A stretch of 64,000 nt of DNA from Planctomycetota bacterium (GTDB lineage: Bacteria; Planctomycetota; Planctomycetia; Pirellulales; Pirellulaceae). Under the pieces are notes generated by a model. The model worked only from the letters and a program-made list of their open reading frames with translations, was not told the origin of the DNA and did not search any database. The stretch's first letter is position 1. The number at the start of each line of letters is the position of its first letter. Position numbers and translations under genes: made by a program. The stretch spans positions 359,788 through 423,787 of the forward strand of contig JAPLNI010000058.1 in the NCBI GenBank assembly GCA_026692865.1, written 5' to 3'. Below are positions 1 through 64,000 of the stretch, piece by piece.

Positions 1-150
1 GAAGACGAATGCGGTCTTCTTAACGAGCTAGAAGAGTTGATCGAAGTCCTTCAATCTACACAGGTCACTACGCAATGCAGCAGTGACTCAGAATCGCCTT
101 CGCATCCGAGACATATCCAGTATAGAACGGTCCAAACTCGCCAAACTTAG
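1..150 (+). CDS. Possible 3' end of a gene entering from the left
   Basis: Frame 1 is open from the window edge to a TAG at 148-150. The residues begin with an acidic helical-looking stretch (EDECGLLNELEELIEVLQ) and end in a Ser/Gln-rich tail. It would overlap the convergent hemQ-like gene by about 80 bp, which is more than usual, so the reading may be accidental. No family is recognised. Confidence 0.2.
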   Translation, partial: EDECGLLNELEELIEVLQSTQVTTQCSSDSESPSHPRHIQYRTVQTRQT

Positions 151-916
151 CGCTAGCCTGGTCGAAACGCATCGTGTAGACGATATCCTTGAGATACTGA
201 GGGTTTTTAGCCCACAACGTTACACCCCACTCCCAGTCGTCCAATCCGACCGAAGCGGTAACCAGTTGTGTCACTCGACCGCCAAAGGCCATCCCGCTTT
301 GTGCATGCTCAGCCATCATCTCGGTCCGCTGCGAGAAGGGTAACAAAAACCAATTGGCTCCGACGTTGCGCGACTTGTTCATCGGATAGAAGCACATCGC
401 CGGCCACTGTGGGAATTCAGGGGCCAATCTTTGCGCCAGCATCATCGGCAATCGAGAATCGTAAGCCGAAACCTTCGCCTTGAACGCTGGCGAATCCTCG
501 GTCTCACCCGTGCGAAGCAACTTTTGAGCATACTGATCCTTCGTAGGCAAATACTCACTGACTTCTGAGACGGACACAAACGAATAAGTCGGCTCGATTG
601 CAGCTCCCAAAGGACCGCTCATCAGTTTCTGATGCACACGGTCGATCTTCAACGGATCGGGAGACATCATCACCAAACCAAAGTCTGCCTTGTGACCGCT
701 AACGATAAAACTCTGAAAGCGTTCCGGACGATCCGACTCGACAGGATTCAAAGCCGCTTCAAATGCGACAATACCCTCAGAAATCAATGCAGAATCGACA
801 AGCATTGGATTCAAAATCGCTCGATTCCAGCGATAGAAATAATGCCCACAATGCCAACCCTGAATGGGGGCCAAAGAAGCTTCAGGAATATCTGCCAAAC
901 GATGCGGAGAACTCAT
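68..916 (-). CDS. hemQ: Chlorite dismutase-family heme protein, HemQ-type coproheme decarboxylase
   Basis: The 282-residue product matches the chlorite dismutase/HemQ family, which decarboxylates coproheme to heme b in the coproporphyrin-dependent branch of heme synthesis in the cytosol. The second half carries the family core: a WFLLPFSQR segment followed by EHAQSG, whose His (about residue 204) fits the proximal heme ligand, then FGGRV and a late GPFYTG. The frame is open further upstream, but that extension runs into the tRNA gene, so the ATG at 916 is chosen. No other heme gene is in the window. Family is well supported; that it is HemQ and not a true chlorite dismutase is inferred from the usual role in Gram-positive bacteria and planctomycetes. 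Confidence 0.85.
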   Translation of the reverse strand: MSSPHRLADIPEASLAPIQGWHCGHYFYRWNRAILNPMLVDSALISEGIVAFEAALNPVESDRPERFQSFIVSGHKADFGLVMMSPDPLKIDRVHQKLMSGPLGAAIEPTYSFVSVSEVSEYLPTKDQYAQKLLRTGETEDSPAFKAKVSAYDSRLPMMLAQRLAPEFPQWPAMCFYPMNKSRNVGANWFLLPFSQRTEMMAEHAQSGMAFGGRVTQLVTASVGLDDWEWGVTLWAKNPQYLKDIVYTMRFDQASAKFGEFGPFYTGYVSDAKAILSHCCIA

Positions 917-950
917 TTTGCACTCGTTTTGACGAGACCATGAAATAAAG

Positions 951-1033
951 TGCGGCTGAGAGGACTCGAACCTCCACACCCTTGCGGGCTCTAGCACCTC
1001 AAGCTAGCGCGTCTGCCATTTCGCCACAGCCGC
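951..1033 (-). tRNA. tRNA-Leu (anticodon GAG)
   Basis: An 83-nt class II tRNA folds on the minus strand. The 7-bp acceptor stem is GCGGCTG/CAGCCGC with discriminator A; the anticodon stem CTAGC/GCTAG encloses loop TTGAGGT, giving anticodon GAG; a variable arm and the GGTTCGAGTCC T-arm follow. The CCA end is not encoded. It lies just upstream of hemQ on the same strand. Confidence 0.95.
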
Positions 1034-1201
1034 AGCACTTAACTTGCTTCGCCCTTGGTAAAGCTCTCGAAGCAAAAACTAAGTGTATGAATGAAACGAT
1101 TCTAGTCAAGTAAGCCTCGAGGAAACCCGGTTAGGGCGATCCGACAGATTGAGATGTCTCTAATGAGCCTGAGACGCAATCCAAAAATGCAGCAGAAATT
1201 A

Positions 1202-1266
1202 GCTAGCCGCGTCGTTAGAGGTTCCGACGCAAGCGGATGGTTAGTCGCTTGAACTCGGCTATCGCC
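1202..1266 (-). repeat. Short interspersed repeat, copy A
   Basis: Read on the minus strand, this ~65-bp stretch aligns closely with 8618-8685, sharing the core TTCAAGCGAC.AACCATCCGC followed by TTGCG. It lies in a gene-free stretch (1034-1347) in which nothing else is seen. Confidence 0.6.
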
Positions 1267-1347
1267 AGAGGCTCAGTATTCATTAAATGGTTATTTCTGA
1301 TTTACCGCATGCCTAAAGCGAGCGAGCCTCACAGCTCTTATTGAGCC

Positions 1348-2066
1348 CTATTTTGACGGTTCGGTTTGGGTTTCATTCGAACTGGGGCGAATCGATTCAA
1401 AGTATTTGCGAATGGTCTGTCGCTGCCCCAGCGGAATCGACTCGGACGCCAAGACCGATTCGCTTAACGCTTCGTATTCAGAAGCTTTCTGACGGTACTC
1501 GCGCACAGTTTGCTGCTCTTGCTCTAGACTATCGGTAGTCTTTACCTCGACATCCCCCCTGGCCAGAGTCTTGCCCTTTGAAATTCATTTGACTGGATGT
1601 CTTTAATTGGTCGGTCTTATCGCCCGCCTCATTTCCACTTACACCCCGCCCCGCATTCTTGCCACCTTTCTTATTCGATTCGGACGAGCTTTTGCATTCT
1701 CCTTCGTATGCCGATTTGCACTCGCTCAAGCACTGGCATTGCTTACGAAGCAAGTCTGAAAACTTCTTTCGCTGCCCCTGCTTTTTGCACTCACCAGCCA
1801 ATCCCCATCAACGCCATCCTTAAAGCGACTATGATCTCCTTGAGATAGTGCCTGACTAACTTGGGCAATCGCATCCTTCAAAGACTTTTGCAAAGGTGTA
1901 GCTGCTCCATTGTTCTTTTGCTGTTCGTTCAATTTATCTGTGACTGCCTTACTCTGTCTTGCGATCAAGATTAGGCATGGCAAGTTCTGCTAGTTGCTGT
2001 CCAGCTTTCTCCGTTTGTCCCTCCGCCATTGCCTCGGCTGCCGCCGCCATCGATTCGGATAACGAT
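1348..2066 (-). pseudogene. Remnant of a coiled-coil-rich planctomycete protein (3' end)
   Basis: Protein-like sequence runs down the minus strand but switches among three frames. It starts with an Ala/Glu-rich helix (MAAAAEAMAEGQTEKAG) ending at a stop near 1961. It then shifts to a Gln/Lys-rich helical stretch (KAVTDKLNEQQKNNG...), shifts again near 1790 to a Lys/Ser-rich linker, and shifts at the C run at 1554-1559 into an ending that reads QTVREYRQKASEYEAL and IRKYFESIRP before TAG at 1348-1350. This ending resembles the C-termini of large planctomycete membrane proteins of unknown function. At least three frame changes make a functional gene unlikely. The 5' part is missing. Confidence 0.7.
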
Positions 2067-2071
2067 ATCAC

Positions 2072-2368
2072 ATGGAAATTTCTGTGACTCCGAATGATCA
2101 AGTCCTTTACAGGCAATCACGAGGAACGATGTTAGGCTACAGTGACAAGCTACGAAGTCGCCCGACGAACTATAGCCCGTTACAGCAAATTGCAACCGTC
2201 TCGGGCGGCAAGTATTCACCAACTCCGAAAGAGATTTTTAAGCCAGATGGCCGATTCGCTACGAGTCCACTGCCGCTTTGGTCATATCTGCGAGCCGCGG
2301 CCTCCGTGCTACTCGTATCGGACGTCATGCTCCGCAGAATTGATTTCCCATCAGCCACACTTTTTTGA
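2072..2368 (+). pseudogene. Remnant of a von Willebrand A-domain membrane protein (3' end)
   Basis: Only the C-terminal end remains: LRSRPTN, IATVSGGKYSP, then PLPLWSYLRAAASVLLVSDV and MLRRIDF. This is the typical tail of large planctomycete VWA/glutamine-amidotransferase-like membrane proteins, where a last membrane helix is followed by LRRIDF. The VWA domain itself is absent. The fragment begins right beside the start of the decayed minus-strand remnant at 2066, and its end overlaps the convergent nuclease gene by 18 bp. Confidence 0.65.
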
Positions 2369-3556
2369 TTTGAACGAAGCAGCTTCACGTGTCGCGTCTT
2401 CATAGATAGGCTCTCCCGTGACATGACGAAGCATCAGTTGCTCCGATGCGTTTTTTCGAAACCATCCACTGACGATCGCTAAATTCTCCTCGCAGCGAAC
2501 GTACCCTGTGCCAACAGCTTTGTCACTCTCGTGCCAATGTCGAAGTTGCCTCTCGAGCGATTTAGTAATGCGGGCTGTCTTCGGCGCTTCGACTGCATGC
2601 TCAACAACCCCGCGACGAATCAAGTACCAAATCGGTCGCTGGTCACACCCCTGAACTGGATAAATGCATGTTAACTGCTCTCGCGCACGAGCATGATATT
2701 GCAAACGATTAGACATCCATTTAACCAGCTTCAAATCGTCTCGGTACCTACTGGCTTGTTCGAAATGCAAACCTTGAGCCGCTGCTTTCATCAATCGCTC
2801 AATCTCAACGGTGATCGATTCATCTCGACCAAGTAGAAAATCTCGTGCAAGATCAACTTGCTTTTGATAAACCGATCTCGAGCAGCCCTGTACGCACGGA
2901 CCAACACAGTTTCCAATTTCGTGCCGAATACAACCTGGCCTTATTTCCAAGTCGAACAACTGAAGCTGACCAGAGAACTGAAAAGTTGTCTTTTCGGAAC
3001 AGTCACGCAACTGAAAAAAGCGATTCAATACTTCAGCCACTCGAGCGACACGATTCGCCCCCATCAAAGGACCTTCCCAAGCAACAGCTCGAGGATCAAT
3101 ATCGCTTGAAACATAAAACGTTTCAGCCGGCTTACGACCTAAACAAAGAAAAACACTCCGCTGTCGCTGAGGAATACCCTGCACATTGAACCGTGGAAGA
3201 AAATGGCGAATCAAATGCTGCTCGCGAAGTAGCGCGGCAAACTCACTCGGCTGGGTTTCCCAAACAATTCGACACGCCGACTGTGCAATCCTTCCGCTTT
3301 TTTCCTCTTCCTGCGTGGGCATGAAGTAGCTGAGCAAACGATTGCGAAGTGCCTTCGATTTGCCGACGTAGATCAGTTTCCCCACGGCATCGATCATGCC
3401 GTAAACACCTGGAACTTTCGGTGCCCAACGTCTCACTTCTGCGCGCAAACCATCGGTTTCGCTATGCTCTACGAATCGTAATGCAGCAGACGAATGAGGC
3501 ATCAAACGATCTGGACCGAAGTCTGTAAAAGAGGCACCCTCGATCCACTTGCTCAT
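2351..3556 (-). CDS. UvrC-like GIY-YIG nuclease without the C-terminal nuclease half
   Basis: The 401-residue product has the N-terminal half of excinuclease UvrC. There is a GIY-YIG domain (GVY at 50-52, YVG at 63-65, Arg71 in the ALRNRL helix, PRFN near 120), then a Cys-rich patch (C209, C217, C221, C225, as in UvrC's CLRYHIGRC region), then a UVR-type helical hairpin at about 248-282. Full UvrC is about 600 residues and adds an RNase H-like nuclease and HhH domains, which are absent here. The architecture is therefore closer to Cho-type or UvrC-paralogue proteins acting in DNA repair. The start at 3556 is supported by an AGGAGG box seven bases upstream. The last ~110 residues are unassigned. 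Confidence 0.85.
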   Translation of the reverse strand: MSKWIEGASFTDFGPDRLMPHSSAALRFVEHSETDGLRAEVRRWAPKVPGVYGMIDAVGKLIYVGKSKALRNRLLSYFMPTQEEEKSGRIAQSACRIVWETQPSEFAALLREQHLIRHFLPRFNVQGIPQRQRSVFLCLGRKPAETFYVSSDIDPRAVAWEGPLMGANRVARVAEVLNRFFQLRDCSEKTTFQFSGQLQLFDLEIRPGCIRHEIGNCVGPCVQGCSRSVYQKQVDLARDFLLGRDESITVEIERLMKAAAQGLHFEQASRYRDDLKLVKWMSNRLQYHARAREQLTCIYPVQGCDQRPIWYLIRRGVVEHAVEAPKTARITKSLERQLRHWHESDKAVGTGYVRCEENLAIVSGWFRKNASEQLMLRHVTGEPIYEDATREAASFKSKKCG

Positions 3557-3693
3557 CGCTAGCCTCCTGCTAATGCGCCCTAGAACAAAAACGCCCTTGA
3601 AAATCCCGATGCAAATCCGTTCGAGCTCTACCCCAAAGAGCTAAACTCACTCGGTCAGCTTAAGCGGAACCCGTTGAACACTCAAGCCAAAAC

Positions 3694-5052
3694 CTACGGA
3701 GACGCAAGCGAGAACGCTAGCAATTCCTCGTCGTTTCGAATGTAGATTGCACCATTTGCAAACGCGGGGGCACACCAAACAACCTCTCGACCAAAAGCGA
3801 TATTTGTGGGTTTGATCAATTTGACTCTCGACAATTCGCGGTATCCTTCGGTATCCATCTCAGCGATGATTAGCTCTCCGCTTTCGTTAAACAATACAAA
3901 TCGATCTTGGTAGCGGACCACAAACGCGGTTCCCGAACCTTGAGGTCTTTCGCTAACAGGCTTCGATGTTTCCCAAAGTCGCTTGCCACTGGGAACTTCG
4001 AAAGCCATCATCTCACCACTTTGATCACAACCGTAAATCACGCTTCCGATTGCCATCGGTTGCACGTTGACCGGTGACATGCCGTGCTTGGCTTTGTCCT
4101 TCCAAAGGACTTTCGCGCCTGGCTTGGTTTGATCAAGCTGAATCATAAGATTTCGATTGCTGTAGCCACCTACAAAGAGATACTCGCCAACCTGAATCGG
4201 CGACATGATTATCGAACCATTGCTCGCCTCATAAGGAACCGACCAGTACTGCTCGCCCGTTTCAGGGTTCACCGAATTGACCGCATTCGGATTCGCCAGA
4301 ATCAACTGACGCTTACCGGCGGATTCGATGATGGTCGGAGGAGAGTAACCCTGTTCGGTTGCCGTTCCATACTTCCAAATCTCGTTGCCTGTCATCTTAT
4401 CGAGCGCAACCGTTTGATTCCCTTTCGTGCCGGCGAGCGTAAGCAGTCTCGGCCCGTCGATCATTGGATGCGCTGCATAGCCCCAGAGTGCTGACTTGGC
4501 TCCGTAGACTTGCGTGAGCTCTACTTTCCAAAGAACCTTCCCCGAAGCAATATCCAAACAAGCTAGGTGGCCCTCAGCACCGAGAGAATAAACGCGATCA
4601 CCATCAACGACTGGCGTACATCGAGGACCAGCAGGGTACGAAACAGTAGTTGTCAACGGATACTCATACTTCCAAAGCAAGTCGCCCGATTTAGCGTTTA
4701 AGCAAAGCACGCGTTCTGTTCCCGAAAAGGGTTTCCGACCGAAGTTGTCGACCTTCACGTTCTCGCTTGTCACAAAGTCAGTCGCAAAAACACGGTTGCC
4801 AACCACAGCAACTCCAGAATATCCGCTTCCAACTTTTGCGGACCAAAGTTGTTTGGGTATTTCGTTCGGCTTAATTGAAAGACTGACTTCGGGGCGCCAT
4901 ACATTATCGCGCCCCGGCCCCATCCACTGAGGCCAATCCTCTGCAGATGCACGGTGCCCTATCGTTGTAGATGCCGCCGCTATCACAAGCGAGAGATTCA
5001 GCGTCGAACGAGAGAAAATATTTCCAATGAGAAAGTCTTTTAAATGAATCAT
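3694..5052 (-). CDS. Exported PQQ-like beta-propeller repeat protein
   Basis: The 452-residue protein begins with a signal peptide (hydrophobic stretch LNLSLVIAAAST, cleavage region near ASAEDW at 36-40). It then has repeated beta-propeller blades of the pyrrolo-quinoline-quinone/BamB type (GDLLWKYEYPL, GKVLWKVELT, GNEIWKYGTA, GEQYWSVPYE, GKRLWETSKP). Such proteins are very common in planctomycetes, begin with a DWPQWMGPGRDN-like motif, and act in the periplasm or at the envelope. Dehydrogenase signature residues are not evident, so a binding or scaffolding role is as likely as an enzymatic one. It stands alone; the upstream 150 bp hold no gene. Confidence 0.85.
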   Translation of the reverse strand: MIHLKDFLIGNIFSRSTLNLSLVIAAASTTIGHRASAEDWPQWMGPGRDNVWRPEVSLSIKPNEIPKQLWSAKVGSGYSGVAVVGNRVFATDFVTSENVKVDNFGRKPFSGTERVLCLNAKSGDLLWKYEYPLTTTVSYPAGPRCTPVVDGDRVYSLGAEGHLACLDIASGKVLWKVELTQVYGAKSALWGYAAHPMIDGPRLLTLAGTKGNQTVALDKMTGNEIWKYGTATEQGYSPPTIIESAGKRQLILANPNAVNSVNPETGEQYWSVPYEASNGSIIMSPIQVGEYLFVGGYSNRNLMIQLDQTKPGAKVLWKDKAKHGMSPVNVQPMAIGSVIYGCDQSGEMMAFEVPSGKRLWETSKPVSERPQGSGTAFVVRYQDRFVLFNESGELIIAEMDTEGYRELSRVKLIKPTNIAFGREVVWCAPAFANGAIYIRNDEELLAFSLASP

Positions 5053-5201
5053 AGGATAGGTTTTTCCCTAGATGAATAATGACATGAACGATGCCCAAGC
5101 TTGAATAAATTATGCCAAAGTCAAAATCGTTGCTATGTTTGAATTTAATGGCATTCGCAATTTGTAAAAGCGATTTACAAAAGTATAGAACGATACTTGC
5201 T

Positions 5202-5606
5202 CTAACTCCGAATTAATGTCAGTAGCTTCCACGGTATAACTGACAGCGGACCAACAATTACAGCGATAGCAACTGCATTATACAGCAAACCTCGAATCCA
5301 ATGCCCCTGTTTCCAACGGAATGCGGCAAGGCTATTGATCAACGAACTCACGGTTGCCAAGAGCAACCCGATGCTTAAACGCGGTATCAGCCATTTCTGA
5401 ATCTCAGGAGATGGAACAGGCGATGAGAGATAGGCCACTGCAAGCAAGATAGCTCCTACTACGTAACATGCCGTCAAGCTTGCAAGCAACCAACTCATAA
5501 AGACCGGAAGCCTCCTCCATAAGACCGGATCGGAAGCCCCATCTTGAAGATCCTGCGACGGTGGCGAGTATGGGTTAGTGATCATCACAGACTCCATTCT
5601 AAGAAC
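5202..5606 (-). CDS. Small integral membrane protein with NPYSPP motif
   Basis: About 134 residues if translation begins at Met (ESVMITNPYSPP), with three or four hydrophobic segments (FMSWLLASLTACYVVGAILL, LSIGLLLATVSSLINSL, LLYNAVAIAVIVGPLSVI). The cytoplasmic Asn-Pro-Tyr-x-x-Pro head is common on short planctomycete membrane proteins of unknown function. An alternative upstream start at 5681 adds 27 residues. No function can be given. Confidence 0.6.
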   Translation of the reverse strand, partial: VLRMESVMITNPYSPPSQDLQDGASDPVLWRRLPVFMSWLLASLTACYVVGAILLAVAYLSSPVPSPEIQKWLIPRLSIGLLLATVSSLINSLAAFRWKQGHWIRGLLYNAVAIAVIVGPLSVIPWKLLTLIRS

Positions 5607-5771
5607 ATAAACCATTTGAGCCTGAGGCGTTAGTCGATTTCCAAGCAGATACGGAACAGGACCTTTTATTTCGATTGTCACAAACCAACAATAGTCGCAA
5701 ATAAGAATTTAAGGATCCCTCCATAAGAGAACAACCTAGCTATTCACACGGCTAACTCTTCCCATTTACCC

Positions 5772-7004
5772 CTATTTTAGCACATCCAATTCTGGACCAA
5801 TGGTAACGCGTGCACCGCCTTGATTGACATAGTCAACCCATGCGTCGTGGACGGCATCTAAAGTCACTCGCCGGTAATTTGCGATCGACTGATCTACAGT
5901 TTCATAGACGCCGCGCATCGTCATCGCGTTGCCAACTGTGAAGAGTCTGTTACCGGGCCTTTCGGACGATAAAACAAGGCTCGAGCAGATTTTGTTCTTG
6001 GCAACGGTAAGCTCTCGCTCGGTTATCTTCTTGCCCGTTTCTTCTCGAACAATACTCACCAATGCATCCCAATTGGCTTGCGTATCTTCCGGAGTGCAAG
6101 TGAGAAACAAACCAAGTATTCCGCACTCGTCGTATTCATGCGCGAACATCCCTGCAGATTCTGCGAGGCCCGGATCGACCAAAGCCCAAAACGCTCGGCT
6201 CCCACTGTCATCACCTAACACGGTCGCGAGCAACCGATAGGCATGCCGCCTTGGGTCATTCCTACTTACACCCTGCGAAAGCTCGAACGTATACTGTTGC
6301 ACTGCAGGAGCATGTTGAAACTGGAGTTCAGCACTTCCATGCTTGGGCATTGTTGAGACTCGTTTAAACCCAGATGGTTTCCAGCTCTTGGTTAGTATTT
6401 CTGCTTGCTTGACTAAAGCATCGAAATCAACAGCACCTGTGGCAACCAAGCACAAATTGTCAGGTGCGTAGCGATCTTGGTGATACTCACGCATCGATTC
6501 AGAATCCAGATCGGAAACTGTCTGCGGAGTTCCTAAAACTCGAATTGAGAGAGGATGATCACCGTAGAACGACTCCATGCATCGCTCCATAGAACCGTAG
6601 GGCGGAGCGTCATCATACATTGCAATTTCTTCGAGAATAACATTCTTCTCAGTCTCAAAGTCGCTTGTTCGCAATGCGGGCCGCATCAAGTCCGTCAGCA
6701 GGTCGACCGCTTGTGTTTGCTGGTCGGGAAGGATTGACATGTAATAAACTGTTTGATCCTCGCATGTATACGCATTCGATTGTGCACCAAGCTCATCAAG
6801 CTCACGATTCACATCTTCGGCAGATCGTTTGTCCGTCCCTTTGAAAACCATATGCTCCAAGAAGTGACTGACGCCACCCATGTCCGGAACTTCATCACGA
6901 GAGCCAGTCTTTACGAAGTATCCGAGCGACTGACTAAAAGCTTCATCGTTAACTTCAGCGATGATCTGCAAACCATTATCAAGTGTCGTGTTTTCAAATT
7001 TCAT
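5772..7004 (-). CDS. M16 family zinc metallopeptidase, catalytic subunit
   Basis: The 410-residue product carries the inverted zinc motif HFLEH (H47, E50, H51) with a downstream Glu pair in VILEEIAMYDD (about 125-126), as in mitochondrial processing peptidase beta and bacterial YmxG/PqqF-like enzymes. It should cleave peptides in a clam-shell chamber formed with a partner subunit. Its ATG overlaps the stop of the upstream M16 gene by four bases (7001-7004), so the two are translationally coupled. No signal peptide is seen. Substrate is unknown. Confidence 0.92.
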   Translation of the reverse strand: MKFENTTLDNGLQIIAEVNDEAFSQSLGYFVKTGSRDEVPDMGGVSHFLEHMVFKGTDKRSAEDVNRELDELGAQSNAYTCEDQTVYYMSILPDQQTQAVDLLTDLMRPALRTSDFETEKNVILEEIAMYDDAPPYGSMERCMESFYGDHPLSIRVLGTPQTVSDLDSESMREYHQDRYAPDNLCLVATGAVDFDALVKQAEILTKSWKPSGFKRVSTMPKHGSAELQFQHAPAVQQYTFELSQGVSRNDPRRHAYRLLATVLGDDSGSRAFWALVDPGLAESAGMFAHEYDECGILGLFLTCTPEDTQANWDALVSIVREETGKKITERELTVAKNKICSSLVLSSERPGNRLFTVGNAMTMRGVYETVDQSIANYRRVTLDAVHDAWVDYVNQGGARVTIGPELDVLK

Positions 7005-8374
7005 CGTGTGGTTCCCTTCGCAGCAGGGGGCTTTGCAGTTTCAGGTAATTGGCTTGCCCCATTAGATGCATCGTCAGATGCAACCCCAGTTGAACTTGAA
7101 TCAACACGAACCAGATCTTGAGCGAGAACGACTGGCTCTGGGCCCATCGTTACCAATCCCCAGCCGGTGGGCGGATATTGTTGAAAGTGCACCAACAACG
7201 ATTCACATGTCAACGACTCGATCTCGGCTAAGACTTGTTTGCGATTTGGAACACGCTTCAAGTAGTACCAATCAGTAGCGATCTGCGAGCTTCTGGAGGT
7301 GCTCGACTCTTGCTCCATTACCAAAGAGCTCTTCACACGGGCCTTCAGTCGCGAAAGCTCCCCCTCCGTGATGCCATTGCCAAGCGATTTGATGGTCTCG
7401 ATCGTAACGTCCAACGTCTCTTGTGCTCTTGGGCCAGTCGTCCCCGCATAAGTTAAAACACTCCCCTGGTCTCCGATAGTTTGGCAACTCGCAGATACGG
7501 TATAAACCAGGCCACGCTTTTCGCGAACCTCGGAAAACAATCGCGAGCTCATCCCATCGCTTAGAACACTTATCAAGCCACGAGACTGATAAAAGTCCGG
7601 ATGCTGGTAAGGAACACAATCGTAGGCCAGCGCGATGTGCGTCTGCGAGCTCTCATGTTGCAGATGCTGAACTCCTGTTTGGATAGGCACAGGTCCTGGC
7701 GGAGTCGTTTCGGTCGACTGCCAATCGCCAAAGAGCTTATCAACCATTCCCTTCAACTCGCCCCACTCAAACTTCCCTGCAACAGCCAGAATGGCTCCGT
7801 CGGGAATGTAGCGACCCACGTGGTAATCGAACATGTCCTGAAGCTGAACTGATTCCAGCCCCTCAGTCGAACCATAGGGCGAGCGTCCGAACTGCGCGCC
7901 ATAGCGTAAATTCTTTAGTTGCGTAAAGACTTTCTGGCTCGGGTCATCCTCGATCGAAAGCAATTCCTGCAAGGCTGTCTGACGCGATTCATCAACCTCG
8001 TCCTCGGGCATGTGGGGACGAAGGACAATATCAGCGTAGATTCCGAGCGTTTCATTCAACGATTCCGCTACACAGGCTACGCTGAAAGAAGTATGAAAAG
8101 TGCTGCAAGAACTGGATCGTTCGATCCCCATGAAGTCGAGATCCTCAACGATTTGCCGGCTATTTCGCCTTCCGGCGCCACGCTGCGCGAGATCCAGAGT
8201 CATGCTGCAAAGGCCTTGCAACCCCTCCGGCTCTGATCTCGTTCCAGCGGGTACTAGCAAAGTGAAAGCAGCCGAACGCAACCAAGGCATCGGTTCTGCA
8301 ACAAGGGTCATTCCATTCGACAATCGATGGATATGGGAGATATCTGGAGCAGTAATGGATTCAGTTTCCGCCAT
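7001..8374 (-). CDS. M16 family peptidase-like protein, non-catalytic partner
   Basis: The 457-residue protein is M16-like along its length (LSNGMTLVAEPMPW near the start; later DMFDYHVGRYIPDGAILAVA). Where the zinc motif should be it has GLQGLCSMTLDLA, so His and Glu ligands are missing. This is the pattern of alpha-type or 'R' subunits that pair with an active M16 partner, here encoded immediately downstream with a 4-bp overlap. The C-terminus adds a low-complexity Ala/Ser/Pro tail. It probably forms a heterodimer with the 5772-7004 product. Confidence 0.88.
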   Translation of the reverse strand: MAETESITAPDISHIHRLSNGMTLVAEPMPWLRSAAFTLLVPAGTRSEPEGLQGLCSMTLDLAQRGAGRRNSRQIVEDLDFMGIERSSSCSTFHTSFSVACVAESLNETLGIYADIVLRPHMPEDEVDESRQTALQELLSIEDDPSQKVFTQLKNLRYGAQFGRSPYGSTEGLESVQLQDMFDYHVGRYIPDGAILAVAGKFEWGELKGMVDKLFGDWQSTETTPPGPVPIQTGVQHLQHESSQTHIALAYDCVPYQHPDFYQSRGLISVLSDGMSSRLFSEVREKRGLVYTVSASCQTIGDQGSVLTYAGTTGPRAQETLDVTIETIKSLGNGITEGELSRLKARVKSSLVMEQESSTSRSSQIATDWYYLKRVPNRKQVLAEIESLTCESLLVHFQQYPPTGWGLVTMGPEPVVLAQDLVRVDSSSTGVASDDASNGASQLPETAKPPAAKGTTR

Positions 8375-8532
8375 GAGTGAAATTTGTGCTGAAGCGACAA
8401 CTCACTATATTACTCGATAAGCAATCGAGTCGTCGACTACTCTTGAAAGTGGGGCTTCAAAGTTGGAATATCTCAAGGTCGATCGAACGAATATTTGGCT
8501 TCCCTCCGCTATTCAGCCTTAGGTGCTTAAGG

Positions 8533-8587
8533 TGTTCAAACAACTCGCCATCCGCTTGCGCGGGAACGCCCGATAACGCGGCTCGCT
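8533..8587 (+). repeat. Short interspersed repeat, copy B
   Basis: Shares GTTCAAACAACTCGCCATCC then GCTTGCG and ATAACGCGGCT with copies A and C. It sits in the gene-free stretch 8375-8735. Confidence 0.5.
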
Positions 8588-8617
8588 CCAACGGCTCAAT
8601 ACAAAACATTTAGTTCG

Positions 8618-8685
8618 GGCGCTAGCCTTGTTCAAGCGACCAACCATCCGCTTGCGCCGTCACGTTCAGTAACGCGACTAGCGCC
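8618..8685 (+). repeat. Short interspersed repeat, copy C, with inverted ends
   Basis: A 68-bp unit bounded by the inverted repeat GGCGCTAG/CTAGCGCC (8618-8625 and 8678-8685). The core matches copy A at 1202-1266. The 8375-8735 gap holds only these two repeat copies. Confidence 0.6.
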
Positions 8686-8735
8686 GGCGACTCAGTCTTC
8701 CTATGCTGCCCTAAACAAACAAATCCGCCAAGAAA

Positions 8736-9101
8736 CTACTCTGACTTCGGCGTCTTTTTCGAGGTCTTCTCTCCACTTGGTTTCGATTCTTTGACTGACT
8801 CTTTTTTCGGAGTGGCGTCACTGCTTGCCTTCGAATCAGACTTGCCACCCTCGCCGGAGCTACTCGAGCTGCCTTCGGAACTTTTCTGGTCAGACGAAGC
8901 AGATTTTTTGTATGAGTCGCTTCGATAGTCGGTCTGATAAAACCCAGACCCTTTGAAAACAATCGCCGCTCCAGTACCTATCAAGCGACGAAGCTTTTTC
9001 TTCTTGCATGCAGGGCATTTCGTTTCCACTGGCGCCATGATCGATTGATAAAGTTCAAACGCGTGGCCGCAAGCATCACATTCATAGTCGTAGGTTGGCA
9101 T
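8736..9101 (-). CDS. FmdB-type zinc ribbon protein
   Basis: The 121-residue protein opens with MPTYDYECDACGHAF, and two CxxC pairs (C8/C11 and C29/C32) form a zinc ribbon of the FmdB family. The second half is a low-complexity Ser/Lys/Glu tail. FmdB-like proteins are small and widespread, and their function is poorly defined; the name comes from a putative regulator of formamidase. It follows grpE on the same strand after a 196-bp gap that contains a long hairpin. Confidence 0.85.
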   Translation of the reverse strand: MPTYDYECDACGHAFELYQSIMAPVETKCPACKKKKLRRLIGTGAAIVFKGSGFYQTDYRSDSYKKSASSDQKSSEGSSSSSGEGGKSDSKASSDATPKKESVKESKPSGEKTSKKTPKSE

Positions 9102-9159
9102 GTTAACTCAAATGGTTTTGATATAGAACTTTGTTCCCAGGAAATCAGGTATCTTCGTG

Positions 9160-9230
9160 CTCGTACTCAATGAAAAGGTACTCGTGCTCGTAATCATCGA
9201 GTACGAGTACCGCCTACGGCTGAGTACGAG
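9160..9230. repeat. Nested inverted repeat (GAGTACGAG type)
   Basis: Two stems are nested. Outer CTCGTACTCA (9160-9169) pairs with TGAGTACGAG (9221-9230). Inner GGTACTCGTGCTCG (9177-9190) pairs with CGAGTACGAGTACC (9198-9211), with one mismatch. It lies between fmdB-like and grpE and may be a repetitive extragenic palindrome; no T tract marks it as a terminator. Confidence 0.6.
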
Positions 9231-9297
9231 TTCGAGGAGTTAAATATCACGCAAATTCGAAGATCTCGCCCAGCCGATTTTAACTAGCCGATTCTAA

Positions 9298-9873
9298 CTA
9301 GCCATTTCCACTTGATACGATTACATGGCTCGGACGAATGACCCGGTCGTGCATCATGTAACCGACAGAAGCAACCAACGAAACGGTACCTGCGGGATAC
9401 TCAGTGCTTGGAGCCTGAGCGATTGCTTGATGAATGTTTGGATCAAAAGTCTTGCCAAGGGCTTCAATCGCTTTGCAATCGTACTTTTCAAGCACACCCT
9501 TGAGTTGCTGCTGAACCATTCGTACACCGGCAAGCAGTGATTCCGAGTCGCTTGTGGACTGAGCAGCTTCCGCAGCCCTGGATAAATTGTCGGACACTTC
9601 CAAAACATCACGTAAAAGTGGTAATGACCCGTACTTCAGAGTTTGCTCGGTATCGCGAAGAATGCGTTTGCGAAAGTTTTCCAGCTCTGCTTGGGCTTTT
9701 AACTCTCGATCCTTTAGCTCTGCAAGTTGTTGTTCCATAGCGGCCACTGTGTCCTCAGGTGAAGGGCTTCCGTCCATTGCGTCAGAAAAAACCGCATCGA
9801 CCGAATCGTTGAAAACATTCTCGCCATCTAACTCGTCTACGAGTTCTTCTTTACTTGTCTTGGATTCGCCCAT
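9298..9873 (-). CDS. grpE: GrpE nucleotide exchange factor
   Basis: The 191-residue product has an acidic N-terminus, a long coiled-coil helix (AAMEQQLAELKDRELKAQAE), and the GrpE beta-domain with the family ending (VGYMMHDRVIRPSHVIVSSG). GrpE releases ADP from DnaK and acts in the cytosol as a thermosensor. The ATG at 9873 is preferred because AAGAGGAA lies just upstream; a longer reading to 9921 would abut dnaJ. It is 47 bp downstream of dnaJ. No dnaK is in the window. Confidence 0.93.
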   Translation of the reverse strand: MGESKTSKEELVDELDGENVFNDSVDAVFSDAMDGSPSPEDTVAAMEQQLAELKDRELKAQAELENFRKRILRDTEQTLKYGSLPLLRDVLEVSDNLSRAAEAAQSTSDSESLLAGVRMVQQQLKGVLEKYDCKAIEALGKTFDPNIHQAIAQAPSTEYPAGTVSLVASVGYMMHDRVIRPSHVIVSSGNG

Positions 9874-9920
9874 GATTTCGTTCCTCTTAAACTGTGGATA
9901 AATACAACAAACTCGAATCA

Positions 9921-11084
9921 CTATTTATCCGATGCGGAGACGGCAGCATCTTCATCGGATTGGAAGTAGGACTTGAGCAAGTCCATGAACCCCTTACGTT
10001 CTGGCGTCACGTGATCATTGTCAAGCTCTGCAAGTTGACGTAGAAGTTCTTCTTGTTTTTTGTTGAGCTTCTTGGGGACGTCGATCACGGTTTGAATCAG
10101 CAAACTTCCTTGGCCGCGACCGTGTGGATCTGGCATTCCCATGTTCTTCATCTGGAATACCGATCCACTTTGCGTGCCCGGGGCAATTTGTAACGGCTTT
10201 TTACCGTCAAGCGTTGGCACTTCGATCGTGCTACCCAAGGCGGCTTGAGCAAAAGTGATCGGCCATTGCAAAATTAAATCAATCCCATCCCGTTTGAAAA
10301 TTGAATGCTGCTTCATATGGACGAAGCAGTACGCATCTCCAGTTGGACCACCGTCGGGACTGGGTTGTCCTTCGCCTGGCAACCTGACACGCATTCCATC
10401 ATCAACACCAGCCGGAATCGAAACTTCTAAACGAACTTCCTTAGGTTGAAGTCCTTGGCCGTCGCAATCGCCACATGGCTTGGAGATAACTCGACCCGCA
10501 CCGCGACAACTTGGGCAAGTTGTTTGAACTCGGAGTATCCCCGACGATTGAATGACTTGACCTCGACCATTGCAGCGACGGCATGTTTCTGGCTGTGAAC
10601 CAGCCGCTGCACCGGAGCCTTCGCATGTCTTGCATTCGACATGACGATTTAGCGAAACCGTTTTGCGAACCCCTTTTGCAGCTTCTTCTAAAGTCAACGT
10701 TACATCACAACGCAAATCGGCTCCCCGCCGTTGTCTACTGCGTCCACCGCCACCGCCGCGTTGTCCACCAAAAAAATCTTCGAACACGGTTCCGCCAAAC
10801 ATGTCACCGAAAGCTTCGAATATATCGCCAACGTCGCGGAATCCTCCGCCGTTTCCTTCTAAGCCGGCATGACCATACTGATCGTAACGAGCGCGTTTTT
10901 GGTCATCAGTGAGGACTTCGTATGCTTCAGCGGCTTCTTTGAATTTCGACGTTGCATCGTCATCACCAGGATGCGAATCGGGGTGATACTTCAAGGCTAA
11001 CTTGCGATAGGCTTTAGCAATATCCGATTGAGCGGCCGTCTTGGATACGCTGAGTACTTCGTAATAATCTCGCTTTGCCGCCAT
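9921..11084 (-). CDS. dnaJ: DnaJ chaperone (type I Hsp40)
   Basis: The 387-residue product has the complete type I order: a J domain with YHPDSHPG (HPD motif), a Gly/Phe region, four zinc-binding repeats ([32 protein letters not shown]), and the C-terminal substrate-binding domains. It delivers clients to DnaK and stimulates its ATPase. ATG at 11084 is chosen, with GAGG ten bases upstream; a TTG three codons earlier is possible. It lies between the second groEL and grpE, downstream of a terminator-like hairpin, so it may also have its own promoter. Confidence 0.95.
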
Positions 11085-11140
11085 GCCGAACAAACCTCTG
11101 TTGGACGAAGATCAAGTCTAAAATAATATCGATCTATACC

Positions 11141-11170
11141 AAAAAAGGTCACACAAAATTGCGTGACCTT
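11141..11170 (-). terminator. Intrinsic terminator after groEL
   Basis: On the minus strand AAGGTCAC (11163-11170) and GTGACCTT (11145-11152) form an 8-bp stem with a 10-nt loop, followed by a run of T. It lies 40 bases past the groEL stop and before dnaJ. Confidence 0.8.
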
Positions 11171-11210
11171 CTACGGATCTGACAGGCTGAGAGCCTATCC
11201 TGATTCGATG

Positions 11211-12830
11211 TTACGACACAACGCCTTCAACTTGACGCTTCTTCTTGTCGTCCTTGTCGTAGGTTGTGACCATCGCTTCGGTTGTTAGCAACAATCCAGC
11301 GATGCTCGCAGCATTCGCTAATGCCGTTCGCACGACCTTCACGGGATCGATGATACCAGACTTCAGCATGTCAACATAAACACCTTTGTTTGCATCGTAC
11401 CCCATAGTGAGCGGCTTTTGGCTAACTTCATCAGCAACCACGCTTCCGTCGATACCAGCATTGTCAGCAATTTGTCGCATTGGAGCTTGGAGAGCGTGCA
11501 AGATAATCTCAGCACCAATCTTTTCGGCACCCTTGAGACTATCAACAGCCTTTTGCACGACGTCTTGGCATCGCAAAAGAGCAACACCACCGCCAGGAAG
11601 AATACCTTCTTCAACAGCAGCACGCGTTGCGTGTAAAGCGTCTTCTACTCGAGCCTTCTTTTGCTTCATGTCGGCTTCGGTCTCTGCACCAACGCTGATG
11701 ACAGCAACACCGCCAGCGAGCTTGGCAAGTCGTTCTTGGAACTTTTCCTTGTCGTACTCGCTATCGGTTTGCTCGATCTGAGCGCGAATTTGAGCGACTC
11801 TTCGGTCGACCTCTTTGCGATCGCCAGACCCTTCAACGATGGTCGTGTTGTTCTTATCAACAGAGACCTTCTTCGCTCGTCCAAGATGCTCAAGAGAGAT
11901 TTTCTCAAGCGGCAAACCCAAGTCATCGCTGATGAAAGTTCCGCCAGTCAAGGTCGCGATGTCACCAAGCATCGCTTTACGACGATCACCAAATCCAGGA
12001 GCCTTCACAGCACAAACGTTAAGCGTTCCACGAAGCTTGTTGACAACCAACAATGTCAACGCTTCTGCATCGACATCTTCGGCGATGATCAACAATGGTT
12101 GGCCGCTGGCATTGGCCTTCTCAAGCACAGGTACCAAGTCGCGAATGTTGCTAACCTTCTTTTCGTAGATCAAGATCAACGCGTTTTCAAACTCACACGA
12201 CATAGTGGCCGGCTTGTTGATGAAGTATGGGGAAACAAATCCCTTATCGAATTGCATACCGTCAACGTATTCTACGTTCGTGTCGGTTGACTTGCCTTCT
12301 TCAACCGTGATGACTCCATCCTTACCAACTCGCTCTAAAGCTTCAGCAAGGAGTTCGCCAATCTTGGTGTCGTTGTTCGCACTGATTGCCCCAACTTGAG
12401 CAACTTCGCGACGATCACTGACAGGCTTCGCCATTTCTTGGAGCTTCGCGACTGCAGCGTCAACCGCCTTGTCGATTCCGCGACGAATGCCGGTTGGATT
12501 GCTCCCAGCGACAATATTCCGGAGACCTTCTTTGAAAATCGCTCGAGCCAAAACCGTGGCAGTTGTTGTTCCGTCACCAGCAAGATCGCTAGTCTTTTGA
12601 GCGACTTCGACCACAAGCTTTGCGCCCATGTTTTCGAATCGATCTTCCAACTCGATCTCTTTAGCTACCGTAACGCCGTCTTTGGTTACTGTCGGGCCGC
12701 CGAAGCTCTTGTCAATAATGACGTTGCGTCCCGTAGGTCCCATAGTCACAGCGACCGCATCGGCCAACTTTTCAACACCACGGAGCATTCGTGCCCGTGC
12801 GTGATCATCAAATAACAATTGCTTTGCCAC
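11211..12830 (-). CDS. groEL: GroEL chaperonin, second copy without Gly-Met tail
   Basis: The 539-residue product is a full-length 60-kDa chaperonin: [15 protein letters not shown] start, GDGTTTATV nucleotide loop, GGGVALLR near 407, and [15 protein letters not shown]. It ends [11 protein letters not shown], lacking the usual Gly-Gly-Met repeats that line the cavity. It starts with GTG behind an AAGGA box. It is the third gene of a groEL-groES-groEL run. In bacteria with several GroELs, tail-less copies often serve special clients; that is inference here. Confidence 0.95.
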
Positions 12831-12921
12831 GCTCGATATTTCCTTAAATTGAATACGACTGTTGGGTTTTGTTTGGATTAGAGATTGTTAAACGAACAAC
12901 CATCGATCTATCTACAACGAA

Positions 12922-13221
12922 TTACGACGCGAGCTTAGCGAGAATGTCGCTCTCACGAAGAATCTTGTAATCAACACCTTCGACTTCGACTTCGCTTCCG
13001 CCGTACTTGCCGAAAATAACTTCATCGCCAACTGCAACACTCAAAGTGCCGCGTGCACCGCTATCGAGAAGCTTTCCTGGGCCAACAGCAACAACTTTGC
13101 CGCGTTGCGGCTTTTCGCGTGCCGAGTCTGGCAACACGATACCACCAGCGGTGGTTTCTTCTGCTTCAAGCGGTTTGACAACGACACGGTCATCGAGAGG
13201 ACGTAGATTCAACTTTGCCAT
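12922..13221 (-). CDS. groES: GroES co-chaperonin
   Basis: The 99-residue product has the Hsp10 fold signature: [17 protein letters not shown] at the start, a mobile loop with [18 protein letters not shown], and [15 protein letters not shown]. It caps the GroEL cylinder. It lies between the two groEL genes (137 bp after the first, 91 bp before the second). It is the only groES seen, so it may serve both. Confidence 0.97.
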
Positions 13222-13358
13222 TTCTTATATTCCCTGAAATCAAAAACAAGACAAACTTTTATGATGAATGTGTCTGCAATATTTGCTTGTAGGCATCTCG
13301 CAGACAACCAATTTTTAACGAAACATACTAGCGGGCCGAGTGGGTACTCAAGCCAAAT

Positions 13359-15062
13359 TTACATCATGCCGCCCATACCACCCATGCCGCCGCCCATTCC
13401 TCCCATGCCACCCATTCCTCCCATGTCGCCCATTCCGCCTCCACCGCCGTGGTCGTGACCGCCATCGTGATCTTCTTCTTCGGATGGAATGTCGCAGATC
13501 AACGACTCAGTCGTCAAAAGTAGCGAAGCAACCGAAGCAGCGTTTCCTAGAGCAGTCTTCACAACCTTAGCCGGATCAATGATCCCAGCCTTGATCATGT
13601 CAACGTACTTGTCCGAGTTGGCGTCGTAGCCTTCGTTCTTTTCTTTAAGCTGCTTTACGCGATTCACAACAACCGCACCGTCCATACCAGCGTTGTTGGC
13701 AATCGCTCGAAGTGGGTAATCAAGAACGTTCAAGATGATCTTCGCTCCGAGAGCCTCATCGCCTTCAAGCTTGAGTTTCTTCAAAGCCGACTCGGTTCGT
13801 AGCAATGCAACTCCACCGCCAGGAACAATGCCTTCGGCGAGCGCCGCTTGCGTAGCAGCCTTCGCATCGTCCATCAGAGCCTTGCGTTCCTTCATTTCGG
13901 TTTCCGTAACGGCACCGACGTGGATCTGAGCTACGCCACCGGCGAGCTTAGCGAGTCGCTCTTGAAGCTTCTCACGATCATATTCACTATCGGTGTTTTC
14001 GATCTCACGACGAATTTGTTCAACGCGACCAGTGATGTCATCCTTCTTGCCTGCACCGCTGATAACAGTTGTTTCTTCGCTGGTGATGATCAGCTTCTTC
14101 GCTCGGCCTAGGTCAGAAATCTTGACGCTCTCAAGATCGATTCCCAAATCCTTGAAAATCGCCTTGCCCCCAGTGAGAACAGCAATGTCGCCAAGGATTG
14201 CCTTGCGTCGATCGCCGTATCCAGGAGCCTTAACAGCACACACGCTCAAGATGCCACGCATCTTATTGATAACAAGAGTCGCAAGTGCATCGCCATCGAT
14301 ATCTTCAGCGATGATCAAAAGAGGCTTCTTGGCCTTGCTAATAGCTTCGAGAAGAGGAATCAACTTCTTATTATTGCTGATCTTTTCTTCGTAAATCAAG
14401 ATGTGACAATCTTCCAACTCGACAGTCACTTCGTCTTGGTTAGTAACGAAGTGTGGCGACAGAAAGCCACGGTCAAACTGCATACCTTCAACGATATCCA
14501 CAGTTGTTTCACTACCGCGACCTTCATCGACCGTTATCACGCCGTCTTTACCGACTTTGATAAACGCCTCTGCAAGAACATCACCGATCGAAGGATCATT
14601 GTTACCAGCGATCGTTGCGACTTGCTTGATCTCTTTTTTGTCTTTTGCGTTTACTGGAGTTGCCATCTTGGTGATCTCGGCTTGAACAGCCTCAACCGCC
14701 TTAGCAATACCTCGCGAGAGAGCCATCGGGTCGGCACCAGCGGCTATCATCTTCAAGCCTTCGCGGAAAATGGCTTCAGCAAGAACGGTTGCTGTGGTTG
14801 TCCCATCACCAGCAACATCATTCGTCTTGCTAGCAGCTTCCTTCACCAATTGAGCGCCGAGATTTTCGAACGGGTCATCCAATTCGATTTCTTCAGCAAC
14901 GGTGACACCGTCCTTCGTGATCTTTGGGCTTCCCCAACCCTTGTCAAGAACCGCGTTACGACCGCGAGGACCAAGAGTGCTACGTACTGCTCGGGCGAGC
15001 TTGGAAACGCCTGCCAAGAGAGGCTGCCGCGCTTCATCATCAAAGACCATCTGCTTTGCCAC
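13359..15062 (-). CDS. groEL: GroEL chaperonin with Gly-Gly-Met tail
   Basis: The 567-residue chaperonin has [15 protein letters not shown], the apical and equatorial domains of GroEL, and a C-terminal tail of [13 protein letters not shown] followed by repeated GGMGGM units, the normal cavity-lining tail (His-rich at its start). Translation is taken from GTG at 15062 (V-A-K-Q) because AAGGA lies about nine bases upstream and the downstream groEL starts the same way. It heads the chaperone block; a 398-bp gap separates it from the adenine deaminase gene upstream. No CIRCE operator is present in that gap. Confidence 0.95.
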
Positions 15063-15137
15063 ATTCAAATCCTTATGCGAAAGACCGAATTACTAGGGTT
15101 CGTTCGAAAAATGCTTGTTTTGCTCCATAGCGACTTA

Positions 15138-15166
15138 CGATACCGAGAATATCCTCTCGGCTATCG
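15138..15166 (-). promoter_or_regulatory. Stem-loop in the groEL leader
   Basis: CGATA-CCGAGA pairs with TCTCGG-CTATCG around a short loop, with one bulge. It lies about 75 bases upstream of the groEL start, where an RNA thermometer or operator could be. The role is speculative. The rest of the 15063-15459 gap shows nothing recognisable. Confidence 0.3.
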
Positions 15167-15459
15167 AAACTCACGAAATGGCAGTCACCGGAACTGTGTC
15201 TGGCCCAAAGAGCAAAACCCGCGCCAATCAATTGCTGTTCGAGAATTCAAAGGGAATCACGTGCTTTTTCCTTTGGGGCTTTGTCCGCGTTGCCAATTTG
15301 GCTGGACCTTTTTTTATTCCCAGGGGACCTAGGGAAACGAACATCTGTTCAGTCTCACAAGAGCCAGAACCGACTATCGAACAGGAAGTCCGCAAATCCC
15401 CCGCCCCAATGCTTTTTGCAACAAGTACCAAGCAAATCCATGAGCCCCTCTTCTCGCCA

Positions 15460-17196
15460 CTACACCCAAAGTTCTACGAATTGCCCGCGGACAACGTCGA
15501 CGAGCCCTAAGTCTGTTAGCCTGAGCTCGGGAATCACCTCCAAGCCCAGGAAAGAAAGGGCCATAATCTGAGAAGGCAGCACACACCCCAAGGACTTGGC
15601 GACTAGATCGATTCTCACAAGCGATTCGCGAACCGCTTCCAGTGGCTGATCGGACAAAAGTCCAAAAATTGGTAGCGACAACTCAGCTAAGACTTGCCCC
15701 TTGTTAACCACGACCAAACCACCCCCGAGCGACTGCAATCGCTCGAACGCGAACAACATATCCGCATCGTTCATCCCGACCGCCAAGCAATTGTGATGGT
15801 CATGAGCGACCGAACAAGCAAACGCACCCTCACGTAAACCAAATCCACTTGCAAATCCCTTTGCAACTTTTCCGTGATGACCATGTCGTTCAACGCAGAT
15901 AAGCTTCGCGAGGTCTTTATTTGGATCGGCTACCGCAAGTCCTTCGACAACGGTCGGTACAACAATTCTTTCACGAGTCAGTATCTGATTCGGAATTGCT
16001 TCGATGACTCGAACGTTCCCGTTTCGAGCAGGAATCTCCAGGCTTGATAGCTTCAGATCAGGTAATCGTACCGAATGCCGAATCGATTCTGGAACATGGA
16101 GAGCTTTGGATGACACCAATTGTCGACTAACAAATTGTCCATCTTTGATAACATCAGTTGCTGTGAAACCTTCCAATCGATCGCAGATGACGAGATCAGC
16201 AAAGTAGCCCGCAGCAATTGCTCCCCGACGCTGAAGTCGGAAGTGACGAGCCGTATTCCAACTCGCGCAACGCACTGCATAAATAGGATCAGCCCCCAAT
16301 GCGATTGCCTTACGAACCACAAAGTCGACTCCCCCTTCGACGATCAAATCGTGCGGCAATCGATCATCGGTGACTAAGCCGATGCGATCGCCATGCCTAG
16401 GATTCATCAATGGCATTAACGCTTCCAGGTTACGCGTCGCGGATCCCTCGCGAATCATCAAAAAGCATCCAGATTGCAGCTTTTGTAACCCCTCGTCAAG
16501 AGTCGTACTTTCGTGATCTGATGAAATACCTGAACCGAGGTACGCTTGAAGTGCACGTCCCATCAAACCTGGTGCGTGCCCTTCGGCCGTATGGGGTTTG
16601 TCATGAGTCAGCATCGACTTCTGAAGCTCCTGCAAATCGCCATTAACAAATCCAGGAACATTCATCAGCTCACCAATAGCTACGACTCTTGGATGAGCGA
16701 GCAAGCAAGCAATATCGTCGACGGTGAGTATGGCTCCGCTAGTTTCCATCGGAGTCGCAGGCACAGAACTTGGCACAGCAAACCAAACGTTCATCTGCAA
16801 ATCTTCGCTCGCTTGAATCATCCATTCAATTGCAGCCACGCCAGCCACGTTTGCCACTTCATGAGGATCCGCCACGATCCCAGTAACGCCTCGACGTAGC
16901 ACTGCCGATTCATATTCCGCTGGAGTTACTAGCGACGATTCGATGTGCAAATGTCCATCAATCAACCCAGGCGTCAGAATTGCGCCTTTCAAATCGACAA
17001 CCGTTTCCGCGTCGGCGTCCGTAAAGTCGGTACCGACCCCAGCGATCAAGCTGCCTGCTATCAGAACACTCGCGGGCTCGAGATCGAGCGTAAAGACATT
17101 CGCAACACGCACGTCTTTTAGAAGAAGACTACCGCGTCTGCGTCCAATTGCGGCTTCCGCGGACCATTGCAAATCTTCAATTTTTGGATTTTTCAT
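15460..17196 (-). CDS. ade: Adenine deaminase
   Basis: The 578-residue protein is an amidohydrolase of the adenine deaminase family, converting adenine to hypoxanthine for purine salvage. Visible features are the N-terminal beta-sandwich, the metal motif GHLHIESS (81-88), ADPHEVANVAG, the SSDHEST segment, and the C-terminal adenine deaminase domain with HHGKVAKGFASGFGL and VAHDHHN. Length fits the family (550-600). It is on the same strand as groEL but far enough away to be separate; its upstream gap faces the phosphatase/cytochrome gene. Confidence 0.93.
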   Translation of the reverse strand: MKNPKIEDLQWSAEAAIGRRRGSLLLKDVRVANVFTLDLEPASVLIAGSLIAGVGTDFTDADAETVVDLKGAILTPGLIDGHLHIESSLVTPAEYESAVLRRGVTGIVADPHEVANVAGVAAIEWMIQASEDLQMNVWFAVPSSVPATPMETSGAILTVDDIACLLAHPRVVAIGELMNVPGFVNGDLQELQKSMLTHDKPHTAEGHAPGLMGRALQAYLGSGISSDHESTTLDEGLQKLQSGCFLMIREGSATRNLEALMPLMNPRHGDRIGLVTDDRLPHDLIVEGGVDFVVRKAIALGADPIYAVRCASWNTARHFRLQRRGAIAAGYFADLVICDRLEGFTATDVIKDGQFVSRQLVSSKALHVPESIRHSVRLPDLKLSSLEIPARNGNVRVIEAIPNQILTRERIVVPTVVEGLAVADPNKDLAKLICVERHGHHGKVAKGFASGFGLREGAFACSVAHDHHNCLAVGMNDADMLFAFERLQSLGGGLVVVNKGQVLAELSLPIFGLLSDQPLEAVRESLVRIDLVAKSLGCVLPSQIMALSFLGLEVIPELRLTDLGLVDVVRGQFVELWV

Positions 17197-17515
17197 AACT
17201 TGATAGTGTATCTAGAGTTCACAAAAAATTCGACACTTCTCATTCAACACTTCTCGCCGTTCGCAATCATCAACGAATTTGGATTGAAGCTTTTGAAACG
17301 CAACTGCTCAATTACTTGAAACTGAGTCGCTATCTAGTTTGTGTTCAAATCACGGCAGTAGCATGCCAGTAGATTGCTAGCCCCTCGGGCTCATTTCGTT
17401 TCACAAACAAGTGAATAAAGTTAAATGCAAACTCATTGACATAGGTGATCATCGATAAGTCGAGGTTGCTCGCGTTTTAATTCCCCGGTAATCACGAATT
17501 CGCTATAATCGCGTC

Positions 17516-18535
17516 ATGAATACTTACGCGAGTAAACTCTTTCTGATTGAATTTAGGGACTTCGCGATCCTCCGCTCCAAGAATCGCGTTGCGCATTGGA
17601 CGCTACCGCTTTTGGTCACATTGGTAGGGATGATTGGCTCGTATTCCAGCGGACAAGATCACGCGATCGTCGCTCCAAGTAAAACTATCCGACTGGAACA
17701 GCTGCCGAGGAGAGTTTCCTCGGCCCATATTCCCAATTTAGTGCAGGTTCACGCAGACGTTTATTCGGGCGGGCAACCTGACGGCGAAGCGGCTTTCAAA
17801 GAGCTTCGATCAATGGGCGTTCAAACGATCATCAGTGTCGATGGGGTTACTCCTGATGTTGAGGCGGCTGAATCAAATCAATTGCGTTACGTACACCTAC
17901 CACATGGATACGACGGAATATCCGACTCGAGGATGCTCGAGCTCGCAAAAGCTATCCGCGTTCTGCCCAAACCCATCTACATCCATTGTCACCACGGTAA
18001 ACATCGTAGTCCCACTGCCGCCAGCGCTGCTTGCTTGCTGGCGGGCCTGATCAACGAAAGTGATGCACACACTGTTTTGAAGATTGCAGGGACAGGCAAA
18101 AATTACGTAGGACTTTTTGCGACCATTGAGAGAACGAAATTCGATCCCAAAAGAGATTGGTCGAAAGTTAAAGTCGATTTTCAAGCGATCGCGTCGATCA
18201 CTCCGATGACTAGGTCCATGGTTTCAATCGAGCACTACTGGAGTCGAATACAAGCGGCTACACAATCCGATTTGTCGGTTAATGATTCGCGACAAAGCGA
18301 TAAAAAGCGATCGGGTACAGATCATGATTTTTTAATGCTCAAAGAACTTTATGTCGAGCTTACCCGAGATAGCAGAGCCATCAACGATATTGTATTTGCC
18401 AAGTATCTCACAGATGGAATCAACATCATCGGAAAGATCAATCTTCAAAACCCAGAAGCGCCCAAGGAGCTCGAGCAGAACTGCAAAGCATGTCACCAGG
18501 TTTATCGAGATGCTCTCGAAAGAAAGACTCGATAA
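17516..18535 (+). CDS. Exported dual-specificity-type phosphatase fused to a cytochrome c'-like domain
   Basis: The 339-residue protein has a membrane/signal segment at about 29-46 (LPLLVTLVGMIGSYSSGQ). A cysteine phosphatase domain follows: VYSGGQPDGEAAF near 82-94, a candidate general acid Asp133, and the CX5R loop HCHHGKHRS with C158 and R164. Residues ~230-335 are helical and end with CKACHQVY (C323, C326, H327), a c-type heme-binding motif placed at the C-terminal helix as in cytochrome c'. It should be extracytoplasmic. Substrate unknown. The 319-bp gap before it is the divergent promoter region with ade; a TATAAT lies at 17504-17509, only six bases before the ATG. Confidence 0.8.
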   Translation: MNTYASKLFLIEFRDFAILRSKNRVAHWTLPLLVTLVGMIGSYSSGQDHAIVAPSKTIRLEQLPRRVSSAHIPNLVQVHADVYSGGQPDGEAAFKELRSMGVQTIISVDGVTPDVEAAESNQLRYVHLPHGYDGISDSRMLELAKAIRVLPKPIYIHCHHGKHRSPTAASAACLLAGLINESDAHTVLKIAGTGKNYVGLFATIERTKFDPKRDWSKVKVDFQAIASITPMTRSMVSIEHYWSRIQAATQSDLSVNDSRQSDKKRSGTDHDFLMLKELYVELTRDSRAINDIVFAKYLTDGINIIGKINLQNPEAPKELEQNCKACHQVYRDALERKTR

Positions 18536-18680
18536 TGCGTAACGCAAATGCGGCTTAAAAGCTTTTTTGCTTGGAAGAGTCAGATGAAATGGATTCAATT
18601 TACAAAATTAGAAATGAGAATTTACTACGGAAGGCGAATGATTAAATTGTTTAGAGTGCTTTGTCCAGTTTTGATTTTGG

Positions 18681-18762
18681 CAGCTGAATTCGTAAGAATT
18701 CATATGTCCAATGCGATACCAGAGGAAGCCGTAGTTTTCAGATGTCTTACGACATCTGCTAC
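18681..18762 (+). repeat. Two-hairpin GTAG-type interspersed repeat, copy 1
   Basis: Left hairpin GAATTC-GTAA-GAATTC, 38 nt of non-conserved sequence, right hairpin AGATGTC-TTAC-GACATCT, then GCTAC at the end (the left end reads CAGCT where the other copies have GTAGCT-like ends). The same layout is at 28946-29028 and 36682-36764. This resembles REPIN/BIME elements moved by RAYT transposases. Confidence 0.75.
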
Positions 18763-18809
18763 GGGTACGATTAGCAGTTTTCATCTGGACGAAGCACAAG
18801 TCTGATTCA

Positions 18810-19430
18810 CTAGTCCAAGGATTGAAGTCCAAAGTTTCTTGCAGGTTGGTTCATCGCGTCTGCCGAGGCTCCTTCGCTTTTTCCTGACGAAGGATCATTC
18901 GCGGTGGGTTCTGATCTTACAGTCGTGGGATCACTATTCGTGTCAGCATTGTTCGCGTTTTGATTCTCTGGAACGACAAACAACTGCCCCATTTCTTCTG
19001 CAACGACCAAAACGCGATCCCCTTTTTTAATGACTCCAACACGCGCGACCGCATCGAGTAACGTACCCTCGATCTCAATGCGACCGGTTGGTAAGAAATC
19101 ATCGAATGCCGTCCCCCATTTCCCTACTGCCTTCCTTGCCTCCCAAGTAAACGGTTGAGCTTTCGCGGGCGCGATGATCATTCGCTTTCCAAGTGGCGTG
19201 CTAGCCCAGAATTTCGCAAAGACCCAAAGGCCGATTGGAATTGACGCCAATTCACCGATCAACATCCACAATCCAAACTGAGTATTGGCCCGAAAGGCGA
19301 AGATGTCTGCTGCGATCGCGCAAATCACGGCGAGCGCAAGAAGGATTCCTGCCGAGGGGACCACCAAGTCGACGAGAACCAATGCGAGAGCCATCGCAAG
19401 GAAGAAAAAGGCTGCAAGGAAAGGATCCAC
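18810..19430 (-). CDS. NfeD-like membrane protein with OB-fold domain
   Basis: The 206-residue protein has two or three membrane helices (AFFFLAMALALVLVDLVV, ILLALAVICAIAADIFAF, LWMLIGELASIPIGLWVF). A soluble OB-fold typical of NfeD follows: GKWGTAFDDFLPTGRIEIEG, then VIKKGDRVLVVAEEMGQLFV. The tail is Asn/Ser/Pro-rich. NfeD proteins usually partner SPFH/stomatin-like proteins in membrane microdomains; no stomatin gene is adjacent here. Confidence 0.8.
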   Translation of the reverse strand: MDPFLAAFFFLAMALALVLVDLVVPSAGILLALAVICAIAADIFAFRANTQFGLWMLIGELASIPIGLWVFAKFWASTPLGKRMIIAPAKAQPFTWEARKAVGKWGTAFDDFLPTGRIEIEGTLLDAVARVGVIKKGDRVLVVAEEMGQLFVVPENQNANNADTNSDPTTVRSEPTANDPSSGKSEGASADAMNQPARNFGLQSLD

Positions 19431-19621
19431 GTTTAGAGCAATTTTACGAGTAAATCAGTTAAAGAAGTTATTGCACAATAACCAGCTGGAAATCACCTTG
19501 TGTCGGATTATAACGACTTTACCATCTGAACAACGCCCCAGCCGCGATGTCATGAATCGTTGGTGCGTATTTTCGATCTGTGATTTGCTCAGTCATAAGG
19601 GCGGCGTAGAATCATTCGTTG

Positions 19622-20005
19622 ATGCTCTCCCAGGAATTACACGCTTTGATGAATTTACTTGAAATTATTTCCCTTACTCAATCACTTCGCCCGGGTGCGT
19701 GCGACGAACAAGTGGTCCGTTGGGTCTTGATGATGCTCGTATCACAGTCGCCAATTACCGACGAATCCTTGCAGGAAAGTCTGACTTTCGTCGAGCAATC
19801 CAATCGACTCCTGAGTGACCAAGCCTCCGCGGTTGCAGAAGAACTTGACTCTCTCGCATCAACGCAGCCAAGCGAATTTTGCCCGTCGCATATTTGGACA
19901 CTTTTGAAAGCGATTCGTGTTCAAAAGCAGATGCTAGACCTGTATGAAGCCGATTCGATCGAAACAATTGCTGAAAGCCAGTCAGTCGTTTGCGGAAGTT
20001 TATAA
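19622..20005 (+). CDS. Hypothetical helical protein
   Basis: A 127-residue reading with mainly amphipathic helices (LLEIISLTQSLRPGACDEQV, LTFVEQSNRLLSDQASAVAE). No family is recognised. The ATG at 19622 has no clear ribosome site; ATG at 19646 is an alternative. It converges with the methyltransferase gene with one base between their ends. Confidence 0.5.
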   Translation: MLSQELHALMNLLEIISLTQSLRPGACDEQVVRWVLMMLVSQSPITDESLQESLTFVEQSNRLLSDQASAVAEELDSLASTQPSEFCPSHIWTLLKAIRVQKQMLDLYEADSIETIAESQSVVCGSL

Positions 20006-20006
20006 A

Positions 20007-21053
20007 CTAAATCTTTGTCGCTAATATAGCGTCGATTGGTGTTTGAGTTCGAACACATTCGACCTGCGAGAATCCCGCCTCCGAAAGAAGCGAAGCATAC
20101 TCGCCAAGGCTTCTCTCTTTTCCTTCGGTGCATACCAGCATGTTAAGGCTTTGTAGTAATGCTCCTCGAGGACCCGTTCGATCTTCCCAAAGAATTTTTT
20201 CAGCGATCAAAAGTGCTCCGCCAACTGGTAAAGCTTCAAAGATTTTTTTGAGCAACTGCTTAATCTTCGGTAAATCCCAGTCATGAAGGATGCGTCCCAA
20301 GGCGTAAAGATCTGCTTTTGGTAACGGTTCGGAAAAGAAGTCAGATCCAATCGTCGAAAGTCGTTCGCGTGATGTCGAATTGCTCACCATTTGAATTGCG
20401 AGACTGAGAGCGTGCGGAAGGTCGAGGACTGTGGCTCGCAAAGTTGGATAGCGATCGCAAGCCGCAATCGACAAATGGCCAGTCGCACCTCCCAGATCAA
20501 TCAGATGTTCAAAGCGGCTTAGGTCAAATGCTTGAACAACCACCGGCGATGTGATCATCCCAAACCCATTCATTCCCATCAGGAACTCATGCATCGCTTC
20601 CGGTGTTTTGAAGAAGCTTGAGAATATTGGCCCTTCAGTACCAAAGGTCTGCTTCCATCGATGAGTCCCCTCTCGAACAGCGTCTTCTAGATTCGCCCAC
20701 AATCCCCAAGCGACTTCATTCGAGTAATTGATGTAGCCAGTCAATCGCCGAGGACTGCTTTGACAAAGGTACGTTTCGGCAACAGCCGAATTTTCGTATC
20801 GACTATCTTTCAGGCCTAACAATCCCATCGCTACACAACTGTTCAGGAGAATCTCAAGCGACTCGGGATTGCAGCCCGTCGGTACGGCGAGCTCTTTCAA
20901 GCTGAGACCTTGCTTCTCGTCAGTTTCCGACTGCTTATCTAGCTGATCAAAGATGCCCAAAGAAACCGCAGCGAACATCGATTTGGATCTGCGAAAGCCC
21001 TCCATCAAGTCGATCACGATATCTGGAGGAGGAATAGTCAAGTCGCGATACAA
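20007..21053 (-). CDS. SAM-dependent O-methyltransferase (HIOMT-like)
   Basis: The 348-residue protein belongs to the methyltransferase family of hydroxyindole/caffeate-type O-methyltransferases. It has a winged-helix dimerisation domain (LGIFDQLDK, LSLKELAVPTGCNPESLEIL), the SAM site LIDLGGATGHLSIA (185-198), and LGRILHDWD with catalytic-position His257. The substrate is probably a small hydroxylated metabolite, not identifiable from sequence. Translation from TTG at 21053 is supported by GGAG seven bases upstream. No biosynthetic cluster is adjacent. Confidence 0.85.
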   Translation of the reverse strand: MYRDLTIPPPDIVIDLMEGFRRSKSMFAAVSLGIFDQLDKQSETDEKQGLSLKELAVPTGCNPESLEILLNSCVAMGLLGLKDSRYENSAVAETYLCQSSPRRLTGYINYSNEVAWGLWANLEDAVREGTHRWKQTFGTEGPIFSSFFKTPEAMHEFLMGMNGFGMITSPVVVQAFDLSRFEHLIDLGGATGHLSIAACDRYPTLRATVLDLPHALSLAIQMVSNSTSRERLSTIGSDFFSEPLPKADLYALGRILHDWDLPKIKQLLKKIFEALPVGGALLIAEKILWEDRTGPRGALLQSLNMLVCTEGKERSLGEYASLLSEAGFSQVECVRTQTPIDAILATKI

Positions 21054-21152
21054 AAGAATACTCCGAAGTCTTGTGTGGCGGTTGGTGGCCGTTTAAACCG
21101 CACGCTAACGCGAGGCGGTTGATGGTCGCTAACACTTTTAAATCCCACGCGA

Positions 21153-21815
21153 TTATCGGCGAATATCTGTCGCAGGTGGTGATGCGATTTGCGATGGTGG
21201 TGCTGCAAATGTAGATGCATTGGTTGTTGCACTTTGAACGGATGCCGCGGGAGGCCCTTGAGTTGCGATCTTGTCCTTCGAAGCAGATTCGTCAACGATA
21301 GTACCTTCAAGGTCTTCGAAGTTCACAAGCGCTGCTGGCTGGTCCTTGCCCATGTCGATCGCAAGTCCACAGACTCGCCATCCCCCATTTTCCAAGCGGA
21401 CCCCCCAGACGACTTCTGTTGATTGCGGTGGATTACCGTCTTGAGCGGGTTCGATCCAAAGACTTTCTACGAATCCCGAGTCTTTCTCGTCGTCCGAAAA
21501 GCGAAACTCGCCAATTTTATAGGAAGCATCCGGCGAACCAGGTGGGTCCAAGTCGATCCCTTGCTTTTGAATCTCAAGTCGGGAAGCATCGGTGATGAGT
21601 TTGTTCACCGTTTCGCGATCGCCACGACGAATACTGTCCGCAAACATCGCAACAATTTCGCTTGGTGGGATGATTGCTTGGGTGCCACCTTTGGCTGCAA
21701 TCGTCTTGCCGCTGGCATTGGAAGCAGTTGTCGCTGCCCCTTGATCACTGTTACCGCCGCATCCAATGGGCATTAAAATTGCGGTGATCGTAACTAACAA
21801 CAAAACGCGCTTCAT
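21153..21815 (-). CDS. Lipoprotein, hypothetical
   Basis: A 220-residue protein with a lipoprotein signal (MKRVLLLVTITAILMPIGCGG, Cys in the lipobox). A globular domain of ~150 residues (IPPSEIVAMFADSIRRGDRE, GGWRVCGLAIDMG) follows, and then a Ser/Thr/Pro/Ala-rich tail. The domain looks like the small 'regulated-by-number-of-events' repeats seen in planctomycete lipoproteins, but no named family is recognised. ATG at 21815 is taken over the longer frame because the signal peptide begins there. Confidence 0.7.
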   Translation of the reverse strand: MKRVLLLVTITAILMPIGCGGNSDQGAATTASNASGKTIAAKGGTQAIIPPSEIVAMFADSIRRGDRETVNKLITDASRLEIQKQGIDLDPPGSPDASYKIGEFRFSDDEKDSGFVESLWIEPAQDGNPPQSTEVVWGVRLENGGWRVCGLAIDMGKDQPAALVNFEDLEGTIVDESASKDKIATQGPPAASVQSATTNASTFAAPPSQIASPPATDIRR

Positions 21816-22194
21816 AATTGTTTTTCCATCCTTAATCTTGATCGACTGCTTATGGGTGACTCCCAAGTCACATGCTCAGCCACTTTCCTTCCAGTTTGTA
21901 GAGAAGCCTTTCGCGAAGCGTCAAGACCGATCTGTGTGCAATCTAAATGTCAAAGTGTTTCGAACACACAAACCCTTCCTCGGATAGGTTTTTCCCTGTT
22001 CGAATCGACAATTCCAGACGATCAAAAGCATTGAATCGGGGATAAAATTAATCTAAAATCCCAACGAATGCTTTGCTAGCCATTTGGGCGTTAATGGAGA
22101 GCGAAGAAGCGAATCGCGGGTTGCGAGTCATAGAAAAATGGGACGACTCCTTTATTTATAGCAGCAACAATTATAGCAGAAGGTTTTTCTCACC
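21816..22194. other. Divergent intergenic region
   Basis: This 379-bp gap lies between the divergent lipoprotein and desaturase genes and should hold both promoters. At 21978-21993 it contains GGATAGGTTTTTCCCT, also found just upstream of the PQQ-like protein gene (about 5055-5070). No gene or RNA is seen. Confidence 0.4.
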
Positions 22195-23358
22195 ATGTAC
22201 GGCACCGAATCTGCAGAGTTCAAGGAAGTAATAAGCCAGCAACAGGGCGGGTTTTCTCTCCGTCAGGCGCAAGGCTTAGTGCGATCACTGAATCGCCCGA
22301 ACGCATGGATTTATTGGACTGATTTTTTGTGCAGTATTCTTATCGGTCACCTTTGCTTTTCGCTGTTGCTTGAAAGTCCAACATGGCTTGGCGGTGCATC
22401 AGACTTAACGGCCTGGACCGTCAAAGGGTTCTTGTATGCGGTAACGGTTCTCCTGTTCTTGCGATCGGTCATGTTCACACATGAGCTGGTTCATTTGCCT
22501 CGCGATGGATACAAGGCATTTCGGATTACTTGGAACCTACTGTGCGGTATTCCGTTTCTGATCCCCTCATACATGTATTATCCGCACGTGGACCATCATC
22601 GACGAAAAAGCTATGGCACCGATGAAGATGGCGAGTATCTAAACCTGAGCCACCAACCGCCAAGAGCAATCGCCATTTATATGATTTTAACACTTGTAAC
22701 ACCAATTGTTGGCTACCTTCGATTTGCATTGATTACTCCTATGTGTTGGTTTTTTCCGTCGATCCGAACTTGGACATTCCACCGTGCGTCGTCGATGGTA
22801 ATGGACATCACTTACTACCGACCTGATGCGAGCCCTGCAGTCCACCGAATTCGGTTTATACAAGAGCTCGGATGTTTCGCGGTGTGTATGTTTATCGCTC
22901 TGCGTAATCCGTTAAGGGGGATCCCATACGATCCAATGTGGCTTCAAGCTTACACAGTAAGTCTAGGTCTTTTGATACTTAACAACGTTCGTACTCTTGG
23001 TGCACATCGTTGGACCGGGACTGGGAGCGAGATTACTTTTCAAGAGCAATTGCTGGATTCGTGCGACTACCCGCATCGACCATGGATTACCGAACTTTGG
23101 GGGCCAGTAGGTACTCGATATCACGCAACGCATCACTTGTTTCCAAGTATCCCTTATCACAACCTAGGCAAAGCACATCGTGCTCTGATGGCTGGACTGC
23201 CGTCGGACAGCCCGTTCCGACAAACGTCAAAGCAATCACTTTTAGGCGAGATAGCCGAGCTTTGGAGGCGTTCATCTGCTGCGTCCAAGTCCGCAGGATC
23301 ATTCACAGCGATAAAGGCTGAGCCGGCGCGAAACGAAAATCATTCGATCGCCGCGTAG
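22195..23358 (+). CDS. Fatty acid desaturase family protein
   Basis: The 387-residue membrane protein carries the three His boxes of di-iron desaturases: HELVH (96-100), HVDHH (131-135) and HATHH near 310, between hydrophobic segments. It should desaturate or hydroxylate an acyl or carotenoid-type substrate at the membrane; which one cannot be told. The tail is unremarkable. Its stop lies three bases from the convergent hydrolase gene. Confidence 0.88.
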   Translation: MYGTESAEFKEVISQQQGGFSLRQAQGLVRSLNRPNAWIYWTDFLCSILIGHLCFSLLLESPTWLGGASDLTAWTVKGFLYAVTVLLFLRSVMFTHELVHLPRDGYKAFRITWNLLCGIPFLIPSYMYYPHVDHHRRKSYGTDEDGEYLNLSHQPPRAIAIYMILTLVTPIVGYLRFALITPMCWFFPSIRTWTFHRASSMVMDITYYRPDASPAVHRIRFIQELGCFAVCMFIALRNPLRGIPYDPMWLQAYTVSLGLLILNNVRTLGAHRWTGTGSEITFQEQLLDSCDYPHRPWITELWGPVGTRYHATHHLFPSIPYHNLGKAHRALMAGLPSDSPFRQTSKQSLLGEIAELWRRSSAASKSAGSFTAIKAEPARNENHSIAA

Positions 23359-23361
23359 TTG

Positions 23362-24384
23362 TTACATCCCAAGCAGATTATCGAGAGCAATACAGAAGTA
23401 TGGACACTCGGCGTAGTAGCTTCTCTCACTGTGAGTCGCTCCGATAGAGCTGCCGCAATCGTACTGTCGAATGAGGGGATTGTTCTCAAGCGGCTTGGTA
23501 GAACGAGCCGTTGAGAGGCCTTCAAAACCAGCGAATCCGCCAGCAATTGGTCTGGCAACGGAATCGATAAAGCGGAATCTCCTTAGAATCGGATCTTTGG
23601 AGTTATACAAGTTCACCATTCGTTCGACGTGCGTGAGCGCCAGTGATTCCTTACCACCGTGTTGCAACCAATTTTTATCTACAGCCGGGGCAACCAAGCT
23701 AACTCGGTAGTTTGGATGTGGAATTGGGTTTTCAGCATCCATGTGCAACCCGCCAGTAACGGACCTGGCACCAAGTGAGAATCCAAGCAGCGAGACTTGT
23801 GTTGGAGACTCCGATAGCGAGCGAAGCAACTCGGCGACAATTACTGAATTCGCGTCAGACATTGCGGCATTCGATCTGATATCCTTCAAAACCGGCTGGT
23901 TCCGCTCGCTTGGCCACGACAACATCATGATTCGGTAAGGCTCTGTTGCGCGTCGCGCTAGATAACGATCAACGATATTGACTCTTTCTCTTGCATTGTC
24001 CCGCTCCATCCAATTTCCGTGAACATAAATAATTGTTCGAGGGGCAATCGTCGCTCCGGGGGACTTCGATAATGCCCCGTCGATAGTAGAGCTGGTCCAT
24101 CCACGTCCGGTCCAACGCCATGCTTGTAGCTTGTCTAGCCATCCTGACCTTCGGCTATCAACACACCCAAGATGGCGTGTACTCAATTCCCACACATCAC
24201 CGCCAAAGCTCTGCGGAGACTCGACACAAACTTCTTGAGTAACTGCAGGTAAGGTCGAATTGCTTTCGGCTGCAAATGTGCCGACTGAAAGGGCAGCGAT
24301 CGACAGGACCAACGAAAAAGGCATCACAACTTTTGTGGCCACTGCAACTATCGGATTCAGGTCAGGACGAGCGAAAAGCGACAT
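23362..24384 (-). CDS. Exported alpha/beta hydrolase
   Basis: A 340-residue protein with a signal segment (VVMPFSLVLSIAALSVGTFA) and an alpha/beta hydrolase core: IIYVHGNW (oxyanion region) and the nucleophile elbow GFSLGAR (G-x-S-x-G, Ser near 199). The late HSERSYY is a candidate for the catalytic His. It resembles DUF900-like esterases of planctomycetes. The substrate is unknown. It is convergent with the desaturase gene. Confidence 0.8.
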   Translation of the reverse strand: MSLFARPDLNPIVAVATKVVMPFSLVLSIAALSVGTFAAESNSTLPAVTQEVCVESPQSFGGDVWELSTRHLGCVDSRRSGWLDKLQAWRWTGRGWTSSTIDGALSKSPGATIAPRTIIYVHGNWMERDNARERVNIVDRYLARRATEPYRIMMLSWPSERNQPVLKDIRSNAAMSDANSVIVAELLRSLSESPTQVSLLGFSLGARSVTGGLHMDAENPIPHPNYRVSLVAPAVDKNWLQHGGKESLALTHVERMVNLYNSKDPILRRFRFIDSVARPIAGGFAGFEGLSTARSTKPLENNPLIRQYDCGSSIGATHSERSYYAECPYFCIALDNLLGM

Positions 24385-24660
24385 GAGTTTTTGGGGACGG
24401 AAGGATGAATGAATCTTGATGTGTTATCTATACAACTGGTGGACTGCACCAATGATGGACTGCATTAGACCGCGACAATAAATCCGTCGTGCACTTTTTG
24501 CAACATCCACGATGGTTGCGTTAGTAACAGTATTGGATTGGTACAAGAATCTAAGCGTCAGCCTCTGATCGAGTCTCTGGACAGGGGTTCTAAACAGGCA
24601 TTCAGAGCCTTTTTACTCTAACATGCATATAGAGACATGAAGCCAAACTTTAGAAGAAGT

Positions 24661-24676
24661 GTTGAAAATTTTCAAC
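24661..24676. promoter_or_regulatory. Perfect 16-bp palindrome, possible operator
   Basis: GTTGAAAATTTTCAAC is a perfect dyad 92 bases upstream of the lipoprotein start, in an AT-rich part of the 383-bp gap 24385-24767. An operator role is inferred from position only. Confidence 0.3.
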
Positions 24677-24767
24677 ATGTTTCATTTGCACCTCACAAAT
24701 CGTGTTGTAGGTTTGTACGTCAAACAAGCGACTTTAGCGGTTGCGAACTATTTTAGGAGCCTTTGTG

Positions 24768-25103
24768 ATGAAACGTTCTAGCTTTATCGTTGTTTTGGTT
24801 TTGGTCTCTTTTACCGGTTGTAACATCGGTCAAAATTGTGGAAGCTCCCGTACGGGCATCTTCTCGCGAATGTGCAATTCGCTTCGCGGTGGTAGCGACG
24901 TCGGAGATCCTTGTGCAAGCGGCGCTTGTGCAGCACCTCCGATGATGGCCGGTCCAATGGTTACAGATGGATGCAGCAACTGTGGTCCTTCGACAACAAT
25001 GGGATACGAATCCTATGAAGGTCAAGGGATGCCTGCTTTTGGAACACCAACCCAAGTGTTTGGAAGCGGTGCTGAAAACGTGATGCCTGTTCCAGCTCGA
25101 TAG
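24768..25103 (+). CDS. Small lipoprotein, Cys/Gly/Met-rich
   Basis: A 111-residue protein with a lipoprotein signal (MKRSSFIVVLVLVSFTGCNI, Cys18 in the lipobox), then a Cys-bearing Gly/Ser-rich chain (CASGACAAPPMM, TDGCSNCGPSTT). AGGAG eight bases before the ATG fixes the start. Planctomycetes carry many such small secreted proteins; function unknown. Confidence 0.75.
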   Translation: MKRSSFIVVLVLVSFTGCNIGQNCGSSRTGIFSRMCNSLRGGSDVGDPCASGACAAPPMMAGPMVTDGCSNCGPSTTMGYESYEGQGMPAFGTPTQVFGSGAENVMPVPAR

Positions 25104-25599
25104 TTACTGCTTTATGGCTACTGATGACTTGAGTTCCGAGAGGCAACGCACTTAATTGCCTTCAATCCCATCGCGGTTTCCTGTCGACCAAAAGATTGTT
25201 GTCGAGTTGCCTAACGCGAGCGGCCGAACCAAGTTAATTGCAGTATGGTATTGCAGTCCCGTCCGCATGCGCAACCAGAACGACGTCGCCAAAAAGACGA
25301 CTGATTTCCCTCAGCCTGCGGGTCGCTTATTCGACTTGCGTAGTCGCAACGACACTACTTTAGTTCCGATAACGGGTTTCTGCAGTATTGAGGCCGTTGA
25401 GCGACATTGGCTGCTCTTATTGCGAACCTGTATCCGTCTGTTTGATTAAGCTTAGCAATCAGTCGCAACCTTTCCCGGCCTCGCTTCGAGCTCTCTGCTC
25501 ACTCTTTTGCAGGTCTCTGTCCCCTAGAAGAACTACCCCAAGATGTGGTAAGTTTTGCATTTTAAGGGGAGACGCTTATTCCCTGGACTGAACGTGCGC
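25104..25599 (+). other. Long leader or intergenic region before carB
   Basis: About 500 bp without a convincing gene. A 97-codon open frame at 25156-25449 has unlike-protein composition and no ribosome site and is not called. The region probably contains the carB promoter and the 5' part of its leader. Confidence 0.4.
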
Positions 25600-25638
25600 G
25601 AAAGCCGTGCTAAACAAGGCTTTCCGAGCACGGTTTTT
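25600..25638 (+). promoter_or_regulatory. Possible attenuator in the carB leader
   Basis: Two mutually exclusive stems overlap. GAAAGCC (25600-25606) can pair with GGCTTTC (25618-25624). Alternatively AAGCCGTGCT (25602-25611) can pair with AGCACGGTTT (25627-25636), ending in a five-T run like an intrinsic terminator. It lies 40 bases before carB. Attenuation of pyrimidine/arginine synthesis is a reasonable but unproven reading. Confidence 0.45.
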
Positions 25639-25678
25639 AGTATTTTGAAGAGAAACTCCAAGGAAAAAAGGTTCTTTC

Positions 25679-28600
25679 GTGCCGCGTCGTACCGACATCA
25701 AAAAAATTCTTCTGATTGGTTCCGGCCCGATCGTTATCGGACAAGCTTGCGAATTTGACTATTCCGGAACGCAGGCTTGCAAAGCACTGCGTGAGGAGGG
25801 CTATCAAGTAGTTTTGGTAAACAGCAACCCGGCAACCATTATGACCGATCCGGGAACGGCTGATCGTACGTACATCGAGCCGCTCACTTGGGAATTCGTA
25901 GAGAAAGTGATTGAACGCGAACGCCCAGATGTAATCCTGCCGACTCTAGGTGGCCAGACGGCACTCAATATCGCAATGGACCTGAACAAGCACGGAATAC
26001 TCAAAAAGTACAACGTCGAGATGATCGGGGCTCGGCCAGACGTTATTCAAAAAGCTGAAGGTCGCAAAGAATTTAAAGAAGCGATGGAAAAGATCGGCCA
26101 AGAAGTGTGCCGAGGCGAGACGGTCCAAACCATTCAGGACGCGCGACGAGTCCTCGCGGATGTAGGCCTTCCGTGCGTTGTTCGTCCTAGTTTTACTATG
26201 GGCGGTAGCGGTTCGGCGATCGCATACAACCGAGACGACTTTGATAATCTTGTCGAGAATGGGCTGACTCTTTCGCCAGTCACAGAAGTTTTGATCGAAG
26301 AGTCGATCATTGGCTGGAAAGAGTACGAGATGGAAGTCATGCGGGATGTTGATGACAACGTCGTGATCGTTTGCTCGATCGAAAACTTTGACCCAATGGG
26401 TGTTCACACTGGGGATTCCATTACGGTAGCACCCGCGCAGACTTTGACTGATAAAGAATATCAGCGGATGCGAGATGCGAGCCTGGCTATAATTCGCGAA
26501 ATCGGTGTTGAGACCGGGGGTTCCAATATCCAGTTTGCAGTGAATCCGGAAACCGGACGCATGATCGTCATCGAGATGAATCCGCGAGTGAGTCGCTCAA
26601 GTGCTTTAGCGAGTAAGGCAACCGGTTTTCCTATCGCGAAGATTGCTGCCAAGCTCGCGATTGGTTATAGACTTTGGGAACTCCAGAACGATATCACTCA
26701 AAAAACTCAAGCATGCTTTGAACCAACTATTGATTACGTTGTAACAAAGATTCCGAGATTCGCATTTGAAAAATTCCCAGAAGCCGATCCAACGCTCACA
26801 ACTCAAATGAAAAGTGTCGGCGAAACCATGGCGATTGGACGGACTTTTAAAGAGTCCTTCCAGAAAGCTCTTCGCGGTTTAGAAGTCGGTGCCTTCGGGT
26901 TCGGTGCTGATAGTAAAGATCTTTGGGATACTGAAAGACGCCCTGACGATGAGGAGATTCGAAACAAGCTCTCGAGGCCGAACGCCGAACGTGTATGGCA
27001 TCTCCGCTATGCAATTAAAGCCGGCATGACGATCGACGAGATTAACCAACTGACAGGAATCGATATTTGGTTCTTAGATCAGCTGCTCGAGATCACCGAG
27101 ATGGAAGATCATCTTTCGAGTATCGGAACGCTGTCAAGCGTCGATGCCGCGACGATGCGACAAGCCAAGCAGTATGGTTTTTCGGACCGTCAAATCGCTT
27201 ATCTCCTTTCAAGTCACGAGATGGAAGTTCGCGCGTACCGGAAATCGCTCGGTGTTTTGGCGGTCTATAAAGCTGTCGATACTTGTGCCGCTGAATTTGA
27301 AGCTTATACGCCATACTTCTATAGCACTTACGAATTTGAAGACGAACTCCCGCTACCGATTGACGGTCAAAAGCGGGTCATGATTCTGGGCGGCGGCCCA
27401 AATCGAATCGGACAAGGAATCGAGTTTGATTACTGCTGTTGCCACGCTAGCTACGCGCTGCGGGAAATGGGCATCCAGTCGATCATGGTCAATAGCAACC
27501 CTGAAACAGTCAGCACCGACTACGACACGAGCGATGTCCTGTTCTTCGAGCCGTTAACAACCGAAGATGTGCTTAACATCTGCGATCGTATTCAACCTCA
27601 TGGTGTGATCGTTCAGTTCGGCGGACAAACGCCATTGAACCTTGCCCGAGCTCTCGATACTGCAGGTGTTCCTATTATTGGTACTAGCGTGGAGACAATC
27701 GAGGCGGCTGAAGATCGCGAAAAATTTCAGAAGCTGCTTTTCGAACTCGGCCTACGACAACCGGCAAACGGAATCGCTCGGACCATGTCTCAAGCGCGTG
27801 CGGAAGTTCAGAAGATTGGCTTTCCAGCGATTGTTCGCCCAAGCTTTGTGCTCGGTGGTCGCGCGATGGAGATCTGCTACGACAACTCCCAATTTGATCG
27901 TTACGTCACAGAAGCCTTCGTCGTCTCTCAAGGTCAACCGGTCCTAATCGATCGCTTCTTGGAAGACGCTACCGAAGTCGACGTAGATGCCGTTTGCGAT
28001 GGAACAGACGTCGTGATTATGGGGATCATGGAACACATCGAAGAAGCTGGTGTTCACTCGGGCGATTCGGCTTGTGCGATTCCTCCATTTCAATTGCCGC
28101 AATCAGTCATCGAAGAGATCCGACAATCGACTAGAGCGATGGCGTTGAAGTTAAAAGTTATCGGGCTGATGAACGTTCAGTTCGCAGTGAAAGAAGAAGG
28201 CCCAAACCAGGTCGTCTACATTCTTGAGGTCAATCCGCGAGCCAGCAGAACCGTTCCATTTGTTGCGAAAGCGACTGGTGTTCCCGTCGCAAAAATTGCA
28301 GCAAAAGTAATGGCCGGCATGACCTTGAAAGAGCTCGGCATCACATCAGAACCCATTCCTCGACACATCTCGGTCAAAGAAAGCGTCTTTCCATTCCGCA
28401 AGTTCGCTGGAGTCGACATTGTGCTCGGCCCAGAGATGAGATCGACCGGTGAGGTGATGGGAATAAGCGAAACTTTTCCGATCGCGTTTGCTAAGAGTCA
28501 AATCGCAGCCGGCGTCTTCTTGCCCAAAACCGGTAACGTTTTCTTGAGCGTTGCAAGCCGACATCGCGGCCCGATTCCCGCAATTGCGAACAACCTTCAC

Positions 28601-28924
28601 AAGATGGGCTACACCCTTCTAGCCACCAGCGGAACAGCCAACGAAATCATCAAAGCGGGTCTCCCTGTGACTCGAGTCAAAAAGCTCGCAGAAGGCAATC
28701 CGAACCTGATCGACTATCTCAAGAACGATAACGTCTCGCTAATTATAAACACCCCGAATGGCAAAGGCGCCCGAACCGACGAAGGGCGTATCCGAGCCGC
28801 CGCGGTGCAATTCGGTGTACCTTGCATCACCACGGTTGCGGCTGCAGAGGCTGCTGTTCAGGCCATGGAGGCCATGCGAACCGAATCGATGACGGTTCTC
28901 TCGTTGCAAGAACGCTTCGCATAG
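25679..28924 (+). CDS. carB: Carbamoyl-phosphate synthase large subunit
   Basis: The 1081-residue product is full length, with two ATP-grasp halves (first [17 protein letters not shown], second [16 protein letters not shown]), the oligomerisation segment, and the C-terminal MGS-like allosteric domain ([20 protein letters not shown]). It makes carbamoyl phosphate for arginine and pyrimidines together with CarA, which is not nearby. The GTG start at 25679 has AAGG seven bases upstream. It is preceded by a leader with alternative hairpins. Confidence 0.97.
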
Positions 28925-28945
28925 GTTGCAGAGTAGGTTGTATTG

Positions 28946-29028
28946 GTAGCAAATGTCGTGAGACATCTGTAGACCGGAGTCTTGGCAATTGATTACAGCG
29001 ACTTCGGAATTCTTACGAATTCCGCTAC
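28946..29028 (-). repeat. Two-hairpin GTAG-type interspersed repeat, copy 2
   Basis: Inverted relative to the other copies. GTAGC, AAATGTC-GTGA-GACATCT, 38 nt spacer, GGAATTC-TTAC-GAATTCC, GCTAC. It fills most of the 129-bp gap between carB and the Gfo/Idh/MocA gene. Confidence 0.75.
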
Positions 29029-29053
29029 CTGAAGTTGAATTTTGGAGGAAGCT

Positions 29054-30412
29054 CTAGTTCAACGTCCATCCATCTCGTGGAGTTCGACTCAAGAAACGAT
29101 TTGCTTCATCGTTGTTGGTAATTCGCATGGCCTTACTATCCCAAAGTATTTTACCGCCCGCTCGAAATGCAACGTTACCAAGATGATTGGCTTCCGTAAG
29201 CGGGCCGGCATAGCTAAAGGGACTAGACGTTGGCGAACCTGTTCGACAGGCGGCCAACCACTCCTCATGCTGGCCTGGAGAATCCGGAATGAACGGAGCT
29301 GGCGGCTGAAAGTCCTTGAAGTTCTCTTCAGGCATAAGGATATGCTTTTTGTAGTCCGCCAGAAGCATCCCCTTATCACCAACAAATAAAACTCCGCTTG
29401 GGAAAGACGGTATCTTGCCTTCTGAAAGCAGTCGCGGTTTGTGATTCCCCTGATACCATGTCAATCGACAGGGTGGCAGATTGCCTCGTGCTCCGTACTC
29501 GTAGATGGCGGTCATGGAAGCGGGTGCAATCTCAGGGTGTGGCAAATCACCGATCCCTTCAATGCTCAATGGAGCATCGAGTTTCAGAGCCCAATATGGT
29601 AGGTCGTTCCAGTGGCTGCCCAGGTCTGACATCGTCCCATTTCCAAAATCCCACCATCGATACCAGTTTGGCCCTGGGAAATAGACACTGTGATAAGGTC
29701 TCGCCGCAGCGGGGCCTAACCAGAGATCCCAGTCTAAGTAGTCTGGCGGCACCATCTGCTCAGTAGGCCGTTCTGTCACGAACACGCGATCCTTGTTGGT
29801 AATCGAATCCTCTTTCGATTGAAGCCCCCAAGCACGAGCCACCCAAACATGCACTTCAGTGACATCTCCAATAGCGTGGCTTTGAATAAGCTCCACGACA
29901 CGGTGATAATTCTCACTGGCGTGCATTTGTGTACCCATTTGGGTCGCGACCCCGGCTTTGGACGCCAGATCGGTAATCAACCTTGCCTCGGCAACATTGT
30001 GAGTGAGTGGTTTCTCACAGTAAACATGCTTACCAAGCTTCAAAGCCGGGACCACCGCGTAAGCGTGCGTATGCTCGGCAATGCTTATCACTACACCGTC
30101 TATGTCCTTGGCTTCTTCGTAAATCTTTCGGAAATCAGAATACGTTCGAGCCGACGGAAAGAGTTCTGACGCGGATGTCAAATATCGACGATCGACATCA
30201 CACAAAGCAACGACTTCAACACCAGGATCTTGGGTCATGGTCGAAAGATTTGCTTTGCCACGTCCACCAACTCCAATAAACGCTAACTTGAGCTTGCCAT
30301 GCTCGTTTGATCGCGTGGCTCCATAAGGCAATGCCAACGCAAGGCCGGTTGCGCTCCCTGCTTTTAACAATTGGCGACGAGAAACCGACAAAGCCGGTTG
30401 AGGAACGTGCAT
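29054..30412 (-). CDS. Tat-exported Gfo/Idh/MocA family oxidoreductase
   Basis: A 452-residue protein with a twin-arginine signal ([19 protein letters not shown]) followed by a Rossmann domain ([16 protein letters not shown]). Next are the family motif EKPLTHNV and an alpha/beta domain with HWNDLPYW. It probably uses a tightly bound NAD(P)-type cofactor on a sugar or cyclitol in the periplasm, as is common in planctomycetes. The ATG at 30412 has GAGGT just upstream, so the longer frame to 30481 is not used. Substrate unknown. Confidence 0.88.
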
Positions 30413-30744
30413 GATGACCTCATTTCTTACGGGAGAGTGGCGGGCGGTCTTGCTGACCAGAATGATGGTTGGCGAATTCACTTGTTAGTAGCGAGTTCGG
30501 GTCAAACGCCGCGGCTTGCGTACTTCAGCGTAGTTCAACCTTGAATCAACATAACCGGAATCGAGCACAGAATCAAATCTCGAATCGATAAGGTTTGTTC
30601 GACGGCACAACAACGGCATTACGCGTTAATAGCGGAACAGCACGGTAGATCGTCAAGTAGACCAAAGTGCCTCCAAGTGTTTCCGTGTTCTCTTCCCTCC
30701 AAGGTCGCTTTGAACCCCAAAATTTAAAGGGCTCGTGAACCAAA

Positions 30745-30780
30745 TAAAAAAACGTCACGATCTACATCATGACGTTTTTT
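30745..30780 (-). terminator. Terminator after pyruvate phosphate dikinase
   Basis: A run AAAAAACGTCA mirrors TGACGTTTTTT across a short loop (30745-30756 with 30770-30780). It works as an intrinsic terminator in either direction and lies about 45 bases past the ppdK stop. The remainder of 30413-30825 shows no gene. Confidence 0.8.
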
Positions 30781-30825
30781 GTTTTTGAGAGACGCTATGT
30801 TTCAAACGCTATGTTCGCCGAATTA

Positions 30826-33465
30826 TTACTTTTTGCCGAGAGCAGCTTGTGCGGCCGCTAGTCTTGCAATTGGCACTCGGAAAGGACTGCAGCTTACGTA
30901 GTCCAATCCAACGTTGTGGCAGAAGAAGACGCTCTTCGGATCTCCACCGTGCTCACCGCAGATCCCGCACTTGAGGCCTTTCTTCGCTCCACGGCCCTTC
31001 TTGACTGCCATCTCAACCAATTGTCCAACACCGCTTGTATCGAGCGTTTGAAATGGGTCGGCTGGAAGAAGATCGTTCTTCATGTAGTCAGGCAAGAATG
31101 AATTGACGTCGTCTCGGCTGAAACCGAAAGTCATTTGAGTCAAATCGTTTGTACCGAACGAGAAGAAGTCTGCTTCGGCTGCGATTTGATCGGCGGTCAA
31201 AGCGGCACGAGGCACTTCGATCATAGTTCCCACGGTGATGTCTAGCTTGCCGCTGAACTTGTGGTCCTTCTTGACTTCTTCGATGACTCGAATGGTCTCT
31301 GCGCGAAGCATTGCCAATTCAGTCCTGCTACCAACAAGTGGGATCATGATTTCAGGAATCGCGTCGATCTTTTTCTTCTTGCATTCAATCGCCGCTTCCA
31401 CAATCGCTCGAACTTGCATGTCGAGAATTTCTGGATAGGTCACGGTCAAACGACAACCACGGTGGCCGAGCATTGGATTGGCTTCGTGAAGCTGATCGAT
31501 TCGCGACTTGATTTCCGAAAGCTTGATTCCAAGCTCGGTTGCGAGTTCCTTCTGTTGCTTTTCTTCGTGTGGCACGAATTCGTGCAACGGTGGATCGAGC
31601 AACCGAACCGTAACAGGGAGCCCCTTCATCGCGGTGAAGATTCCGATGAAGTCTTCGCGTTGAAATGGAAGCAACTTAGCAAGTGCCTTACGACGTGCTT
31701 CGACATCGTGAGCGAGAATCATTTCTCGCATTGCCTTGATACGAGTTCCTTCGAAGAACATGTGTTCCGTTCGGCATAGTCCAATGCCTTCTGCGCCAAA
31801 TTCACGCGCTCGAGCCGCATCGGCTGGCGAGTCGGCGTTGGTGCGAACGTTCAAGGTTCGGAAGCCGTCAGCCCACTTCATCAGCTTGGCAAAGTCTCCC
31901 GTCAACGCTGCTTCCTGTGTTTCGATGCTTCCGACAGCAACTTCACCGGTAGTACCGTTGATGCTGAACGTATCTTTGCTGGTGTAGGTCTTTCCTTCGA
32001 TGACTACTTTTCCTGCTGCTGGATCGATTTTGATCGCACCGGCTCCAACAACGCAGCAACGTCCCCAACCTCGAGCTACCACAGCAGCGTGGGATGTCAT
32101 ACCGCCAGTGCTGGTAAGAATTCCAGCGGCAGCGTACATCCCTTCTACGTCTTCAGGAGATGTTTCTTGTCGAACAAGAATAACGGCTTCACCCTTGGCG
32201 TGGCGGTCACGAGCATCTTCAGCAGTGAACGAAAGCTTGCCAACAGCTCCACCTGGGGAGGCTGGAAGACCTTTACAAATTTTGACTGCTTTGTCCCATG
32301 CAGATGGCTTGAACGAAGGCAATAACAGTTGCGTCAAATCGCCAGCAGGAACACGAAGAACGGCTGTCTTTTCGTCGATCAGCTTTTCCTTCACCATGTC
32401 AACAGCCATCTTCACGGCTGCAGTCGCGGTACGTTTTCCGTTTCGAGTTTGCAACATGAAAAGGACTCCCTTTTCAATCGTGAACTCGATGTCTTGCATG
32501 TCCTTGTAGTGCTTTTCAAGGATGTCTTTGATATCCAAGATTTGCTTGTAGACAACTTTGTTCCACTTACCCATTTGGTCGCAAGGTTCAGGAGTTCGGA
32601 TACCTGCGACAACGTCTTCGCCTTGTGCATTAACAAGGTATTCGCCGAAGAACTTGTTCTCACCGGTGTTTGGATTTCGAGTGAACGCAACACCCGTTCC
32701 CGAATCGTCACCCATGTTGCCGTAAACCATGGATTGGCAATTCACGGCTGTTCCCAAGAGGCCACGGATGTTTTCAATCTCGCGATACTTGACCGCTTTA
32801 TTGCTCATCCAGCTATTGAAAACCGCATTGATGGACTTCTCAAGTTGCTTGTACGGGTCTTGAGGAAATTCTTCTTTGGTCTTGGTCTTGTAAAGCTTCT
32901 TATAAGCTTCACAAAGTTCCTTAAGTCCCTCTGCTGGAACGTCGGTATCTTCCTTGACCTTATACTTCTTCTTGATGATATCGAATTCATGTTCGAAGTC
33001 ATGGTGTTCCATACCCATTACCACGTCACCGAACATGTTGATCAAACGGCGATAGGAATCGTATGCGAAACGAGGATTGTTGGTCGCCTTTGAAAGCCCT
33101 TCGGTCGAGACGTCATTCATACCGAGGTTCAGAATGGTATTCATCATACCGGGCATGCTTACAGCAGCGCCGGAGCGCACGGAAACCAGGAGTGGATTCT
33201 TGTTGTCGCCGAACTTTTTGCCGAGTTCTTTTTCCATGGTGGCGACTTGCTTGCGGACATCGTCCATCAAGCCAGCGGGCATCTTTTGTCCGCCTTTGTT
33301 GTAGGCAGCACACATTTCGGTGGTGATTGTAAATCCTGGAGGAACTGGCAAGCCGATGCTGGTCATGTCCGCCAGGTTTGCACCCTTACCACCAAGAATT
33401 TCTTTGCTCAAACCCTTACCTTCGGTTTTTGTCTTTCCGAAGTAATACGTCATCTTATTAGCCAT
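30826..33465 (-). CDS. ppdK: Pyruvate, phosphate dikinase
   Basis: The 879-residue enzyme has the three PPDK parts: an ATP-grasp domain at the start (GGKGANLADMTSIGLPVPPG), the swivelling phosphohistidine domain (GGMTSHAAVVARGWGRCCVV, with the catalytic His), and a PEP-binding TIM barrel (FFSFGTNDLTQMTFGFSRDD, CGEHGG). It interconverts pyruvate/ATP/Pi and PEP/AMP/PPi. Length fits bacterial PPDK. It stands alone with its own terminator. Confidence 0.97.
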   Translation of the reverse strand: MANKMTYYFGKTKTEGKGLSKEILGGKGANLADMTSIGLPVPPGFTITTEMCAAYNKGGQKMPAGLMDDVRKQVATMEKELGKKFGDNKNPLLVSVRSGAAVSMPGMMNTILNLGMNDVSTEGLSKATNNPRFAYDSYRRLINMFGDVVMGMEHHDFEHEFDIIKKKYKVKEDTDVPAEGLKELCEAYKKLYKTKTKEEFPQDPYKQLEKSINAVFNSWMSNKAVKYREIENIRGLLGTAVNCQSMVYGNMGDDSGTGVAFTRNPNTGENKFFGEYLVNAQGEDVVAGIRTPEPCDQMGKWNKVVYKQILDIKDILEKHYKDMQDIEFTIEKGVLFMLQTRNGKRTATAAVKMAVDMVKEKLIDEKTAVLRVPAGDLTQLLLPSFKPSAWDKAVKICKGLPASPGGAVGKLSFTAEDARDRHAKGEAVILVRQETSPEDVEGMYAAAGILTSTGGMTSHAAVVARGWGRCCVVGAGAIKIDPAAGKVVIEGKTYTSKDTFSINGTTGEVAVGSIETQEAALTGDFAKLMKWADGFRTLNVRTNADSPADAARAREFGAEGIGLCRTEHMFFEGTRIKAMREMILAHDVEARRKALAKLLPFQREDFIGIFTAMKGLPVTVRLLDPPLHEFVPHEEKQQKELATELGIKLSEIKSRIDQLHEANPMLGHRGCRLTVTYPEILDMQVRAIVEAAIECKKKKIDAIPEIMIPLVGSRTELAMLRAETIRVIEEVKKDHKFSGKLDITVGTMIEVPRAALTADQIAAEADFFSFGTNDLTQMTFGFSRDDVNSFLPDYMKNDLLPADPFQTLDTSGVGQLVEMAVKKGRGAKKGLKCGICGEHGGDPKSVFFCHNVGLDYVSCSPFRVPIARLAAAQAALGKK

Positions 33466-33618
33466 TGACTACCTACCAGCTCTGCCTAGTGAGAGAATGA
33501 AAATGCGATCGAAACGAATCGAAACGGAAAGCCGGAAGTCTAGTTGGGACCTTGGCTAACGTCAATCGTGGTGTTTGGCTGGAACGCGTTGAAAGATTCG
33601 TTCCTTTGAGTCATTCGT

Positions 33619-35364
33619 TTAGGAGCAAACGACTCGGACAAGCGTTTCTTGCTCGTCAGTCCAAACGACTTCATTCCAGTCGACCGCAAAATCGGGGTAA
33701 TGGTCGGCAAATTCACGAATTAGGTAGGATCGCTTGATGGCGGGGGAATTGGCGGGAGGCATTCGACAGGCCCGATCCAGGCTGGCTGGACTGACCATTT
33801 GCGGAATGTCAAGAGCACGAACCAGTTGCCTGAAGTAGCCACGGTTATCCAGCTCATGAAACTTGAGATCGATCTTTTTCAGGGCTGCCCACGACGACTT
33901 TGGAGCCGATCGATCCATGAGCCAACGCTTGCTGAACCAATCCACACGCCCAAGTAGCCATTTCTGCGACTGCTCGTCGGAATCGCTTTCTTGCAAATGA
34001 TCCAGCGTTTCTTGCCAAGCCGAAAGAACGCTTCTCGCTTCTTCGATCTTGCTGCTGGCCGTAGATGGTTGCAACTGAGAAATCATCATCCGAACGGCGC
34101 CGGCGTATTGCCTTTGCAGATCAATTGCCGTCCAGACCAAACCCCTTTTGTCCGCCACCGTTCGCAATAAAGAGCTGTCCGTGGCGAAGGATCTCAAGGA
34201 TCGAAGCGGATTTTTCAGGCACGGTAGCCCCGTTAAACGCCCCGATTCCACCAAGTCTAGAACGAGCGTCGTCGTCGCAATCCGGATGTATTGGCTTCGC
34301 TCGTTGGGAGTCGAATCACCGAGAGCGATTTGAATTCGCTGGGTGGCGTGGAGCATGTTACGCCAAGCCTGAAAACTCCACGTTCGATCCGCCAATAAAC
34401 TGGTAAGCCAATGACCCGTGACGAATATAGGAGCCTCGTTCCAGTAGCTTCCAAACCCGATCATCGAATTGATCTTCGATGCTCTCGCGCTCAACCAAAA
34501 CCTACCATGACGATCGACGTGACCGCTCCCCTCGACAGCCGATCTCGAAGCAAAGAATGCTCCAAGCCAACGTCGATGAGGAATCAAAATGGACATCCAA
34601 ATCAAACAGTGAAAATACATTGCAATTGGCCAGTGCAACCATCTTAAACCGGATGCAAGTGTCAGCATCCACGGTTCGGCTTTTGTGTACGGAGCAGGTG
34701 CGGTTGCGGTCGCGTTGGTGTTGATCTCGTTTCCATCGAATCCAATATCTGCCTCAGGCCGAAGTGGTCGAATCATTCGGGACCAGTCTGCGAGCAAGCC
34801 GGTCCAAGCGATGGCAAACATGCGATAGAGCACGAGCATGGGAAGCATTACAAGCAAGCCCACACGCCACATCGCCAACCTCCAGCCCTGCGCGATTCGG
34901 ACCTCGTAGTTCTCGTGCTGGCCATAAGTGACTCCGCCTCCGTCCGAAGAATTCTTGAGCCATCGCGCATCTGTTTGTGGCTGAAGCTCGCTCAAGCTTT
35001 CGACCATCCAACGGTCGAGCACAGTTTGGTAACCGATCAACTCTAGCGGCGAACGGCATTCAGGAGTGGCAACCTCGATTAGTCCGCCGCCGTTGTGATG
35101 AGTCCCATTAGTTTCGACTCCGATGCAAGCACCATTGGCAAGGAAAACTCGGTACATATGCCGGCTCGAAGGTGCCGTCGGCAGTCGCTTCTTAAGCCAT
35201 GGGACGAGCTGATCAAAGATATCAAAGGCTGAGAATGTGCTTGAGGAAGTGCTGGAGCTTGTAGAGCGACCTCGATACAAACCGTACTCGGTTTCGATGC
35301 CTACTAAGCGGGATAGAAGCGAAATACTACTCGCCGACGGCTTCCGCTCGCGAGTTCGCCACAT
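33619..35364 (-). CDS. PafA-family (Pup ligase-like) carboxylate-amine ligase with membrane insert
   Basis: The 581-residue product follows the Pup ligase/deamidase family. It has LVGIETEYGL (GIETEYG at 22-28), FLANGACIGVE with a Glu where PafA has its catalytic Asp, EVATPEC, SSDGGGVTYGQHENY (HENY at 150-153), and ALGDSTPNERSQY. It continues with LDLVESG, DLQRQYAGAV, KKIDLKFHELDNRG, and ends in PPANSPAIKR and DFAVDWNEVVW. Between HENY and the GDS motif an extra segment carries hydrophobic stretches (about 165-190 and 238-262), so part may sit in the membrane. The chosen ATG at 35364 overlaps the 3' end of the preceding small gene by 38 bases; TTG at 35397 is possible. PafA is known to attach Pup via its C-terminal Glu to lysines. 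Confidence 0.82.
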   Translation of the reverse strand: MWRTRERKPSASSISLLSRLVGIETEYGLYRGRSTSSSTSSSTFSAFDIFDQLVPWLKKRLPTAPSSRHMYRVFLANGACIGVETNGTHHNGGGLIEVATPECRSPLELIGYQTVLDRWMVESLSELQPQTDARWLKNSSDGGGVTYGQHENYEVRIAQGWRLAMWRVGLLVMLPMLVLYRMFAIAWTGLLADWSRMIRPLRPEADIGFDGNEINTNATATAPAPYTKAEPWMLTLASGLRWLHWPIAMYFHCLIWMSILIPHRRWLGAFFASRSAVEGSGHVDRHGRFWLSARASKINSMIGFGSYWNEAPIFVTGHWLTSLLADRTWSFQAWRNMLHATQRIQIALGDSTPNERSQYIRIATTTLVLDLVESGRLTGLPCLKNPLRSLRSFATDSSLLRTVADKRGLVWTAIDLQRQYAGAVRMMISQLQPSTASSKIEEARSVLSAWQETLDHLQESDSDEQSQKWLLGRVDWFSKRWLMDRSAPKSSWAALKKIDLKFHELDNRGYFRQLVRALDIPQMVSPASLDRACRMPPANSPAIKRSYLIREFADHYPDFAVDWNEVVWTDEQETLVRVVCS

Positions 35365-35506
35365 ACTCAATCGCTTCTTGACTGCACTCTTCGCCAACGG
35401 ACTTCACAAGCCTTTCTAGGATCGAATCGCGTTCATCGACAACCGCTTGCAATGAGTTGCTAAGGATCTTATTGTCGTCTACCAAATCCCGATTTTTATC
35501 AAACAT
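35327..35506 (-). CDS. Putative Pup-like small modifier ending in Gly-Glu
   Basis: A 59-codon gene (ATG at 35506, TAG at 35327-35329), preceded by GGAG ten bases upstream. The product is charged and mostly helical by composition, has no Trp or Pro, and ends EYVANSRAEAVGE. A C-terminal Gly-Glu is what Pup ligases use, and the gene directly precedes and overlaps a PafA-like gene in another frame, suggesting coupled translation. Similarity to Pup itself is weak: one Gly of the usual GG pair is Val, and there is a longer stretch after the Tyr-Val. Codon use is like that of the neighbours. It could still be an unrelated small protein or an unused frame. Confidence 0.6.
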   Translation of the reverse strand: MFDKNRDLVDDNKILSNSLQAVVDERDSILERLVKSVGEECSQEAIEYVANSRAEAVGE

Positions 35507-35754
35507 AAGCTATCAACTCCGAATTCTAAACGACTGCTACTGAGAATACTAGTTTTTGTTTTGCAATATCACAGATCGCCACAATTGGACCATCTAGCCA
35601 TCGGATGCTGAAATCTTTATTCTCTACGGGTACCAACAGAGTAGTGATGGTACTGGCGATCTTTCAAGTTGTCATTCCAAGTGACGGGATGGACAACATC
35701 ACGGTCGCTTTAAAAAATAGAACTTATTCTTACACACGGGTGCGAAGGCTTACA

Positions 35755-36582
35755 ATGAAGTTGTTTGAAGGAAAAAAGGGAATCGTTCTTGGCATTGCAA
35801 ACGACAACTCCATTGCATGGGCTATCGCTCGGGAAATCATGGAACATGGTGGGACGTGTGGGTTTTCGCACCTGCCTGATCGGCCAGATGACGAAAAGAA
35901 AAAGAATCGCCTGCGAGTCAGCAAATGCGTTGACCAATATCCATCTCAGACGGCATTCCTCGAACCGCTCGACGTTCAAGAGGACGATCAAGTCGAAGCG
36001 TTCATGAAGATGGCTGGCGAAAAGCTTGGTAAAATTGATTTTTTGTTGCACTCGATCGCGTTTGCTGATCGTGCTGATTTGTCACGACCGACGGTTGAAA
36101 CAGGCAGGTCTGGATTCAAGCTTGCAATGGACGTAAGCGTCTACAGCTTGATTTCCGTAACGAACTTTGCACGGCCACTTTTCAATCCAGGTGCGTCCGT
36201 CGTTGCAATGACCTACTTTGGTGGAGAAAAGTGCGTTCCTGGCTATAACGTGATGGGCATTTGCAAGGCAGCCTTGGACGCAACCATCAAGTACTTGGCA
36301 TTCGACATGGGGCCAGTCGACGTACGAGTTAACGCCGTCAGCGCAGGCCCACTCAAGACGCTCGCCGGATATGCCGCCGGCGTGGGCGAAATGCAAGAAT
36401 ACTACGGACACGTAGCTCCTTTGGGACGAAATGTAACCCACGAAGAAGTGGGCCGAAGCGGTGCTTATCTCCTAAGCCCATACAGCAACGGGATCACGGG
36501 AGAGATTCTCCACGTCGACGCTGGTTATAACATCATGGGTAGCCCCGGGCGATTGCTGGATCAACTGAAGGCCCAAGCCTAA
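35755..36582 (+). CDS. fabI: Enoyl-ACP reductase (NADH), FabI type
   Basis: The 275-residue short-chain dehydrogenase has the FabI N-terminus (MKLFEGKKGIVLGIANDNSI), the catalytic Y-x6-K as YNVMGICK (Y164, K171), SAGPLKTLAG, and the ending GITGEILHVDAGYNIMG. It reduces enoyl-ACP in the last step of fatty acid elongation. The start at 35755 is taken because the family begins there and GAAGG lies six bases upstream; the longer open frame to 35605 is part of the leader. It is divergent from the PafA-like pair. Confidence 0.95.
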   Translation: MKLFEGKKGIVLGIANDNSIAWAIAREIMEHGGTCGFSHLPDRPDDEKKKNRLRVSKCVDQYPSQTAFLEPLDVQEDDQVEAFMKMAGEKLGKIDFLLHSIAFADRADLSRPTVETGRSGFKLAMDVSVYSLISVTNFARPLFNPGASVVAMTYFGGEKCVPGYNVMGICKAALDATIKYLAFDMGPVDVRVNAVSAGPLKTLAGYAAGVGEMQEYYGHVAPLGRNVTHEEVGRSGAYLLSPYSNGITGEILHVDAGYNIMGSPGRLLDQLKAQA

Positions 36583-36681
36583 ATTCATTGACTTTCTAGC
36601 AATTTGGTCGCCGAATTAGAAAAGAATCGGCAAACGCCCGATGTATCGTCGGTTACTGCTTCGTCGAAGTTAAAAGATGAG

Positions 36682-36764
36682 GTAGCTGAATTCGTAAGAA
36701 TTCTGATGACGATGAAAACAATGGTGGTAACTGATGCTTTCGGATGTCTTACGACATCTGCTAC
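36682..36764 (+). repeat. Two-hairpin GTAG-type interspersed repeat, copy 3
   Basis: GTAGCT, GAATTC-GTAA-GAATTC, 38 nt spacer, GGATGTC-TTAC-GACATCT, GCTAC. Same orientation as copy 1. It lies in the 380-bp gap 36583-36963, which otherwise shows nothing. Confidence 0.75.
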
Positions 36765-36963
36765 GGGGCCCACCTTGTTTTTGACACGCTTGAAAGCGGA
36801 AATTGCGATGGACTTGTAGAATCCAGCCGATATCCGTATCATTCTCTGTCCTGAAACCGGCATCCCTAATTGATTGCGTCGCAACGGCCGCCCAGGAACT
36901 TAATAAAACAACGTCAAAAACCACGAGATTCGCGGCGTTGAATAACACTAAAGCATTTGTATC

Positions 36964-37209
36964 ATGAAATCAGGCATCCACCCAAATTACGTTGAAACCA
37001 CCGTCACTTGCGGATGTGGAAACACCTTCCAAACACGAAGTATCCGTAAAGAACTGAAGGTTGACATTTGCAATGCATGTCACCCATTTTTTACAGGCAA
37101 GTTGAAGTACGTCGACACTGCGGGACGAATTGAGAAGTTCCAAAATAAGTTTGCTGCAGGAACCTACGCATCGCTCGGCGGCAAAAAAGCACCTGCTAAG
37201 AAGAAATAG
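36964..37209 (+). CDS. rpmE: 50S ribosomal protein L31
   Basis: The 81-residue protein begins [20 protein letters not shown] and has the zinc-type Cys set (CGC near 16-18 and CNAC near 36-39), with [16 protein letters not shown] typical of L31. A Lys/Ala-rich tail follows. It precedes prfA and prmC and is followed by a terminator, so it may be transcribed on its own. Confidence 0.97.
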
Positions 37210-37235
37210 CTGGCTACAACTTAAACACAAATTAT

Positions 37236-37281
37236 CCGCCGCAAAACAGACGCTTCGATGCGTGGCTTTGCGGCGGTTTTT
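37236..37281 (+). terminator. Terminator after rpmE
   Basis: CCGCCGCAAA (37236-37245) pairs perfectly with TTTGCGGCGG (37267-37276), followed by five T. It lies 27 bases past the L31 stop and before prfA. Confidence 0.85.
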
Positions 37282-37328
37282 CGTTTGCCACTTCTACAAT
37301 TCTTCGCTGTTAATCTCGCTGGGTATCT

Positions 37329-38405
37329 ATGAACGTCCGTGCAAAACTAGATGAGTTACTGACAAAATTCGAGGGACTCGAACAGCAGATGTCCGACCCG
37401 GAAGTGCTGAGCGATTCGGGTAAGATTGCGAACGTGATGCGCGAGCACGGCGGTCTGCTCAAGATGGCGACCAAGTATCGCAACTACAAAAAAATGTCCG
37501 AAGACATTCGCGATCTTACTCCCATGGCAGCGAGTGAAGATCCCGACGAGCAAGCGATGGCTCGCGAGGAACTGGACAAGCTAATTGCAAGCCGTGAAGA
37601 GCTCTGGCGCGAACTACTCGACTTTACGATCGGCGGCGAGGATTCCAATCGAACGCGTTGCGTGATGGAAATTCGAGCGGGGACCGGCGGTGAAGAAGCG
37701 GCGCTGTTCGCACGCGATCTCTATCAGATGTACCTCCATCACGCTGATCAAAAGCGGTGGAAGATCGAAGTCATGGACAGCAGCGTAAGCGAACGGGGTG
37801 GCTTCAAAGAAATCGTTCTTGCATTCGAAGGCGAATCGGTTTTTCGCGAGTTGCAATTTGAAAGTGGTGGGCATCGCGTTCAACGAGTTCCCGAAACAGA
37901 AACCGCTGGTCGTGTCCACACATCAGCCGCAACTGTCGCAGTGATGGCAGAACCTGAAGACGTTGAAATTGACTTGAAGACGGAAGACTATCGCGTTGAT
38001 AAGTTCTGCGCGTCGGGCCCAGGAGGTCAACACGTTAACAAGACCGAGTCGGCGATTCGGTTGACTCATTTCGAAACTGGTGTCGTGGTCCAGTGCCAAG
38101 ACGAAAAAAGTCAGCACAAGAATTTGGCTCGCGCTATCCGAGTTCTCAAGAGCCGACTATACGATCTCAAACGCGAGCAAGAAGCCAAGAAACGATCCGA
38201 CGAGCGACAAACACTAACCGGCTCAGGCGACCGCAGCGAACGTATTCGTACTTACAATTTTCCACAAAACCGGCTAACCGATCACCGAATCGGTTTAACT
38301 CTTCACAAGCTGGACCAGATAATTGCGGGTGATTTTAAACCTGTTACCGAAGCTCTGCTAGAATACGAACGCAACCAGTTACGCGGTGGAATGGACGATG
38401 CATAA
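37329..38405 (+). CDS. prfA: Peptide chain release factor 1
   Basis: The 358-residue protein has the class I release factor layout. The PxT-type anticodon motif is PET (188-190, in [10 protein letters not shown]) and the GGQ hydrolysis loop is [12 protein letters not shown] (GGQ at 232-234). These identify RF1, which reads UAA and UAG. It is followed after 22 bp by prmC, whose product methylates the GGQ glutamine. Confidence 0.96.
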
Positions 38406-38427
38406 GTTACTTGTGGAAGCTTGAAAG

Positions 38428-39357
38428 ATGACGCAAACCGAAACATGGACGGTCGGAAGGTTGTTAACCTGGACAACAGATTACCTTCGAAAGAAAGGCT
38501 CTGAATCGGCAAGACTGGACGCCGAAGTCTTGTTAGCGCATGCTCGACAATGCCAACGGATTGAACTGTACACGGCGTTTGATCAAGAGCCGGACGAATC
38601 GGTAAAGGCCGCTTTTCGGGAGATGGTAGTTCGTCGTGCCGAGGGAACGCCTGTTGCCTACTTGGTTGGCCACAAAGAGTTTTATTCACTCGACTTTCTC
38701 GTGAACCCAGACTGCTTGATACCAAGACCCGAAACCGAACATCTTGTCGTCGCTGCGATCGATGCAGCGAAGGCACTTGCTAAGACTCCCGCATTTGCAT
38801 CAGGATCAGCGGCAAGACCGTTGATGATCGCAGACATTTGCACTGGTAGTGGTTGTATTGCCGTAGCGATTGCCAAGCATATTCCTAACGCACAAGTATT
38901 CGCAAGTGACCTCAGTGAAGCAGCCCTGGCGGTCGCCACGCATAACGCAGCTCAGCATTCAATGTCCGACCGCATTCAGTTTTTCTCAGGCGACCTGCTA
39001 ACTGCGATCCCTGCTGATAAATCGGTTGGAAAGTTTGACTTGATTGTCAGCAACCCGCCCTACATCAGCCAAAGCGAATTCGAGCAACTTAGCAAAGGCG
39101 TTCGCGAGTTTGAACCGAAAGGAGCTCTTTTATCAGGAGCAACGGGACTTGAGATTAGCCATCGATTGATCGCACAAGCAAGCGATCGAATTGCGGCCGG
39201 TGGCTTCATGATCATCGAGACATCGCCGATGCTCGCAAAACAACTAGCGGAAGTTTTCGATCAACATCCGGGCTGGACTATTCAGCCTACTATCAAGGAT
39301 CTCCAAGGACACGCCCGGATAGTAATCGCTCGACGAGATTCGGCCGCTGTAAGTTAA
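38428..39357 (+). CDS. prmC: Release factor glutamine methyltransferase
   Basis: The 309-residue protein has the PrmC N-terminal helical domain and RPETEHLV. It also has the SAM motif ICTGSGCIAVAIA and the NPPY motif (209-212) that contacts the target glutamine. It methylates the GGQ glutamine of release factors. Its position directly behind prfA is the usual arrangement. Confidence 0.95.
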   Translation: MTQTETWTVGRLLTWTTDYLRKKGSESARLDAEVLLAHARQCQRIELYTAFDQEPDESVKAAFREMVVRRAEGTPVAYLVGHKEFYSLDFLVNPDCLIPRPETEHLVVAAIDAAKALAKTPAFASGSAARPLMIADICTGSGCIAVAIAKHIPNAQVFASDLSEAALAVATHNAAQHSMSDRIQFFSGDLLTAIPADKSVGKFDLIVSNPPYISQSEFEQLSKGVREFEPKGALLSGATGLEISHRLIAQASDRIAAGGFMIIETSPMLAKQLAEVFDQHPGWTIQPTIKDLQGHARIVIARRDSAAVS

Positions 39358-39524
39358 TCTCGAATTGTAAGCCACTAAGACGCGTCTCTTTGACGAAGCT
39401 CTGACAATGAGCGATTATGCTTCATTCTTAGCGTCGAAATAAATTTCGAATGTCCAATAAATTATTTCGAATAAAAAGCACTTCTCGTTGATTGCTATTC
39501 TCCTGGGTGAAGCAAAACATCCGC

Positions 39525-40859
39525 TTAAATTACCCGCATCCATATGCTTTTTAGGTACTCGGTCTCGGGGCAGTGCGCTACGACAGGGTGGTCTGCTGCG
39601 GCACCGTGTCGTGAAAAAATCTGGACCGTTCTCGGAGGATAGGGGATCCCGTTCTCGTCGAATCCGGTCGCTTTTGCTGCTGATCGAACGATGTTGAAGA
39701 ACGTTTCCTCGAGCAGTAGCCCCGCGCAAGAGCATGTCAACATGACTCCACCAGGCTTCACAAGCTGCATTGCAAGTCGATTCAAATCAGCGTGTTTGTG
39801 AGTTCCTTCTTCGAGCTCGGTTCTCGTTCGAATCAGTTTGGGTGGGTCTAAAATGACCACGTCGTATTGGCGTTTGATGCGAATCATGTCTCGCATGAAA
39901 GCGAACGCGTCCTCTTGAACAAATCGCACGCGAACTTGATTCATGTTGGCGTTCTTGGTAGCCATCGCGAGTGGGTCTTGATCAAGATCCACGCCGGTGA
40001 CTTCCGCGGCTTGTCCAAGTTTGGCCGCTTGGATTGAGAAACCTCCCGAATAACAGCACAGATCGAGGACCGTCTTTCCACCACATAGATCCGCCAGCAT
40101 CTTGCGATTTTCGCGTTGATCGCAAAAGAACCCTGTTTTGTGGCCTGTTCCAAAGTGAATCTTGAACTTGGTGCCGTACTCTTGGATCGTTACTGACGCC
40201 GGGAGTTGTTCGGAAGAAATGCTTTTCGCGTCGAAGCCTTCTTGCTGCATGAATTGTGGGCAAGGTTGGACGAGCCAATGCTGAGTCCCCAGCTTGGCGG
40301 CAATCTTTGCCAGAATCTCGGGAGCTCGCTGATACATGCCCAGGCTGAAAACCTCAGCACTTAAGCAATCGGAATAGCGATCTACAACCAATCCCGGAAA
40401 TCCATCCGACTCACCATGGATGACTCGGTAAGCATTGGTGTGCGAGTCTAGTTTCAGGACATCACGACGCAGTTCAACAGCACGATCAATCAGTTGGTCC
40501 CAGAACGCGTCGTCTGGTAGATCACCCCACCAGCGGTAAAGCCGGAGAGCGACTTCCGAGCGGTCGTTGTAGATACCGTACGCAAATATTTGGTTTCCGT
40601 TTAGCGCTTCGGATTGCCGACTGCCGTAGTGATCGCCGTCTCGTTCATTACCAGCCGTTTTCACATTAGCTGGTTCGTCTTCAGCGCGAACGGCTACCCA
40701 GTCACCGGGCCGCGGGTTTCCGGAGACTCGCAAGACGCGTTTCCGAAATATATTGGGATGCAGGATAGCTCGTTTGACTAACGCCTCGGCCATAGGGAGA
40801 GATGGGTCGGGCGAAATCAAGCGTGGCTGGAGCGGGCCAGCGTGAGGAGATGTCTTCAT
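39525..40859 (-). CDS. RlmI-like class I rRNA methyltransferase
   Basis: The 444-residue protein has an N-terminal PUA-like domain (AILHPNIFRKRVLRVSG, GDWVAV), a middle RlmI/RlmK-type domain (YRVIHGESDGFPGLVVDRY), and the SAM domain with VLDLCCYSGGFSI, VILDPPKL and LTCSCAGLL. The DPPK motif and CSC fit 5-methylcytosine 23S rRNA methyltransferases. The ATG at 40859 is taken; a longer start at 40886 is possible. It is divergent from the next gene. Confidence 0.88.
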   Translation of the reverse strand: MKTSPHAGPLQPRLISPDPSLPMAEALVKRAILHPNIFRKRVLRVSGNPRPGDWVAVRAEDEPANVKTAGNERDGDHYGSRQSEALNGNQIFAYGIYNDRSEVALRLYRWWGDLPDDAFWDQLIDRAVELRRDVLKLDSHTNAYRVIHGESDGFPGLVVDRYSDCLSAEVFSLGMYQRAPEILAKIAAKLGTQHWLVQPCPQFMQQEGFDAKSISSEQLPASVTIQEYGTKFKIHFGTGHKTGFFCDQRENRKMLADLCGGKTVLDLCCYSGGFSIQAAKLGQAAEVTGVDLDQDPLAMATKNANMNQVRVRFVQEDAFAFMRDMIRIKRQYDVVILDPPKLIRTRTELEEGTHKHADLNRLAMQLVKPGGVMLTCSCAGLLLEETFFNIVRSAAKATGFDENGIPYPPRTVQIFSRHGAAADHPVVAHCPETEYLKSIWMRVI

Positions 40860-40986
40860 ATGCAAGCAATCGTAAGCCAAATACAAATAAATGCAAATGA
40901 TGTTGCCTTAGCCACGCAATTTCGCCATTCTAACGGATTAGTTCCTCCCATCACTCAGGCACTTCATCACGGATCGGATCCAAGAT

Positions 40987-41892
40987 ATGAAACCTTCCTC
41001 TCCCGCGCAATCGTTTGTTTCTAGAACTGGTACTTCGCAAGCTGCTGTTTCTCAGCCTTTAGCTTCGAAAAATATTTCACAAGTTCCAGCGACTCAAAAC
41101 CAACTTTTTGATTCCGTCGAATCGGTGGATCGAGCTCACCAACTGCCACCGGCTCCCAAATCACTCGCACCGGTCGCAACAGCTGCAGCTCACAAATCGA
41201 TTGCACTTATCGATTTATCGGCAAGTCATCCGACCAGTCCTGCCGCAACCCAGCTAGATATTGCCATGCGAAAGTTCAGTGGCATGACGTTGCTTGAATG
41301 GTGTGTAAGACGACTGAGCGAAAGCACACTACTCGACAACACCATTGTGACGGGGCTTCCAAGTTATCAGCCGCAAGTACAATCGGCCGGTCTTTGCAAT
41401 GCTCGATGGATGCCGTCGCTTGAAAGCGAAAGCGTCGATCGAATCTCACAGATTGCCGATCGAACGAATGCAACTTGGATTGCAATCATCAGTCCGAATT
41501 GCCCGTTCTTTGATGCTGCACTACTAGATCGACTGCTTGCATCGGCATGGAGCCATCCCGATGCAGACTATGTCACCTACATGTCGCTCAAGCACAACAA
41601 CATCGACTGGAATCGCTTTGGGTTGTCATGCGACGTGATACATCGACGCATGTTGGAAACATCCAAAGCAAACAAGCTTGAGGTGCAACGCGGACTCACT
41701 GGAATCGCCAAGAGCTACCCGAATCTCATTCAAACAAGATCGGTCCCACTCCCAGACCAACTCGACCAAGAAAACCTACACTTCGCACTCGAGACAGCCC
41801 AGGACTGGGAGCATGCTCAGAATTATTTAGAAGCAGTCGGCGAAGAAAGCTCTTGGCAACGATTAGTGGAAACATCGCTCATGCGCGGTTAG
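40987..41892 (+). CDS. Nucleotidyltransferase-like protein (SpsF/CMP-KDO synthetase type)
   Basis: A 301-residue protein whose first ~65 residues are a Ser/Pro/Ala-rich linker. The rest looks like a nucleotide-sugar transferase fold of the cytidylyltransferase/SpsF kind (SIALIDLS, FSGMTLLEWCVRRLSES, TNATWIAIISPNCPFF, HPDADYVTYM). The N-terminal Gly-rich NTP loop of active enzymes is not evident, so it may be catalytically weak or inactive. Function uncertain. Confidence 0.6.
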   Translation: MKPSSPAQSFVSRTGTSQAAVSQPLASKNISQVPATQNQLFDSVESVDRAHQLPPAPKSLAPVATAAAHKSIALIDLSASHPTSPAATQLDIAMRKFSGMTLLEWCVRRLSESTLLDNTIVTGLPSYQPQVQSAGLCNARWMPSLESESVDRISQIADRTNATWIAIISPNCPFFDAALLDRLLASAWSHPDADYVTYMSLKHNNIDWNRFGLSCDVIHRRMLETSKANKLEVQRGLTGIAKSYPNLIQTRSVPLPDQLDQENLHFALETAQDWEHAQNYLEAVGEESSWQRLVETSLMRG

Positions 41893-42081
41893 TAGACTTA
41901 TGCACTAAGGCGTGTGTCATATTGAACAATACCAAATGTAGTTTGGAACCACTGCCCGAACGGAGCAGATCGAGTCATAGTAGCGATACAAGGAGTTCGG
42001 TCTCGTTACTGAAACAGAAACCTCTTAAAATTGTCTGTGCCAAGACGTCAAGTTTGATGGAAACTCGCCCAGTGCGCAGAT

Positions 42082-42128
42082 CAGCTGGGGACAGCTGATC
42101 TACATTGTAAAACAGCTGTCCCCAGCTG
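42082..42128. repeat. Perfect 16-bp inverted repeat
   Basis: CAGCTGGGGACAGCTG (42082-42097) is followed after 15 bases by its exact reverse complement (42113-42128). A strong hairpin without a T tract, in the gap 41893-42491 before the three-repeat region. Confidence 0.75.
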
Positions 42129-42191
42129 TTGCCCGAGGCGTTTACGCCGAGCCCGCCCCCCATAGCCATTAAATCCAAAGGTGACACCTTT

Positions 42192-42408
42192 GTTTGCTAT
42201 TAGCCTAACTTTGTCCTTACTAGCTACGTTTGCCCGCGAATAGCGCGGATCTACGCGAATGAATTAGGAATTGAGTACAAGTCCCCAACCACCTCGTGCC
42301 TGCATTTATCCGCGTTCATTAGCGTAATTCGCGGGCAAAAAGTCGGCAACAATTTTGCTGGGCCTAGGTTTCGTGGTGTTCTCGGTTGCTTAAGTTGCAA
42401 TCCGCAAT
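42192..42408 (+). repeat. Direct repeat with inverted ends, copy 1
   Basis: A ~220-bp unit whose 110-bp core (42229-42338) runs from TTTGCCCGCGAAT to the inverted ATTCGCGGGCAAA. It contains TTTATCCGCGTTCATTAGCG. It is repeated at 42929-43172 and 44050-44312 in the same orientation. Confidence 0.85.
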
Positions 42409-42491
42409 CATTCGGCCAGCAAACCCAAGCGATCCGGTTTGTATGTGTCCCCGTTTGCTGTAAAGGTTCCTGACACCATTGTCTCGCCGAG

Positions 42492-42749
42492 CTATTGACC
42501 ATCCGATTGCCGTGCGGCTCTTTCCGCAAAAGCTTTGATAGTCGCGATCGATTCCTTGTTACCATCAAAAAAGTCCTCGAACAATCGCCGAGCACTTAGT
42601 TCATTCGGAATCGCCCAATACTCACCTTCGTCGAAATTTTTTGTGATCCATTCTAATGGAGGCTCTAAACGATCTTCAAGAAAGTATGATCTGGGATAGA
42701 GTGACGGTTCGCCGAGGTCATCAATCACTCGATAGTCTGTATCGCTCAT
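42492..42749 (-). CDS. Small acidic hypothetical protein between repeats
   Basis: An 85-residue protein rich in Asp and Glu (DDLGEPSLYPRSYFLEDRLE, NFDEGEYW). No family is recognised. It is alone between repeat copies 1 and 2. Small acidic proteins of this kind are sometimes immunity proteins, but no toxin is visible. Confidence 0.5.
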   Translation of the reverse strand: MSDTDYRVIDDLGEPSLYPRSYFLEDRLEPPLEWITKNFDEGEYWAIPNELSARRLFEDFFDGNKESIATIKAFAERAARQSDGQ

Positions 42750-42928
42750 TTGGATGACTGGGTATGAACTACCTTACGTGAGCGACTGCCCGTCTCCACA
42801 TACCTTTGAAACAATCGCGGAAATATAGGGAATTAAGTCATTCATCGAAAACTCCGTGCTTACCGTGTTTAATTACGCTCAATTTCGTGATGTTCATACC
42901 AGTGCCATTCTTGTCCATTCAAGTTCCG

Positions 42929-43172
42929 GTAAAACACCCGGGGACATGCACAAAATCCGCAGGCGACAACTTTGCTCGCTATTGGATTTTGCTTTACCGT
43001 TACTGGCTACAGTTGCCCGCGAATAGCGCGGATCTGCGCGAATAAAACAGGAATCGAGTACAAGTCCCCAACCACTCCGCGCCTGCATTTATCCGCGTTC
43101 ATCAGCGCAATTCGCGGGCAAAAAGTCGGCAACAATTTTGCTGGGCCTAGGTTTCGTCGTGTTCTCGGATGT
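42929..43172 (+). repeat. Direct repeat with inverted ends, copy 2
   Basis: Same unit as copy 1, core 43013-43122, with the left part (GGTAAAACACCCGGGGACAT) shared with copy 3. Confidence 0.85.
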
Positions 43173-43207
43173 TAAGTGAGTGCCGAACACTATTGGACCT
43201 GGCTTCC

Positions 43208-44023
43208 TTAGACTAGGTTTCTAAAAACCAACAATTCTCCATTCCAAGAAACCACGAAGCCAAAGTCCTGTACACTCAAGATAGCGCTCGCGTTCGAGAC
43301 ACTGTAGGTATCAAGCGACTGGACAGAACTCGGTGTACGGCAGAAATTTATCGACTCATCACCATTCGCGTACCCCAGAATACAGTTTCGTTCGTCCCAG
43401 GCGATCCGATTTATAGTTCCAGGAACGGACTCGATAATCCGACCGTCGTCGCTCAGTATATCTAACTCACCTCTTAATCCTGCAATCATTCCATTCATTG
43501 CGTGTTGAACTAATAGATAACTTCCGGTTTCCGATGTCATGGACAAATGATTTTTTTTCAAGTTCCAAAGTGATATACGCCCTCGCTTCACAAACCAAAG
43601 CCGATCACCTGTAGCAAGAATGTCCTCGACAAATTCGATAGGAAGTCGAACTGAAATCGCTCCATCTATCCGAACTCCGAGTATCTCTGACTTAGTCGAG
43701 CAGAATATCATTCCGCTCACTAAATCCACGGCCAAATTTACAACAGGAGAATTTGTTGGGGTCGCCAAAAGCATTACGGCTTTGCGAGTACAATAGTCCA
43801 TGCTCCATATCTCGCCTCCCCATGTTCCGTATACGGCTTTAGTCGATGTAAAAACAAAGCTCGCCGCATCGTTTGGGAACGCGACCATTTCCGTAGTTCT
43901 TTGAGCAAGATTATGTTTGAAAATCTCGTCCAATGGGCCACGGAACCAAATATTCCCCAATGAATCGGCAGCCATTTGCCGAGCATGAACCTCCAACTGG
44001 TAATGATCTGTTTGCTCTAACAT
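43208..44023 (-). CDS. Hypothetical beta-propeller-like protein between repeats
   Basis: About 272 residues from Met at 44023 (MLEQTDHYQ), up to 283 from GTG at 44059. The pattern of short beta repeats (GNIWFRGPLDEIF, GGEIWSMDYC, GRISLWNLKKN, WNGELLVFRNLV) suggests a WD/NHL-like propeller of about five blades. No signal peptide is seen. The open frame continues upstream into repeat copy 3 without a start, so the 5' end may have been cut by the repeat. Confidence 0.55.
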   Translation of the reverse strand: MLEQTDHYQLEVHARQMAADSLGNIWFRGPLDEIFKHNLAQRTTEMVAFPNDAASFVFTSTKAVYGTWGGEIWSMDYCTRKAVMLLATPTNSPVVNLAVDLVSGMIFCSTKSEILGVRIDGAISVRLPIEFVEDILATGDRLWFVKRGRISLWNLKKNHLSMTSETGSYLLVQHAMNGMIAGLRGELDILSDDGRIIESVPGTINRIAWDERNCILGYANGDESINFCRTPSSVQSLDTYSVSNASAILSVQDFGFVVSWNGELLVFRNLV

Positions 44024-44049
44024 CAATGTTCCATATGGCATTGGCTTGG

Positions 44050-44312
44050 GGTAAAGCACCCGGGAACATGCACATAATCCGCAGGCGTCAACTTTGATTG
44101 CTGTTGGTTTTTGCTTTGCCGTTACTGGCTACGTTTGCCCCCGAATAGCGCGGATCTACGCGAATAAACTAGGAATCGAGTACAAGTCCCTAATCACTTC
44201 GCGTTAGCATTTATCCGCGTTCATTAGCGTAATTCGCGGGCAAAAAGTCGGAAACAATTTTGCTGGGTATAGGTTTCGTCTTGTTCTCGGTTGCTTAAGT
44301 AGCAATCCGCAA
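44050..44312 (+). repeat. Direct repeat with inverted ends, copy 3
   Basis: Core 44134-44244; the left arm starts GGTAAAGCACCCGGGAACAT and the right arm ends GTAGCAATCCGCAA, matching copies 2 and 1 respectively. Confidence 0.85.
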
Positions 44313-44369
44313 AAAGGCATCGGGGACATTCACAAAAAGTTCACTAAAAGCAAGCTGGTTACGGCCGCA

Positions 44370-45425
44370 TTACGGAGCTTTGTGTGTCCCTGCCGGCTGC
44401 TCACTTTTCGAAGAAGAGTTCTCGCCACGGACAGGTGAAGGCAACGGCATTTTCGAGAGGTAGATGCTGGTCTTGCCTTCGTGTGACGAGTAGTAGCTGA
44501 CCCATAACTGGCCTTCGTGTACTACCAATCCGGCATAACTGGTGTCGCCGCCGGAGGGTAAGGCGAGAAACTCGGTCAGCTTACCCACTTGCGGATCGAG
44601 CCAACACAATGATGTGCGGACCTTTTTGTCATAGAGCCTGACTGCGGCGACGTAGCGGCCATCGGGAAGGTTAATCATGTGCGGCCCGCCGATCTTTATG
44701 CCGAGATCCTTCCACTCCCAATGCGTAAACGGAGCCTGAGAAACACCTAGCAAGCCGGTGTTGAGTTCTTTCGCTTTGCCATCGCGCCGTAAAAGGCAAT
44801 AGGCGGTATCGCCTTCGAACACGATCGATGTCTCATTGGGATAGCCGACATCATGCAGACGTTCGACGAGCCTTTCGAACTTCTTGCCATCCTTGCTCGA
44901 GTAGAGTCGTACTGACTTCTCCTTGCCGCATCCATAGCCAATGCCATAGGCCGTTCCTTTGTGCCAGGTAACGCGCCACAACCAAAAGTCCGGATTGCCG
45001 ATGGTGTACTTCTCGCTCCACGTGCGACCGTCCTTCGAGAACCAGGCCAACGACTGATGCGTATGCTGCGACTTGTCATGCAACGCCTCTGCTCCGCAGA
45101 GCATCAATTGACCGTCGGGCGTGACGGTGATCTTGGCATCGCGCAGGTCGGAGTTGCTCGATTGGATCAGTGCTGCAGATTCCCACTTCTCACCATCGAT
45201 CGACGTGATGACGCGCAGGGCACCATCGGGCGACACATGCCCTTGGCCTTCACGAAACACGCAGAACCAGCGGTCGTTGAACCGCACAAGATCGGTGAAG
45301 GCGTTGTGCGGCGCCTGATCCCAAATCTTCATCGCGGTGCCAGTTGGGACGGCATCGTCGGCCTGCAAGAAAAAACTCATGGCCCACACGGCCACAAACA
45401 CAAACGGACAGACAATTGGATTCAT
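44370..45425 (-). CDS. Exported sialidase/neuraminidase-like protein
   Basis: The 351-residue protein has a signal peptide (PFVFVAVWAMSFFLQADDA) and a six-blade-type propeller with Asp-box sequences (TSIDGEKWE, FSKDGRTWSE, SKDGKKFE) and an FRE motif (VFREGQG) near the start. This fits exo-alpha-sialidase family proteins or their non-enzymatic relatives in planctomycetes, acting outside the cytoplasm on glycans. By eye the gene is richer in G and C than its neighbours and it abuts a repeat, which hints at acquisition. ATG at 45425 is used since the signal peptide begins there. Confidence 0.75.
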   Translation of the reverse strand: MNPIVCPFVFVAVWAMSFFLQADDAVPTGTAMKIWDQAPHNAFTDLVRFNDRWFCVFREGQGHVSPDGALRVITSIDGEKWESAALIQSSNSDLRDAKITVTPDGQLMLCGAEALHDKSQHTHQSLAWFSKDGRTWSEKYTIGNPDFWLWRVTWHKGTAYGIGYGCGKEKSVRLYSSKDGKKFERLVERLHDVGYPNETSIVFEGDTAYCLLRRDGKAKELNTGLLGVSQAPFTHWEWKDLGIKIGGPHMINLPDGRYVAAVRLYDKKVRTSLCWLDPQVGKLTEFLALPSGGDTSYAGLVVHEGQLWVSYYSSHEGKTSIYLSKMPLPSPVRGENSSSKSEQPAGTHKAP

Positions 45426-45637
45426 AGTTTGGTGACTCAAAGATTGGTTTTGAGTAAACAAGATGATGCGGGACCTGGATTACAACCAGTAGCATACCAA
45501 GCATTTGCGAACGTCGGGCGCTATGCTCTTGTTCGCTAGGGGCATCCGGCGAGAGTTTTAATAAAGCGTTGGAATTAGGATTTCACAAGGCAAGGCTGTC
45601 GTTGCGAGAGCACTGTTGCCACGTAGCTTCAGTGCAT

Positions 45638-47773
45638 TTAAGCCGACGGCGATTTCCCATCTTTCGGCTTGTTCTGGCGTCTTCCTGGTCGGTAGCCGGT
45701 GCTGGCTCCTGAGCGTTGCTCTTTTTTGGCTTGCTTGCGCAGCGGGGCTTCTGAGTTAACATTGCCCGGGTTGGCACTGCCTGAGGTGGATTGTTGTTTA
45801 CGCCCGACTCCTGGAATTGTGTGAACGTAATCGCCGCGGAATCGGTCGCTGGCTTCTTTGCGGCGTGATTCCATGGCTTCGCGTGGTGGTCGGGATGGGA
45901 TCAAGCTATCACAACCATCGCCGATTAAATCCATGCGTTTGGCTTGTCGAAGTGCTTCACGAACTTCGAAGTAGTTTTCTGGCTTGAAGAACTGCATGAG
46001 AGCTCGTTGCAGTTTACGATCGCTCAATGCCTTGGCTATGTAGACAGGCTTTTTCGTGAACGGATCGAGACCGGTGTAATACATGCTGGTTGCAACGTCC
46101 AGTGGAGCCGGAATGAAGTCTTGGACTTGATCTGGTTTGTAGCCATTGCGTTTCAAGAACAGCGCCAGTTCGATCATCGACTCGATCGTGCTTCCTGGGT
46201 GGGACGCGATGTAATAAGGAATCAGGTACTGCTTCTTTCCGACTTTTTCGGAGGTCTCATTGAACTCATCGGCAAAGAATTCAAAGTCATCGTTGTCGGG
46301 TTTTCGCATCTTGAATAAGACGTCCGGGTCCACGTGTTCTGGTGCGACCTTCAAGTGACCACCGACGTGATGTTCGGTCAATTCGCGGATGTATTCGGGC
46401 GAGTTTCTTGCAAGATCCATACGAACACCGCTGGCAACAAGAACCTTTTTGATCCCTTTGACCGAGCGAGCTTCGCGCATTAATTCGATGACTGGGGTGT
46501 GATCGGTACCGAGTAGTTTACAGATCTTGGGATGCACACAGGACTGTCTTCGACAAACCGCTTCTACTTCTGGTTTGGTGCATCGCATTTGATACATGTT
46601 GGCTGTCGGTCCGCCAATATCGCTAACGATTCCTTTGAACTCCTTATCTTCTGTCATTGATTGAATTTCATTGATGACTGATTGCTTAGATCGCGATTGG
46701 ATGATGCGGCCTTGATGAGCGGTGATGCTGCAGAAGGTGCAACCACCAAAGCAACCACGCATGATGGTCACGGAATTCTTGATCATGTTGAAAGCAGGGA
46801 TCGCTTCGGTATAGCTTGGGTGAGCCTTGCGCGTGTATGGCAAACCGTAGATCCTATCCATTGCGGCTTCGCTAATTGGAAGTTGAGGGACGTTGCAGAC
46901 GATGGTTTGATTACCATGTCGTTGCATCAACTTTCGAGCGTTCAACGGGTTGGTTTCGTTATGGATGATGCGGGTGGCTTCGCTGAAGGCCAACTTATCT
47001 GCAACAACCTCTTCATAGGAAGGCAGTTCAATGGCGTCGGTTGGGACTTGTTCGGATGCACCTAATGCATAAGCCATACCACGCATGTCGCGAAGAGCCT
47101 TGACCGGTTCGCCTTGTTCCAAACGCTGAGCGATTTCAACGATGGAGTTTTCTCCCATGCCGAATGCGACGAGGTCTGCTTTGCTGTCCAGCAAGATGCT
47201 CTTACGAACCTTATCGGACCAGTAGTCATAGTGAGCCAGCCTACGCAGAGAAGCTTCGACACCTCCAGCGATAACCGGTACGCCTTTGTACGCTTCGCGA
47301 GCACGTTGACAGTATCCAAGTGTCGCTCGGTCGGGCCTTCGACCGATTCGTCCTCCTGGAGAGTAGGCGTCGTCGTTACGGACTTTTTTATTCGCGGTGT
47401 AGTGGTTTATCATGCTGTCCATGTTGCCAGCACTGATTCCAAAGAAGAGCCTTGGTCGGCCAAATCGTTTCCAATCTTCGCACGAATGCCAATCTGGTTG
47501 CGAGACGATCCCGACGCGATAACCAGCTGCCTCGAGAACCCGCCCCAAAATCGCCATCGCGAAACTCGGGTGGTCGATGTAGGCATCGCCAGTAATGAAA
47601 ACAACATCCAGCTCGTCCCAACCTCGGGCGCGTGCCTCCTCCATCGACATCGGAAGTGGCAACTTGGCAACCGGGCCCTTGGGTTCGCAAGCTTCTCGGC
47701 CAAGGTTGTCTAAAAACGTCGAAACGACAGATTTCGGGGACGTTTGGGGGTTATCTAGTACTGGCAACTGCAT
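45638..47773 (-). CDS. YgiQ family radical SAM protein
   Basis: The 711-residue protein has the YgiQ N-terminal domain (VVFITGDAYIDHPSFAMAIL, SAGNMDSMINHYTANKK), the radical SAM cluster motif CFGGCTFC (C341, C345, C348), and the C-terminal domain with PEHVDPDVLF and IPYYIASHPG. A Lys/Arg-rich tail follows. YgiQ proteins are conserved radical SAM enzymes whose reaction is not settled. It is 82 bp downstream of aroDE on the same strand. Confidence 0.93.
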   Translation of the reverse strand: MQLPVLDNPQTSPKSVVSTFLDNLGREACEPKGPVAKLPLPMSMEEARARGWDELDVVFITGDAYIDHPSFAMAILGRVLEAAGYRVGIVSQPDWHSCEDWKRFGRPRLFFGISAGNMDSMINHYTANKKVRNDDAYSPGGRIGRRPDRATLGYCQRAREAYKGVPVIAGGVEASLRRLAHYDYWSDKVRKSILLDSKADLVAFGMGENSIVEIAQRLEQGEPVKALRDMRGMAYALGASEQVPTDAIELPSYEEVVADKLAFSEATRIIHNETNPLNARKLMQRHGNQTIVCNVPQLPISEAAMDRIYGLPYTRKAHPSYTEAIPAFNMIKNSVTIMRGCFGGCTFCSITAHQGRIIQSRSKQSVINEIQSMTEDKEFKGIVSDIGGPTANMYQMRCTKPEVEAVCRRQSCVHPKICKLLGTDHTPVIELMREARSVKGIKKVLVASGVRMDLARNSPEYIRELTEHHVGGHLKVAPEHVDPDVLFKMRKPDNDDFEFFADEFNETSEKVGKKQYLIPYYIASHPGSTIESMIELALFLKRNGYKPDQVQDFIPAPLDVATSMYYTGLDPFTKKPVYIAKALSDRKLQRALMQFFKPENYFEVREALRQAKRMDLIGDGCDSLIPSRPPREAMESRRKEASDRFRGDYVHTIPGVGRKQQSTSGSANPGNVNSEAPLRKQAKKEQRSGASTGYRPGRRQNKPKDGKSPSA

Positions 47774-47855
47774 ATTGAAAACTCCAACGTCAACTCTGAT
47801 CGATTTCTTCTCGATTATTTATAGTCGACTATTCTCAAATGACTATTGCTAATAT

Positions 47856-49415
47856 CTAAGATTGCCCTTCGTTTTCTTGCTTGGCTTCGGTCGAGGCATC
47901 TTCGGCGTCATCGTCGGACTTTTGGTCGCGATAGTTGAGCGGCGAGATTGCTCGTTGAAGTGTCTTCATCATGACATCGACGGGTGGCTCTTTGCCTGTA
48001 AAGAGTCGGTATTGGTAGGCCGCTTGCCTAATAAACATTTGTAATCCCGTGATTACGGTGCAACCAGTTCCGCGAGCGGCCTTCACAAGCATCGTTTGCT
48101 CGGGATTGTAAACCGTATCGAAAACAATCTGATGTTCTTCCAGTTTTTTACCGTCGTAAGGCGTGCTGTCGATGTCTGGAAACATGCCAAGTGGAGAGCC
48201 ATTCACGATAATGTCCGGCTTGACATCGTAACGGGAAGCCCAAGGAAGTGCTTTGCCTCCGATTTCTTGCGCCAGTGCTTCACTGCGTTCTTGAGTTCTG
48301 GACGAAATCAAAACTTTGGCTCCACGACGAGCCAGACCGTAGCCAATCGCGCGAGTTACACCGCCTGCCCCAAGCATCAAGACCCCTTTATCTTTGAACG
48401 GTTGCGGGGCCGTCGATTGCTTTGCCATGGCTTCGGTCAAGCAATCCATGGCGGCTCGGTAATCCGTGTTGTAGCCTACGGTCTCCATGTTAGCAAAAAT
48501 CACGGTGTTCACCGCACCGATTTCTTTGGCGGCCGATTCTGCTTGGTGGATAAACTCGATGATCGATTCTTTGTGAGGAATCGTCACGCTCAGTCCGCCT
48601 ATCCCGTAAGCTTCGCCCCATCGCAAGAAGTCTGCAAGCTCGGATCGTGGAACTCGGAAAGGGATGTAGCGAGCATTCAATCCTTGATGAGCGAACGCGG
48701 CGTTGTGAATCAAAGGCGAGTAGCTGTGAGCGACTGGATCGGCGATGACTCCGAAAATTTTAGTCGCCTCGTTGATTTCATCTACTTGATAGAGATTCTT
48801 CATCTGGTCGAAAGTCAATTGCCCCGGTGCAACACGTCGTTCAGAACTGTAAACGCAATAAGTAAACGGAGCACCGAAGCGACTTGCAAGAATGCGTGTG
48901 AGCGTTCCCATGTCTCCCATGCTGATACCGATTGTTGGAACGGAGGCGTTTTGCATCAGATCCAACATTCTTATGACATCTTCAAATCGATTCGCGAGGG
49001 TCGCAATCTTGACAATGTCTGCATCGTGCTTCGAAAGTGAGTCATGAAGTGCGCCTAAGTCTAGCGGCGTACCTTCGAAGTTATGCGCACTGACGATCCG
49101 CTTCGTCTTGCCATACCGAGGAATCTTGTCAGCGATATCCTCTTCAAGGTCGACATACTCGACTCCCATTGCGATCGCCGATCGAAGCAACATGAGTCGC
49201 TCTTCTTCAGGTCGATCCCAACGTCCGCCATCTTCTTTTCGCCGACATGTCACGACAACTGGAGTCGGTCGATTCTTAAGCAGTCGCGTTAAGTCGATGC
49301 TGCGACCAATATAATCGAGCCGGATCTCGACAAGCTTGGCACCTTCATCGGCCAGCCGTTGATGCTCAAGGAGTGTGTGTTTGTGCCGAGTTCTTGCTAC
49401 AGTGACGCAGATCAT
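47856..49415 (-). CDS. aroDE: Bifunctional 3-dehydroquinate dehydratase / shikimate dehydrogenase
   Basis: The 519-residue fusion has a type I dehydroquinase part (1 to ~215: EIRLDYIG, VSAHNFEG with the catalytic His, VKIATLANR with the Schiff-base Lys region). A shikimate dehydrogenase part (from ~220: GVIADPVAHSYSPLIHN, VTIPHKE, GAVNTV, LGAGGVTRAIGYG, NGSPLGM) follows. Two consecutive steps of the shikimate pathway are thus on one chain, as in plants, chlamydiae and planctomycetes. The C-terminus adds an acidic tail. Confidence 0.96.
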   Translation of the reverse strand: MICVTVARTRHKHTLLEHQRLADEGAKLVEIRLDYIGRSIDLTRLLKNRPTPVVVTCRRKEDGGRWDRPEEERLMLLRSAIAMGVEYVDLEEDIADKIPRYGKTKRIVSAHNFEGTPLDLGALHDSLSKHDADIVKIATLANRFEDVIRMLDLMQNASVPTIGISMGDMGTLTRILASRFGAPFTYCVYSSERRVAPGQLTFDQMKNLYQVDEINEATKIFGVIADPVAHSYSPLIHNAAFAHQGLNARYIPFRVPRSELADFLRWGEAYGIGGLSVTIPHKESIIEFIHQAESAAKEIGAVNTVIFANMETVGYNTDYRAAMDCLTEAMAKQSTAPQPFKDKGVLMLGAGGVTRAIGYGLARRGAKVLISSRTQERSEALAQEIGGKALPWASRYDVKPDIIVNGSPLGMFPDIDSTPYDGKKLEEHQIVFDTVYNPEQTMLVKAARGTGCTVITGLQMFIRQAAYQYRLFTGKEPPVDVMMKTLQRAISPLNYRDQKSDDDAEDASTEAKQENEGQS

Positions 49416-49574
49416 AGTCGTTGAAAAACAGAGAAGCTAAAAAAAGAAGTTCGTGGGAGCAGTGTTTGAGAGGAAAAAACGAGTAGAAGTATCGAGACAA
49501 AAACATTGATTAGCAAAAGAGGAAATTCCGCTCGTTGATTAGAATCTCTGCCCCTGAATGCTTTCACCAGTAGT

Positions 49575-50168
49575 TTACTCAGGGCCGGTCCAACTTAGAA
49601 ACCTTTTCAGTAGAATCGGCCCTGGCTCAGTCAGAAAGCTCTCGGGATGGAACTGCCAGCCCTCAATTGCCAGAGTTTTGTGGCGGACACCCATAATTTG
49701 TCGGCGTCCTTGCGAGTCATCGACCCACGCGGAAACCTCTAAACAGTCCGGAAGCGTCTCCGGTTCGATGACAAGGGAATGGTAGCGAGTAGCAACAAAG
49801 GGATTTTCCAGGTCTCGAAACATTCCTCGATTGTCGTGCCAAATTCGATCCGTCTTGCCGTGCATCAGCTCGGGAGCTCGCACAACGCGGCCTCCGAAGG
49901 CTTGGCCAATAGACTGATGCCCCAGGCAAACTCCCAGAATCGGAAACTCCCCCTGCAACTCTTGGAGAATTGGAACGCTTATTCCAGCTTCGCTAGGAGT
50001 ACACGGTCCAGGAGAAATAATAATCCGATCCGGCTGTAGCTCTCGAATCCTGTCAATGGACATTTCATCGTTACGAACCGTCAAAACATCCAGCGACGAA
50101 TCAATCTCGCCCAGCCTTTGAACGAGGTTGTAAGTAAAGGAATCGTAGTTATCGATGACAAGAATCAT
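49575..50168 (-). CDS. pabA: Anthranilate/aminodeoxychorismate synthase glutamine amidotransferase subunit
   Basis: The 197-residue class I glutamine amidotransferase starts MILVIDNYDSFTYNLVQ. It has the oxyanion/PGP segment ISPGPCTP, the nucleophile GVCLGHQ (C81), and ATRYHSLVIE and FHPES for the rest of the triad. It supplies ammonia to TrpE or PabB; the two cannot be separated from this subunit alone, and no synthase subunit is adjacent. The shorter start at 50168 is the family start. Confidence 0.9.
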   Translation of the reverse strand: MILVIDNYDSFTYNLVQRLGEIDSSLDVLTVRNDEMSIDRIRELQPDRIIISPGPCTPSEAGISVPILQELQGEFPILGVCLGHQSIGQAFGGRVVRAPELMHGKTDRIWHDNRGMFRDLENPFVATRYHSLVIEPETLPDCLEVSAWVDDSQGRRQIMGVRHKTLAIEGWQFHPESFLTEPGPILLKRFLSWTGPE

Positions 50169-50219
50169 GCGGGGATTGTAACGCAGACCCACCACCAATC
50201 GAAGTGGCCTTAACATCAA

Positions 50220-50501
50220 AAATCGGACGGTTTAGGTGGCTTGTATTGATTGATCCAATTTTACAACCAATGCCCTAACGCACTCGCAATTGACCAAGTC
50301 TCAGGCGATCCTCCCGAACGACGATTTTCGGTCCTTACAATTCTCCAAACGTTTTGCCGACTGTGCTCGTATTCGAACTGCGGATTGCGTCCCGCATGAG
50401 ACCAAAATTATAGTTTGAGACGACTCGGCATCTTAAGGGTATACTTAAAGATCGATCTATGGATAACTTCCACCGAGTCCCGGTTCGTAGTGATTGCGTA
50501 A
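50220..50501. other. Divergent intergenic region
   Basis: A 282-bp gap between the amidotransferase and prenyltransferase-repeat genes. It should contain their promoters. No gene or RNA is seen. Confidence 0.4.
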
Positions 50502-52163
50502 ATGAGCGCTGAAGCGAAAACGATCAAAACGCCGAATAAGCTTCGTTCGCAAGCCAAGCAGCCGCTCGTAAAAGTGACTCGAGAACTGCCAAGAGCACCC
50601 AGGAAACAGCGATCCCAGTCCCCGTTGATATCCCTGCTGACTAGCACCATCCTTCATTTGGTCGTTATTTTCGCTTTGACACTAATTGTCTTGCGGGGGC
50701 GAGGTCTGGGGCCAAATGGTTTCGACGTGGTTGCTTCCACGAATTCGGAAATCGCTGTCGACCAAGCTGCATTCGAACTAACGCCAATCGCTCCATCGGA
50801 AGCCGTCGAGCCGGATGCGGAGGCCGAGCAGTCTGCCGCACAAATAGCGAGCTCATCAACCGCGTCCTTGAGCTTGTCATCTTCCGCGCTTTCAACTAGC
50901 GGAAGTCTAGCCGAAGTCACCTCCAGTACTGCTACCAATTTTGTTGCCATACCGTCGATCGCGGTTGGCGAGCAGAGCACGTTGATGACGAACGCTCTTA
51001 TACCGACCAGTTCACCTTTTGCGGGGACTTCTTTGGAAAGCCGCACTCCGGCCAATCGCGCACGCATTGCGATGAAAAATGGGGGAACGCTTGAAAGTGA
51101 GAAAGCGGTCGAAGCGGCTCTCGTATGGCTCGCTGCCCATCAATATGCAGACGGCGGTTGGAGTATGAATCTAAGCGACCCTGGAGATGGCCAGTTCCGC
51201 GCTGCGTGTCCCTGCAATGGGCAATGTTCCGGTAACAGTATCGAGCAATTGGACTTGAAGCGGCACGCAGCAACAGGACTCGCGCTCCTTTGCTTTTTAG
51301 GAGCGGGCTATACACATCAAGAAGGCAAATATAAAGACAACGTGTATCGTGCTATCAACTTTTTGATGGCAACCATGCGAGATAACCAAGAGGACCCGAC
51401 CGACACTCGCTATCCAGGGCAATTTTCCTCGGGTAATTCTCGTCACCTCATGTACGAACAAGGCATCGCAACGTTTGCACTTTGCGAGGCCTTCCAGATG
51501 ACGAAAGATCCGATCCTTCGCGAAAGTTGCCAGACGGCGATTACCTATGTCGTTAATGCCGAACACTACGACGGATCATGGGGCTATATGCCTCGCACGG
51601 TAGGTGACTTGTCGATTGTTGGTTGGCAAATCATGGCACTCAGAAGCGCCGCGAGTAGCGATTTGCAAATCAACCGGCAAGGTGTAGTTCGTATGGATCG
51701 ATTCTTGAATACTCAAATGTCTGCAGACGGAACGGGTTATGGCTATCGAAGCCAAAAGCCAACGCCCACGATGACGGCGATTGGAATGCTGATGAGAATT
51801 TATCGCGGTTGGTCTGTAGCAGATGCTCGCATACAACGAGGAATGTTTTCGGTCATTGAAAACCAACCATCGAAGAACGACATGTATTTCAACTATTACG
51901 CGACGCAAGCGATCTTCTACTCGCAAAGCTCTTATTGGCCACGATGGAATACTGCCATGCGAGAGTATCTGGTTTCCACTCAGAGTCAGAATGCGGCCAG
52001 CCACGAACTCGGAAGTTGGTACTTCGATGGAAGCGTAGTGGCTCAGTCAAACGCAGTGGGTGGTAGATTATATTGCACAACGATGGCAACGCTGATTCTC
52101 GAGGTCTACTACCGATATCTACCAACGTACAAAGAAGAAGCAAGCGACGACTTCAAATTTTAA
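50502..52163 (+). CDS. Membrane-anchored prenyltransferase/squalene oxidase repeat protein
   Basis: The 553-residue protein has a basic head, one membrane helix (STILHLVVIFALTLIVL near 48-65), a Ser/Ala-rich linker, and a helical alpha/alpha-toroid domain (VEAALVWLAAHQYADGGWSM, CQTAITYVVNAEHYDGSWGY) of the squalene cyclase repeat type. A Cys-rich insert (CPCNGQC) is visible. These planctomycete proteins lack the cyclase Asp motif and are common, of unknown role, probably exposed outside the inner membrane. Confidence 0.8.
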   Translation: MSAEAKTIKTPNKLRSQAKQPLVKVTRELPRAPRKQRSQSPLISLLTSTILHLVVIFALTLIVLRGRGLGPNGFDVVASTNSEIAVDQAAFELTPIAPSEAVEPDAEAEQSAAQIASSSTASLSLSSSALSTSGSLAEVTSSTATNFVAIPSIAVGEQSTLMTNALIPTSSPFAGTSLESRTPANRARIAMKNGGTLESEKAVEAALVWLAAHQYADGGWSMNLSDPGDGQFRAACPCNGQCSGNSIEQLDLKRHAATGLALLCFLGAGYTHQEGKYKDNVYRAINFLMATMRDNQEDPTDTRYPGQFSSGNSRHLMYEQGIATFALCEAFQMTKDPILRESCQTAITYVVNAEHYDGSWGYMPRTVGDLSIVGWQIMALRSAASSDLQINRQGVVRMDRFLNTQMSADGTGYGYRSQKPTPTMTAIGMLMRIYRGWSVADARIQRGMFSVIENQPSKNDMYFNYYATQAIFYSQSSYWPRWNTAMREYLVSTQSQNAASHELGSWYFDGSVVAQSNAVGGRLYCTTMATLILEVYYRYLPTYKEEASDDFKF

Positions 52164-52347
52164 GCAGTTTTGGAGTGCCGTGACTTGTCACAGCTTTGGG
52201 GCGAGCGATGTTATGAAAAGAAAGAGTCTGGCGTGACAACTGTATCGTTTAACTAGCGAAGACTTTTTAGATTGATAGCCGATAGATAAGTCTTAAAGCT
52301 CCGCCAAGCCGGAATGCGTTAACATGTGGATCGAGAATTAAATCGTT

Positions 52348-53478
52348 CTATGTTTGCTGAACTAAGAAAGCATGCCAATTAGTCGAGTAGGTTTCAAAGC
52401 CGGGTGCCTTTGCGTGCGCGACGCAATAATCCTTTCCTTCAACCGTCTCTTGTACGTATTTTTCTTCTCCTCTAATTAATGTCGGGTATCGCTGGACTGG
52501 AAATCGGTAATCCATTGGTGTTGATTTAGAGCATGCGACAATTGATCCATCCCTTTCCACAATGTAGACAGACGTTCGTTGCTTTTCGACGTCGTCCAAC
52601 GGGAGTCCAGAAAGGATTGCGTTAGCAAAGTTATTCCAATTGAATACTACGCCGAGTGCTCCCAGGAATGACCCATTTGCTTGCCCCATCTCACGGACGG
52701 AACACGAGTAAATTAACGAGGGATTCCCATTTGCGAGTCTTGATTCGTGAGCACTTTGAAAACCGTATTCATCTCCCGTTCGCGAATGCTGCGACTGGCG
52801 AAACCATGGTGATGAGGATTCGTCACGATTGATGCTGTTGAATTGATCAGGTCTTCCGTTTGCTACAATCGTGCCTTGCTTGTCTACCAAAACGAGATCG
52901 CTATAAACCGTATACGCATTCAGAATGATACCCATACGCGTGGATGCGTGAGCAAGTGCTTGCGGCGACGGTTTACTCAGAGCATCCACGATAGATGCGT
53001 CAGTTGCCCACCATCGAACGTCACAGGTTCGTTCATATAGATTTCGGTCGATTAAATCCAAGCAATTAAGAGAGATATCGGCCAGTCTAGTTCCGAGAAC
53101 ATTGCCACTGATAAGTGTCATTAGCTGTTCTATCGATTGTCGGGTGTCTGTCGACATTTCGCTTGCAACAAGCGCTGTTCGGCCCGATAGTCCCTGCATC
53201 TCCTTTGCGACGACTCCAAAAGCTGCTCCTTTTTCCCCGAAGCGAGCCGACTCGATACGTGCGTTGAGGGCTAAAAGCTTTGTGTTCTCGTTAATGCTTC
53301 GAATTTCATTGATTGCAGATCCAACCGTCGTCATGAGTTGGGAGATAATCGCGACGACTCGCTCAGTGTTGGTAAGCTCACTGAAGTCGACGATTGCTTT
53401 AGGCATCCGCGAAGATTTGCTTGGCCGATGCGTTACTGCTTCTTCTTCACACTCTACTTGGTTGACTTGATTCGACAT
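52348..53478 (-). CDS. Chemoreceptor-like protein with N-terminal signalling tip and C-terminal Cache-type domain
   Basis: About 376 residues. The N-terminal third has the conserved hairpin tip of methyl-accepting proteins (EIRSINENTKLLALNARIES, GVVAKEM). After a short linker, the rest resembles a PDC/Cache ligand-binding domain (LVDKQGTIVANGRPDQ, SSSPWFRQSQ, SVREMGQANGSFLGALGVVF). No membrane helix is seen, so it should be soluble. The usual order is sensor first and signalling domain last. No che genes are nearby. The start may also be GTG at 53490. Confidence 0.7.
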   Translation of the reverse strand: MSNQVNQVECEEEAVTHRPSKSSRMPKAIVDFSELTNTERVVAIISQLMTTVGSAINEIRSINENTKLLALNARIESARFGEKGAAFGVVAKEMQGLSGRTALVASEMSTDTRQSIEQLMTLISGNVLGTRLADISLNCLDLIDRNLYERTCDVRWWATDASIVDALSKPSPQALAHASTRMGIILNAYTVYSDLVLVDKQGTIVANGRPDQFNSINRDESSSPWFRQSQHSRTGDEYGFQSAHESRLANGNPSLIYSCSVREMGQANGSFLGALGVVFNWNNFANAILSGLPLDDVEKQRTSVYIVERDGSIVACSKSTPMDYRFPVQRYPTLIRGEEKYVQETVEGKDYCVAHAKAPGFETYSTNWHAFLVQQT

Positions 53479-53684
53479 TTTTTGGTGCACTACTCGAAAG
53501 TAAGAAATCTACCGCTGCGTAAGCATCGCGGTTGGGCTTCCTGTCGTCTAAGCGACTGAAGCGGACGCGTTCTCTAGAGTTGCAAAATGGAGTGGAGGAT
53601 TTATCGACAAAGATACACGATAAAAATGCACACGGCAGATTTTTGTGCAAAAAAGATTTCATTGCTGGCGGAATCTACCTGCTG

Positions 53685-55551
53685 TCAGGACTCTTCCGTA
53701 AATAAGTCCTGGTGCTTGGGTTCCGATGTGATGAGCGCGGCGGTGCGTTCAGCCATCGCGGAGATCGTTAAATGCGGATTGCAGCCAATAGCGGTTGGGA
53801 AGACAGCACCGTCGGAGACATACAGTCCCTAATGAATTCTAAGATTCTCAGTACTCGGGTCGATGTCGCCTCCCATTGAGCAGTCATAGACTTGGCCCTT
53901 GTGGTTGATGACACCTGAACGAGGGTCGTCGCTCATTCCGCAACCACCCAGAGGGTGAACCGAGACCATGCGATCACCGAAAACACGCAGGTATTTGTAA
54001 TTGCCACCGTGGAAGTGAGCGACTCGAGCGAACTCTCTTCGAATCAGCCTGCGGTAATCGCCGTCTAGCAATCCCGGCCATACAACCATCCCGTTGTCGT
54101 TGTCTTCAAGAACAATTCGCCCTTGCTGGCCATCATGTCCCATGCCAAGCATTACAAGACTATGATCTAAATCGATATCCTGCATCAACAACCCAAGGAT
54201 GTTTGCATACGAGCGAGGAGCAGCGCCTTCCTGAATCAACACACGATCATAAAGATTAGGTCTCATCGGATACGTCAAGTTGCTTTGAATCGTCGGGCCA
54301 ATCCTGGTAGTGTCTTCCGCATAAGCACTAACGCCAGCCGATTTCGTGGGGCAATCAGACTTGCAAACAAAGCCTAATGCATCTCCGTTCCCAGTCCAAT
54401 TAAATCCAAGTTGCCGCGAAAACTCAAAGTAATCATCTTGCGATCGAAGGAGAATCTCGGTGCTTCCAACGCTGCCTGCACCGAGGACAATTAATCGGGC
54501 CGTAGTCGATCCTTCCACAGCATTGTGGGTGCCGAATTCGTCTCGCAAATGATGTATGAAGTGGATTGTGTAGTATCCGTTACACTTTTCGATCCAGCGA
54601 ACTTCGGTTTGGGTATAGAACTCCGCGCCATGCTGTCTTGCGATCGGAAGATAATTGTACGCAAGTGTATTCTTCGCACCGACGCTACAACCTGTAAGAC
54701 AGTCGCCGCAATCGCTGCAATCACGCTGAATCTGACCTTGTCGATTGGGTACAGGAAGATTGGGGCCTTGAGAACGAACGTGTTACGGTCAAAGCAGCCG
54801 CTTCGAAACGACATCCGTGATCAGCAAGCTTTTCCGCAGCAAGACGTTGCGATCGCATTTTATTGGTCCAGTCGATCGGATCAACGCGTGCCCCCAGTTC
54901 ATAAGCTGCTCGATCGTAATAGGGGTCCAAAAATGCACGATCACGAAGAGCTTGCGGCCACTGGGTCTGGTAGAAAACATCCGGATCGGGTTTGATAGCT
55001 ACACTCGTATTGATCAGTGAAGACCCTCCGAGTCCGCTGCCACTTACGATCGAGATCTCTTTGCCTTGCAGCACATTAAACAGTCCAGTCGGATTGTTCA
55101 TCGATCGCTTTTTAGGACCAAAGATTTTCAACCTCGTTTCGTCTGTCACGTCGCGCAGTACGTCGGGAAAAGTCCCCGGAACCCACTCGCGACCTCGCTC
55201 GAGTAGACATAGCCTTCCACCCGGACGGAGACGTTGTGAAAGTCTCGCAGCGGTGATCGCGGCTCCGTAACCCGAACCTATCACGGCGATTTCGAACTGC
55301 CACGGCACGGAAGCTTGGCGACGATCAAAAAGCCGACTTGGATGATTCGCCAGCGCCCCACCAAACGCTTTCATGTTTTGATGGTAGTCGGCAATCGCGA
55401 GCGACTTGAAAACGGATCCACTCGTCTTTAGTCGACTTAGAATCTGACCCTGCACAACCGCAGGACGAGCCGACGCGCTGAATCCAACCGAAGTCGCGGC
55501 AATCGAGTTTATGAATTTCCTTCGATTCAACTCGCCCATGAACCTACTCAT
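53685..55551 (-). pseudogene. Broken GMC family oxidoreductase
   Basis: The upstream part (55551 to about 54750) has a Tat-like NRRKFINS signal and the FAD motif IAVIGSGYGAAITAARL. Around 54755 the protein continues only after a frame change, as PNRQGQIQRDCSDCGDC then GCSVGAKNTLAYNYLP and on to SVHPLGGCGMSDDP. A TAG at 53829-53831 interrupts the conserved end, which resumes in frame as GLYVSDGAVFP and GCNPHLTIS (the catalytic His region) to a TGA at 53685. Two independent lesions make loss of function likely; sequencing error could explain one. Confidence 0.85.
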
Positions 55552-55963
55552 CTAACGAATCATCGAGATCGAGACTCGGGTTTATGGATGACTTTTCACG
55601 CCCCAGACCAACAGCGCACTCGCGATTGTCATCGGCAGGATCGCCCAATCGTCGCGCGTCAAAATCGTCACAACCGGTAAACGACGCATTCTTTCAATAT
55701 TTGATGTGCGATTTCGATTTCGCCACTCTCGCCAGCTTTGCCAGACTACCGAAAGCATCGGATGATAGAACGTTTGCTAAGGATTGCTACAACTTTTCTG
55801 TGCATCAGGTGCTTTTGGTTGGATGCTTAGTTGACGACAACTTCGGCTAATAAAAATCCTTCTTGCTACCTTTGGTTGTTTCGGTTTCTAGCAATTCGAT
55901 AGCCATTCAGGAAGAAATCCAACCGATTTCACCAACAAACATTCCAGTAGGAATTGCAGAATT
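55552..55963. other. Gene-poor gap
   Basis: A 412-bp gap between the broken oxidoreductase and the small YjfB-like gene. An 88-codon plus-strand frame (55584-55850) is not convincing. Nothing else is seen. Confidence 0.3.
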
Positions 55964-56158
55964 ATGAATGTCAGCGAATCCTCTCCGTCGAAGCAACTTA
56001 TTGATATCTACTCGAATGCTGCGAAAACCAGCAATGAAATCGGCGTTGCAATTCTTCAAAAGCAGAAGCAAGTCTCCACTCAGCAAGGTGACGCGATTCT
56101 CAAGCTCTTGGAATCCGCCGTGCCATACGCTCCATCGCGACTGGATGTGAAAGCGTAG
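55964..56158 (+). CDS. Small YjfB-family (putative motility) protein
   Basis: The 64-residue protein has two short helices (NEIGVAILQKQKQ, QQGDAILKLLESA) that match the pattern of the small YjfB motility-associated family, which is cytoplasmic and of unknown mechanism. No flagellar genes are in view. The length and motif fit, but the similarity is short. Confidence 0.5.
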   Translation: MNVSESSPSKQLIDIYSNAAKTSNEIGVAILQKQKQVSTQQGDAILKLLESAVPYAPSRLDVKA

Positions 56159-56385
56159 TTTGACCCCAGCAAGTTGCTTTACAAGTAACATGTCGCCAAA
56201 ATCGCTCAGATTTGAATTACGGTCCTCACCGACGCGCGCGTAGGCAGTTGCCTTTTCGGGGTTCTTTCCCATTAAAATCTAACTCCTGATAGCATTCTCC
56301 CCCACATAGATTGATCTGGCGATTCGGCTACAATCACGGACAAGTATAGTAGTCGTGGAGTCGCTTTCTTGGAGGGATATTCGTC

Positions 56386-57117
56386 GTGCAATACAGCTAT
56401 TCAGAGCTCTCGAAACTGATCGATCATTCATTGTTAAGTCCAACAATGACCGAAGTGCAGCTTGAATCGGGTATTCAACTTGCCCTCGCTTATGACGTTG
56501 CTAGCGTTTGTATTATGCCTTACTACCACAAGCGATGCGTCGAATTGCTCGCAGGTAGCTCGGTAATGCCCAGCAGCACCGTTGGGTTTCCTCACGGTGG
56601 GCACACTACCAAAACGAAAGTGGTTGAAGCAGAACAGTTGATCGAAGATGGCTGCCAAGAGTTAGACATGGTAGTCAACATCAGCCGTGTCGTTTCTGGC
56701 GATTGGAAGTATGTTGAGGAGGATATCGCAGCGATCGTGAAACTGACCAAGCAGGCAAAGCGAAAGGTCAAAGTCATCTTTGAAAATTGTTACCTCACGA
56801 AAGAACAGAAGATTCACCTTTGCAAGATTTGTTGCGACCTGGATGCAGAATGGGTTAAAACCAGCACCGGCTACGGAACGAGTGGTGCGACCATGGAAGA
56901 TCTACAACTGATGTTGGATAACGTGACCGCACCTGTCCAAGTAAAAGCCGCTGGTGGTATTCGCGATTGTGATGCACTCATCAAAGTCAAGCAAATGGGT
57001 GTCACCCGTGTAGGCTCGTCGAGGACAGCCGAAATGATGGACGAAGCTCGCCGACGATTAGGACTTGCACCGATCGTGACTGTCTCAGCAACCGCAAAAC
57101 AGTCGTCGAGCTACTAA
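56386..57117 (+). CDS. deoC: Deoxyribose-phosphate aldolase
   Basis: The 243-residue TIM barrel has VGFPHGGHTT, LDMVVNIS (D94), the Schiff-base Lys in VKTSTGYG (K158), and VKAAGGIRDCDA. It cleaves 2-deoxyribose-5-phosphate to acetaldehyde and glyceraldehyde-3-phosphate in deoxynucleoside breakdown. The GTG start at 56386 has GGAGG ten bases upstream. No other deo gene is adjacent. Confidence 0.95.
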   Translation: MQYSYSELSKLIDHSLLSPTMTEVQLESGIQLALAYDVASVCIMPYYHKRCVELLAGSSVMPSSTVGFPHGGHTTKTKVVEAEQLIEDGCQELDMVVNISRVVSGDWKYVEEDIAAIVKLTKQAKRKVKVIFENCYLTKEQKIHLCKICCDLDAEWVKTSTGYGTSGATMEDLQLMLDNVTAPVQVKAAGGIRDCDALIKVKQMGVTRVGSSRTAEMMDEARRRLGLAPIVTVSATAKQSSSY

Positions 57118-57205
57118 GTCAACGCGTGCTTTCCGAAAACGAATTGCAAGTCTGACGCAAACTTTTTAAGTGAGATTTGCCTTTGTGGCAATTGAAATCG
57201 ATTCT

Positions 57206-58282
57206 TCAATTCATCGGCTCTTCAATGCCGTAGTCCTTCAGCTTTTTGTGAAGCGTGTTTCGGTTGATACCCAATCGCGTTGCAGTTTTCGTTTGTACTT
57301 GATTGCATCCGGCGAGCACCTGGACAATCAATTCACGTTCTACACGATCCACAACGCGCTGGTGAAGATTGTCAGCGTCACTTGGAGAAGTTCGAATACC
57401 TTCCGAGACTACTTCCTTGGTCAAAGCATCAAGATCCATGGCAATCGGTGCTGATGCAACGATACCCGGTCGCGCTTCTGCTCCAGTGACATAACCAGGC
57501 AACAGTTCTGTTGTCAGTTCGTCAGTATCCGCCATCACAACCGCTCGTTCCACATAATTTTGAAGCTCGCGGACGTTTCCGGGCCAATGATAATCCTGCA
57601 TTGCGGTCATCGCTTCGCGTTGGATATGGACTACGAAGCGTTCGTTCTGTGCACTGTAGTAATTTAGAAAGTGAGCAACCAACGAAGGGATATCGTCTCG
57701 TCGCTGTCGAAGTGGCGGGATTTCAATCGGGACAACGTTCAGACGCCAATACAAATCCTCGCGAAACTTTTCCTCTTGGATTTCGAGAGCCAAGTCACGA
57801 TTGGAAGCCGCAACGACTCGCGTATCAACCGTTATGGTTTCGGTGTCTCCAACGCGTTCAAACTCTTTTTGTTGAAGAACTCGAAGCAGCTTTACCTGGA
57901 GATGGAGCGACGTGCTATTGATTTCATCCAGGAAAATTGTTCCCGTATGAGCCGCTTCAAATCGGCCTGTTCGGTTATTCACGGCACCGGTGAAAGCACC
58001 GCGAACGTGTCCAAAGAGTTCGCTCTCCAGAAGGCTTTCGCTGAGTGCTCCACAGTTCACTTTGACGAATGGTCCGCCGCCTCGATGGCTTAATCGGTGG
58101 ATCGCGTTTGCAATCAACTCCTTGCCTGTTCCCGTCTCGCCAAGAATCAGCACTGACGCGTTCGATTTGGCGACTCGACGAGTCACTCGATACACCTCAG
58201 CCATCGCAGAACTCGAGCCGATGATGCCACTGATTGGCAATCCCGAGTCGTGTCCGTTAATAGATGATGCTACGTGTGCCAT
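57206..58282 (-). CDS. Sigma-54-dependent transcription activator (NtrC-type, no receiver domain)
   Basis: The 358-residue protein is an AAA+ activator: Walker A GETGTGKE (48-55), the sigma-54 contact loop GAFTGA (95-100), Walker B TIFLDE (115-120), and FREDLYWRL. It ends with a Fis-type helix-turn-helix ([20 protein letters not shown]). There is no N-terminal receiver or sensor domain, only ~18 residues. It starts 12 bases after the 626-residue protein gene, so signals may come through that partner. Confidence 0.93.
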
Positions 58283-58294
58283 CGCTTTAAGTGT

Positions 58295-60175
58295 TTACTT
58301 TTTTGGGCTTGTTTCGGTTGCACTGGAGTTTGGATTTGAGTTTGTAGTGTTGGAATCGACCAACGATCGCAATAAAACTCGATCGGTTGAATCTAGTTTC
58401 GGGGCTTTCGAGTTGCGTTGTACATCTTGGAGGATTGCTGAGGTGAGGCCAATGTTTTCGGTAAGGTTCGTGTGGAAGATTCCCTGAATGCCTTCCGAGT
58501 CGGCCAAACGTTGTTGTTCCAAAGTCCACTGCGAAGCCATGATCACGATTGGCAACGTAGATGTTCGGGGTGCGGCGCGTAGCCGTTGAACGAACTCAGA
58601 AAGACTCATATCTGCAACGCGATCGACAATGAAGATCAACTCGTAAGGTTGTGGCTCCTGAATTATTTGGATGGCTTCCCGTGCGTTGCGAGCGGTCTCT
58701 GATCGAATCTGAAGCGCTGAAAGCTGGCTTGTCAGCGTATCACGAAGGTCGGAACTGCCCCCGATGACCAGCGCAAGCGGATTCGATTCCAGCTGCAACA
58801 TCTCGGCACGTGCGCCGGAGACTCCATAACTCAGCGAAACATTTTCGTTCGCTTGAATTGTTTTGTATAAAGCTTCGATGGCCGCATATCGTGTCGCAGG
58901 CGCTGCGTCTTTCGATAGTCGTGTGAGAGCTTGAACGACTCGGAACGGATCCTGCAATCCTCGGTCCAGCATCTGTCCTAGTATTTGAGTCGCTCGCAGT
59001 TCGGCCCCAAGTAGCGATTCTCGACGAGCAATTTCTAGTACGTTGAGAAAGAACTCCGGTGTATCGTTTTGTTTTTCGATCTGGCCATTTAGAAAGCTTG
59101 ACGGCGATTCAACCATCCAAAGGCCGGATTCTTGATAGGCTTGCTCCAGAAGCACGGCAGTTGCTAGAGCCGACGCCTCGACACTGTTTTGGCTTGGGAT
59201 TCGCAAGATTAGCGACGCCAAGGAGGCTGCTTCGGCGAGGAAGTTATCTGAAGGTGTTCCTTCCTTCCAGTCGAGTCGCTTTTCATTTGCTCGCCAAAGC
59301 CAATAGACAGTTGGCGCAGGAGTTTGTTCGCCTTTTGCTATACGATACTCGTTCACTTTTCCCTTCAATCGCGACAGGAGCGTTCGTGCGACAGAGGCTT
59401 CGGTAGGCAACGACTCCCCAGCGGGCGAAAGCGCTTTCTTAATGCTCTTGTAAGCAGTTGATTGCGGATCAACAACAAAAAGTCCAGTTGATAATTCGGC
59501 GAGATAATCTGTACCTGGTATCTTTGATGCGAGCTCCAATAGTCTTCCAAAAGCCTTTGGATCAGCCACATTCAGTGCGGCTTTCAACGCCGTTTTTGCT
59601 TCATCGCGGAAAGTGACAATGACTTCCGAAGCAATACTTGGAAGAGGAATCTCGGAGACAATGGCAGTCTCGATTAAGGCACTTAAGCCTGCTGGTCCTG
59701 CTGCTTGGATTGCGAGTGCTCCACGCTTTTTATCGACTAATTCGGTTGCACTTAAATTCTGAATCGCCTTCTTTAATGTTGCAACATCGGTAACGGTCTT
59801 GCTCGCACGATCCAGCATTTCTTTGATGGATACTTTTTGATTTTCCGTCAGTGGGCTTTCAGTGCTTGAAAGCTTCAACCAAGTTTCCAGTCCGGCCGCG
59901 CGTACCATAGCAAGACTGACCGCCGGGTCGGTCGCAATCTTAGGAATTTGATCGATAAAGACACCAATCTCTTTCCATTGATTGATTCGAGATAGATAAA
60001 GAATGGTGCGAGCCGTTTCAACAGGCGAACGGGGCGGGTTCCGCTTAATAGACGAAACCACCGGGTGTTCGGTCTCTTGGCCCAAGAGATTCGCGTGTCC
60101 TGTAAAAGTTGAAATCAACAGGACGATAAAGAACGCATTAGAAAAATTTGATTTCGATTGAAGCCGTACAAACAT
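58295..60175 (-). CDS. Exported protein with HEAT-like helices and a C-terminal receiver-like domain
   Basis: The 626-residue protein has a signal peptide (FFIVLLISTFTGHANLLG) and a long helical-repeat middle (alternating LLRAA/ALNVADPKAFG-type helices). A C-terminal domain follows in the CheY pattern (LALVIGGSSDLRDTLTSQL, PYELIFIVDRVADMSLSEFV, LPIVIMASQW). The acidic pair of real receivers is replaced (GGSS) and the conserved Lys is missing, so it is a pseudo-receiver. A TTG at 60193 overlapping the argH stop (TTGA) is an alternative start. It lies between argH and the sigma-54 activator. Confidence 0.7.
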   Translation of the reverse strand: MFVRLQSKSNFSNAFFIVLLISTFTGHANLLGQETEHPVVSSIKRNPPRSPVETARTILYLSRINQWKEIGVFIDQIPKIATDPAVSLAMVRAAGLETWLKLSSTESPLTENQKVSIKEMLDRASKTVTDVATLKKAIQNLSATELVDKKRGALAIQAAGPAGLSALIETAIVSEIPLPSIASEVIVTFRDEAKTALKAALNVADPKAFGRLLELASKIPGTDYLAELSTGLFVVDPQSTAYKSIKKALSPAGESLPTEASVARTLLSRLKGKVNEYRIAKGEQTPAPTVYWLWRANEKRLDWKEGTPSDNFLAEAASLASLILRIPSQNSVEASALATAVLLEQAYQESGLWMVESPSSFLNGQIEKQNDTPEFFLNVLEIARRESLLGAELRATQILGQMLDRGLQDPFRVVQALTRLSKDAAPATRYAAIEALYKTIQANENVSLSYGVSGARAEMLQLESNPLALVIGGSSDLRDTLTSQLSALQIRSETARNAREAIQIIQEPQPYELIFIVDRVADMSLSEFVQRLRAAPRTSTLPIVIMASQWTLEQQRLADSEGIQGIFHTNLTENIGLTSAILQDVQRNSKAPKLDSTDRVLLRSLVDSNTTNSNPNSSATETSPKK

Positions 60176-60189
60176 GGCAAAGGTCTTGA

Positions 60190-61620
60190 TCAATGAAGAG
60201 AATTTTGGGGAGGAGTGCTTTGGAGATTAGACTTCACAGCGAGTATTTGTGTCCATCGATCGATTTGATGCTGAACTTCCGAGGGTTGGCTTGAGCCATA
60301 GGACTTATACGCGGCGACAGCTCCTGCGACTCCCAGAGCCGAGCGCAACGACATGGCGTGAGCGGACAGTCCCGGATCGACGCTCGCAAAATCATCATCG
60401 GTAAGTTCTGTGAGAGCGATTTTTTTCTTTCGTGCCACTCCTACCAGAGAACCAACATAATGATGTGCTGTTCGTTGTGGCATACCCTTCAACATCATTG
60501 CTTCCATCAAGGTCGTCGCATCTAGATAACCTTGATCGATTCTTGCCGCGATGGATTCAATCTGAAGTTCGGACTCCTCCACGATCGGAATTGCAAGCTC
60601 TAAACAGGCTTGGACCGTATCGAATGAATCAAACAAAGGTGGTTTGTCTTCTTGAAGGTCTCGATTGTATGCTAGCGGAAGTCCTTTAATCAGAACCAAA
60701 AGCGTTTGCAGATTGCCAACAACGCGAGCCGTCTTGCCTCGCGTAAGTTCTAGCGTGTCCGGATTAATCTTTTGGGGCATGATCGAACTGCCGGTGCAAA
60801 ACTTATGCGGGAGCTTAATGAACCCAAATTCGACGGTGGACCATAAGATCCACTCTTCGGCCCAACCGCTTAGGTGTTCAGCAATCATTGTCAGGACGAA
60901 GGCGGCTTCAACAGCAAAATCACGATCGCTACTGATGTCGATACTGTTTGCTGCGACACCTTCGAAACCCAATTGTTCGGCTGTCCAGTGTCGATCGATT
61001 GGAATGGAAGTTCCTGCGACAGCAGCTGCACCCAATGGACAAATGTTGGCTCGCTTTCGGCAATCTGCGATTCTCGATCGGTCTCGATTTAGTTTTTCGA
61101 TGTAAGCCAACCAATAGTGCGAAGCGAGGACCGGTTGAGCTCTTTGGAGATGGGTGTAGGCAGGCAGGATTACTCCAGCGTCTTTCGTGCAGCGACTAAG
61201 GAATGCACGTTGAAGATCTGCAAGCAAGCTGTCGATCTGGTCGCAGGCTTGTCGAACCCAAAGCCGAATATCAGTCGCAACTTGATCATTTCGGGAGCGA
61301 CCCGTGTGAAGCTTGCGTCCGACATCTCCCAAGCGATCAATCAACGCCTGTTCGATGTGCATGTGAATGTCTTCCATCTCGATACGCAACGGGAGCTTGC
61401 CTTGGTCGAGTTCCGATTCGATTTCGGACAACGCGACTTGGATGGCGGCTGATTCGTCTTCAGTCAAAATACCAACGCGGTAGAGCATTTCCGCGTGTAC
61501 CTTCGATCCGCGAATGTCTTGCGGGTATAGCCTGGAATCAAAGCTGACGCTTTCCGAGAATCGAACAAGTCGTGCATCGGTCGAAGCTTCGAAGACTCCG
61601 CTGCGAGAAAGTGGCACCAA
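60190..61620 (-). CDS. argH: Argininosuccinate lyase
   Basis: The 476-residue enzyme has the fumarase/aspartase superfamily layout: HTGRSRNDQVATDIRLW, THLQRAQPVLASHYW, and the signature GSSIMPQKINPD (about 282-293). It makes arginine and fumarate, the last arginine step. Translation starts at TTG 61620 or GTG 61617; no ATG is in frame nearby. It heads the run of three genes down to the sigma-54 activator. Confidence 0.95.
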   Translation of the reverse strand: MVPLSRSGVFEASTDARLVRFSESVSFDSRLYPQDIRGSKVHAEMLYRVGILTEDESAAIQVALSEIESELDQGKLPLRIEMEDIHMHIEQALIDRLGDVGRKLHTGRSRNDQVATDIRLWVRQACDQIDSLLADLQRAFLSRCTKDAGVILPAYTHLQRAQPVLASHYWLAYIEKLNRDRSRIADCRKRANICPLGAAAVAGTSIPIDRHWTAEQLGFEGVAANSIDISSDRDFAVEAAFVLTMIAEHLSGWAEEWILWSTVEFGFIKLPHKFCTGSSIMPQKINPDTLELTRGKTARVVGNLQTLLVLIKGLPLAYNRDLQEDKPPLFDSFDTVQACLELAIPIVEESELQIESIAARIDQGYLDATTLMEAMMLKGMPQRTAHHYVGSLVGVARKKKIALTELTDDDFASVDPGLSAHAMSLRSALGVAGAVAAYKSYGSSQPSEVQHQIDRWTQILAVKSNLQSTPPQNSLH

Positions 61621-61683
61621 GGCGATGATTCCGAAAATTAAAACGAGAGGAAAGGATTTTAACGGGCTTGCTTCGCTGGGAGG

Positions 61684-63276
61684 TCAATTCCCAACATGGC
61701 ACGTAATAGGATTGGAAGCAGAAAAACTTGGCGGATCCGAGGGAACTGGTGCCTTTAAAACATTATCAATCGATTCTACCATCGATGTAAATCTCATGAA
61801 GTATGTCTGCTCAATTCTAAGGCGACGTGTCTTCAAGGACGGATGGAGCCAACCTCCCGCGTGGTGATGTGACTTGGGGACAATTTTCAGTAAGGCCTGA
61901 ATCATATCCGCTGCAGGTGTTCTAGGGCGTCCAGCGTACCATGAATGATCCGTTGGATCCGTGTTGGCTGTGTTTTCGAGCTTTTGCGTTGAATTTTGTT
62001 CTCGTAAATAATGCTGAACGAAATTTTTGCTATCCGCCTCACTCTTATGCAGATCGCTTATTTTAATCGCGATTCGGTCCGCATCCAGCTCTGTCCATTT
62101 TGCGACGGAAGATATCCAGCAAACCAGAGCTAAGATTCCCCCCAAGGTTGCTAGGGCATGCGTCCAAATGGCGTAGCCGGGGACGCTCTGAAGGATTATC
62201 GCATAAGTTGATGGCTGAAACCAAAGCGAAAGTCCAACTGTACCCACCATCACGGGAACGAATCGCAACCAAACATGCCCTCGGCGAACGTGCGCTACCT
62301 CGTGAAGAATCACCATTCTCAGTTGGTCATTGTTTAGCTTTTGCAGGAGTGCGTCGCTTAGAACCAGGCATCTCAATGGAGGCAACCAACCCACCACCAT
62401 CGCGCAGGCGACTCGATTGTTCGTAGACCAGAAAAGAATTTGAGGTGATCGCGGAACATGATGCTTCCATAACTCTCTTATCCAAGCAACTCGCTTGTTC
62501 GATATTGATGAAAGGTCATCGTCGATGCCTTCCAGCTTTTCCGTGGACCAACACCAAAGCATCGCATAAGGCATTGCAAAGACTATGGGCATCATTACAA
62601 AAACGCAGAGTAACGACTTGATCGTCGCGTTGATTTCCCAGAAGTTCGAAGTTGCTGTCGCGAGGTCGATTGCGAAGCATGCAACAAGCGGCATTGCAAA
62701 GACCACCAACCAAGTTTGCCTTGCATGCGACCAAAAAGTACGGATCCAGCTCTCCATGTTCGTATCGTCACGCCGCGAAGCGACCGAAGCGACCAGCATG
62801 TTTCTCCAACGGTGTGACTGGGAATCAATTAACACAACCATCAATACAGTCGGAAGCATCCAAATCAAAAGCGACCAACCGAGACCACTGAAGCGCGGTA
62901 TCAGCTTTTCAGGCATCGTTCCCCAACCGATGATTGCCAAGAAAAACGGCGACATCAAAACCCAACTCCATTGAAGAAGTCGCTTGTGGATCATGTGAGT
63001 TTCAGCGACTTCGCTTGGAAGAGCCCCTGTTATCAAAGCCGCATTCAAACGCGACTCAATGAATTTGCTTATGATTCCAAACACTGCGACTAGGATCAGC
63101 ATCCCGACAACCGATTCGATTGGTTGGACTCGGCTGGGATGAAAATGGTGAAAATCGGTTGGAAGCTGACGAACAGTCGAGACAGCAACCGTGTGCAAAA
63201 AATCGTCTTGCAGTAACGATGGCAAAATGGGCATCGCTACGGCAGAGAGGAGCAAGCAAAAATAGAGAAGCTGCAT
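61684..63276 (-). CDS. M48-type membrane metalloprotease
   Basis: The 530-residue protein has several membrane helices in its first half. It has a zinc site HEVAH (325-329) in ILHEVAHVRRGH and a likely third ligand in WTELDADR (~392-399), as in HtpX/BlaR1-type M48 peptidases. A long variable C-terminal part follows. It would act at the membrane on unknown substrates. No BlaI-type repressor is adjacent. Confidence 0.85.
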   Translation of the reverse strand: MQLLYFCLLLSAVAMPILPSLLQDDFLHTVAVSTVRQLPTDFHHFHPSRVQPIESVVGMLILVAVFGIISKFIESRLNAALITGALPSEVAETHMIHKRLLQWSWVLMSPFFLAIIGWGTMPEKLIPRFSGLGWSLLIWMLPTVLMVVLIDSQSHRWRNMLVASVASRRDDTNMESWIRTFWSHARQTWLVVFAMPLVACFAIDLATATSNFWEINATIKSLLCVFVMMPIVFAMPYAMLWCWSTEKLEGIDDDLSSISNKRVAWIRELWKHHVPRSPQILFWSTNNRVACAMVVGWLPPLRCLVLSDALLQKLNNDQLRMVILHEVAHVRRGHVWLRFVPVMVGTVGLSLWFQPSTYAIILQSVPGYAIWTHALATLGGILALVCWISSVAKWTELDADRIAIKISDLHKSEADSKNFVQHYLREQNSTQKLENTANTDPTDHSWYAGRPRTPAADMIQALLKIVPKSHHHAGGWLHPSLKTRRLRIEQTYFMRFTSMVESIDNVLKAPVPSDPPSFSASNPITCHVGN

Positions 63277-63621
63277 GAGCTATCTTTCGCTCCTGAATTA
63301 AAAGTCATTGGCTATCGATCGTGTTGCACAAAAGTTTTGCAGCAACACTCCATTCAGACTAATTAGAAACTGAATTTGCTTCAATTCTACGCAGCGATAA
63401 AACCAACAATTGTCTTTAGCTTAACTACTGTCGTGCGGTTTGGGAGACTTGTACCGATTGCATCTTAATGATTCCACTGTTTCCTGAATCCAAAAGGGAT
63501 CCCATGATGAGAGTTCATGGATAAGCTAGAATAAGCCGGCAGGATGTAACTTCCTCAATTTGTGATTGTTTTGTCGTTCATTCTTCCACTTTATCATTCG
63601 CAAGCCACTGTTTTCAACCGA
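63277..63621. other. Divergent intergenic region
   Basis: A 345-bp gap between the protease and the ABC permease, divergently oriented. It should hold both promoters. No gene or RNA is seen. Confidence 0.4.
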
Positions 63622-64000
63622 ATGCCGCTCCCACTAAACTATTACGACACCAGCGGCGTATGGAGCTGGGCAAAACTGGTGGAGCTCTGGCGATTTCGCG
63701 AATTGCTCTACACTTTCTTCTCCCGTGATTTGACGATTCGGTATCGACAAGTGCTGATCGGTGTGGCTTGGGTTCTGATCCAGCCAGCATTATCGATGCT
63801 GATTTTTATATCTCTTTTTGGTCTTCTCGAGACACGCGCCGCTGCGGATGGGAGTCAATACGCGTCGGATGCGGCGGTGGTATTCTTGGGGGTCTGGTGC
63901 TGGCAGTTTTTTGCGTCGGCACTTCGCGATGGAACCGGCGTTTTGGTCAATTATCGCCATGTGATTATCAAGGTCTACTTTCCACGAATTTTGCTACCGA
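63622..64000 (+). CDS. ABC-2 type transport permease (polysaccharide export type), cut by window end
   Basis: The first 126 residues are visible: a basic amphipathic start, RELLYTFFSRDLTIRYRQ, a membrane helix (LIGVAWVLIQPALSMLIFIS), a second hydrophobic stretch (AAVVFLGVWCWQFFA), and NYRHVIIKVYFPRILLP. This is the Wzm-like permease of O-antigen or capsule ABC exporters, an inner-membrane protein. The partner ATPase should follow outside the window. Confidence 0.85.
   Translation, partial: MPLPLNYYDTSGVWSWAKLVELWRFRELLYTFFSRDLTIRYRQVLIGVAWVLIQPALSMLIFISLFGLLETRAAADGSQYASDAAVVFLGVWCWQFFASALRDGTGVLVNYRHVIIKVYFPRILLP

Follow-up and report, generated by a model that had tools for sequence, protein, structure and literature searches.

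A predicted two-gene, membrane-anchored pupylation module in a planctomycete family without an evident proteasome

Pupylation is, to our knowledge, known almost only as a tag for the proteasome. A stretch of 64,000 nucleotides from a planctomycete of the family Pirellulaceae (contig JAPLNI010000058.1, positions 359,788 to 423,787; hereafter the window) raises the question of whether a Pup-like modifier and its ligase can form a tagging system of their own. The original prediction, made from the letters alone, was that a short gene with a ribosome site, encoding 59 residues and ending in AVGE, overlaps a PafA-like gene, and that the two could be a divergent or free-standing tagging system. The short gene is indeed located at 35327..35506 on the reverse strand (59 codons, ATG start, C-terminus ...SRAEAVGE), and a probable ribosome-binding site, GGAG (35517..35520, reverse strand), lies 10 nt ahead of its ATG, as GGAG likewise does in the sister species. 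The larger gene occupies 33619..35397 on the same strand and encodes 592 amino acids from a TTG start, with an alternative ATG at 35364. The flanks look like housekeeping genes, which we read from the open reading frames as PPDK downstream of the pair and, on the opposite strand upstream, FabI, RpmE, RF1 and PrmC.

The partner of the short gene was correctly assigned to the PafA family: it is a complete Pup_ligase (PF03136, E 2.3e-64, residues 30-577). Its scores lie below the cut-offs of both the PafA equivalog TIGR03686 (133 bits vs 551) and the Dop equivalog TIGR03688 (121 bits vs 492). The AlphaFold (AF2) model, built with 73 sequences, reached a pLDDT of 90 and a pTM of 0.90, and its top Foldseek matches were Dop (9.3e-24) and PafA (3.7e-21). 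In profile and fold, the enzyme is slightly nearer Dop than PafA. For comparison, relatives were drawn from whole genomes. Of the 241 genomes in the window's family, 120 have a Pup_ligase, and further Pup_ligase genes were found in other families of the phylum. The resulting ligase set drew on 101 fetched regions plus the window and comprised 115 proteins, 86 of which have the same kind of insert as the window ligase; these are called membrane-type here. The insert follows the YGQHENY strand (core strand 4) and measures 98-177 aa in all 86 membrane-type ligases, as against 13-23 aa at this point in all 29 others. Two hydrophobic stretches are found within it in 79/86. In the window it is encoded at 34591..34887 (reverse strand), and its hydropathy is compatible with two or four spans, while the model shows two long helices (residues 171-212 and 242-269).

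The GIETEY motif of the window ligase (35284..35301, reverse strand) corresponds to the GhExE motif of the ATP/Mg site, and its G33, E35 and E37 are invariant in 86/86 membrane-type enzymes, as are many other core residues. One catalytic position differs. The codon for Glu95 (35113..35115, reverse strand) aligns to the catalytic Asp64 of Corynebacterium glutamicum PafA, and this position is Glu in 85/86 membrane-type ligases vs Asp in 28/29 PafA/Dop-type proteins of other systems. We take D94 of Dop to be the same position. Dop D94 has been proposed as the water activator (PMC8599861). The Thr pair in the alpha-loop of PafA and Dop is also absent from the membrane-type ligase. Because Asp is replaced by Glu and the Thr pair is missing, ligase chemistry cannot be assumed. 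The Asp-to-Glu change and the different alpha-loop could suit another acceptor, and the GS/GCS superfamily also produces gamma-glutamyl small molecules, so the enzyme might add a small amine or amino acid to a short peptide rather than tag proteins. We regard such peptide tailoring as very unlikely, since the PafA/Dop fold extends over the whole length of the enzyme and the short protein is Pup-like in size, helix and GE tail.

The short protein had been described as helix-prone, and its AlphaFold model contains a helix at residues 5-52 followed by an extended tail of 7 residues (pLDDT 78, pTM 0.40). In tail type and in this model it resembles Pup, being small and helical with an extended tail and a C-terminal Gly-Glu/Gln. 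Its sequence likeness to Pup is slight, as had been conceded at the outset. The Pfam Pup model (PF05639) matched neither the window protein nor 30 family members, Pfam and NCBIfam scans of the short protein gave no match, and a PDB search with a Pup profile returned nothing relevant. When the profile was built without the window's genus, the short frame ranked top of 1,902 frames of the window, yet weakly (E 0.032), and it did not score at E 0.01 or better when the whole genome of the window was searched with this profile. The window's Pup is thus a divergent member, and with a score of this kind its orthology rests on its position, its GE end and its clade. The missing GG pair, also conceded at the outset, is normal for the clade of the window: the tails of linked membrane-type Pups are xGE in 23 cases and GGE in 44. 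All 81 membrane-type Pups that were read (67 linked and 14 unlinked) end in Glu and never in Gln, in keeping with the lack of a deamidase. Their N-terminus is not conserved.

If the short frame encodes the modifier, it should accompany ligases with the same insert. A short GE-ended frame adjoins the ligase in 67/67 membrane-type loci that have upstream sequence and an unrelocated Pup, against a background of 0.8% (247/30,803) for frames of at least 20 aa ending in GE or GQ in the same loci. The positional scan was anchored on the motif and for this reason missed some partners (L057, L122), which were recovered otherwise. The remaining 19 of the 86 membrane-type loci consist of one at a contig end and 18 of one subclade. 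No conserved small frame was found near the ligase in that subclade, and Pup was therefore searched for genome-wide. A whole-genome profile search detected a single Pup-like frame elsewhere in 14/14 genomes of the subclade's genera, each with the C-terminus R[SC]N[TV]xxDGE. Across the family, with the profile made without the window's genus, Pup was found in 108/120 ligase genomes vs 2/121 others (Fisher p 1e-51, a value that ignores relatedness). Of the two exceptions, one genome is 86% complete and the other has a weak match with an internal stop. Conservation of an upstream Gly-Glu frame with same-insert ligases, on which the original prediction depended, therefore holds at all 67 linked loci, and the 14 unlinked genomes keep the Pup elsewhere.

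The unlinked Pups (L145-L158) lie beside ribosomal S12/S7 and HisA-like genes in genus g84 and beside different genes in other genomes. No neighbour is widely shared beside them, and no third conserved gene was found near the pair in 43 genus-level groups. A conserved neighbour as a pointer to the targets was accordingly rejected, both for the pair and for the unlinked Pups.

The extent of the overlap depends on the start of the ligase. From the ATG at 35364 it is exactly the 38 nt of the original prediction, whereas from the TTG at 35397 the two genes overlap out of frame by 71 nt (35327..35397, reverse strand). In each of the 10 loci that make up the window's ligase clade (three genus codes), a TTG in the ligase frame stands exactly 71 nt ahead of the Pup gene's end; L033 and L091 have no other plausible ligase start. 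The Pup residues over this TTG vary (V/I, then G/D/E), although the TTG stays. Because the TTG is kept in all ten clade loci, the 71-nt overlap seems more likely than that of 38 nt.

Selection on the short frame has to be read with this overlap in mind. In the last 37 Pup codons, the window differs from its sister species by 3 non-synonymous changes and a single synonymous one; the ligase, by contrast, shows a dS of 0.93 and a dN of 0.044. Within the window's genus, Pup codons 1-22 vary freely. The overlap-block DNA is ~97% identical between species vs ~84% for the ligase, and identity is 97-100% over a block that spans approximately positions -120 to -30, counted from the GxETE motif. Since synonymous and non-synonymous sites of the 3' half of Pup are both frozen, dN/dS is uninformative in this genus. 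The overlap with the ligase partly explains the freezing. As the frozen block begins upstream of the overlap, a ribosome site, codon use or RNA structure may act too. This freezing of both kinds of site is what would be seen if the short frame were no gene and owed its conservation to the ligase N-terminus or to the ligase's ribosome site. Such an explanation can hardly hold. GE ends persist where there is no overlap and where Pup sits elsewhere in the genome, and omega is below 1 in non-overlapping and unlinked Pups; for the family as a whole it is refuted on these grounds. Simple pairwise counts on these short genes, made only where dS could be estimated, gave an omega of ~0.09-0.4 over the conserved part of Pup, both for unlinked Pups and for pairs whose genes overlap by 4 nt or not at all (L046/L079, L040/L054). 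These counts point clearly to codon-level selection on Pup in relatives where the overlap is small or absent. The selection called for by the original prediction is thus found in relatives, while the window's own genus is unreadable in this respect.

The window's Pup and ligase have no proteasome, Dop or Mpa gene beside them, as first noted, and this absence extends to the genome. The window's genome contains a single PF03136 gene, the pup_AAA (Mpa/ARC) model gave no full-length match in it, and its one PF00227 gene encodes a protein of 250 aa, which we take to be Anbu-like. A 20S proteasome requires two proteasome-family genes. Across the family, PF00227 amounts to at most one gene per genome, with the exception of three genomes, all without the ligase; no ligase-bearing genome of the family has two.

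An alternative reading is a degradation tag, with marked membrane proteins passed to FtsH, HslUV or an Anbu particle. The window's genome has a CDC48-N AAA protein, the Anbu-like gene and AAA+ proteins with N-terminal membrane spans, presumably FtsH-like. Set against this, the single-contig ligase genomes G012, G118 and G063 have no PF00227 gene, and HslV or Anbu is therefore not required; Anbu/HslV as a constant partner is ruled out by these genomes. In mycobacteria the N-terminus of Pup engages the unfoldase, whereas here it is not conserved. We consider a degradation tag somewhat unlikely.

We favour, with a probability of roughly 0.75, the reading that the pair is a two-gene, membrane-anchored and proteasome-independent pupylation module without Dop, as predicted from sequence and structural models. 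Pup would be made already ending in Glu, so that no deamidase would be required. The ligase would be held in the cytoplasmic membrane by its helical insert, with the active site on the cytosolic face. There it would use ATP to phosphorylate the gamma-carboxylate of the last Glu of Pup, and the activated Pup would be joined to lysines of membrane or membrane-near proteins. Synthesis of Pup and ligase may be translationally coupled through the gene overlap. With Dop, Mpa and the 20S proteasome missing, the mark would most probably be a stable regulatory or sorting tag; tagged proteins might also be passed to FtsH or another general membrane protease. A divergent or free-standing tagging system, as originally proposed, is supported at the level of the family by the conserved frame and the selection seen in relatives.

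A single enzyme might also both add and remove the tag, as a Pup ligase/depupylase of a pre-duplication type. The ligase is single-copy in most genomes, its profile and fold lean slightly to Dop, and single-copy homologues from planctomycetes served Hecht et al. (2020) as the outgroup of PafA and Dop, with a partial alignment of the Dop loop reported. In our unrooted quick tree, however, Dop-type, PafA-type and membrane-type ligases form three separate clades, with Dop split from PafA plus membrane-type. The catalytic Asp is altered, and Pups that are never Gln-ended do not need deamidation. A two-way enzyme is therefore unlikely in our view. Within the membrane-type part of the tree, one clade (99% SH-aLRT) unites the unlinked subclade with every xGE tail found in the window's family, and GGE tails surround it. 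In three genomes, all from a single genus, one pair falls inside this xGE-tail clade and the other among the GGE tails. It is conceivable, as a tentative extension of the module proposed above, that the membrane-type ligases form a class of Pup enzyme of their own, the third after PafA and Dop, which would be marked by the membrane insert and the Glu catalytic residue and would carry out one-way, proteasome-free membrane tagging, and that the GGE and QGE pairs of that genus are separate tags with their own ligases.

Judged by its sequence, the window pair is of the kind described by Iyer et al. (2008; PMC2588565), who reported Pup genes of Rhodopirellula and Plesiocystis beside a Pup ligase with a transmembrane insert. 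The Pups there have a G[EQ] tail, the proteasome is not linked, and membrane proteins were suggested as targets; a membrane-protein gene was linked, and Pup always adjoined PafA. The systems agree in that a Pup-like gene of 50-90 aa with a G[EQ] end adjoins the ligase, the insert follows core strand 4 and proteasome genes are unlinked. They differ in three respects. A linked membrane-protein gene was seen in two genomes there, a trait that we do not treat as essential to the kind, and here no neighbour is conserved over 43 genus-level groups; Pup is unlinked in one subclade; and the insert of the window looks more like two long helices than the four clear spans of a 4-TM ligase. With actinobacterial PafA and Dop the membrane-type ligases share the fold, the GhExE motif and a single modifier with a C-terminal Glu/Gln, but they have a membrane insert, Glu for the catalytic Asp and Glu-only tails, and occur without Dop, Mpa and the 20S proteasome.

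A literature search that took in little subscription material and no preprints returned only Iyer et al. (2008), Hecht et al. (2020) and passing mentions. In the accessible literature we found no description of unlinked Pups, of a long conserved overlap with a TTG start, of two complete pairs in one genus or of a family-wide lack of the proteasome pair. The Asp-to-Glu rule was likewise not found described in the accessible portions, and the supplementary alignments of Iyer et al. (2008) may already show Glu. The type of pair predicted in 2008 proves, on comparison of genomes, to occur widely, to be conserved and to differ from the classical system. Roughly half of the species sampled in a single planctomycete family retain it with no evident 20S proteasome, Mpa or Dop, so that a non-degradative role of Pup can be asked about directly. 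For mechanism and specificity, simple and testable handles exist in the two-pair genus and in the fixed Asp-to-Glu change.

Several further observations were made. In the two-pair genus, each genome has two complete Pup-ligase pairs (L041 and L049 in G007, L074 and L069 in G198, L073 and L072 in G199), one with the tail QGE and the other GGE, and the ligases fall in different clades. Pup genes of this genus (g7) have synonymous changes at 1/43 sites (L049 vs L069) and 0/43 sites (L041 vs L074), despite a ligase dS of 0.32 and 0.22, respectively; one of these two near-invariant Pup genes does not overlap its ligase. Tandem two-ligase systems occur in the same phylum (L101-L104; L095, L110, L111, L121-L126). 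They combine Pup_ligase with a short G[EQ]-ended partner, as here, but, unlike the pair of the window, have two paralogues, no insert, a kept Asp and tails that are mostly Gln. Those of L095, L110, L111 and L121-L126 are perhaps UBact-like; several have an SGQ-ended short partner, and some of the loci belong to the window's family, where one PF00227 gene or none is listed for each such genome. The Anbu-like gene, the sole PF00227 gene of the window's genome, is followed by a transglutaminase gene (L028:1492-3105), and at L133:958-2664, in the same genome, one bacterial protein carries CDC48-N and two AAA stretches. Finally, split PF03136 matches in membrane-type ligases of other families (L105, L107-L109, L112 and others) suggest that these carry another insert, ~65 aa long, around profile position 360-368.
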